Assembly (NCBI GenBank): GCA_016212295.1
Contig: JACRGO010000165.1
Location: 1-31,569, forward strand
From: Nitrospinota bacterium
Lineage (GTDB): Bacteria; Nitrospinota; Nitrospinia; JACRGO01
DNA length: 31,569 nt
Direction: 5' to 3'
Under the pieces are notes generated by a model. It was not told the origin of the DNA. It saw only the letters and a program-made list of their open reading frames with translations, and made no database searches. This document shows positions 1-31,569 of the stretch, piece by piece. Every line of letters begins with the position of its first letter. Position 1 is the stretch's first letter. The translations under genes and the position numbers were made by a program.

Positions 1-2
1 CA

Positions 3-98
3 AGAAGACAGGGCGTTCATCCAAGAGATTTCTTGCAAATTCTCCTAAGCGAGGATACGGCCAAGGCCCAAGCCGCACTATACCAAAACTCAAGCTGA
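3..98 (+). CDS. 3' end of an unidentified gene (partial)
   Basis: An open frame runs in from the left edge and stops at TGA 96-98. It encodes about 31 residues of ordinary protein-like composition ending ALYQNSS. The next gene would start 7 bases further on, which fits an operon. Frame 2 is also open, to a TGA at 104-106 that overlaps the next ATG (TGATG), but its translation is lysine/proline/serine rich and looks less natural. Which frame is real cannot be settled from so little sequence, and no product can be named. Confidence 0.3.
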   Translation, partial: RRQGVHPRDFLQILLSEDTAKAQAALYQNSS

Positions 99-105
99 AG
101 CCGTG

Positions 106-396
106 ATGCGCTCTAAAAAATTTGGGCTAAACTGTTACAGAAGGATACATGCCTGCCTTTGGGCCAAACGCTATCCACTGCTGTCTGAAAAAAGGAAGAC
201 CATAAAGATGGAGATGAAGGGCCTGCCTTTGCCAAAAGGCATGGAAATTCATTATCCGGAAAATCTTGAGAGGGAGGAGCTGACCCTTTCCCTGCGGTTT
301 TCCAATTCCCAGGACCTTATATCTGGTCTGGATGAAATAAAATATAGGTGGGAACAGGAAAGGGTGGAGCGGATATTGGGGATGCTCAGGGAATAA
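106..396 (+). CDS. Small hypothetical protein
   Basis: This is a 96-residue ORF that I do not recognise. The N-terminal third is basic with several Cys/Trp/Tyr. The C-terminal 60 residues look like a small folded domain: a strand-rich part with ELTLSLRF followed by an amphipathic helix ending in RVERILGMLRE. The ATG at 106 follows directly on the preceding reading frame. An in-frame ATG at 208, preceded by AGGAAG at good spacing, would give a 62-residue protein containing only the domain-like part and is an equally plausible start. The gene ends 14 bases before the convergent membrane-protein gene. Confidence 0.45.
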   Translation: MRSKKFGLNCYRRIHACLWAKRYPLLSEKRKTIKMEMKGLPLPKGMEIHYPENLEREELTLSLRFSNSQDLISGLDEIKYRWEQERVERILGMLRE

Positions 397-410
397 AAAA
401 AAGGGCCGTA

Positions 411-599
411 TCAGTCCTCGTCCTTTTTTCTCTGGCCGAAGACAATCAATGAGTTCCCTATGACGAGCGATCCTAATAATGTTACCATGATAAGGATATC
501 CGCTATGTTCCTGGGGAGCTTTACTTGGGTGGAAAAAACATAGGTACCCAGCACGCCTAAGCCAATGACAAGTATTCCTGATATTATTTTCATGTTCAT
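411..599 (-). CDS. Small two-helix membrane protein
   Basis: This 62-residue ORF has two hydrophobic segments, roughly residues 5-23 and 33-54, separated by a short polar loop (TQVKLPRN). It ends in a charged tail, QRKKDED. That pattern fits a small inner-membrane hairpin protein. The start at 599 has a modest AAGAGA ribosome site upstream, and a second in-frame ATG lies two codons on. It is convergent with the preceding small gene and divergent from the DUF2400 gene. No family is recognised, and the function is unknown. Confidence 0.6.
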   Translation of the reverse strand: MNMKIISGILVIGLGVLGTYVFSTQVKLPRNIADILIMVTLLGSLVIGNSLIVFGQRKKDED

Positions 600-679
600 G
601 ATTTTTTCTCTTAATATTATTATGTTCAGTAATTTACTTAATATTAAAACAAATATTTTTATAGGTCAAAGGAAAGCAC

Positions 680-1579
680 ATGGAACCTAAGGACACCCTG
701 GACCGTCTCTATGTCCTTTACAAGGGGGAATATCTCGAATCCGACCCCGTTTGCCTCGTCCACCGGTTCCAAGCACGGCTGGATGTGGAAATCTCCGCCT
801 TGCTTGCGGCCCTGTTCGCCTTCGGGAGGGCGGACATGATTATAAAGTCGGTTGAGAAAATTCTGGAAGCAATGGAGATGCGGCCTTTTGAATACATTTC
901 TGGTTCTCCGGAAAAAAAAATAATATCCGATTTCACTGAATTTCAATACAGGTTTGTAAAGGGGGCCGACTTGGCAGCCCTGCTGATAGCTTTGAAAATC
1001 ACCATGCAAAGGGACAAAGGCATTGGGAGTTTGTTGCGTTCTTTTGGGAAAATCGACGTGGAGGCCCGGCCGTTTTCACGGGCAGGGAATCATCCTCTCA
1101 AGGAAAAGAGGGTGTGGCGCCTTTGCCTTTTTTTGCGCGAAATACTTTTCGAACGCGGATTGGCCGCGGCAAAAAGGCATAAACTGAAAATAACCAGGGG
1201 GTTTTCTCACCTCCTGGCCGACCCCGCTAAGTCCAGCGCCTGCAAGCGATGGTTCCTCCTGTTCCGGTGGATGGTCCGAAAGGATGAAATAGATTTCGGG
1301 CTTTGGGAATTCATCAAGCCTGGCGAGTTGCTGATGCCGGTGGATACGCATATAGCAAGGATCGGCTTCCTTATCGGCCTTACCACGTGCAAGGGAACCG
1401 GGGCAGCCATGGTCAAGGAGATTACGGAAAACCTGGGAAAGATAGATCCATTGGACCCCTTGAAATACGACTTCGCTCTCACCAGGCTTGGGATACTTAA
1501 GGAATGCCCGAGGAAGAGGGTTGAGAAGCTTTGCGGGAAGTGCGCCATCAAGGGCATCTGCGCCCTATATAGAGCCTGA
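680..1579 (+). CDS. DUF2400 / TIGR02757 family protein, HhH-GPD-like
   Basis: The 299-residue protein has the hallmarks of the DUF2400 (TIGR02757) family: KRWFLLFRWMVR, then DFGLWEFIKPGELLMPVDTH. The VDTHIARI segment (Asp222) matches the VDTHIFRV region of endonuclease III, where the Asp is catalytic. The C-terminus has Cys276, 285, 288 and 294 (C-X8-C-X2-C-X5-C), close to the C-X6-C-X2-C-X5-C iron-sulphur loop of that enzyme. The helix-hairpin-helix segment carrying the catalytic lysine of endonuclease III is not apparent. From this I infer a DNA-repair-like or nucleic-acid-binding fold with a 4Fe-4S cluster. The family has no firmly established function that I know of. The start is preceded by AAAGGAAAG. 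Confidence 0.9.
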   Translation: MEPKDTLDRLYVLYKGEYLESDPVCLVHRFQARLDVEISALLAALFAFGRADMIIKSVEKILEAMEMRPFEYISGSPEKKIISDFTEFQYRFVKGADLAALLIALKITMQRDKGIGSLLRSFGKIDVEARPFSRAGNHPLKEKRVWRLCLFLREILFERGLAAAKRHKLKITRGFSHLLADPAKSSACKRWFLLFRWMVRKDEIDFGLWEFIKPGELLMPVDTHIARIGFLIGLTTCKGTGAAMVKEITENLGKIDPLDPLKYDFALTRLGILKECPRKRVEKLCGKCAIKGICALYRA

Positions 1580-1649
1580 ACGAAAATCCCAGTCCAGGCA
1601 AAATTCGAATATTGAATATCGAAATCCGAAATAAGGGTCAGCTTTATAG

Positions 1650-2306
1650 TCAACGCCGCGAGTCAACCAATTCAAATTGCGCAACCAGTTGTTTAAAAAG
1701 CCCTTCGTTGCCGATGCTCAAGGGAAGCCTACCCCCCTCCCCTTCCCCTTTTATCAGCATCCCAATGATCTTGCCGCTAATAAGTCCATGGATTCCCAAA
1801 CTCAACATATATCTTCCCTCAAGCAAGCGCCCGCCTGCTCCGTGAATCCGTCCCCTGGCCAGGGAGCCGGATTTCCCGTGGTAATCTTGTCCCCTGTCCT
1901 TTAACTCGAAATCCCATTCCGTCCCGGAAAAGTCTAACCGGCCCGCCTGCGGCCGGCTTAGGGCATACTGGTCCCTGCCATAGGCCATCAAGAGGATGCA
2001 GTCAACTGCCTTTCCCTGTCTATCCACTCCCATTTTAAACTCCCCAATGGCATGGCCTCTTATAAATCCATAGTAAATTTCCCGGCCGCGGTTTTCGGCG
2101 TCGAATTCCCGCCAGGGCCCGGAATATTTTTCTTCCGCGTCCGCGACTCTTTTCCTGAAGCCAACCGGCAGCGGCTCCTGCCACGAAGCATCCGCCCTCT
2201 CCACTTCCCGCCAATCCCCGGCCATGGCCGAAGGGACGACTGTGAAGAAAAGAAGGGATAAAAAAAACAATTTGGCCTGGAACAGCGGCGGCATCCAGGC
2301 GTTCAT
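1650..2306 (-). CDS. Exported protein of unknown function
   Basis: The 218-residue protein begins with a signal peptide: a short N-region, a hydrophobic run containing FFLSLLFFTVV, and a likely cleavage after SAMA. The mature part is beta-rich with many Gly and aromatic residues (for example GREIYYGFIRGHAIGEFKMG and LEGRYMLSLGIHGLISGKI), suggesting a small periplasmic beta-sandwich or barrel. The frame stays open for 28 more codons upstream, but those lie in an interspersed repeat. The start at 2306 gives a clean signal peptide and has GAGG about 8 bases upstream. No family is recognised. Confidence 0.65.
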   Translation of the reverse strand: MNAWMPPLFQAKLFFLSLLFFTVVPSAMAGDWREVERADASWQEPLPVGFRKRVADAEEKYSGPWREFDAENRGREIYYGFIRGHAIGEFKMGVDRQGKAVDCILLMAYGRDQYALSRPQAGRLDFSGTEWDFELKDRGQDYHGKSGSLARGRIHGAGGRLLEGRYMLSLGIHGLISGKIIGMLIKGEGEGGRLPLSIGNEGLFKQLVAQFELVDSRR

Positions 2307-2324
2307 GGCACAGCCTCGCCGAAC

Positions 2325-2500
2325 CAGAAGTGAAACAAAATCCCAAATGACAAATAAATTACAATTATTGAATGTCCAAAACAATTCCATTTCCTTATCC
2401 TTGTTTGTTCTTTGTAATTTTGGTTATTGGGATTTATTTGTTATTTGATAATTGAGGTTTGGAGTTTCATAAAGCTTCGTTTTTTTAACAAAGTTTTATG
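2325..2500 (-). repeat. AT-rich interspersed repeat, copy 1
   Basis: The body has a left arm (CCCAAATGACAAATAAATTA) and a right arm (GGGATTTATTTGTTATTTG) that are imperfect inverted copies. It continues into a second hairpin: CATAAAGCTTCG (2468-2479) against CAAAGTTTTATG (2489-2500). It is the same family as copies at 17842-18050, 24448-24620, 25877-26066 and 30782-30936. It lies in the gap 2307-2572, which otherwise holds only the upstream regions of the flanking genes. Confidence 0.85.
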
Positions 2501-2572
2501 GATTGGTGGTACAGGTATAGCCTTGTTTAAAAATCTTCTCATGTATTTTTACTCCAAGCCGATAATTATATT

Positions 2573-3259
2573 ATGCTATCACCAATAAGTTCATCAAATA
2601 TAATTCCTTCGGTAAGCCAGCCGAATTTCCCATCGGAGATCCTCAAGGCCAAGGAATTGTATTACAGCAGCACAACCCAACTGTACCTCAAGACCAGTGA
2701 AGGGGACTTGGTGGACCTGTCTTTCGGCGTCCAGAAAGGTTATTCCCAGTCCTTGAGCCGGAAATATTCGCCTGACGGCTCCTCGGTCCAGGAAATATCC
2801 GCTACAGCCAAGGCCGCTTCCAATTATTCGTTGACGGTTAACGGGAGCCTCAATGAGGAGGAAATGTCGGCCATTAACGACTTGGTTGGCAAACTCACCC
2901 CGATGGCAAAGGACTTATTGAACAAAATGGACAACGGAGGACAAGGGACCCTGGATATAACAAATCTGAGCATACCAAGCGCCATTGAGGAATTTCAATT
3001 TTCCATGGAGGAACAGTACCAGGCAGCCCTTACCACCACTGAGGACCAGCCGGAGGACGGCCAGGGCTCCCGAATCCGCGACCTCCCGGCCCTTGTTACG
3101 TCCGCCCTGAACTCCGTTTTCCAGAATATCATTCCTGAAGCGCAAAACAGTTACAAGGATATTCTCGATTCCATAGGGAAAAACGCCTCATCATCAAAAG
3201 CCAAACAAAAGCCTTCCGCCACTCCTGCCGAAAGTAGAAGCGACAAAATCGCCGCCTGA
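2573..3259 (+). CDS. Hypothetical protein with a polar low-complexity C-terminus
   Basis: The 228-residue protein has no signal peptide or membrane segment. Residues about 25-60 hold a strand-rich motif, LYLKTSEGDLVDLSFGVQKG. Residues about 90-125 look helical (NEEEMSAINDLVGKLTPMAKDLLNKM). The last 30 residues are Ser/Lys/Ala rich. The N-terminus, rich in Ser, Pro and Asn, resembles soluble or secreted adaptor-like proteins. I recall similar EGD-motif hypothetical proteins in proteobacteria but cannot name a family. No strong Shine-Dalgarno is visible before the ATG. Confidence 0.72.
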   Translation: MLSPISSSNIIPSVSQPNFPSEILKAKELYYSSTTQLYLKTSEGDLVDLSFGVQKGYSQSLSRKYSPDGSSVQEISATAKAASNYSLTVNGSLNEEEMSAINDLVGKLTPMAKDLLNKMDNGGQGTLDITNLSIPSAIEEFQFSMEEQYQAALTTTEDQPEDGQGSRIRDLPALVTSALNSVFQNIIPEAQNSYKDILDSIGKNASSSKAKQKPSATPAESRSDKIAA

Positions 3260-3340
3260 AAATCCATCCAAGCATATTAAAAATTTCCATAAGACCCAAT
3301 AACGAAATCCTAAACAATATCAAAATTCAAAGGCTCAAAT

Positions 3341-3451
3341 TTCAAAACTCAGGCCAACGTGGTTTGGTATATTGAAATTTGGTTATTCGGACTTGTTTCG
3401 TATTTCGATATTCGGTATTCGGATTTTGGTTGCGGCCAACGGCCGCGCCAG
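3341..3451 (+). repeat. TTCGG-type AT-rich repeat with GC hairpin tail
   Basis: Runs of TATTTCGATATTCGGTATTC type are followed by GGTTGCGGCC AAC GGCCGCGCC. The GC-rich tail is the same as that on the main repeat family (compare 24592-24620 and 30908-30936), but the AT-rich body differs. A short related stretch lies at about 1600-1635. This repeat, the hairpins at 3506-3535 and the inverted repeat at 3555-3615 account for most of the 381-base gap 3260-3640; no gene is seen there. Confidence 0.65.
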
Positions 3452-3505
3452 GCATTCTGTATATCCTTGTTAATTTTTTTTGGCAGTATTGATATAACCC
3501 ACCCC

Positions 3506-3535
3506 GGCGCTTCGCGCCACCCCTCCAAGGAGGGG
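3506..3535. repeat. Pair of short GC-rich hairpins
   Basis: GGCGC TTC GCGCC (3506-3518) is followed directly by CCCCTCC AA GGAGGGG (3520-3535). Both are perfect stems. There is no T-tract, so this looks like a dispersed palindromic repeat rather than a terminator. Confidence 0.6.
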
Positions 3536-3554
3536 AATTTTATGCGCATTCGCT

Positions 3555-3615
3555 CTATATTATTGCGTTCAGAAATTTGCGCGGACAACGCAAATTTCTG
3601 AACGCAATAATATAG
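3555..3615. repeat. Perfect 27-bp inverted repeat
   Basis: The left arm at 3555-3581 and right arm at 3589-3615 are perfectly complementary over 27 bp, with a 7-base loop CGGACAA. The core of the left arm reads TATTGCGTTCAGAAATTTGC. It ends 25 bases before the start of the first pseudo-receiver/TPR gene. There is no T-run after the stem. Confidence 0.9.
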
Positions 3616-3640
3616 CCAATGCTTTTTAAAAAATGCCATA

Positions 3641-5062
3641 ATGGAATGTATGGAATCAAGCAAGCCCCAGAGCGAGACCCGGGAAATTCTGAACCAGCAA
3701 CGGCTTTTGAAGCAGGCCAGGGAGAAGGTCAACCGGCTGTTGCACAAAAATGTGTATATCATCAGCGGTGACATGAATATCCGGGGAGTGATCAAAGGCC
3801 ATCTGGAAACCCTGGGTTTTCATCCGGACAAGGTCCGGGCCAATAACACCCCGGCTGAACTTATAGCCCGGTTGAAGCAGAACCATGATGACGTGGACCT
3901 CGTTATTTGCCACCTTAAGGCCCTGGACAGCCGGGTTTCCAACCAAACCGGGGTCCAGCTGTTGAATATTGTGAAGGACATCCTGCTCAACGCCTCTTCG
4001 CCGAAAAACATCCCCTTCATCTTTCTCGAAAAGGAATTCGAGAGGAAGGACATCCTCCTGACCTTCAAATCCGGCGCCTCCCAACTTGTCATTTTTCCTT
4101 CCGATCCAGTCTCACTTGGCAACAAGCTGCATGACGTTTTTGAAATGCCCAAGGACTCAGTGATGGCCCAGGAGACCATGAATCTCTTGTTGCAGGGAAA
4201 CAAGTTTCAGGAGCAGGGACTCTTTGAGAGCGCCATCGAATGTTACAATAAGGCCCTGTCAGTTGGAGGAAACAGCGTTGATGTGCTGATGGAAAAGGCC
4301 AATACTTTGTTGAAAATGGGTGAGTTGGAACAGGCCATTCTGGTTTACAAAAGGGTCACGGAAGTGGAAGCCAATTTCCCCAGGGCCCATCAGGGGCTGG
4401 GCATGGCCTACTCCCGGTTAGGGAACTTTTATGAGGCCAAAAAACATTATATGAAGGTGATGGAAATGGAACCGCATAACGTCCAGGTCACGTACAACCT
4501 GGGCGTGCTTTATCAGGATGAAGGAGACTGTGAATCAGCGAAGCGGTATTTTGAGCAGGGAATGAAGCTGAACAAAAAATTCGTGATGAATTACCTGGGG
4601 CTGGCCAAGGTCCACGAAGCGCTGGACAATCCAGGGGAATCCCTTAAGGTCTACAAGCAGGCCATGCAACAAAACCCAAGCCAGACCTTTCTTTATGTAA
4701 CCGCCGGAGATTTTTGCCTGAAGCACAATCTGAACAAGGAAGCGGAGGACATTTTCGGCAAGGCCATCAGCCAGAACGAGACCCATCTGCATCTTTACAA
4801 TAGGCTGGGAATAGCCCTCAGAAAACAAAAGAAGTATGATGAGGCCATTGCTAATTACACAAAGGCGATAAAAATACGGCCGGATGACGCCAATCTCATT
4901 TATAATCTGGCAAAGGCGCATTTCATGAAAGGCGAAGACCTCCCCTCTATTCAGAAGCTGAAAGAGGCATTCGGCATGGATAAGACCCTCAGGACAAAGT
5001 TCGAGGAAGACCAGGTCTTTTCCAGGCTCCTGGAAAAATATCCGGATAAATTCATTGATTGA
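3641..5062 (+). CDS. Pseudo-receiver domain plus TPR protein (paralogue 1)
   Basis: The 473-residue protein has an N-terminal helix (about 10-35), a CheY-like receiver fold (about 36-170) and at least eight tetratricopeptide repeats (about 178-460). The receiver is degenerate. The phospho-acceptor Asp is replaced by His91 (VDLVICHLKAL), the acidic pair is reduced to SGD, and the conserved Lys before Pro is Phe (IFPSDP). It therefore cannot be phosphorylated in the usual way and probably acts as a protein-interaction module. The TPRs are well formed (YNLGVLYQDEGDCESAKRYF). The gene is followed after 54 bases by a close paralogue. A second ATG three codons on is an alternative start. I infer a cytoplasmic scaffold in a signalling or motility complex. 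Confidence 0.85.
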   Translation: MECMESSKPQSETREILNQQRLLKQAREKVNRLLHKNVYIISGDMNIRGVIKGHLETLGFHPDKVRANNTPAELIARLKQNHDDVDLVICHLKALDSRVSNQTGVQLLNIVKDILLNASSPKNIPFIFLEKEFERKDILLTFKSGASQLVIFPSDPVSLGNKLHDVFEMPKDSVMAQETMNLLLQGNKFQEQGLFESAIECYNKALSVGGNSVDVLMEKANTLLKMGELEQAILVYKRVTEVEANFPRAHQGLGMAYSRLGNFYEAKKHYMKVMEMEPHNVQVTYNLGVLYQDEGDCESAKRYFEQGMKLNKKFVMNYLGLAKVHEALDNPGESLKVYKQAMQQNPSQTFLYVTAGDFCLKHNLNKEAEDIFGKAISQNETHLHLYNRLGIALRKQKKYDEAIANYTKAIKIRPDDANLIYNLAKAHFMKGEDLPSIQKLKEAFGMDKTLRTKFEEDQVFSRLLEKYPDKFID

Positions 5063-5116
5063 GGTCATTTAATATCTTCTTGCGCATAAGATTCACCTAT
5101 TATGACAGGGGTTTGA

Positions 5117-6532
5117 ATGGACAACAAGGACAAGCGTTCCGATGAATTAAAGGACATTCTAAGCCAGCAACATCACCTGAAAGTCGTTAGGGAGAAGGTT
5201 GCCAGGCTTCTGGACAAGCGTATTTTTGTCATAAGCGGCGACCTGGAGGTCCGCGGCGCCATCAAGGGGTACATGGAGACCCTGGGCTTTTCCTCCAAAA
5301 ATATAAAGGCCACGAACAACTCCGCTGAGTTGATCTCACAGGCCAAACAGGACCCCGAAAAAGTTGATCTGGTTATTTGCAATCTCAAGGCATTGGACAG
5401 CCGGTACGGCTCTCAAACGGGATTTCAACTCCTGCGCATAATATCCGAGATGCTCTCTCGTTGTACCCAAAGACGCAGCATCCCTTTCATTTTTGTTGAA
5501 AAGGAATTCACCAAGGAAGAAATTATTTCATCCTTCAAGGCCGGGGCTTCGCAGTTTCTGGTCTTTCCCTCCGATCCCATTGCCTTTGGAAAAAAAATTA
5601 TTGAAGTGTTTGAAGGGCCCAAGGAATCCGCCCAGGCCAGGGAAGTGAACAGCCTCCTCCTGGAGGCCAATAAACTCCGGGAGAGGGGGGAGTTCGGGCA
5701 GTCCATCGTCCTTTACAATAAAGCCCTTGCCTTGGGAGGAGAAAACGCTGAGGTCTTCACGGAAAAAGGCAATGCCCTTTTGCAGATGGAGAATATAGAG
5801 CAAGCGGTGCTGGCCTTCCAACGGGCCATCGAGATCGAAATGAATTTTCCCAGGGCCTATCAGGGACTGGGTACCGCTTATGAACAATTGGGGGACGCCC
5901 AAAAAGCCAAGGAAAATTTCAACAAGGTATTGGAACTGGAACCGGACAATGTTCAGGTCTGTTACAACCTGGGGGTCCTCTACCAGGAGGAAGCCAATTA
6001 CGACCAGGCCAAGTTCTATTTTGAAAAAGGCATCAAGCAAAACAAGCAGTTCTTCAAGAACTACCTGGGCCTGGCTAAAAATTATGAAGCGCAGGAAAAA
6101 CCACAGGAGGCGTTGAATATTTATAAGCAGGCCATGTCTCACAATCCAAGCCAGACCTTTCTATCCGTTACAGCCGGGGATTTCTGCCTTAAGCACGAAA
6201 TGAACAAGGAGGCGGAAGAAATATTCTGCGTGGCCATCTCCGCCAACGAGACCAATATTCACCTCTACAACCGCATGGGCATAGCCCTGAGAAAACAAAA
6301 AAAATACAATGAGGCCATCACCAACTTCGCCAAGGCCATCAAGGTGAACCCTGATGACCCCAACCTGCGGTATAATCTCGCCAAGTCCTACTACATGAAG
6401 GGAGAAGAACAGGCCGCTATAGACAAACTGCTGAAGGCCTTTGAGTTGGACGCGGGATTGAAGGCCAAATTCGAACAGGACATGTACTTTTCCAAGCTGT
6501 TGGAAAAATATCCGGAAAAATTCAATGTATAA
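5117..6532 (+). CDS. Pseudo-receiver domain plus TPR protein (paralogue 2)
   Basis: The 471-residue protein has the same architecture as its upstream neighbour: an N-terminal helix, a receiver fold (about 35-168) and about eight TPRs (about 176-458). The phospho-acceptor position is Asn89 (VDLVICNLKAL) and the Lys position is Phe (VFPSDP), so this receiver is also inactive for classical phosphotransfer. The two proteins align end to end with many identical blocks (for example AGDFCLKH and GIALRKQKKY), which indicates a tandem duplication. AGGGG lies just before the ATG. The last codons are followed by a short gap to a convergent peptidase gene. A shared partner for the two proteins is an inference. 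Confidence 0.85.
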   Translation: MDNKDKRSDELKDILSQQHHLKVVREKVARLLDKRIFVISGDLEVRGAIKGYMETLGFSSKNIKATNNSAELISQAKQDPEKVDLVICNLKALDSRYGSQTGFQLLRIISEMLSRCTQRRSIPFIFVEKEFTKEEIISSFKAGASQFLVFPSDPIAFGKKIIEVFEGPKESAQAREVNSLLLEANKLRERGEFGQSIVLYNKALALGGENAEVFTEKGNALLQMENIEQAVLAFQRAIEIEMNFPRAYQGLGTAYEQLGDAQKAKENFNKVLELEPDNVQVCYNLGVLYQEEANYDQAKFYFEKGIKQNKQFFKNYLGLAKNYEAQEKPQEALNIYKQAMSHNPSQTFLSVTAGDFCLKHEMNKEAEEIFCVAISANETNIHLYNRMGIALRKQKKYNEAITNFAKAIKVNPDDPNLRYNLAKSYYMKGEEQAAIDKLLKAFELDAGLKAKFEQDMYFSKLLEKYPEKFNV

Positions 6533-6562
6533 AGGTGAATCGAATAATGAGCGTGTAAGTAT

Positions 6563-8020
6563 CTAAAATTCAACCATCTCCTTGACTAGTCCCCAAAACC
6601 TATCGACAGACGATATTTCCACGCGCTCCCGCGGGGAATGAAGGTCCTTTATCGTCGGGCCAAATGAGATGATGTCCATCCCCGGCGCCTTGCTTCCTAT
6701 CACCCCGCATTCCAGCCCGGCGTGGACCGCCCTGACCTTTGGCTCTTTCCCGAACTTTTCCTTATAAGCGGCCCTTGCCTTTTTCAAGAGGGGAGAATCC
6801 AGGTCAGGCAGCCAACCCGGATAGCGGCTTCCCAACGCCGTGTACATCCCGAACCTGTCGGCCAGTTTTTTTATCGAGGCCGCCAAGGCGTCCATTGATG
6901 CGTCCACCGGGCTCCGGCAATTCATCCCGACTGTCACTGTCCCATCGCCCCACCGCGCGGTGGCCAGATTCGAGGAGGTCTCCACCACATCCGGGAAGAT
7001 CCTGCTCATGGCCGCTGTGCCGTGCGGGACCTCTTGGAGGAATTCAGCAAGCCTGGCAACGGAACCGGCGTCCATCACATGGCCTTTGGACTGAAAATCC
7101 ATAGCTTCCTTTATTTCCAACTGGAGGTTCGGCTCGTCCGGCCCATACTCCTTCCTTTTCCCGGCTATATAGTCCAAGGCCGTCCTCTCCAACCATTCCT
7201 CTTTTCCCTTTGGCGCAAGGATAACGGCAGACGCCTCCCTGGGAATGACGTTACTCTTGTCGCCGCCCTCGAATCCGCAAATAGGAAATCGCATGACTCG
7301 TCCCACTTCCAGGAGCAGGCCTGCCAGAAGTTTTATGGCGTTGGCCCGATGCCTATGAATATCCAATCCGGAATGCCCGCCGGTAAGTCCCCCGATGCCG
7401 ATGGAAAAATGACCGCTCTCGGCGGGCATGGCGATTTTGGTAAAAGGAAAAGTGGAAACCACATTCATGCCGCCGGAGCACCCGATAATCAAGGTCCCCT
7501 CTTCAGAGGTATCGAAATTCAGCAGGCGTCTACCCCTCAGCAGGCCAGGGTCCAAATCCAAGGCCCCGGTGAGTCCTGTTTCCTCATCCACGGTGAATAG
7601 AAAATCAAGTGGGCCCGTCTCAAGGGAATCATCCTGCATCAAGGCCAGCATGGCGGCCACGCCCATGCCGTTATCCGCCCCAAGGCTGGTGCCGCTTGCC
7701 ATGACATACTTCCCGTCTGAACGCAGGCGGAGCGGATCTTTCCCGAAGTCATGCGAGGTCCCCTTTTCAGCAACGCATACCATGTCCAGGTGTGACTGCA
7801 AAATCGCCACGGGCTTTTCTCTCCCCCCTCCCCTGCCCTTCTTACGGACCAGGAGATTTCCGGCTGAGTCGGCCGTGCTTTCCAATCCCAGGTCCCGCGC
7901 CTTGGACTGGACAAATTCCCTGGCGCGGCCTTCCTCATTGGAGCGTCTTGGGATCAGGCTGATATCAACAAAATTTTCCCATACTACGCGAGGTTCCAGT
8001 TTTTGGATTAAGTCGTTCAT
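6563..8020 (-). CDS. pepD: Aminoacyl-histidine dipeptidase (PepD type, M20C)
   Basis: The 485-residue protein has the length and motifs of PepD/cytosol non-specific dipeptidase, a di-zinc enzyme that cleaves Xaa-His and other dipeptides in the cytoplasm. Metal and catalytic residues are visible: His77 and Asp79 (QSHLDMV), Asp116 (GADNGMG), Glu146-Glu147 (DEETGLTGA), Asp170 (NFDTSEEG) and His461 (DLHSPRE). The lid-domain motif HSGLDIHRHRANA is intact. The start has AGGAGAG 5-6 bases upstream. The gene stands alone on this strand, convergent with the TPR pair. Its role is probably peptide recycling. Confidence 0.96.
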   Translation of the reverse strand: MNDLIQKLEPRVVWENFVDISLIPRRSNEEGRAREFVQSKARDLGLESTADSAGNLLVRKKGRGGGREKPVAILQSHLDMVCVAEKGTSHDFGKDPLRLRSDGKYVMASGTSLGADNGMGVAAMLALMQDDSLETGPLDFLFTVDEETGLTGALDLDPGLLRGRRLLNFDTSEEGTLIIGCSGGMNVVSTFPFTKIAMPAESGHFSIGIGGLTGGHSGLDIHRHRANAIKLLAGLLLEVGRVMRFPICGFEGGDKSNVIPREASAVILAPKGKEEWLERTALDYIAGKRKEYGPDEPNLQLEIKEAMDFQSKGHVMDAGSVARLAEFLQEVPHGTAAMSRIFPDVVETSSNLATARWGDGTVTVGMNCRSPVDASMDALAASIKKLADRFGMYTALGSRYPGWLPDLDSPLLKKARAAYKEKFGKEPKVRAVHAGLECGVIGSKAPGMDIISFGPTIKDLHSPRERVEISSVDRFWGLVKEMVEF

Positions 8021-8041
8021 TGTCTCTCCTATAATTTTTTA

Positions 8042-8102
8042 ACCACGAATTTACACGAATAATAAATTTTTTAAAAATAACATTCGTGTAAATTAGTGTT
8101 CA
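8042..8102. repeat. ACACGAAT-type inverted repeat
   Basis: The left arm ACCACGAATTTACACGAAT (8042-8060) is an imperfect inverted copy of ATTCGTGTAAATTAGTGTTC (8083-8102), with an A/T-only loop. It starts about 20 bases upstream of the dipeptidase start codon. The gap 8021-8407 holds this repeat, a fragment of the main repeat and the TAAAGT cluster; no gene is seen. Confidence 0.75.
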
Positions 8103-8167
8103 TTCTTTGTAATTTTGGTTACTGAGATTAGTTTGTCATTTGACAATTGGGGTTTGAAGTTTCATGA
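8102..8167 (-). repeat. AT-rich interspersed repeat, half copy
   Basis: This matches only the right half of the element at 2325-2500: TTTGTAATTTTGGTTACTGA, then GTTTGTCATTTGACAATTGG and GTTTCAT. The left arm and the GC tail are missing. It abuts the ACACGAAT inverted repeat directly, as if one element had inserted into or recombined with the other. Confidence 0.7.
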
Positions 8168-8260
8168 TACAAAAACCAGGGACCATCCCGCAATTTTCCA
8201 GGATTGACATTCTTTTAAAAAAGCAATACTGTCTATATACCACAGCCAAATTTAAAGCGC

Positions 8261-8350
8261 CTAAAGTGACCTAAAGTGGCTAAAGTTAAAAACAAAAAAT
8301 TGCTTTTCTGCCACAACTTTAGCTCATTTTAAACTTTAGTAACTTTCAAC
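8261..8350. repeat. CTAAAGT direct and inverted repeat cluster
   Basis: Three tandem units, CTAAAGTGAC, CTAAAGTGG and CTAAAGTT, occupy 8261-8287. They are followed by inverted copies ACTTTAG at 8315-8321 and 8333-8339 and ACTTTC at 8342-8347. The cluster lies 58-147 bases upstream of the hybrid kinase start, so it could be an operator, but it also has the look of a dispersed repeat. Confidence 0.55.
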
Positions 8351-8407
8351 TGGAACTCGGAAAAACTGTGCTAAAAAAAATAACGTTTTGAATTCGCACA
8401 ACAAAGT

Positions 8408-11371
8408 ATGCGAAAAATCTCTGATATGCCGGCTCAAAAAACACCTAAAACAGAAACAAACCTCCGCCTCGGGGAGTACCTCATCCAGAATATCGGGATT
8501 TCCGAGACCGAACTGGCGAAGCTCCTCAACATGCAAAAGTACCTGGATGATAAAATAGGGGAGATCGCCATCCGGGAGGGATATATCACCAAGGGCGTGC
8601 TGGACGAGGTCCTGGAGTTCCAGAAAAAACGCGGCGTGAGCTTTGGAAACGCCGCCATCTTCCTGGGCCATATAAAGGACTCCCAGGTAAAACACCTTCT
8701 GGATGTTCAGGCCCAGGAAAAAAATCGGATCGGCGAACTGCTGGTCCAAAGAAAATTCGTCACCCATGAGAAGCTCCTGGCGCTTCTCCACAAGTTTTAC
8801 TCCGAAAAAAAAGTTTCCTTCCGCATCCTGGCCTTGGTTCCAAAAGCATCGGGCCAGGAAATTCAAGAGGCCCTCAAGCCATATAAATACCAATTCCATT
8901 TCTCAGAGAACAGGGAAGAATTCCTTCCCCTGGCGGAAAAGCATAAACCCCAACTCATCCTCATGGATGAAGATATTGTGAATGCCGCTGAATACGCAAA
9001 AAAAATAAAAAGTTCCACTGCCTTTGGAAAATGCAAACTCTCCGTCTTCTCAAGGAAAAAAGAAAAAATGGAGATGCTGAGCGGCTATGAATGCGGGATC
9101 GACTACATACTCCCGGTCCCCTTCGACACCAAGAACCTGGTAAACATCATCATCGACACGGAAACAGGCTTCAAGGAAAAATCCGGTAAGCGCATCCTGG
9201 TGGTGGACGACAGCCTTTCAGTCCGGCTATCCGTTGCCCAGGAATTAAGGGAAGGAGGATTTCGCGTTATTTTCGCGGAGAACGGAAAGGAAGGCGTTGA
9301 AATCGCCTCCCTGGAAAAACCTGATTTGATTACCATGGATATTAATATGCCTGTGATGGACGGCTACCAGGCATGCCTCAGGCTTAAAAGCGCGGAAGAA
9401 ACAAGGCAAATACCGGTCATCATCCTCACCAGCAACAATACAATGGAGGAAAGAGAGAAGGGATTCGAGGTTGGGGCCGTGGAGTATTTCACAAAGCCCT
9501 TCACCAAGGGACATCTCCAAAGCTACATCAAACACCTCCTGATCGGGAAAAAGGAGATCAGGCCGGAGATAATCCTGGTCGCTGAGGACAGTTTCATAGA
9601 CCGTGGAATTTTCAAGGACATTTTGAATAAATACGGGTTCAGGTTCGAGATCGTGGGAAACGGACAGGAAGTCTTGAATATCCTGGAAACCGGATACAAA
9701 CCCTCAGTGATATTATTGGAATGCAACATGCCGGTCATGGACGGCTTTCAAACCTGCAAAAATCTCAAGGGAAGCGACCGCTACCGCCATATACCCATAA
9801 TCATGCTGTCCGCCGCAAAGGAAAAAGAGGACATTTTAAGGGGCCTCAAGGTGGGAGCGGATGATTATATCCTGAAACCCTTTGACGGGGACGAGTTGGT
9901 GGCGCGGATCATGGCCCACGCGAAAAATTATTTCCTCTTCATTCAATTGCGGGAAAGCGAGGAAAAACAACGGCGCCTGAAGGTGGAGGCCGAATCCGCC
10001 AATAAGGCTAAGTCCATCTTCCTCGCCAATATGAGCCATGAAATCCGCACACCCATGAACGCCATCCTCGGATATGCCCAACTCCTGAAAAGGGAGTCCG
10101 GCTTGAGCAAGAAACAACGGGAAGAAGTAGGCATAATCGAAAAGAGCGGAAACCATCTTCTGGCCCTAATTAACGACATACTGGATATTTCAAAGATCGA
10201 GGCCGGAAGAATGGATTTGAAGCCGCGTGATTTCAGTCTTTCAGGGCTGCTTGCCGACCTGTCCGCCATGTTCCGCATCCGGTGCGAGGGCAAGGGCATT
10301 GAATGGCGAATGGAGGGCATGGAGGACGGCAAGGAAATTCACGCGCATGGCGATGAAGGCAAATTGAGACAGGTGCTGATAAATCTGTTGGGAAACGCCG
10401 TCAAATTCACGGAATCCGGCCATATACTGTTGAAGATAACCAAGAAGAAAAAAAACCTTTTTCTTTTTGAGGTGACAGATACCGGGGCCGGCATCTCCAG
10501 GGAATCTCAAGAGGCCGTCTTTGAACCCTTTCAGCAAGAAGAGGAAGGATACAAGAAAGGCGGCACCGGTCTGGGATTGGCTATTTCCCGCAAGCAGGTG
10601 GAACTAATGGGAGGATCGCTTGAATTGAAATCAGACGTGGGAAGCGGCTCGCGGTTCTTCTTCACCTTGTCTCTTCCCGCCGCGAAGGAAAAGGTCAAAC
10701 CCGCAACGGCCCAGGGCAAAAAGGTGGTTGCCCTTGCGCCGGGATTCAGAGTGAAGGCCCTGGTGGTGGACGATAGCCGGGTAAACCGTGACGTAATATC
10801 CAAAATGCTGCTGGAAATAGGGGTGGAAGTCGAGGAGGCTGAAAACGGCCTGGTTGCCCTGGAAAAAGCCAGAAAAAATGTCCCGGACATAGTGTTCATG
10901 GACTACCGCATGCCGGAGATGGATGGAGTCAAGGCCACCTGGCAAATTAAAAAAGAATTTGGTGACAAGGTCAAGACAGTGATGGTCACCGCCTCGGCCT
11001 TTGACCATGAGCGCGAAATTTTTGAAAAAGCCGGGTCTGACGAAATGCTTTCCAAGCCTTTTCGCGTGGAGGACGCCTTTAGCTGCATGGCGAGGCTCTT
11101 GAAACTTGAATACGTGTATGAGGAGGAAGGCGCCAAGGAAGAAAAGGTTTCCAAGGCAATTGAATGTGATATTTCCAGGCTAAAGCTTCCAGAAGCCCTG
11201 GTTTCCCGCATAATGAAAGACACGGAATTCTATAAGATCACCGACCTCCAGAAATCCCTTGAGGAAATGGAGCGAATAGGGCCGGAGCAGGCCAAGCTGG
11301 CTGAAAGCCTCCGTGACATGGCGAACAGTTATAACATGGACGGCATACTCCGCGTCTTGAAGAAGCCATAG
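8408..11371 (+). CDS. Multi-receiver hybrid histidine kinase with MshEN-like N-terminus
   Basis: Domains of the 987-residue protein in order: MshEN-like half repeats (about 19-135; for example KIGEIAIREGYI and RIGELLVQRKFV), a degenerate receiver (about 138-252, Asp187 region, Lys position lost), a complete receiver (262-378, Asp311, Lys363), a third receiver with Glu438 in place of Asp (386-505, LLECNMPVMDG), HisKA with His544 (MSHEIRTPMNAIL), HATPase_c (N box about 654-667, DTGAGIS 691-697, GTGLGLA 719-725) and a fourth, complete receiver (782-898, Asp832). A helical tail of about 90 residues follows. There are no membrane segments, so this is a cytoplasmic kinase. MshEN domains bind c-di-GMP in MshE, so nucleotide input is possible but inferred. 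ATG 8426 is an alternative start; neither has a clear ribosome site. Confidence 0.95.
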   Translation: MRKISDMPAQKTPKTETNLRLGEYLIQNIGISETELAKLLNMQKYLDDKIGEIAIREGYITKGVLDEVLEFQKKRGVSFGNAAIFLGHIKDSQVKHLLDVQAQEKNRIGELLVQRKFVTHEKLLALLHKFYSEKKVSFRILALVPKASGQEIQEALKPYKYQFHFSENREEFLPLAEKHKPQLILMDEDIVNAAEYAKKIKSSTAFGKCKLSVFSRKKEKMEMLSGYECGIDYILPVPFDTKNLVNIIIDTETGFKEKSGKRILVVDDSLSVRLSVAQELREGGFRVIFAENGKEGVEIASLEKPDLITMDINMPVMDGYQACLRLKSAEETRQIPVIILTSNNTMEEREKGFEVGAVEYFTKPFTKGHLQSYIKHLLIGKKEIRPEIILVAEDSFIDRGIFKDILNKYGFRFEIVGNGQEVLNILETGYKPSVILLECNMPVMDGFQTCKNLKGSDRYRHIPIIMLSAAKEKEDILRGLKVGADDYILKPFDGDELVARIMAHAKNYFLFIQLRESEEKQRRLKVEAESANKAKSIFLANMSHEIRTPMNAILGYAQLLKRESGLSKKQREEVGIIEKSGNHLLALINDILDISKIEAGRMDLKPRDFSLSGLLADLSAMFRIRCEGKGIEWRMEGMEDGKEIHAHGDEGKLRQVLINLLGNAVKFTESGHILLKITKKKKNLFLFEVTDTGAGISRESQEAVFEPFQQEEEGYKKGGTGLGLAISRKQVELMGGSLELKSDVGSGSRFFFTLSLPAAKEKVKPATAQGKKVVALAPGFRVKALVVDDSRVNRDVISKMLLEIGVEVEEAENGLVALEKARKNVPDIVFMDYRMPEMDGVKATWQIKKEFGDKVKTVMVTASAFDHEREIFEKAGSDEMLSKPFRVEDAFSCMARLLKLEYVYEEEGAKEEKVSKAIECDISRLKLPEALVSRIMKDTEFYKITDLQKSLEEMERIGPEQAKLAESLRDMANSYNMDGILRVLKKP

Positions 11372-11398
11372 CCGAAAATATCAGCCGGTCTCCAGGGG

Positions 11399-11478
11399 CC
11401 GGTTTCCAGTCTCCGGCAATCATCAATTGTCCAACGGCCAGTTGATTGACTTCACTGGAAACCGACAACCGGAAACTG
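11399..11478. repeat. CCGGTTTCCAGT-type repeat, copy 1
   Basis: CGGTTTCCAGT (11400-11410) is the inverse of ACTGGAAACCG (11454-11464). The right part, from GGCCAGTTGATTGACTTCAC onward (11436-11478), is a direct relative of 12258-12308. It lies just beyond the stop of the TIG-domain gene and might serve as a bidirectional transcript end. Confidence 0.65.
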
Positions 11479-11491
11479 ATTTCTTCAACTG

Positions 11492-12112
11492 CTACTCAAC
11501 CGTAAAAGTATCCTTGCTTGTGTCGGAGCCTTCATTTGTGGCCACTTCGATCTTTCCAGTAGCCGCTCCATTCGGGACCTCAACCGTGATCTCCGTCCCG
11601 TCTTCCTTTACTCCCACGACGTTTGCTTTCTTGCCGCCGATTTTAACCGTGTTGCCAGCCAACGTCGGGTCGAAATTTTGGCCCTTGATGATGACAAACG
11701 TCCCAGGCTTACCTTTTTTGGGTTTAAATTTCGTTATCTTCGGCTTTCCCTTTTTAACGTCAACCGTGATAGGGTCAAGATATCCCGTCCCGTAGGCAGC
11801 GCAACTCCATCCGATGTTGACAATGGCCTTGCCCGCCTTCTTGCCTTCAATAGTGAAGGATTTTGGTTCCGCTCCTATGGTCTGGCTCGCCGGGGTCACA
11901 GTGGCGACGCTTGTATCGGTGGATGAAGCGGTCACTTCTCCAACGCAGGAACTGGAGCATCGAACAGAAGCATGAGCCTTCCTTCCCTTGGGAATTTTTA
12001 TTGTGTTATTAGTCCATTCCTTTAAACAAGCCTCCGCATGAGAGATAAGCAGTGAAACAAAAAAAACAATAAGAATCGCGGCCCATACCGATTTTTTTGA
12101 TTTGCTGTGCAT
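11492..12112 (-). CDS. Exported Ig-like / IPT-TIG domain protein
   Basis: The 206-residue protein has a signal peptide (KKSVWAAILIVFFVSLLISH, cleavage near AEA). An Ig-like region follows (about 30-125) with Cys residues in VRCSSSCVG and in GWSCAAYG, and with GKAIVNI typical of bacterial Ig-like domains. The C-terminus is an IPT/TIG domain (about 128-206): KPKITKFKPKKGKPGTFVII, GQNFDPTLAGNTVKIGG, then VEVPNGAATGKIEV. Both folds are extracellular beta-sandwiches used in binding or adhesion. The start at 12112 follows AGGAGACAAAAA; the longer frame to 12160 has no such site. It lies downstream of the 843-residue exported protein on the same strand, so co-function is possible. The gene is flanked on both sides by related repeats. 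Confidence 0.85.
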   Translation of the reverse strand: MHSKSKKSVWAAILIVFFVSLLISHAEACLKEWTNNTIKIPKGRKAHASVRCSSSCVGEVTASSTDTSVATVTPASQTIGAEPKSFTIEGKKAGKAIVNIGWSCAAYGTGYLDPITVDVKKGKPKITKFKPKKGKPGTFVIIKGQNFDPTLAGNTVKIGGKKANVVGVKEDGTEITVEVPNGAATGKIEVATNEGSDTSKDTFTVE

Positions 12113-12257
12113 TTTTTGTCTCCTGAAAATAAAGGAAAATTGGATAAACATTTTTTTCAAGACAGGTACTAATACAGTTCCCTCCTTTCCCTTGAAGCGT
12201 TTGTTTGACAGGAATTTGTTTTTGGGGAGTTTATGAATATATTGTCAATCGTCAACT

Positions 12258-12308
12258 GGCCAGTGACAAGTTGACTGGCTTCACTGAAAACCGGCAACCG
12301 GGAACCGG
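12258..12308. repeat. CCGGTTTCCAGT-type repeat, copy 2
   Basis: TTGACTGGCTTCACTGAAAA followed by CCGGCAACCGGGAACCGG matches the right part of the repeat at 11436-11478 in the same orientation. Within it GTCAACTGGCCAGT and CAAGTTGAC form a local dyad. The two copies bracket the TIG-domain gene. Confidence 0.65.
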
Positions 12309-12321
12309 CGCCACAACTGTT

Positions 12322-14853
12322 TCATTGCGACCTCCGGTTGACGTAGGCTGCGTCAAAATATTTCTTCTTTTTTCCTTTGCCGAAGTATTCCATAAAACCG
12401 TTCCAGAAGGTGGAAGGCGGCTCTATTTCCACAAGACAGTGGCCCGGGCGCGATTCAATGGCTGCGTCCTTATGCAGTGTGCAGGTATAGCCTTCAAACG
12501 CGGTGGTGGGCAATGAGTGTCTGGTGATTTGCGCCGCGCGGGGGACCGCGCAGCTAAAGCTCCCTATGTTGCCGTCCACTATGGTTTGGTCGCCCTCCGC
12601 CGGGACGCTTTGGGCCTTCTCGAGGACCCTCAAACACTGGTCGGCAAGAATGAGATTCAAAACAACGTTCAGGTCCCTGTCTATACTTTCCGCTATTGGC
12701 TTCGTCAAGGCATACCCGAAGAGCGCGGCAAACACCGCTGGATTATCTTTCGCCGCATCCATGAAAAACTTCTCCGCCAGGGTCTCCACATACCGGGCCA
12801 CGACCTCGTACTGGTCAGCCGGAGTTCCCCCATTGTAAATAGTCTCCGCGATGACGATTATTCCCCGGCCTATCTCCCCGAAGGCCCCGGCTGCAGCCTT
12901 TCCATATCGCGTTTTTCCATAAGATTTTAAAAGCGTCTTGGCGAGGTTCTCGGCTTCCTTTCCTATTTCCCGCGACGGCTTCTTGACCTTGAATCCTTTC
13001 TTTACAAGCTGGCGCATCTTCAGCGCTTCCGAGGCCAGGTCCTTCGCCTCTCCACCGAACTGGGTATTGAGTATCGCCTTAATCAAGAGATCAAGGGTTT
13101 TGTCGGTTTTCGGGGAATTTTCCTTCAACTCGCCATTGAGAAAAGACAGCAGCCCGTCTATTCCTTCCACAAACTCCCCTGGCTTAAGGCCCTTGGAGCT
13201 TGCATACTGCTTGAGCCCATCCTTAAGGCCTTCAAGCCCGCTGCACCTGGCCTCGTTCACATAATTGGCTTTTTCATAATCCGGCCGTTGGGATTCCTCG
13301 CCAGTTAATGAAGAACGGGAAAGCTTGGCCGTGGTAAGAGATCGGAGCTCAGCGTTAAGGGCTTTAATTATGGCGCGAAGTTCCTTGGCCCGCTCGGCTG
13401 ATAATTGAGGCGAGGCCAACGCGGAATTGGCGCTGGCAATCGACTTTCTTACGGCCGTGACAATGCCGGCGTCAATGCTATCCATTTCGCCGCCGTTTAA
13501 TTTGGTCTCTGGAATTTCAACCGGGTCCGCGCTGCATGTGGGAGTCCGGTCCTCCGCTATCGCAAGGGCGTATTCAGTCCCGTCTTCAAAATCAAATTGA
13601 GCGGCGAACGCGACCCTGCCGTCAAAATTCTGCGGCGTGGAAAGGGGAAATTTGTTGAATGAACGCGCCACAAGGGACGCGTTTTTGTCCTTGTATTTGG
13701 CAAGCTGTCCCCCCTTGAACAGCAAGGCGGGCGTCGCTTCAGTGGAAAACACATATATGAAAGGCTTGGCGCCCGCGGTGTCGTGGTCAAGGACCTCCAC
13801 CGCATGAGCTGAATCCGAAACTCCAAAAGGATATGACAGCGGACCTGCAAGCGGGACTTCAATCCTGGCAAAGGACGCCCCGTCGAACGTATATGCGGCG
13901 GTGGCACCGTTATTGTAATCGCGTGTGAAGATAAATAATTTGCCGAACCCGACCGCGAAATAGTCTATATTGTCAAATGTTGGAAATTCAAATTTGGGAT
14001 AAAAAGTCTCATATTGCCCTACTATTGTGCGCCCGATATAATAGGTCGAATCTCCTCCAGGGGTCAATGTAAGCGGCAGATAGATACCTCCACCTCCGCC
14101 GCCATTATAGATTTGTCCGTCTTCTCCGCCATACTGGATGTCAGGATAACTTTCCAAGTTGCCAATAAACGACGGGGTACCGTTCTCAAGTTTAAGTATC
14201 CTGTATATCGTGTACGCAACTGAATCTGGGGTAGTCTTAAAGTCGACATCCGCTATGATATAAGGAATCCCGCCGGCCACCGCCAATTGGTCAAGGTGCA
14301 TGCCTGTGACAACCACCGGCGGATAGGTCGAATCGGGATAAGGCAGCTCATGGCCGCAGAAACTGGAGAAAACCTCGGCCTGCTTCCCCCTCGCCGCGCG
14401 ATACAGCGAACATTTGTCATCGCCGCCATAGTACACATCACCGCTGTCGGTGATGTCCCATTTCTTTGGAACGATCAATGTCTTATAGCCTTGCCATTTC
14501 GGAGCGCCGGACCATGAAGCAATAAGTTTGAAGTTAGGGGTGGTTTTGGGATCGTAGCGCACGAGGGCCGTGGTATCTGGTCCAAGCGATTCTAGCGCGG
14601 TGGTAAAAGCTATAACTCCGTCATAGGCCATTTTGACTTCCCAAAAGGGATTAATAAGTTTGTTGCCGCCGCTGATGATCTTACCCAGGCCTGGTATGTT
14701 TTCGTTTTTCCTGGCAAGGACTGTAAGCCCGTACGGCGCCTCTTCGGCAAGAGCGGGAATGGGCGACAAGGCGGACACGCAAAACACAAAAATAAGAGAG
14801 TAAATCAGTGTACCCCAGCGCCGCGAGGAATTTTTTAAATTGCTCTTTTCCAT
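12322..14853 (-). CDS. Large exported protein, beta-rich N-half and helical C-half
   Basis: The 843-residue protein starts with a signal peptide (SLIFVFCVSALSPIPALA, cleavage after ALA). Residues about 40-440 are beta-rich and hold repeated motifs of the ITDSGDVYYGG, YFAVGFGKLFIF and FDGRVAFAAQF kind, which suggests a beta-propeller. Residues about 460-760 are mostly helical and charged. The last 110 residues carry four Cys (DQCLRV, SFSCAV, YTCTLH, GHCLVE) and may form a disulphide-bonded domain. AAGGAGG lies directly upstream of the ATG, so translation should be strong. It is divergent from a LuxR-type regulator. I do not recognise the full-length family; a cell-surface or periplasmic role is inferred. 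Confidence 0.85.
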   Translation of the reverse strand: MEKSNLKNSSRRWGTLIYSLIFVFCVSALSPIPALAEEAPYGLTVLARKNENIPGLGKIISGGNKLINPFWEVKMAYDGVIAFTTALESLGPDTTALVRYDPKTTPNFKLIASWSGAPKWQGYKTLIVPKKWDITDSGDVYYGGDDKCSLYRAARGKQAEVFSSFCGHELPYPDSTYPPVVVTGMHLDQLAVAGGIPYIIADVDFKTTPDSVAYTIYRILKLENGTPSFIGNLESYPDIQYGGEDGQIYNGGGGGGIYLPLTLTPGGDSTYYIGRTIVGQYETFYPKFEFPTFDNIDYFAVGFGKLFIFTRDYNNGATAAYTFDGASFARIEVPLAGPLSYPFGVSDSAHAVEVLDHDTAGAKPFIYVFSTEATPALLFKGGQLAKYKDKNASLVARSFNKFPLSTPQNFDGRVAFAAQFDFEDGTEYALAIAEDRTPTCSADPVEIPETKLNGGEMDSIDAGIVTAVRKSIASANSALASPQLSAERAKELRAIIKALNAELRSLTTAKLSRSSLTGEESQRPDYEKANYVNEARCSGLEGLKDGLKQYASSKGLKPGEFVEGIDGLLSFLNGELKENSPKTDKTLDLLIKAILNTQFGGEAKDLASEALKMRQLVKKGFKVKKPSREIGKEAENLAKTLLKSYGKTRYGKAAAGAFGEIGRGIIVIAETIYNGGTPADQYEVVARYVETLAEKFFMDAAKDNPAVFAALFGYALTKPIAESIDRDLNVVLNLILADQCLRVLEKAQSVPAEGDQTIVDGNIGSFSCAVPRAAQITRHSLPTTAFEGYTCTLHKDAAIESRPGHCLVEIEPPSTFWNGFMEYFGKGKKKKYFDAAYVNRRSQ

Positions 14854-14938
14854 TTTTTCCTCCTTCTTTCCCGGTTCCCGCCGGATAGGGTGGACGTTAT
14901 GGCCTGAGATTCATTTAGATACTTGCACTGAATATCCG

Positions 14939-14957
14939 AGAATTCATCTCTCACAAT
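14939..14957 (+). repeat. 19-bp direct repeat, left copy
   Basis: AGAATTCATCTCTCACAAT is repeated without mismatch at 16327-16345, so the two copies bracket the LuxR-type gene. It lies in the 313-base gap 14854-15166, together with the CGCGGAT inverted repeat. Confidence 0.85.
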
Positions 14958-14972
14958 TTTAAAAAAGATATA

Positions 14973-15067
14973 GAACGCGGATGACGCGGATGAGACGTAT
15001 CTACACGGATTTAAAAAAACAATTTTTTATCCGCGTAAATCCGTTTTTATCCGTGTCATCCGCGTTC
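14973..15067. repeat. CGCGGAT-type inverted repeat, copy 1
   Basis: GAACGCGGATGACGCGGATG (from 14973) on the left matches, inverted, TTATCCGTGTCATCCGCGTTC-like sequence on the right (arms about 40 nt, ending 15067). The same family occurs at 28128-28222. It lies between the divergent exported-protein and LuxR genes, so it would be in the transcript leader or promoter region of one or both. Confidence 0.85.
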
Positions 15068-15166
15068 CATTAAAATTTAAAATATTTTTTGCTATATTTT
15101 TATATAAGAAATTTGATAAAGTGTCAATACGCATTTTTGCGTATATGAGGGAGGTTATCCTTAATT

Positions 15167-16306
15167 ATGAAGAGGCTTCCGCCACTGGACGTCAAACTAT
15201 TGATGGGAGTTGTCAGGGATATTTATTCCTGTTTAAACCGCGAAACCCTCCCTCGCCATCTCCTCGCCGCCATTTCCAGGGCCGTACCCTCTCTCCACCT
15301 TACCTATGATGAAATCCACCCCAGGGAACACAAGGTCGTCCATACCGCAATGCCGGCCAGCGCCCCTTCGGAAGCCTTGGAGGTGTTTCAAAAATACATG
15401 CATGAGCATCCTTTCCTCAACCTTTTCTATCCCAGGGATATGGAAGTTCATCCATTTGCAAGCCATATAAAAAAATCAGCTAAGCGCCATATCCCTATTC
15501 ATTCCCCGGAAGGCAGGGCGGTGAAGTTTTCCGATGTCCTTACAACAAAGCAATTCCACCGTCTTGGACTGTACAACGAATTCTACAGGCCGTTGGATAT
15601 CGAATATCAGATGCTCCTCCCTGTCATACAAGACCGTTCCATTGCCTCCGGCATCACATTCAACCGGGACAGGCGCGATTTCACCGAGCGGGAAAGACTC
15701 ATTTTGAATCTGCTTGCTCCTCACATCATTCAGGCATTTCAGAATGCCGAGGCGGTCTTTGACGCCAGGATGAAGGCAGAGAAGGTTGATTGCGGGTTGA
15801 TCGTCCTTGCCCTTGATGGACAGATCATATTCCGGACCGAGAAGGCGCTCTCTTTATTGATGAAATACTTTAAACCTCGCTCCCATGATTCCAATAAGTT
15901 GCCGGATGAGCTTAACAGATGGGCCAGATGGCGGAAATCACTTCTTGCGAAGGAAAATGACGTCCCCTTGCCTTCAGGGCCTTATGTGGTGGAGAACGAG
16001 GAAGGACTTCTTATTATACGATTCATGGACAGCAATAGAGGGGAAGGGGACATGCTTTTGATTGAGGAAAAACAAAAAAACCCCGCTGCCATGCGCCTTC
16101 AATCCCTTGGTCTTACTCCAAGGGAGGCAGAGGCGCTGTACTGGATTTCCCAGGGAAAGACATATTCCGAGGCCGCCGCGATTCTTAACATAAGCCCCCG
16201 CACCATCCATAAACACCTTGAGAAAATATACGGCAAGCTTGAAGTGGAAAACAGGACCTCCGCGTCAATCAAGGCTTTCAGAGTCCTTGGCGTTTCGACC
16301 CAATAG
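15167..16306 (+). CDS. LuxR-type transcriptional regulator
   Basis: The 379-residue protein has a C-terminal LuxR/FixJ helix-turn-helix (about 315-375): LGLTPREAEALYWISQGKTY, AAILNISPRTIHKHLEKIYG, then KLEVENRTSA. The N-terminal 200 residues resemble the GAF-like sensory part of LuxR-family regulators, with FTERERLILNLLAPHIIQAF closing the domain. No receiver Asp motif and no membrane helix are seen, so a soluble ligand or protein signal is likely. GGAGG lies about 12 bases before the ATG, a slightly long spacing. It is divergent from the large exported protein and is a natural candidate to regulate it or itself. The gene is bracketed by perfect 19-bp direct repeats. Confidence 0.9.
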   Translation: MKRLPPLDVKLLMGVVRDIYSCLNRETLPRHLLAAISRAVPSLHLTYDEIHPREHKVVHTAMPASAPSEALEVFQKYMHEHPFLNLFYPRDMEVHPFASHIKKSAKRHIPIHSPEGRAVKFSDVLTTKQFHRLGLYNEFYRPLDIEYQMLLPVIQDRSIASGITFNRDRRDFTERERLILNLLAPHIIQAFQNAEAVFDARMKAEKVDCGLIVLALDGQIIFRTEKALSLLMKYFKPRSHDSNKLPDELNRWARWRKSLLAKENDVPLPSGPYVVENEEGLLIIRFMDSNRGEGDMLLIEEKQKNPAAMRLQSLGLTPREAEALYWISQGKTYSEAAAILNISPRTIHKHLEKIYGKLEVENRTSASIKAFRVLGVSTQ

Positions 16307-16326
16307 ATTCTTACACGTTAATTCCA

Positions 16327-16345
16327 AGAATTCATCTCTCACAAT
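16327..16345 (+). repeat. 19-bp direct repeat, right copy
   Basis: AGAATTCATCTCTCACAAT is identical to 14939-14957 and in the same orientation. It begins 21 bases after the LuxR stop codon. Like the left copy it is followed, after about 15 bases, by an inverted-repeat element. Confidence 0.85.
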
Positions 16346-16360
16346 AAAAAGAAAAGGAAT

Positions 16361-16432
16361 TTAACCAGGCACAAAGATCACAAAGTTTTTTCTCCGTGTC
16401 CTTTGTGAATTTTTTGTGTCCTTTGTGGTTAA
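16361..16432. repeat. CTTTGTGG-type inverted repeat
   Basis: TTAACCAGGCACAAAGATCA and the right part CCTTTGTGGTTAA form an imperfect inverted repeat with internal copies of CTTTGTG. Half copies are seen at about 26061-26096 and 28880-28922. Bases about 16440-16470 resemble the GC tail of the main repeat family (GGTTGTGGCTATGCCGCGCC). The 304-base gap 16307-16610 otherwise holds the group II intron fragment. Confidence 0.75.
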
Positions 16433-16540
16433 TTCTTGTTTTTGGTTGTGGTTGTGGCTATGCCGCGCCATGTTACGAATCAGAAACGAGTTATTCTCAA
16501 TTCAAGGCTCGGCCCCATTTTTGCCATTTTTGTTCGTTAT

Positions 16541-16611
16541 GAACCGCCCTGCGCGGACCCGCATGCAGGATGGTGCGGGGGCTGGGGGCTAAACACCCTC
16601 GGCTACCCGAT
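16541..16611 (+). mobile_element. Group II intron 3' fragment (domains V and VI), IIC-attC type
   Basis: Domain V: ACCGCCCTGC (16543-16552) pairs with GCAGGATGGT (16565-16574), enclosing the apical hairpin GCG GACC CGC and the characteristic two-base bulge AT (16563-16564). Domain VI: GGGGGCTGGGGG pairs with CCCTCGGCT-A-CCC, leaving A16605 bulged seven bases from the 3' end, the position of a branch-point adenosine. The element ends ...ACCCGAT, an AY terminus, at 16611, followed by TAGGTGGC. This is the TTGT/TAGG-type attC boundary used by group IIC-attC introns, and in the expected orientation (opposite to the cassette gene). No reverse transcriptase or domains I-IV are present; the left limit lies somewhere in 16471-16540. 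It is a 5'-truncated remnant. Confidence 0.75.
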
Positions 16612-17246
16612 TAGGTGGCAATGCCCGCCGGTCGGAATAGCACAAAATAGCAAAACCTTGGCCCAAGCGTGCGTTCGAAAACGAAGCCCGCCTCCTCGGC
16701 TTTATTCTTCAGGGCAGAGAGTGGGACATAATCCGGATCGACAAGAACTTCACCAACCACAAGCCGTCCCTCGACTTTCAGAACCCGCCGCAGTTCACGA
16801 AGCGCCGCGATGCCATCCGGGATTTCTCCAAGTGTCCCAATCATATATGCAGCATCAAACATATGATCTGGATACGGAAGCGCCTGCGCATCCCCTTGTG
16901 TCGTCACTATATTCGTGACATCGGCTTTTGCTGCCCGTCGGCACAGATCGCCGAGCATCTCCTGCTGCACATCCAGTGCATCCAAAATTCCGCCGGGAAG
17001 CAGCGCAGCGGCGATTTGGAGAGCGTGAACTCCGATTCCAGGGCCAATTTCCAGGATTCGCTCGCCACTTCGTGGCTCAAGGATTTTATCGAGATGTTGA
17101 GGCGAGTTCGGACCGCGGGGTAGAAAGAGTATCCACCGCATGAAATATGGCATCGGCATAGGGTGTCCGCGGTTCCATGCACGCGCGGCAACGCTCAGAA
17201 TCAAGGCCACGATCGAAGCATAAAAAGCCCAGACTTGTCGCTTCAT
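16611..17246 (-). CDS. SAM-dependent class I methyltransferase (integron cassette gene)
   Basis: The 211-residue protein has one N-terminal membrane segment (VWAFYASIVALILSVAAR), then a class I methyltransferase fold. Motif I is LEIGPGIGVHA, the acidic loop is LDALDVQQEM, there is GDAQALPYPDHMFDAAYM for motifs II-III, and then a core helix ELRRVLKVEGRLVVGE. It belongs to the methyltransferase type 11 group; its substrate is unknown, perhaps membrane-associated. AAGGGA precedes ATG 17246; the longer start at 17270 lies inside the attC end and has no ribosome site. The gene lies right after an attC (17269-17331), and its stop codon sits in what would be the first bases of its own attC, now replaced by the intron fragment. 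The context marks it as a captured cassette. Confidence 0.88.
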   Translation of the reverse strand: MKRQVWAFYASIVALILSVAARAWNRGHPMPMPYFMRWILFLPRGPNSPQHLDKILEPRSGERILEIGPGIGVHALQIAAALLPGGILDALDVQQEMLGDLCRRAAKADVTNIVTTQGDAQALPYPDHMFDAAYMIGTLGEIPDGIAALRELRRVLKVEGRLVVGEVLVDPDYVPLSALKNKAEEAGFVFERTLGPRFCYFVLFRPAGIAT

Positions 17247-17268
17247 ACCGTATTGTCCCTTCCCAGCC

Positions 17269-17331
17269 ATCTAACGTTGCGGTTAAACGGCGTGCCCCCA
17301 AGACGCATCTGTCTCGAACCGCTTGTTAGGC
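17269..17331 (-). other. Integron attC recombination site (59-base element)
   Basis: Read on the minus strand it starts GCCTAACAAGCGGTT and ends AACCGCAACGTTAGAT. The R box CTAAC/GTTAG and the L box AACCGC/GCGGTT pair across the site (17271-17284 against 17317-17329), with a variable central part and the usual spacers. The stop codon TAA of the upstream ORF lies in the GCCTAAC end, as is typical of cassettes. The total of 63 nt is within the normal attC range. Confidence 0.9.
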
Positions 17332-17478
17332 GCTGTCTTTCCCGGCCTTATTATCATGCGATCCCACCGTGGCGAGCGCGGCTGCTATCAGCATCGCCAT
17401 CGCACTGGGCGCATAGAACAAGCCAATCGACAATGCGCCCCCTACGACGAAAACCAGTAAGAGAACCGCACCGACCAT
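17326..17478 (-). CDS. Small hydrophobic protein, cassette ORF (second frame)
   Basis: The 50-residue ORF starts at ATG 17478 and has two hydrophobic segments (AVLLLVFVVGGALSIGL and AMAMLIAAALATVG), then a polar tail ending KAGKDSA. Its stop is in the attC. It overlaps the preceding ORF by 37 bases in another frame. Either it is a separate small gene with GGAG very close to the ATG, or it is the second half of one four-helix protein split by a frameshift near 17480. The frame continues open upstream, but that part is Arg/Gly rich and looks non-coding. Confidence 0.5.
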   Translation of the reverse strand: MVGAVLLLVFVVGGALSIGLFYAPSAMAMLIAAALATVGSHDNKAGKDSA

Positions 17479-17645
17479 CTCCAAGCGGCAAGGTATATCG
17501 TCACGCCTACGGCCCACCCCAGCGCGGCACACACCAGCGCGCGCTCGGCGATGGACCACAGCTTGTCGTCCTGCGCCCGGGCCCGTTGCAGGACAACGAC
17601 GGGGAGCACGACGAGTGTAAGAAAAACTATGCCCCAGAACCACAT
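17442..17645 (-). CDS. Small two-helix membrane protein, cassette ORF (first frame)
   Basis: The 67-residue ORF has hydrophobic segments WFWGIVFLTLVVLPVVVL and ALVCAALGWAVGVTIYLAAW around a charged loop (QRARAQDDKLWSIAER). AGGA lies about 10 bases before the ATG. From about residue 55 the translation becomes less natural, just where the overlapping frame begins a new hydrophobic stretch, so a single-base frameshift splitting one gene of about 106 residues is likely. It is the upstream gene of the cassette that ends in the attC. I see no attC or attI further upstream, up to 17860. Function unknown. Confidence 0.55.
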   Translation of the reverse strand: MWFWGIVFLTLVVLPVVVLQRARAQDDKLWSIAERALVCAALGWAVGVTIYLAAWRWSVRFSYWFSS

Positions 17646-17841
17646 ACCACTATTTCCTGTCCGTATAATGGCGGCCTGGTCCGCTTCAAATCGCCACCTG
17701 AATTCGCCAAGAAATCAGCACAAGCGCGTTTAAAAAGTCAAAAATTTTCCGGCGCATTTTCGCCCGAAAAAATCGTGAAGAAATCGCGAAGCGAAAAATC
17801 TTTTAGCCAAACTTCAAGTCCTCCGGACTACAATTCCAAAA

Positions 17842-18050
17842 AACTTTGCTAAAAAACAAAGTGTTATGAAACTCCAAACCTCAATTGTCAAATAACAAAT
17901 AAATCTCAATAACCAAAATTACAAATAACAAACAAGGAAAAGTAATTATTTTGGACATTCAATAATTGTAATTTGTAATTTATTTGTAATTTGATATTTG
18001 TCATTTGGGATTTTGTTTCACCATTAACTGCTACGGAGCCGCGCCGTGGT
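17842..18050 (+). repeat. AT-rich interspersed repeat, copy 2
   Basis: This is a full-looking copy in the opposite sense to 2325-2500: hairpin ACTTTG CTAAAAAA CAAAGT, then TATGAAACTCCAAACCTCAA, the AT-rich arms, GGACATTCAATAATTGTAAT, and a GC tail GGAGCCGCGCC. The gap 17646-18059 contains this element and about 195 bases (17646-17841) in which I see neither a gene nor a repeat. Confidence 0.88.
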
Positions 18051-18059
18051 TCAATGTTT

Positions 18060-18689
18060 TCATCTCTTCTCTTGCAGAATATTCAATTCCTTGAGCGAGG
18101 TGATGCATACGGAGAGGTCCTTCAGCAGTCCATCGGCGATATCGTATATCCAGCCATGTATGGCAATTTTTTGTCCGCGCCCCCACGCGTCCTGGATGAT
18201 CGTCGTGTTGCCGACGTTGATGACCTGCTCCACGGCATTCAGTTCGCATAATCTACGCAGCCGTTCGGATTTGTTCCGGATCGCCTCCAGCTTCGCTTGG
18301 TGCCGTTGCTGGATGTCGCGGACATGCCGCAGCCAGTTGTCAACCAGGCCATGAGGCGTATTGTCCATGGCGGCCTTGATGCCGCCGCATCCATAGTGTC
18401 CGCACACTATCACATGCCTGATCTTGAGAATGTCAACCGCGTATTGAAGGACCGAGAGACAATTCATGTCAGTGTGAATCAATAGATTGGCGAGGTTTCG
18501 ATGGACAAACAATTCTCCGGGAAGCAGTCCAACTATTTCATTCGCCGGGACCCGGCTGTCAGAGCACCCGATCCAAAGATATTCCGGCGCCTGCTGTTCC
18601 ACAAGCCTGGAGAAGAATTCCGGGTGAGACGCGCGTATTTTCGAGGCCCATTTCTTGTTGCTTTCAAAGAGGTGCGGCAGTGCTTTCAT
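18060..18689 (-). CDS. can: Beta-carbonic anhydrase
   Basis: The 209-residue enzyme catalyses reversible hydration of CO2 to bicarbonate in the cytoplasm. Zinc ligands and active-site residues are at Cys42, Asp44 and Arg46 (GCSDSRVPA), and His98 and Cys101 (CGHYGCGG). These are the same positions as in E. coli Can, with the same spacing. AGGAAAAAA precedes ATG 18689; the frame stays open upstream but without a ribosome site. The gene is divergent from the GH13 gene. The C-terminal regions GNTTIIQDAWGRGQ and IHGWIYDIADGLLKDL are also typical of this class. Confidence 0.96.
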   Translation of the reverse strand: MKALPHLFESNKKWASKIRASHPEFFSRLVEQQAPEYLWIGCSDSRVPANEIVGLLPGELFVHRNLANLLIHTDMNCLSVLQYAVDILKIRHVIVCGHYGCGGIKAAMDNTPHGLVDNWLRHVRDIQQRHQAKLEAIRNKSERLRRLCELNAVEQVINVGNTTIIQDAWGRGQKIAIHGWIYDIADGLLKDLSVCITSLKELNILQEKR

Positions 18690-18886
18690 TTTTTTCCTTT
18701 GAATAATGTTTAGAGTTGTATTATTTTCATTTCGCCGCGTCTTTGCAATCTCCACGGTTAAAAATCAAAAAAATTTCCAGCGCGTTTTTTTATCCATCAT
18801 TAACATGTTAACATTATTCTGTATTCTGACTCCTGAATTCTGAATTCAATATCCTACTTTAAAACTCACTGAAAGGATTTTTTTAC

Positions 18887-20191
18887 ATGCCCGGAAAACC
18901 GAAAAAGATGATCATCTACAATTTATTCCCTCCCCTTGCCGGAAAAATGGGTCTGTGGGAAAAGCATATGGCAAGGGCCGCCGGCATGGGATTCAACTGG
19001 GTCTTCGTGAATCCAATCCAATACCCGGGTTTTTCCGGGAGCCTCTACTCCATAAAGGATTACTTCACGATCAACCCTTTGTTTTTGGACAAGGATTCTG
19101 GAAAGACCCAGGAGGAGCAGGTAAGAGAGGTCGCTGGCCAGGCTGAAAAGCTAGGCATGAAGATGATGATCGACCTCGTGATCAACCACTGCGCGGTTGA
19201 CTCAGACCTGCTCAAGAAAAACCCGGAATGGTTTCTGTGGGAAGGTCCGGGAAAGCCTGCCCATCCCTTTTGCGATGAGAACGGGAAAAAGGTGGTGTGG
19301 GGGGACTTGGCTAAATTCGACCACAAGAGCGCCAAGGCCAAGGAGGGACTCTTTAATTTATTCATGAAAATATTGAAATTCCTGATCGGCCTGGGCTTCA
19401 AGGGGTTCCGGTGCGACGCGGCATATCAGCTTCCTGGAAGTTTATGGGAGCGGCTCATACGCGAGACCAAAGCCGGCAATCCAGACATCCTTTTTTTCGC
19501 CGAGACGCTGGGTTGCTCCGCTGACCAGACAAGGAAAACCGCCAAGGCCGGGTTTGACTACATATTCAACAGTTGCAAGTGGTGGGACTTTCACAGTCCC
19601 TGGCTCATGGAGAATTACAATCTTACCCGTGAGATCGCCCCTTCGGTTGGGTTCCCGGAAAGCCACGACACGCAAAGGCTCGGCGAGGAATTGAATGGTA
19701 ACATAAACGGGCTGAAGCAGAGGTATCTGTTCTCAGCCATGTTCTCGGCAGGAGTCATGATGCCCCTGGGGTTTGAATTCGGCTTCCGCAAGAGGACCCA
19801 TGTGGTGAAGTCAAGGCCTGAGGACTGGGAAGAGACCGGCCTGGATCTTACGACGTTCATAAGGTCCGCAAACCGCGTCAAGGAGGAGCATCCGGTTTTT
19901 CAGGAGGACGCCCCCACCCAAGTCCTGCATCACGGAAATCCAAATGTCCTTTTGCTATGGAAGGCGTCAGTCCATACCACGGAGGAGGCCCTGGTCATCC
20001 TCAATAAGGACATTCATAACAAGCAGGGCTTTTACGCCGGGAACCTGTACGACTTCGTGCAAGGCAGGGAGCCCTTGGTGGATGTTTCACCTGAGCCTAC
20101 TCTGGACTACATCCCCACGCCGTTTTCCTACGAGTTGCAACCCGGACAGGGAATTGTCCTTGTTACCAGAAGGAAAGGTATTTTTGAATGA
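18887..20191 (+). CDS. GH13 (alpha-amylase family) glycoside hydrolase or transferase
   Basis: The 434-residue protein has a GH13 (beta/alpha)8 barrel. Region I is DLVINHCA (96-103), region II is GFRCDAAYQ with nucleophile Asp177, region III has acid/base Glu206 (FFAETLG), and region IV has Asp261 (PESHDTQR), so the triad is complete. A short beta domain fills the C-terminus. It lacks a signal peptide, so it acts in the cytoplasm. The layout GFKGFRCDAAYQLPG...NPDILFFAET recalls the GlgE/maltosyltransferase-like part of GH13, but the subfamily and substrate cannot be fixed by eye. AAAGGA lies about 9 bases before the ATG. The stop overlaps the next ATG by four bases (ATGA). Confidence 0.9.
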   Translation: MPGKPKKMIIYNLFPPLAGKMGLWEKHMARAAGMGFNWVFVNPIQYPGFSGSLYSIKDYFTINPLFLDKDSGKTQEEQVREVAGQAEKLGMKMMIDLVINHCAVDSDLLKKNPEWFLWEGPGKPAHPFCDENGKKVVWGDLAKFDHKSAKAKEGLFNLFMKILKFLIGLGFKGFRCDAAYQLPGSLWERLIRETKAGNPDILFFAETLGCSADQTRKTAKAGFDYIFNSCKWWDFHSPWLMENYNLTREIAPSVGFPESHDTQRLGEELNGNINGLKQRYLFSAMFSAGVMMPLGFEFGFRKRTHVVKSRPEDWEETGLDLTTFIRSANRVKEEHPVFQEDAPTQVLHHGNPNVLLLWKASVHTTEEALVILNKDIHNKQGFYAGNLYDFVQGREPLVDVSPEPTLDYIPTPFSYELQPGQGIVLVTRRKGIFE

Positions 20192-21162
20192 CGACGCCTC
20201 CATGCCGATACCGGTTTCGCGACGAAACCACATGCGCTGAATCCGCCGTGGAAGGCTCCGGTTTTTGTTTCTGGCATGACCCGAATTCCGACAAGAGCGG
20301 CAAGGACATCAAGGGACGGCTGGAAGAAAAGCACAATAAGGGGGAACGGCTGGAAGGATTTCAACTGAAGGCCGCGGACCTTGACGACATCTATTTAATC
20401 CGCTCTGACCTCTTAAACGTGAATTTAACAAGGGCGAACTTACATAGGGCGCATTTGTTCAATTCCAATCTCAACAAGGCATGCCTGTTCAAGGCAAATC
20501 TCGACAAGGCGAATTTAAAAAAATGCTCCTTAAAGGACGCGGAGCTTCTAGGCGCGCACTTTGGGGGAGCGGAACTGGATAATATAGATTTAGGAGAGGG
20601 CTTTAGACTAAAGAACGAGCAGGAAGGGGACGCCTTCGCCAGGCAAGGGGATAAAGCCAAAGCCCATGAAAAATATTTCGAGGCAGAGGAGATTTACCGC
20701 GACATCAAGACAAACTTCAAGAACAGGGGGCTTTCCTTTGAGGGCGGACGGTACTTCTACAGGGAAATGGTCATGAAGCGCAAGCAACTGCCTATTTTTT
20801 CCATTGAACGCTTTTGGTCGAGGATCATGGACCTTGCCACGGGCTACGGTGAAAAGCCTTACAAGATAATAGGTTTTTCGATTTCCTTCATGACGGTTTG
20901 GGCGTTTATTTTCAGTCTCCTCGGCATAGTGCATACATCCGGATATCACGCCAGACTTTCCGGAAACCACACGTTTTACCAGAACTGCGTGGTTTTCTAT
21001 GACGCCTTTTATTACAGCGTAGTGACCTTTACCACCCTGGGATACGGAGACTTTACTCCCCTTGGGATCGGAAAGCTGCTGGCGATCATGGAGTCCTTCT
21101 CCGGGGCCTTTTTGATAGCCCTCTTTGTCATCACCATGTACAAGAGATACATGGAGAGGTGA
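20188..21162 (+). CDS. Pentapeptide-repeat protein fused to a two-helix K+ channel module
   Basis: Segments of the 324-residue protein in order: a Cys/His cluster that may bind zinc (residues 6-30: CRYRF, TTCAESA, GFCFWH); pentapeptide repeats of the A(D/N)LxxaxL type (about 58-135; for example ADLDDIYLIRSDLLNVNL and ANLDKANLKKCSLKDAEL); a helical linker (about 150-210); and two membrane helices (about 230-250 and 293-315) around a pore loop with TTLGYGDFTPLG, a canonical potassium selectivity filter. This is the Ion_trans_2 type. Its start overlaps the GH13 stop (ATGA), so the two are translationally coupled. It probably sits in the inner membrane with the repeats in the cytoplasm as a sensor or scaffold; that is inference. 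Confidence 0.9.
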   Translation: MTTPPCRYRFRDETTCAESAVEGSGFCFWHDPNSDKSGKDIKGRLEEKHNKGERLEGFQLKAADLDDIYLIRSDLLNVNLTRANLHRAHLFNSNLNKACLFKANLDKANLKKCSLKDAELLGAHFGGAELDNIDLGEGFRLKNEQEGDAFARQGDKAKAHEKYFEAEEIYRDIKTNFKNRGLSFEGGRYFYREMVMKRKQLPIFSIERFWSRIMDLATGYGEKPYKIIGFSISFMTVWAFIFSLLGIVHTSGYHARLSGNHTFYQNCVVFYDAFYYSVVTFTTLGYGDFTPLGIGKLLAIMESFSGAFLIALFVITMYKRYMER

Positions 21163-21214
21163 GGCTTAACAACGGGCCGGTGGACAAAAAAAAGAATTCA
21201 GGAGCCAGGATATC

Positions 21215-22285
21215 TTATTTCCCGGCCCAGATATCCTCTATGGTTTGAAACAACTCGTCCAGGTCCTCAGGCATGATATCAGCCATGTGCGCTATGCGGA
21301 AGGTCTTGTTTTTCACTTTGCCATAACCGTTATCGAAGGCGAAGCCCCTCTCGGCAAGTTTCTTTTTCAAGCCCTCCAAATCCGAATTCTTATTATTGCT
21401 TCCAGAGGTCAGGGTCTGGGAACGGTATCCTTCCTTAGCGAAGAGTTCAAAGCCGTGGGAAAGAATCCATTTCCGGGTTTTTTCAGCCATTCGGGCATGC
21501 CGAGCGAACCTCGCCTCCGCGCCCTCTTTGAAAATCCGGTCCAACTGGACGTCCAACGCATGGATCAGGCTGATGCAAGGGGTCGAAGGGGTGTTGTGCT
21601 TTTCATCGTTCGCCGCGAATTCCAGGAAGTCGAAATAATATCCTCTGTTGGGAGTGGACTTGGCTTTTTCAAGGGCCCGGTCCGACACGGTGAAAACGGC
21701 CAAGCCCGGGGGCAGCCCGAATGCCTTTTGAACAGACGCGACGCAGACGTCAAGGCGCAGAGCATCAACTTCCACTTTAACTCCTGACATGGAGCTTACC
21801 GTATCCACGATAAAAGACACATCAGGATACTTCAGCATGACCTCGGCGATTTCCTCCAGAGGCGACATCGTCCCGGTTGATGTTTCGTTATGGACAAGCG
21901 TAATGGCGTCATATTTTCCTGTCTTCAAGGCATCGTCCACCATCTCAGGCGTTATTGGATTGCCCCACTCGGCCTTATAGGCGTCGGCTTCCAGTCCGCA
22001 CCTCTGGGCCACGTCGTGCCACTTGGCGCTGAATGCCCCATTGCAAAAATTGGCGCAACGTTTTTGGACAAGATTCTTAACCGCCCCTTCCATCACCCCA
22101 AAGGCCGAGGAGGTGGAAAGAAAAACCCTTCCCTTGGTATACAGGAGACGTTTTAATTTTTCCGTTACGCGCTTATGCAAGGCAGCGTAATCGGAAGAAC
22201 GGTGTCCAATCATTGGGACGGACATAGCCGCCAGAATGTCCTTGTGAACTTCCACCGGTCCTGGTATAAACAGCTTCTTTGCCAT
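21215..22285 (-). CDS. Class V aminotransferase (serine-pyruvate / alanine-glyoxylate type)
   Basis: The 356-residue PLP enzyme starts FIPGPVEVHKDILAAM and GHRSSDY, as typical for the AGXT/phosphoserine-like class V group. The PLP lysine is Lys187 (CVASVQKAFGLPPGLAV), and Asp161 (FIVDTVSSMSG) contacts the pyridine nitrogen. HNETSTGTMSPLEE is the conserved substrate/cofactor loop. AAGGAG precedes the ATG. Its substrate could be serine, alanine, 2-aminoethylphosphonate or a phosphoserine-like amine; the sequence alone does not decide. It is convergent with the channel gene, 52 bases apart. Confidence 0.93.
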   Translation of the reverse strand: MAKKLFIPGPVEVHKDILAAMSVPMIGHRSSDYAALHKRVTEKLKRLLYTKGRVFLSTSSAFGVMEGAVKNLVQKRCANFCNGAFSAKWHDVAQRCGLEADAYKAEWGNPITPEMVDDALKTGKYDAITLVHNETSTGTMSPLEEIAEVMLKYPDVSFIVDTVSSMSGVKVEVDALRLDVCVASVQKAFGLPPGLAVFTVSDRALEKAKSTPNRGYYFDFLEFAANDEKHNTPSTPCISLIHALDVQLDRIFKEGAEARFARHARMAEKTRKWILSHGFELFAKEGYRSQTLTSGSNNKNSDLEGLKKKLAERGFAFDNGYGKVKNKTFRIAHMADIMPEDLDELFQTIEDIWAGK

Positions 22286-22343
22286 TAAATTCTCCTTATA
22301 AAAATTAAGAACTTATCGCCCTTCGGGCGGACTTTAAAGAATT

Positions 22344-22479
22344 GAACATCGAACAATTAAGGGCACGACGCATCGTGCCCCAACGTCGAACGTCGAAAAA
22401 GGAAGAAAGGATTTAAAACGTAAAATGAATTTTTCTTACTTCGATGTTGGACGTTCGATGTTCGATGTTGGACGTTCAG
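22344..22479. repeat. GAACGTCGAACATCGAA-type inverted repeat with an inserted hairpin
   Basis: The right arm (22439-22479) holds CGATGTTGGACGTTCGATGT twice in overlapping register. Inverted matches lie at 22342-22354 (TTGAACATCGAAC) and 22382-22397 (AACGTCGAACGTCGAA). Between those two left parts sits a perfect hairpin, GGGCACGACGCATCGTGCCC (22361-22380), that seems to interrupt the arm. The gap 22286-22721 holds this and, at most, one very small ORF. Confidence 0.75.
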
Positions 22480-22566
22480 TTTTTTCCTCTTCTGCATTTA
22501 GCATCTCGTTGATTTATAAGCGAAAAAAATGGAAATTCCTATACTGTTTTAAATTGGGTTCTGGAA

Positions 22567-22677
22567 ATGAGCATCAAGGAGGGGGAGCTATTTTCCGCTA
22601 AGATGAAGATAAAGGCATTGATTGATACGGCAAATTATGGATGCTTAAAATTACCATATTTTTTAAAAAAAAGCTAA
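22567..22677 (+). CDS. Possible 36-residue ORF
   Basis: An ATG-initiated ORF encodes 36 residues with protein-like composition (starts MSIKEGELFSAKMKIKALID, ends LPYFLKKS). Only TGGA is seen upstream, there is no neighbour it clearly belongs to, and it ends 44 bases before the convergent rRNA methyltransferase stop. It is kept only because the rest of this gap lacks any gene. Confidence 0.2.
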   Translation: MSIKEGELFSAKMKIKALIDTANYGCLKLPYFLKKS

Positions 22678-22721
22678 TCCAGGAAAATATTTGAAATTTT
22701 TAATTGCCGTGTTTTTTTCCT

Positions 22722-23870
22722 TCACCCAGGATATTCCAGCAGGGCAACTGACTCAATATGCTTCGTGTGCGGGAACATGTCCACCGGCTGGATGGCTTTT
22801 ATCGCGTAGCCACCTTCTTGCAACAACATTAAATCCCTCCTGAGGCTGGCCGGATTGCAAGAGACATAGACGATTTTTTTTACTTTCCGCGAATTCAGAA
22901 ATTTCATCACAAGACCGGAAAGGCCCTGCCTGGGCGGGTCGGCCACCACGAAGTCGATTTTCTTAGTTGCTGGAGGCGCCTCGCGGTCCAGGTCCAGACA
23001 AAGAAACTCCGCGTTCTTAATGCCGTTCAGCCTGGCGTTGTGCCTGGCGTCACGGATGGAGCTTTCCGCGCTATCTATCCCTGTCACTCTTTTTGCCATC
23101 TTTGCAAGAGGCAGGGTCATTGAGCCAATGCCGCAATAGAGGTCCAGTCCGCAATGATCAGCCTGGAGGTCCAGAAACTCCTGGACTTTTTTGTACATCC
23201 TTTCCGCCATTCCTGGATTGGTCTGGAGGAAGGCGGAGAGGGAGACCTCGAAATCCAGTCCCAAAATTTTTTCCTCCAACTTAGGTTTGCCGAACACAAT
23301 ATATTCCCTGTCCCCCAGGATGACGTTCGTCCGTTTTTCGTTGACGTTCCAAAGCAGGCCGGAGGCGTGCAGCCCTTTCCGGCGAAATTCACTTTTCAGT
23401 TGATGCGCGATTTTGTTGATCTCAGGGCAAGGGCGGCCGGAGGCGATGAAGGCCGCCTGTATCCGGCCAGTGGCTGAGGAGGACCGGAGGAAGAGGTGTC
23501 TCAAAAGGCCGGAATGCTTTTTTTCGTCATAGATATCCAGAGGAAACTTTTCGAGGACGCCTTTAACCGCCAGGGCCGCCTGCGCGAGGCGTCCGTCCTG
23601 TATATGGCAATCGCGGAATTCCATGATCTCATGGGTGCCGGGTTTATAAAAACCCATGCAGAGCCGGCCCTTGCGCCTTTGAAGGGGGAGGATGAGCTTG
23701 TTTCTGAAACGAGACTTTTTAGGGGACGGGAGAAAGGGGAGGATTGGGGCGTTCACGCCATTCAGAATGGACCGGAACTCGTCATGTTTTAATCTCAGTT
23801 GCTCCGCGTATGGGAGGCGGATTAGCTCGCAAAGTGAGCAAGATCCGCAAGAAGTTTTTATTTTAAGCAT
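22722..23870 (-). CDS. 23S rRNA (uracil-C5)-methyltransferase, RlmD/TrmA family
   Basis: The 382-residue protein has the TrmA/RlmD/RlmC fold: an N-terminal iron-sulphur Cys cluster (Cys8, 11, 14 and probably Cys88 in FRDCHI), a central RNA-binding part, and a SAM domain with GLDLYCGIGSMTLPLA (241-256), Gln216 (FLQTNPG), VVADPPRQG (308-316), the catalytic nucleophile Cys338 (YVSCNPASLRRDL) and the closing signature DMFPHTKHIESVALLE. It lacks the N-terminal TRAM domain of classical RlmD, so it may be RlmC-like or modify another uridine. The start is the only good ATG, but has no clear ribosome site. It probably acts on ribosomal RNA in the cytoplasm. Confidence 0.9.
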   Translation of the reverse strand: MLKIKTSCGSCSLCELIRLPYAEQLRLKHDEFRSILNGVNAPILPFLPSPKKSRFRNKLILPLQRRKGRLCMGFYKPGTHEIMEFRDCHIQDGRLAQAALAVKGVLEKFPLDIYDEKKHSGLLRHLFLRSSSATGRIQAAFIASGRPCPEINKIAHQLKSEFRRKGLHASGLLWNVNEKRTNVILGDREYIVFGKPKLEEKILGLDFEVSLSAFLQTNPGMAERMYKKVQEFLDLQADHCGLDLYCGIGSMTLPLAKMAKRVTGIDSAESSIRDARHNARLNGIKNAEFLCLDLDREAPPATKKIDFVVADPPRQGLSGLVMKFLNSRKVKKIVYVSCNPASLRRDLMLLQEGGYAIKAIQPVDMFPHTKHIESVALLEYPG

Positions 23871-23995
23871 GCGTTGGCATAATCAATGCAAAACATTTCC
23901 TTGGTGGCTATATTTTGTCAAATTTTTGGCTATGAATCAAAAAGTCCCTTAATTATCAGATAGTTATAAAACTAAAATTCTTGAGGCTGAAAAAT

Positions 23996-24445
23996 ATGTG
24001 GGTAGGCGTAATCGGGTCAGGTTTATGCAACAGGGAAATTTATGAAACAGCGGAGGAAATAGGTTTTTGGATAGGGTCGAGGCGGCATGTATTGGTTTGC
24101 GGCGGGATGGGAGGAGTTATGGAGGCCGCTGCCAAGGGGGCCAAGAGGGGCGGAGGCGAGACCATAGGTATTTTGCCGGGCGCACACGCCTCAGAGGCGA
24201 ACCCTTACATAAACTATCCGATCATCACTGGAATGGGCCATGCCAGGAATGTCATTATAGCAAGGTCTTCGGACATCCTTGTAGCGGTTTCAGGGGAGTT
24301 CGGGACCTTGTCGGAAATCGCCATGGGCTTGAAAATAGGCAAACCTGTCCTTGCCTTCCGGTGCAAGTGGGAAGGGATAGAAGGGGTCGTCCCGGTCAGA
24401 AAAAAAGATGAATTGTTCGCTGAAATGGAAAAATACCTGCGATAA
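23996..24445 (+). CDS. TIGR00725 / LOG-like Rossmann-fold protein
   Basis: The 149-residue protein matches the LOG-like TIGR00725 group. A Rossmann start (VGVIGSG) is followed by LVCGGMGGVMEAAAKGAKRG, then IGILPG, GHARNVIIARSSDILVAVSG and GTLSEIAMGLKIGKPVLAF. The PGGxGT of true LOG enzymes is replaced by SGEFGT, usual for this group. Its role is uncertain: nucleotide or nucleotide-sugar binding, and possibly hydrolysis as in LOG proteins, is inferred. The start at 23996 has GAGG about 10 bases upstream; a TTG at 23981 is less likely. Confidence 0.9.
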   Translation: MWVGVIGSGLCNREIYETAEEIGFWIGSRRHVLVCGGMGGVMEAAAKGAKRGGGETIGILPGAHASEANPYINYPIITGMGHARNVIIARSSDILVAVSGEFGTLSEIAMGLKIGKPVLAFRCKWEGIEGVVPVRKKDELFAEMEKYLR

Positions 24446-24447
24446 AA

Positions 24448-24620
24448 ACACAAAATTTCAAATAACAAATAAATCTCAATAAACAAAATTGCAATGGGAT
24501 AAGCAAGAAAATGGAATTGTTCTGGACATTCAGTGGTTGTAATTTGTAATTTATTTGTAATTTGCTATTTGTCATTTGAGATTTTGATTTCCCTTTGGTT
24601 GCGGCCGAAGGCCACGTCGT
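24448..24620 (+). repeat. AT-rich interspersed repeat, copy 3
   Basis: Same sense as 17842-18050. Visible parts are AAATAACAAATAAATCTCAA, CTGGACATTCAGTGG, TAATTTGTAATTTATTTGTA and the tail CCCTTTGGTTGCGGC followed by CGAAGGCC. It ends 8 bases before the start codon of the M23 lipoprotein gene, which therefore has its leader inside the repeat. Confidence 0.88.
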
Positions 24621-24627
24621 GTTATCC

Positions 24628-25383
24628 ATGAAAACTTCCTCTAAAATATTCCTCCTTTTCCTTTGCGGACTTCTCTTCCTTTGCGAGGGATGCGGCACAA
24701 CCGGGAAAACAAGGATCAGAAAAACCACCATCATAAAAAAGGACGGGATTTACCACACCATTAAAGAGGGACAGACTATTTACCGGATCGCGCTAGCTTA
24801 CGAGGCTGACCCGGATGTATTGCTCAAGGTAAACGGAATCAGCGATCCCACCACGATAAAGGAAGGCCAGGAAATATTTATTCCTGGCGCCAAGGCCTTG
24901 CGCGAGGTCCCGGTTGCCGCTCCGCCCGAGGAAAAGAAAAACACCGGGGGGCCGCTAAGAAAAAAAGTCTGGGCCAAAAGATCCGGAAACGCCAAAAACG
25001 CCGTTATTAAAAAAGGCTTCTTCGACTGGCCGGTTAGAGGGAAGATTTCCTCCAAATTCGGGCTTAGGAACGGGGTCCCTCATGACGGCGTGGACATCTC
25101 TGAAAATAAGGGAACCATCATACGCGCCGCGGCCCCTGGCAAGGTGATCTTCAGCGATTGGGGTCCAACAGGCTACGGAAATATAGTCATTATCAGGCAC
25201 GACGACCATCTGACCACCATCTACGCCCATAACCATAAAAACCTGGTTACAAAGGATAAAGTAGTTAAGCAGGGCGACAAAATAGCGCTACTCGGCGAAA
25301 CAGGACGTTCCACTGGCCCACACCTGCATTTTGAAGTCAGGTATGGCCGTGAGCCGGTTGACCCATTGAATTACCTTCCCTGA
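24628..25383 (+). CDS. LysM / M23 peptidase-family lipoprotein
   Basis: The 251-residue protein has a lipoprotein signal (LLFLCEGC, lipidated Cys22). A LysM domain follows (about 42-86; YHTIKEGQTIYRIALAYEAD, ending QEIFIPG), then a Lys/Pro-rich linker and an M23 (LytM-like) domain (about 130-251). Zinc-site residues are His152 and Asp156 (PHDGVDIS) and the H-L-H motif His232-His234 (TGPHLHFEV). It is likely anchored in the outer or inner membrane and acts on peptidoglycan during growth or division, as NlpD/EnvC relatives do; with the Zn ligands present it may be an active endopeptidase. The ATG has no strong ribosome site, and its leader is a repeat. Confidence 0.93.
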   Translation: MKTSSKIFLLFLCGLLFLCEGCGTTGKTRIRKTTIIKKDGIYHTIKEGQTIYRIALAYEADPDVLLKVNGISDPTTIKEGQEIFIPGAKALREVPVAAPPEEKKNTGGPLRKKVWAKRSGNAKNAVIKKGFFDWPVRGKISSKFGLRNGVPHDGVDISENKGTIIRAAAPGKVIFSDWGPTGYGNIVIIRHDDHLTTIYAHNHKNLVTKDKVVKQGDKIALLGETGRSTGPHLHFEVRYGREPVDPLNYLP

Positions 25384-25394
25384 GTTTCCTTCAT

Positions 25395-25423
25395 TTCATT
25401 TAACAACCCTTTTGGTATATAAT
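25395..25423 (+). promoter_or_regulatory. Possible sigma-70-like promoter
   Basis: TATAAT (25418-25423) has TTCATT 17 bases upstream, a weak -35. It lies 24 bases before the ATG of the receiver gene, and AAGGA is found between them. The -10 is perfect; the -35 is poor. Confidence 0.3.
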
Positions 25424-25446
25424 TTCCAAGAAACTAAGGACACCAA

Positions 25447-25866
25447 ATGAACCCAAGAATTTTACTCATAGACGACGAAAAATCCATTACTGACTCGCTT
25501 ATTCGTTTCCTGGAGTTTGAAGGTTATAAGGCGGACGGCATAAATGATCCGCTGAAGGCCATGGAATTGATAGAAAAGACTAATTACATGGTCATTATCA
25601 GTGATATATCCATGCCGGGCAAGAACGGAATTGAACTTCTAACCGAGATTAAAAAGTATAACGGGATGATCCAGGTGATAATGATCACCGGTTTCGTGAC
25701 CATGGATAACATTCTGAGCTGTCTCCGGGAAGGCGCAAGCGATTGCCTGTTCAAGCCCCTGGACCTGGAACAATTCAGAGACGCGGTGGAAGAGGCGGTT
25801 GGGAAGATTAAAAAGTGGGAAAAGATCCTAAAATGGCTTCAAAAAGGGAAAAAAGGAAAATATTGA
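25447..25866 (+). CDS. Single-domain response regulator (CheY-like)
   Basis: The 139-residue protein is one receiver domain with a lysine-rich helical tail. The acidic pair is Asp9-Asp10 (LLIDDEKS), the phosphorylation site is Asp53 (IISDISMPGKNG), Thr81 is in the MITGF motif, and Lys103 is in FKPLD. All canonical residues are present. There is no output domain. The nearest partner is the CheA gene about 250 bases downstream on the same strand, with a repeat between them, so a CheA-receiver pair is a plausible inference. AAGGA lies 6 bases from the ATG. Confidence 0.95.
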   Translation: MNPRILLIDDEKSITDSLIRFLEFEGYKADGINDPLKAMELIEKTNYMVIISDISMPGKNGIELLTEIKKYNGMIQVIMITGFVTMDNILSCLREGASDCLFKPLDLEQFRDAVEEAVGKIKKWEKILKWLQKGKKGKY

Positions 25867-25876
25867 TTCGCAGTGC

Positions 25877-26066
25877 GGCATTGGCCGCAACCAAAGGGGA
25901 AATGAAATTTCAAATGGCAAATAACAAATCCCAAATAAATTACAAATTACAATTATTGAGAGTCCAAAGTAGTTCTATTTTACTTTTTTTGTTTGTTCTT
26001 TGTAATTTTGGTTATTGAAATTTATTTGTTATTTGACAATTGAGATTTGGAGTTTCATAAAACTTT
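25877..26066 (-). repeat. AT-rich interspersed repeat, copy 4
   Basis: Same sense as 2325-2500, with an intact GC tail read inverted (GGCCGCAACCAAAGGGGAAAT). Its right end, CATAAAACTTTG, runs directly into a CTTTGTGG half repeat (about 26061-26096, ending CGCTTTGTGGTTAA), so two repeat families are fused here. The gap 25867-26118 is almost entirely repeat. Confidence 0.88.
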
Positions 26067-26118
26067 GTGATCTTTGCGCGCTTTGTGGTTAAAAAATTTT
26101 TGTCATTTTTGCAATAAT

Positions 26119-28101
26119 ATGGAACCCTCCGCCGATTCCGGAATAGATATAGAGCTTTTAACTGATTTCATTGCCGAGACGCTCGGGGAAATCGACAATC
26201 TGGATGAAAAATTCATCCAATTGGAAAAATCCCCGGCCGACACCACCATCATTGACTCCATATTCCGCCCTGTCCACTCCATCAAGGGAAGCTCCGCTTT
26301 TTTCAACCTGAACAATATCCGGATTTTCGCCCACCGGATGGAAAGCCTCCTGGACGATCTCCGCAAGGGGAAGATGCCGGTCACGCAGGACGTGATAGAC
26401 GCGCTGCTCACCGGCATAGATTTTCTCCGGGCCATGTTCAAGCGGATTGACCCCAAAAAACTTGAGGACAAGCCTAACTCCGAGGAAGAGGAATTCCTGG
26501 AGGGGCTTGGACGCTTCACCGTTAAAAAGGAGGAAAAGCCGGGTGAGGCCCTGCAGTCCTACTTTATCCAGTTGAGGAAGGTGCAGGACAGGTTCATGAT
26601 GAAATTAGCGGAGGAGGACAAGGACAAGGCGGTCAAGGACATCTTTGAAATCATGGATAAGCTGGAAGAGCAATTGACGACTCATGGGATTTTGAAGCAT
26701 ATTGAGGCCCCGAAACACCTGGGCGAGATTTTAGTGGAGAAGGGCAAAATTTCAACAAAGGACATAGAAGACGCCTTGAAGCAGCAGAAAAAGGTGGGGA
26801 CTATCCTTGTGGAAACAGGGAAAATCACTGAAAAGGACATAGAGGAGGCATTGCAATCCCAGGAGAAGGAAAAGGAAAAGGCCAAGCCGCCCGCCATCGA
26901 AAAACTCAGCGTCAGGAAGTATATGCGCGTGGAAGAGGACAAGGTCGACACCTTCCTTAATTATATAGGGGAATTGATTATTTCCTCGGAAGTTTACCGG
27001 TATCTGCAAAAACGTCTGGAACTGGCGGGAACGCAAGGCGTATTGACCAGGGAATTCAAGAACGCCAACCTCTCCTTTCTGGAACTTTCCAATTCCCTTC
27101 AAAAAAGCCTTATGGAAATCCGCAGGGTGTCGGTCAAATCCATTTTTCAAAAAATCCCGCGCCTTGTCCGCGATCTTTCCAAGAACCTGGGCAAGGAGAT
27201 AGAACTCGTCCTGGAGGGGGAAGACACCAGCATAGACAAGAGCATTGTGGAGGGATTGGAGAATTCCGTGATCCACATGGTGAGAAACTCCGTTGACCAC
27301 GGCGTTGAAACAATCCAGGAAAGGGAGAAAAAAGGAAAATCCCCAAGCGGGAAAATAGAGGTTTCCGCTTATTCCGACGAAGAATATTTTTATCTCAGGA
27401 TAGCGGACGACGGCAAGGGAATGGACCCGGAAATCATCCGGCAAAAGGCAATCGAGAAGGGGCTTACTACCCCGGAACAGGCGGCCGCCTTAAGCAAGAG
27501 CGACACGCTTAAGTTCATTTTCGGCGCTGGTTTTTCCACTGCTAAACAGGTCACAGACGTTTCAGGACGCGGGGTGGGCATGGACGTGGTCATGACAGAG
27601 ATCAAGAAATTCAAGGGCGTGGTGGATATGGACTCGGAAGTTGATAAAGGGTCCCAGTTCACCCTGAAATTTCCCCTTGCCGTGACGCTTACCATTATAG
27701 ACGGCCTCCTGGTCTCAGTCGGCAAGGAAAAATACGTGATACCGCTCAATATGATCAAGGAATCGGTCTGCCCCAGGAAGGAGCAGGTCATGAGGGTCAA
27801 GTATAAGGGAGAAATGGTGAGCATCCGGGAGACCCTCTATCCGATAGTCAGGATACATGAGCTGTTCGGGGTCAGGGACGCCGTGCAAAACCCATGGGAA
27901 TCCGTCATGGTGGTGGTGGAAAGCGACAACAAGCGGTGCTGCCTGATGGTGGACAGTTTACTTGAAAAACAGCAGGTGGTTCTGAAGGACATAGGCAGGA
28001 GCTTCAAGCATATCGAAACCATAGCAGGCGGGTCCATTCTTGGGGACGGCAAGGTCGGCCTGGTTTTGAACGTGGACGGGATAATGAATAAGTCGCTTTG
28101 A
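26119..28101 (+). CDS. cheA: CheA-type chemotaxis histidine kinase with MshEN-like repeats
   Basis: The 660-residue protein has an HPt domain (about 10-110, phosphorylated His53 in PVHSIKGSSAFF), a helical linker, two MshEN-like half repeats (200-250: LGEILVEKGKISTKDIEDAL and VGTILVETGKITEKDIEEAL) in place of the usual P2 receiver-docking domain, a dimerisation helix pair (about 270-340), an ATPase domain (HMVRNSVDHGVE, ADDGKGMD, GRGVGMDVV) and a C-terminal CheW-like domain (about 525-655). The start at 26119 begins at the HPt helix, while the longer TTG frame lies in a repeat; no Shine-Dalgarno is seen. No receptor, cheW, cheR or cheB lies in the window. The kinase likely feeds the nearby single-domain regulator, by inference. 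Confidence 0.95.
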   Translation: MEPSADSGIDIELLTDFIAETLGEIDNLDEKFIQLEKSPADTTIIDSIFRPVHSIKGSSAFFNLNNIRIFAHRMESLLDDLRKGKMPVTQDVIDALLTGIDFLRAMFKRIDPKKLEDKPNSEEEEFLEGLGRFTVKKEEKPGEALQSYFIQLRKVQDRFMMKLAEEDKDKAVKDIFEIMDKLEEQLTTHGILKHIEAPKHLGEILVEKGKISTKDIEDALKQQKKVGTILVETGKITEKDIEEALQSQEKEKEKAKPPAIEKLSVRKYMRVEEDKVDTFLNYIGELIISSEVYRYLQKRLELAGTQGVLTREFKNANLSFLELSNSLQKSLMEIRRVSVKSIFQKIPRLVRDLSKNLGKEIELVLEGEDTSIDKSIVEGLENSVIHMVRNSVDHGVETIQEREKKGKSPSGKIEVSAYSDEEYFYLRIADDGKGMDPEIIRQKAIEKGLTTPEQAAALSKSDTLKFIFGAGFSTAKQVTDVSGRGVGMDVVMTEIKKFKGVVDMDSEVDKGSQFTLKFPLAVTLTIIDGLLVSVGKEKYVIPLNMIKESVCPRKEQVMRVKYKGEMVSIRETLYPIVRIHELFGVRDAVQNPWESVMVVVESDNKRCCLMVDSLLEKQQVVLKDIGRSFKHIETIAGGSILGDGKVGLVLNVDGIMNKSL

Positions 28102-28127
28102 GGGCTTTATTACTATTTGAATTAAAT

Positions 28128-28222
28128 GGAACGCGGATGACGCGGATAGCACGGATTTGCGCGGATAAAAAATTATTTTTAAAATCCTTGCGGACCAGTG
28201 TCTTCCGCGCCATCCGTGTTCT
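28128..28222. repeat. CGCGGAT-type inverted repeat, copy 2
   Basis: GGAACGCGGATGACGCGGAT (28128 on), then CACGGATTTGCGCGGATAAA, and on the right AAAATCCTTGCGG and CCATCCGTGTTCTA. It is the same family as 14973-15067, with arms that match less well. It ends 32 bases before the hicB start. Confidence 0.8.
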
Positions 28223-28254
28223 ATTAGTATGGCGCTTAACTGAAAGGGTGTGCT

Positions 28255-28479
28255 ATGAATATTAATTTTACAGCGGTTTTTGAGAAATCCCCATTCGGTT
28301 ATATTGGGTATGTTGAGGAACTTCCTGGGGCCAATACACAAGGGGAAACTTTAGAAGAAACAAAATCAAATCTAATCGAAGCCGTTCAACTTGTGTTGGA
28401 ATCAAACAGGCAATTAGCCGAGGAAGAAATTCATGGAAAGGAAATTATAAAGGAGCATTTTGGCGTGCTTTCCGCATGA
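28255..28479 (+). CDS. hicB: HicB-family antitoxin
   Basis: The 74-residue protein has the HicB partial RNase H-like fold: FTAVFEKSPFGYIGYVEELP, GANTQGETLEETKSNLIEAV, then QLVLESN. No DNA-binding C-terminus (helix-turn-helix or ribbon-helix-helix) is present, so this is the short HicB form. It would neutralise the HicA toxin by binding it. AAAGGG lies about 8 bases before the ATG. The last codons overlap hicA by four bases (ATGA). Confidence 0.9.
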   Translation: MNINFTAVFEKSPFGYIGYVEELPGANTQGETLEETKSNLIEAVQLVLESNRQLAEEEIHGKEIIKEHFGVLSA

Positions 28480-28661
28480 AACGTAAGTATCTGATTCGGC
28501 ATTTGGAAAAATGTGGGTGTGAGTTCCTACGGGAAGGGGCAAATCACACAGTTTATGTAAACAGAAGCAAAAAGAAGGTTTCAACTATCCCAAGACACCG
28601 GGAGGTTGATGAGAATTTAACAAAGAGAATATGTAAGGATTTAGGAATTGAAAAGCCATAA
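28476..28661 (+). CDS. hicA: HicA-family mRNA interferase toxin
   Basis: The 61-residue protein has a double-stranded RNA-binding-like fold with the catalytic His24 (GANHTVYVN) and a closing IPRHREVDENLTKRICKDLG. It degrades mRNA independently of codons in the known family. The order is hicB-hicA, the reverse of the canonical order but frequent in nature. Stop and start are coupled (ATGA) to hicB. Confidence 0.92.
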   Translation: MKRKYLIRHLEKCGCEFLREGANHTVYVNRSKKKVSTIPRHREVDENLTKRICKDLGIEKP

Positions 28662-28688
28662 CAAATCGTTAAAACTTATTGGCAAGAC

Positions 28689-28853
28689 ATGAATATAAAA
28701 CTGCACGAACTTCCAGTAGACGAACGAATCAAACTCGTGGAGGAATTGTGGGATAGCATCGCCTCCGATCAGAAGGCGCTGCCACTTACCACCGAACAAA
28801 AGGCTGAACTTGACCGGCGTTTAGACGCCTATGAAGCTGATGGAAAAAAATGA
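28689..28853 (+). CDS. Addiction-module antitoxin-like protein, orphan
   Basis: This 54-residue ORF (MNIKLHELPVDERIKLVEEL, then WDSIASDQKALPLTTEQKAE and LDRRLDAYEADGKK) matches the putative addiction module family (TIGR02574, unstable antitoxin). Such genes normally precede a RelE/ParE toxin. Here only 66 bases separate it from the convergent decarboxylase, and these hold a CTTTGTGG-type repeat half, so the toxin is absent. It lies 27 bases after hicA. Confidence 0.85.
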   Translation: MNIKLHELPVDERIKLVEELWDSIASDQKALPLTTEQKAELDRRLDAYEADGKK

Positions 28854-28879
28854 GAAATGCTGAAAGAAAAGGCAAAAAA

Positions 28880-28922
28880 AAACTTTGTGATTTTAGCGTC
28901 TACTTTATGCGCTCTATGGTTA
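28880..28922. repeat. CTTTGTGG-type repeat, half copy
   Basis: AACTTTGTGATTTTAGCGTC followed by TACTTTATGCGCTCTATGGTTAA resembles the half copy at about 26061-26096. It lies where the toxin gene of the addiction module would be expected, and it reaches into the decarboxylase stop. Confidence 0.6.
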
Positions 28923-30749
28923 AGCTCCTAACCTCCCCCACATCCCATCCACCTTCATCTTCACCTCTTCGGTCATCTCCAACTCATCCGGCCACTCGCG
29001 CTGAAATCCCTCCTCTTTCCATTTTCGCGTGGCGTCGACGCACAGCTTGTCCTGGAAAAAATGGAGGTCCCTTTTGGGGTCCGTGTTGTTGAAGAATTTC
29101 CACACCGCGACGGAATTGTTTTTCACGTCTGTTTCAGAGTCGAACACCACCACAATCCTGAACGCCCCGAGGCCCGGCGTCTGAAAAATAATCTCCGCTG
29201 TTTCCCTGGCAGCGAAGGCCTTCCTTTTTTCCAGGGCGATAAAGAGAATTGGATTTTGGACCTGCCGCGCCGGAATGGCTATGTCGCGCGCATGGGGCGA
29301 CAAGGCCCTCACCATATTCAGGGTTTCCTGCTCCTCCGGGACGGTCTCATTCCGCCTTTTCGCGGGGACGTCGCCTTCACCAGGGAGGCGCGAGGTGGCG
29401 TCCACTCCCAGCTTGGAACCGTAAAGTCCGGTGGGAGAGGAATGATCCAGCGCGTCCAGCGCCCCATCTGAAAAATAAAGGTCTTTAGTCAGGTCGACCC
29501 GATTCAACACGTCCCGGACCAGCGCCGGATAGTCGTGCGGGTCCTTGGTGGAGTCCACCACCAGGACCATTTTGGAAAAACCCATCTGGCCGGTCCCCCA
29601 AAGGGAATTCATGGTCTGCCGCGCGTGAAAGGGATAGCTTTTCTTGATGGCCGCAACCACGCAGTTGTGAAACACCCCTTCCCAGGGAAGAGATATGTCG
29701 ACTATGTCGTGGTTAACAGTCTTTAGCAACGGGAGGAATATCCTTTCCGTGGCCTTGCCTATGTAGCAATCCTCCATTGGCGGCTTACCAACTATGGTTG
29801 TGTGGTACACCGCGTTTTTTCTGTGCGTGACGGCAGTGACATGAAAAACCGGATAAGGGGCGGCAAGGGAGTAATACCCGGTGTGGTCTCCGAACGGACC
29901 CTCCACGCGGCTTTCCTCCGGGTCAACGTACCCTTCCAGGACTATCTCCGCGGTTGCCGGGACCTCCAGGTTAACGGTTTTGCATTTCGCCATCTCCACC
30001 CCTTTCTTGCGGATGAAACCGGCCAGCAGAATTTCATCCACGTCCGGCGGCAAGGGCGCGGTGGCGGCGTAAGTCACAACCGGATCGGCCCCGATGGCCA
30101 CAGCCACTTCCATCCTTTTCTTGAGTTCCTTGTGTTCACGGAAATGGCGTGCCCCGTCCTTGTGGATGTGCCAATGCATGCCTGTGGTGTTTTTGCCGTA
30201 CACCTGCATCCGGTACATTCCAACATTGCGCCTGCCGTTAAGCGGCGACCGTGTGAACACCAGTGGTAGGGTGATGAAGCGTCCACCATCCCCCGGCCAG
30301 CACTTAAGTACCGGAAATTTTTCCAGGTCGATATTATCCCCTGTGAGAACCACCTCCTGGCATGGCGGGACCGCGCCTTTGAAAACTCTCGGCGGGATCT
30401 TTATCAGGTCGAACAATTTCGGCAGCAGGGACAGTTTGCCTGAAATGGTCTTGGGCGGAGAAAATTCAATTATTTCCCTGATATCGCGGGCGATTTCTTC
30501 TATATCGCCAACCCCCAGGGCCATGCGGATTCTCTTCCTGCTTCCGAAGGCGTTGATCAGGACAGGGACGGCTGATCCCTCGGCGTTCTCGAACAAAAGT
30601 GCCTTGCCGCCATCACGGCCTTTAGAGACCCTGTCAGTTATCTCAGTGATTTCCAGTATAGGGGAGACCCTTTCCCGGACGCGGACCAGTTCGCCTTCTG
30701 TTTCCAGGCGGCGGATGAAATCGTGAAGGGATGAATAGGTTGTTCTCAT
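28920..30749 (-). CDS. UbiD-family decarboxylase (menaquinone-type)
   Basis: The 609-residue protein belongs to the UbiD family, which uses prenylated FMN to (de)carboxylate aromatic or unsaturated acids. Signature residues are Arg180 (NVGMYRMQVYG), Glu283 and Asp288 in EGPFGDHTGYYS, and the N-terminal DFIRRLETEGELVRV. The length of about 600 residues is like the menaquinone-pathway decarboxylases (futalosine route) rather than E. coli UbiD. The substrate is not certain from sequence. UbiX, the flavin prenyltransferase it needs, is not in the window. There is no strong ribosome site before the ATG at 30749. Confidence 0.93.
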   Translation of the reverse strand: MRTTYSSLHDFIRRLETEGELVRVRERVSPILEITEITDRVSKGRDGGKALLFENAEGSAVPVLINAFGSRKRIRMALGVGDIEEIARDIREIIEFSPPKTISGKLSLLPKLFDLIKIPPRVFKGAVPPCQEVVLTGDNIDLEKFPVLKCWPGDGGRFITLPLVFTRSPLNGRRNVGMYRMQVYGKNTTGMHWHIHKDGARHFREHKELKKRMEVAVAIGADPVVTYAATAPLPPDVDEILLAGFIRKKGVEMAKCKTVNLEVPATAEIVLEGYVDPEESRVEGPFGDHTGYYSLAAPYPVFHVTAVTHRKNAVYHTTIVGKPPMEDCYIGKATERIFLPLLKTVNHDIVDISLPWEGVFHNCVVAAIKKSYPFHARQTMNSLWGTGQMGFSKMVLVVDSTKDPHDYPALVRDVLNRVDLTKDLYFSDGALDALDHSSPTGLYGSKLGVDATSRLPGEGDVPAKRRNETVPEEQETLNMVRALSPHARDIAIPARQVQNPILFIALEKRKAFAARETAEIIFQTPGLGAFRIVVVFDSETDVKNNSVAVWKFFNNTDPKRDLHFFQDKLCVDATRKWKEEGFQREWPDELEMTEEVKMKVDGMWGRLGA

Positions 30750-30781
30750 GGCAGGGTAGGATTCAAATTTTTAAATCAGGT

Positions 30782-30936
30782 GATTGTCAAATAACAAATA
30801 AATCTCAATAACCAAAATTACAAATGACAAACAAGGAAATGGAGTTGTTTTGGACATTCAGTAATTGTAATTTGCTATTTGTCATTTTGTATTTTGTATT
30901 TTGTTTTCCCTTTGGTTGCGGCGGAGCCGCGCCTAG
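30782..30936 (+). repeat. AT-rich interspersed repeat, copy 5
   Basis: Same sense as the copies at 17842 and 24448: GATTGTCAAATAACAAATAA, ATCTCAATAACCAAAATTAC, TTTTGGACATTCAGTAATTG, and the tail CCCTTTGGTTGCGGC followed by GGAGCCGCGCC. Part of the right arm is shortened and replaced by TTTTGTATTTTGTATTTTGT. Confidence 0.88.
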
Positions 30937-30940
30937 GATA

Positions 30941-31198
30941 CTATGAGCAAATCCATGTTACCTCAGCCTGCATCGGGCCGCGCCTACGATCCAGCGCGAC
31001 ATGGCACACGTATCGCTTCCCGTCATACTCCACCACAAACCGGCCCATCTTGCTCCGCGGATCGGTCACCTGATCGGCAAGGTAATCCAGCATCTCTTGC
31101 CCAGACCAAGCCTCAAAGTCTATCTCCGTTGCCTGCGGACCCGCGGCAAAGGATGCCATATTGTTAATTTCCATTCCACTTATCGTTGATTTCGACAT
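30941..31198 (-). CDS. Small soluble hypothetical protein
   Basis: The 85-residue protein (starts MSKSTISGMEINNMASFAAG) has an acidic middle (EIDFEAWSGQEMLDYLADQV) and a strand-rich end (GRFVVEYDGKRYVCHVALDR). It looks like a compact domain. AAAGGAAACAAAC precedes the ATG; the open frame reaches further upstream but without a ribosome site. It ends just past the GC tail of a repeat. No family is recognised. Confidence 0.7.
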   Translation of the reverse strand: MSKSTISGMEINNMASFAAGPQATEIDFEAWSGQEMLDYLADQVTDPRSKMGRFVVEYDGKRYVCHVALDRRRGPMQAEVTWICS

Positions 31199-31285
31199 GT
31201 TTGTTTCCTTTATTGGGCTCGGCATTGATACGGGCTAACATTGATTACATTGATCTGCATAAAATATTTTTTTTCATGCTTTAAC

Positions 31286-31410
31286 CAAGCCCTGGCAGGG
31301 CAAAACAATAATAGCCCAGCGCGTGAGCGCAGGGTCAGGCGTCATAGGATTTCCAGCCCTGCAAGGGCGGCACGAAATGCCAGTTTATTGTACCACCCTT
31401 ACAGGGCTTA
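31286..31410. repeat. Palindromic AGCCCTGCAAGGGC repeat cluster
   Basis: AGCCCTGGCAGGGC (31288-31301), AGCCCTGCAAGGGCGGCAC (31355-31373) and the inverted ACCACCCTTACAGGGCTT (31392-31409) form three copies of a REP-like palindrome, the last two facing each other around CGAAATGCCAGTTTATTGT. The region from 31199 to 31455 holds no other feature I can support. Confidence 0.75.
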
Positions 31411-31455
31411 AACAATCTCACCCCCCGCAGCACGGTAAATTTGTTCTACCATATC

Positions 31456-31569
31456 TCACACGCCATTAAGGGTGCAGGAGTTTTTTGTCATGCGCAGGTA
31501 ATCGAAGACCAACCTGGCGCTACGGTGTAGTTGCCTCATCTTTTGCGCGACATTGGAGACACCTTTGGA
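31456..31569 (-). CDS. C-terminal end of a possible gene (partial)
   Basis: An open frame enters from the right edge on the minus strand and ends at TGA 31456-31458, giving 37 residues ending YLRMTKNSCTLNGV. The composition is basic with scattered hydrophobics, not clearly a known domain. It might be the end of a real gene or chance. Confidence 0.25.
   Translation of the reverse strand, partial: SKGVSNVAQKMRQLHRSARLVFDYLRMTKNSCTLNGV

Follow-up and report, generated by a model that had tools for sequence, protein, structure and literature searches.

A domain V–VI relic of a group IIC-attC intron at the R'' half of a cassette attC in a Nitrospinota genome

We analysed a stretch of 31,569 nucleotides (the window) from a Nitrospinota bacterium (assembly GCA_016212295.1, contig JACRGO010000165.1). 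Window positions 16541–16611 on the plus strand, 71 bases, are a relic of a group IIC-attC intron of which only domain V (DV) and domain VI (DVI) are left, and the segment belongs to the 3' end of such an intron. It very probably records an intron that was inserted into an integron attC and later lost its 5' part together with half of that site, a loss that should block excision of the adjoining cassette. The features of the locus are as follows.

15167–16306: LuxR gene
16436–16531 (+): host intergenic DNA with dispersed short repeats (16436–16473 and 16493–16531), neither attC nor intron
16532–16540 (+): 5' breakpoint zone, where homology ends; TCRTTATGAACC is common to the sister relics
16541–16575 (+): DV and the one-base linker to DVI
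16543–16552 with 16565–16574 (+): DV basal stem, 10 bp
16553–16555 with 16560–16562 (+): DV apical stem, 3 bp, with a loop of 4 nt
16563–16564 (+): DV AT bulge
16570 (+): decay mark, A replacing G, which breaks the DV pair C16547–G16570
16576–16611 (+): DVI and intron 3' end (...CCCGAT)
16612–16619 (+): 3' exon TAGGTGGC, the surviving R'' half of the methyltransferase cassette's attC
16611–17270 (−): class I SAM-dependent methyltransferase cassette gene, 219 aa, with its TAA stop inside R'' (ORF list; Pfam Methyltransf_25/11)
17269–17331 (−): intact attC of the preceding cassette (attC scan, fold and alignment)
17326–17643 (−): putative cassette ORF, 105 aa, with its stop likewise inside R'' (ORF list)

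On the plus strand, this DV–DVI structure has the minimum free energy (z = −2.9), while folding of the minus strand is not unusual (z = −0.49). The architecture is that of a group IIC-attC 3' end, with a DV comprised of a 10-bp stem, a 2-nt bulge and a short apical stem. The DVI helix region (16576–16609) has one bulged A, the branch point, at 16605; the intron closes seven bases from it with AT (AY in this intron class) at 16611, and TAGG follows. The first-pass annotation had described a textbook DV and had drawn the element to 16613. The overall architecture stands, but one basal pair is broken, and the intron runs only to 16611, the last 2 nt being 3' exon. In an alignment, the intron 3' end occupies the same position as in introns adjoining aadB and catB2.

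We searched Rfam with the fragment and obtained nothing at the gathering score and no group II match over the fragment at E ≤ 10, and a genome search with RF00029 returned other intron types but not the fragment. Therefore, a family-specific covariance model (R1) was built from 30 relatives, taken from a pattern scan and from plasmid copies, with the window sequence excluded. The fragment was the sole match of this model in the window (87.6 bits, E 5.5e-18). Thus, the covariance search that the first-pass annotation had suggested fails with the Rfam models and succeeds with our own. Among the 30 relatives, seven pairs show compensatory changes on both sides, with 55 both-side-changed cells compared to 14.6 in shuffles, and pairing holds in 99.6% of cells compared to 42–49% when the partner is slid.

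By blastn, the fragment matches 475 plasmid records and 153 E. coli genomes, with all 75 bases covered at 88–89% identity in the best cases. The same identity, over 74–77 nt, relates the fragment to introns of class 1 integrons. Five of the best plasmid matches were inspected. Each is part of a class 1 integron, where it sits at the end of a cassette gene in antisense orientation, and four have an annotated ltrA (reverse transcriptase, RT). A pattern scan of an 84,980-species genome collection located at least 116 stretches that carry a 3' end of this type, of which 80 were read. The homology, the fold and the covariation bear out the earlier reading of the plus strand as DV and DVI in sequence, structure and position, and as the truncated 3' end of a group IIC-attC intron that aligns with known ends of this type.

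Next, we compared the insertion point to known sites. The 3' exon begins TAGGTGG directly after the intron end. In an aadB cassette without an intron the corresponding strand reads GAATTGT/TAGGCCGC, and in an aadB cassette with an intron it reads CCCGAT/TAGGCCGC, equivalent to CCCGAT/TAGGTGGC in the window. The bottom strand (+) of the intact neighbouring attC retains an unoccupied target, CTTGT/TAGGCGC, at 17326/17327. The insertion point of the fragment agrees with the known TTGT/TAGG site, on the attC bottom strand and antisense to the cassette gene, although the 5' exon is gone and the agreement concerns the 3' half of the site alone. From the empty and occupied aadB sites and the empty neighbouring target, we infer that insertion took place in the R'' site of the attC belonging to the methyltransferase cassette.

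The methyltransferase TAA stop uses T16611, the last base of the intron. This overlap, to which the first-pass annotation had drawn attention, is real but uninformative. In an empty TTGT/TAGG site, such as the neighbouring attC or the empty aadB site, the equivalent T comes from TTGT and the stop is identical without an intron. The catB2 and aadB cassette stop codons lie at the identical nucleotide relative to the intron end, and the stop of the neighbouring cassette overlaps its own attC in exactly the same manner. Since the empty site provides the same T and the neighbouring stop overlaps alike, the overlap simply follows from the site and is no adaptation.

A scan for attC between 14800 and 17260 detected no site, and the R' half of the methyltransferase attC is absent, in keeping with the earlier proposal that the insertion point marks a second, destroyed attC. 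Because this attC is without its R' half, excision should be blocked and the cassette is probably locked in place. The locus comprises one complete attC and one R'' half with no intI on the contig, and is strictly a single-attC remnant when set against the CALIN criterion of at least two attC sites and no integrase. A Pfam search with the 105-aa ORF gave no match. Plasmid homologues of the methyltransferase are less than 60% identical, and the methyltransferase cassette gene was found in none of 77 genomes of the phylum. Neither the flanking genes nor the cassette had a match in one other genome of the same genus, which provides no empty or full version of the locus.

The remainder of the intron is missing. 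No RT fragment was detected in the window by tblastn with 15 RT proteins, and blastn with five 5' ribozyme regions detected neither domains I–IV (DI–DIV) nor a 5' splice site in the whole window. Homology to other copies stops 77–80 nt from the intron end, at about 16532–16540, which locates the breakpoint with an uncertainty of about 9 nt. These three results agree with the first-pass annotation, which had seen no RT or DI–DIV upstream. Copies of the repeat at 16493–16531 occur in contigs C81 and C156, and two of these copies share its end point. An attC half precedes the 5' end of the intron in three of the class 1 integron copies (L024, L026 and L027), whereas the window has no such half. 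The repeats around the cassette remnant were also considered as one element with its halves flanking the array, an idea that was dropped since 16304–16531 and 17818–18048 look like separate dispersed repeats. The latter, on the far side of the cassette remnant, is a dispersed repeat of ~200–230 bp with roughly 40 copies in the genome at 78–94% identity.

We propose that a IIC-attC intron inserted between TTGT and TAGG of the attC that follows the methyltransferase gene, in the standard antisense orientation. Everything 5' of DV, comprising DI–DIV, the RT gene, the attC half in the 5' exon and any sequence beyond it, would then have been lost, probably by deletion or rearrangement after insertion, such that host intergenic repeat DNA now abuts the intron ~80 nt from its 3' end. 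The remnant is a non-functional relic, capable of neither splicing nor movement, in which decay of DV has begun. With the assembly in 237 contigs at 90.5% completeness, a misassembled junction is conceivable.

An unlikely alternative is abortive target-primed reverse transcription, in which a cDNA begun at the intron 3' end was joined early and the 5' part was never present. This reaction proceeds from the intron 3' end and its truncated products retain exactly DV–DVI, and incomplete reverse transcription has been proposed for Halorhodospira CALIN fragments (PMC7923331). Such a product should keep the 5' exon half of the attC, however, and no attC half lies upstream. The TTTTTGT that precedes the homology (ending at 16533) resembles the TTGT of the 5' exon, but this T run is accounted for by the end of the dispersed host repeat flank. 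Deletion or rearrangement fits better because the 5' part of the intron and the 5' exon half of the attC were both lost. It is very improbable that the fragment is a seam of cassette formation, in which an intron copy acted as recombination homology to join the methyltransferase gene to an attC; a role of this kind for intron copies is a published, unproven idea (summarised in PMC7923331). Slightly less probable again is an intron complete but for its RT, with DI nearby and the fragment as its 3' part, since introns of this kind with 5' ribozyme sequence are known in the same family (L067, L072, L082, L110 and L132) but all five 5' ribozyme regions lacked a blastn match throughout the window. 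We dismiss an unusual attC or a cassette transcription terminator with no intron part, although strong hairpins mark the end of the cassette and the stop codon overlaps this region as in a normal attC, since the unusual folding is on the plus and not the minus strand, the covariance model matches at E 5.5e-18, there is no T tract, no entry in the terminator scan list and no R' site, and homology to introns with an RT refutes it.

Returning to the inserted and later truncated intron, signs of decay are present in DV. Position 16570 is G in 61 of 61 relatives and A in the window, and the pair that it breaks is unvarying in the 30-sequence alignment. Two further changes at near-invariant positions, T to C at 16552 and T to C at 16576, convert U-G to C-G and keep the stems; the change at 16576 is common to the window and the sister relics.

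These two sister relics are both on contig C3 of the same genome, at 11231–11330 and 29249–29348, and have the same roughly 29-nt insertion in the apical part of DV. The former lies ~2 kb from an integron integrase gene (13450–14397), and its upstream end abuts what by eye appears to be the end of an IS3-type transposase, at a common GGTTATG that may represent microhomology. The latter has kept an RT gene from which a large internal portion is deleted. The search for the missing 5' part elsewhere in the genome, as the first-pass annotation had advised, yielded these two relics and no intact donor intron in this 90.5% complete assembly. Across the genome, RVT_1 matched only once, in a different intron on contig C142 with about 30–36% identity to IIC RTs. 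Integron integrase genes are present on contigs C146, C3, C182 and C50, three of them full-length and one split, and none lies on the contig of the window. Another group II-like DV/DVI end occurs as six near-identical copies (L012–L017; contigs C54, C73, C109, C160, C225 and C229), each with a different flank and several near contig ends, and is probably a multi-copy intron collapsed in assembly.

We compared the relic to known systems. The IIC-attC introns of class 1 integrons (pWLK-NDM, L024; pGZAF1_VIM, L025; pEC2_2, L026; L027; L028) have the same type of DV–DVI at about 83–89% identity. Like the relic, they occupy a site before TAG, are antisense to the cassette and overlap the cassette stop where this falls in R''. 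Unlike the relic, which retains only the last 71–80 nt, ltrA is annotated in four of these five, and the attC half before the intron 5' end is still present in L024, L026 and L027. UHB.F1 from a Tanatar-5 soda lake cassette array (PMC7923331) is likewise a decayed, 5'-truncated IIC-attC intron antisense to its cassettes, but retains part of the RT gene. H.ha.F1 and H.ha.F2 from a Halorhodospira halochloris CALIN (PMC7923331) are also 5'-truncated with DV and DVI kept in an integrase-free cassette cluster, whereas they belong to group IIB and keep part of the RT.

Truncation is frequent in this family. Among the matches listed, 49 survey copies had enough upstream DNA to assign an RT status, a sample bounded also by the scan's exact pattern. 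The RT is complete in 14 of them, partial in 24 and absent from 11, such that 35 of the 49 are without a full RT. Among these 11 listed RT-less copies, 5' ribozyme sequence persists in five, which resemble RT-less introns, and no 5' part was seen in six, made up of four ordinary cases plus both ends of L130. Because breakpoints among the listed copies fall anywhere from about 45 nt upward, the breakpoint near DV in the window is not special. Truncation affects the majority of group II intron copies in bacteria (PMC4028801), and truncated IIC-attC introns and DV–DVI fragments have already been described in cassette arrays (PMC7923331). For these two reasons the relic is a real but ordinary genomic scar, more ordinary than first thought, and a further example of a phenomenon already described. 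A solitary DV–DVI can mark destroyed attC sites which are overlooked by RT-based intron finders and unreported by Rfam at threshold, and a covariance model from 30 relatives detects such scars.

Other loci in the survey show further variations. L067, L072, L082, L099, L110 and L132 are IIC-attC-type introns with no detectable RT; in most of them 5' ribozyme sequence remains, no more than a few hundred bases 5' of DV, so that they resemble RT-less introns, and L082, L099 and L132 (Marinobacter, Alteromonas) have a common 273-nt joined 3' part. Insertions or replacements in the apical part or 5' strand of DV are found in L002 and L003 (contig C3), L102, L135, L063, L088, L117 and L129, which is unusual given that DV is the most conserved intron domain. 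In one Desulfobacteraceae genome, an IS4-family transposase gene (end ...CTTRTGGGTAATAGAAAG) is fused at the same position to the DV of three different group IIC introns (L182/L125, 100–156; L184, 100–160; L186/L089, 96–152). The three introns have differing DVI sequences, and the pattern looks like targeting of DV by the element. A related element in a gammaproteobacterial genome (L130, 970–2932) is flanked on both sides by inverted intron 3' ends.
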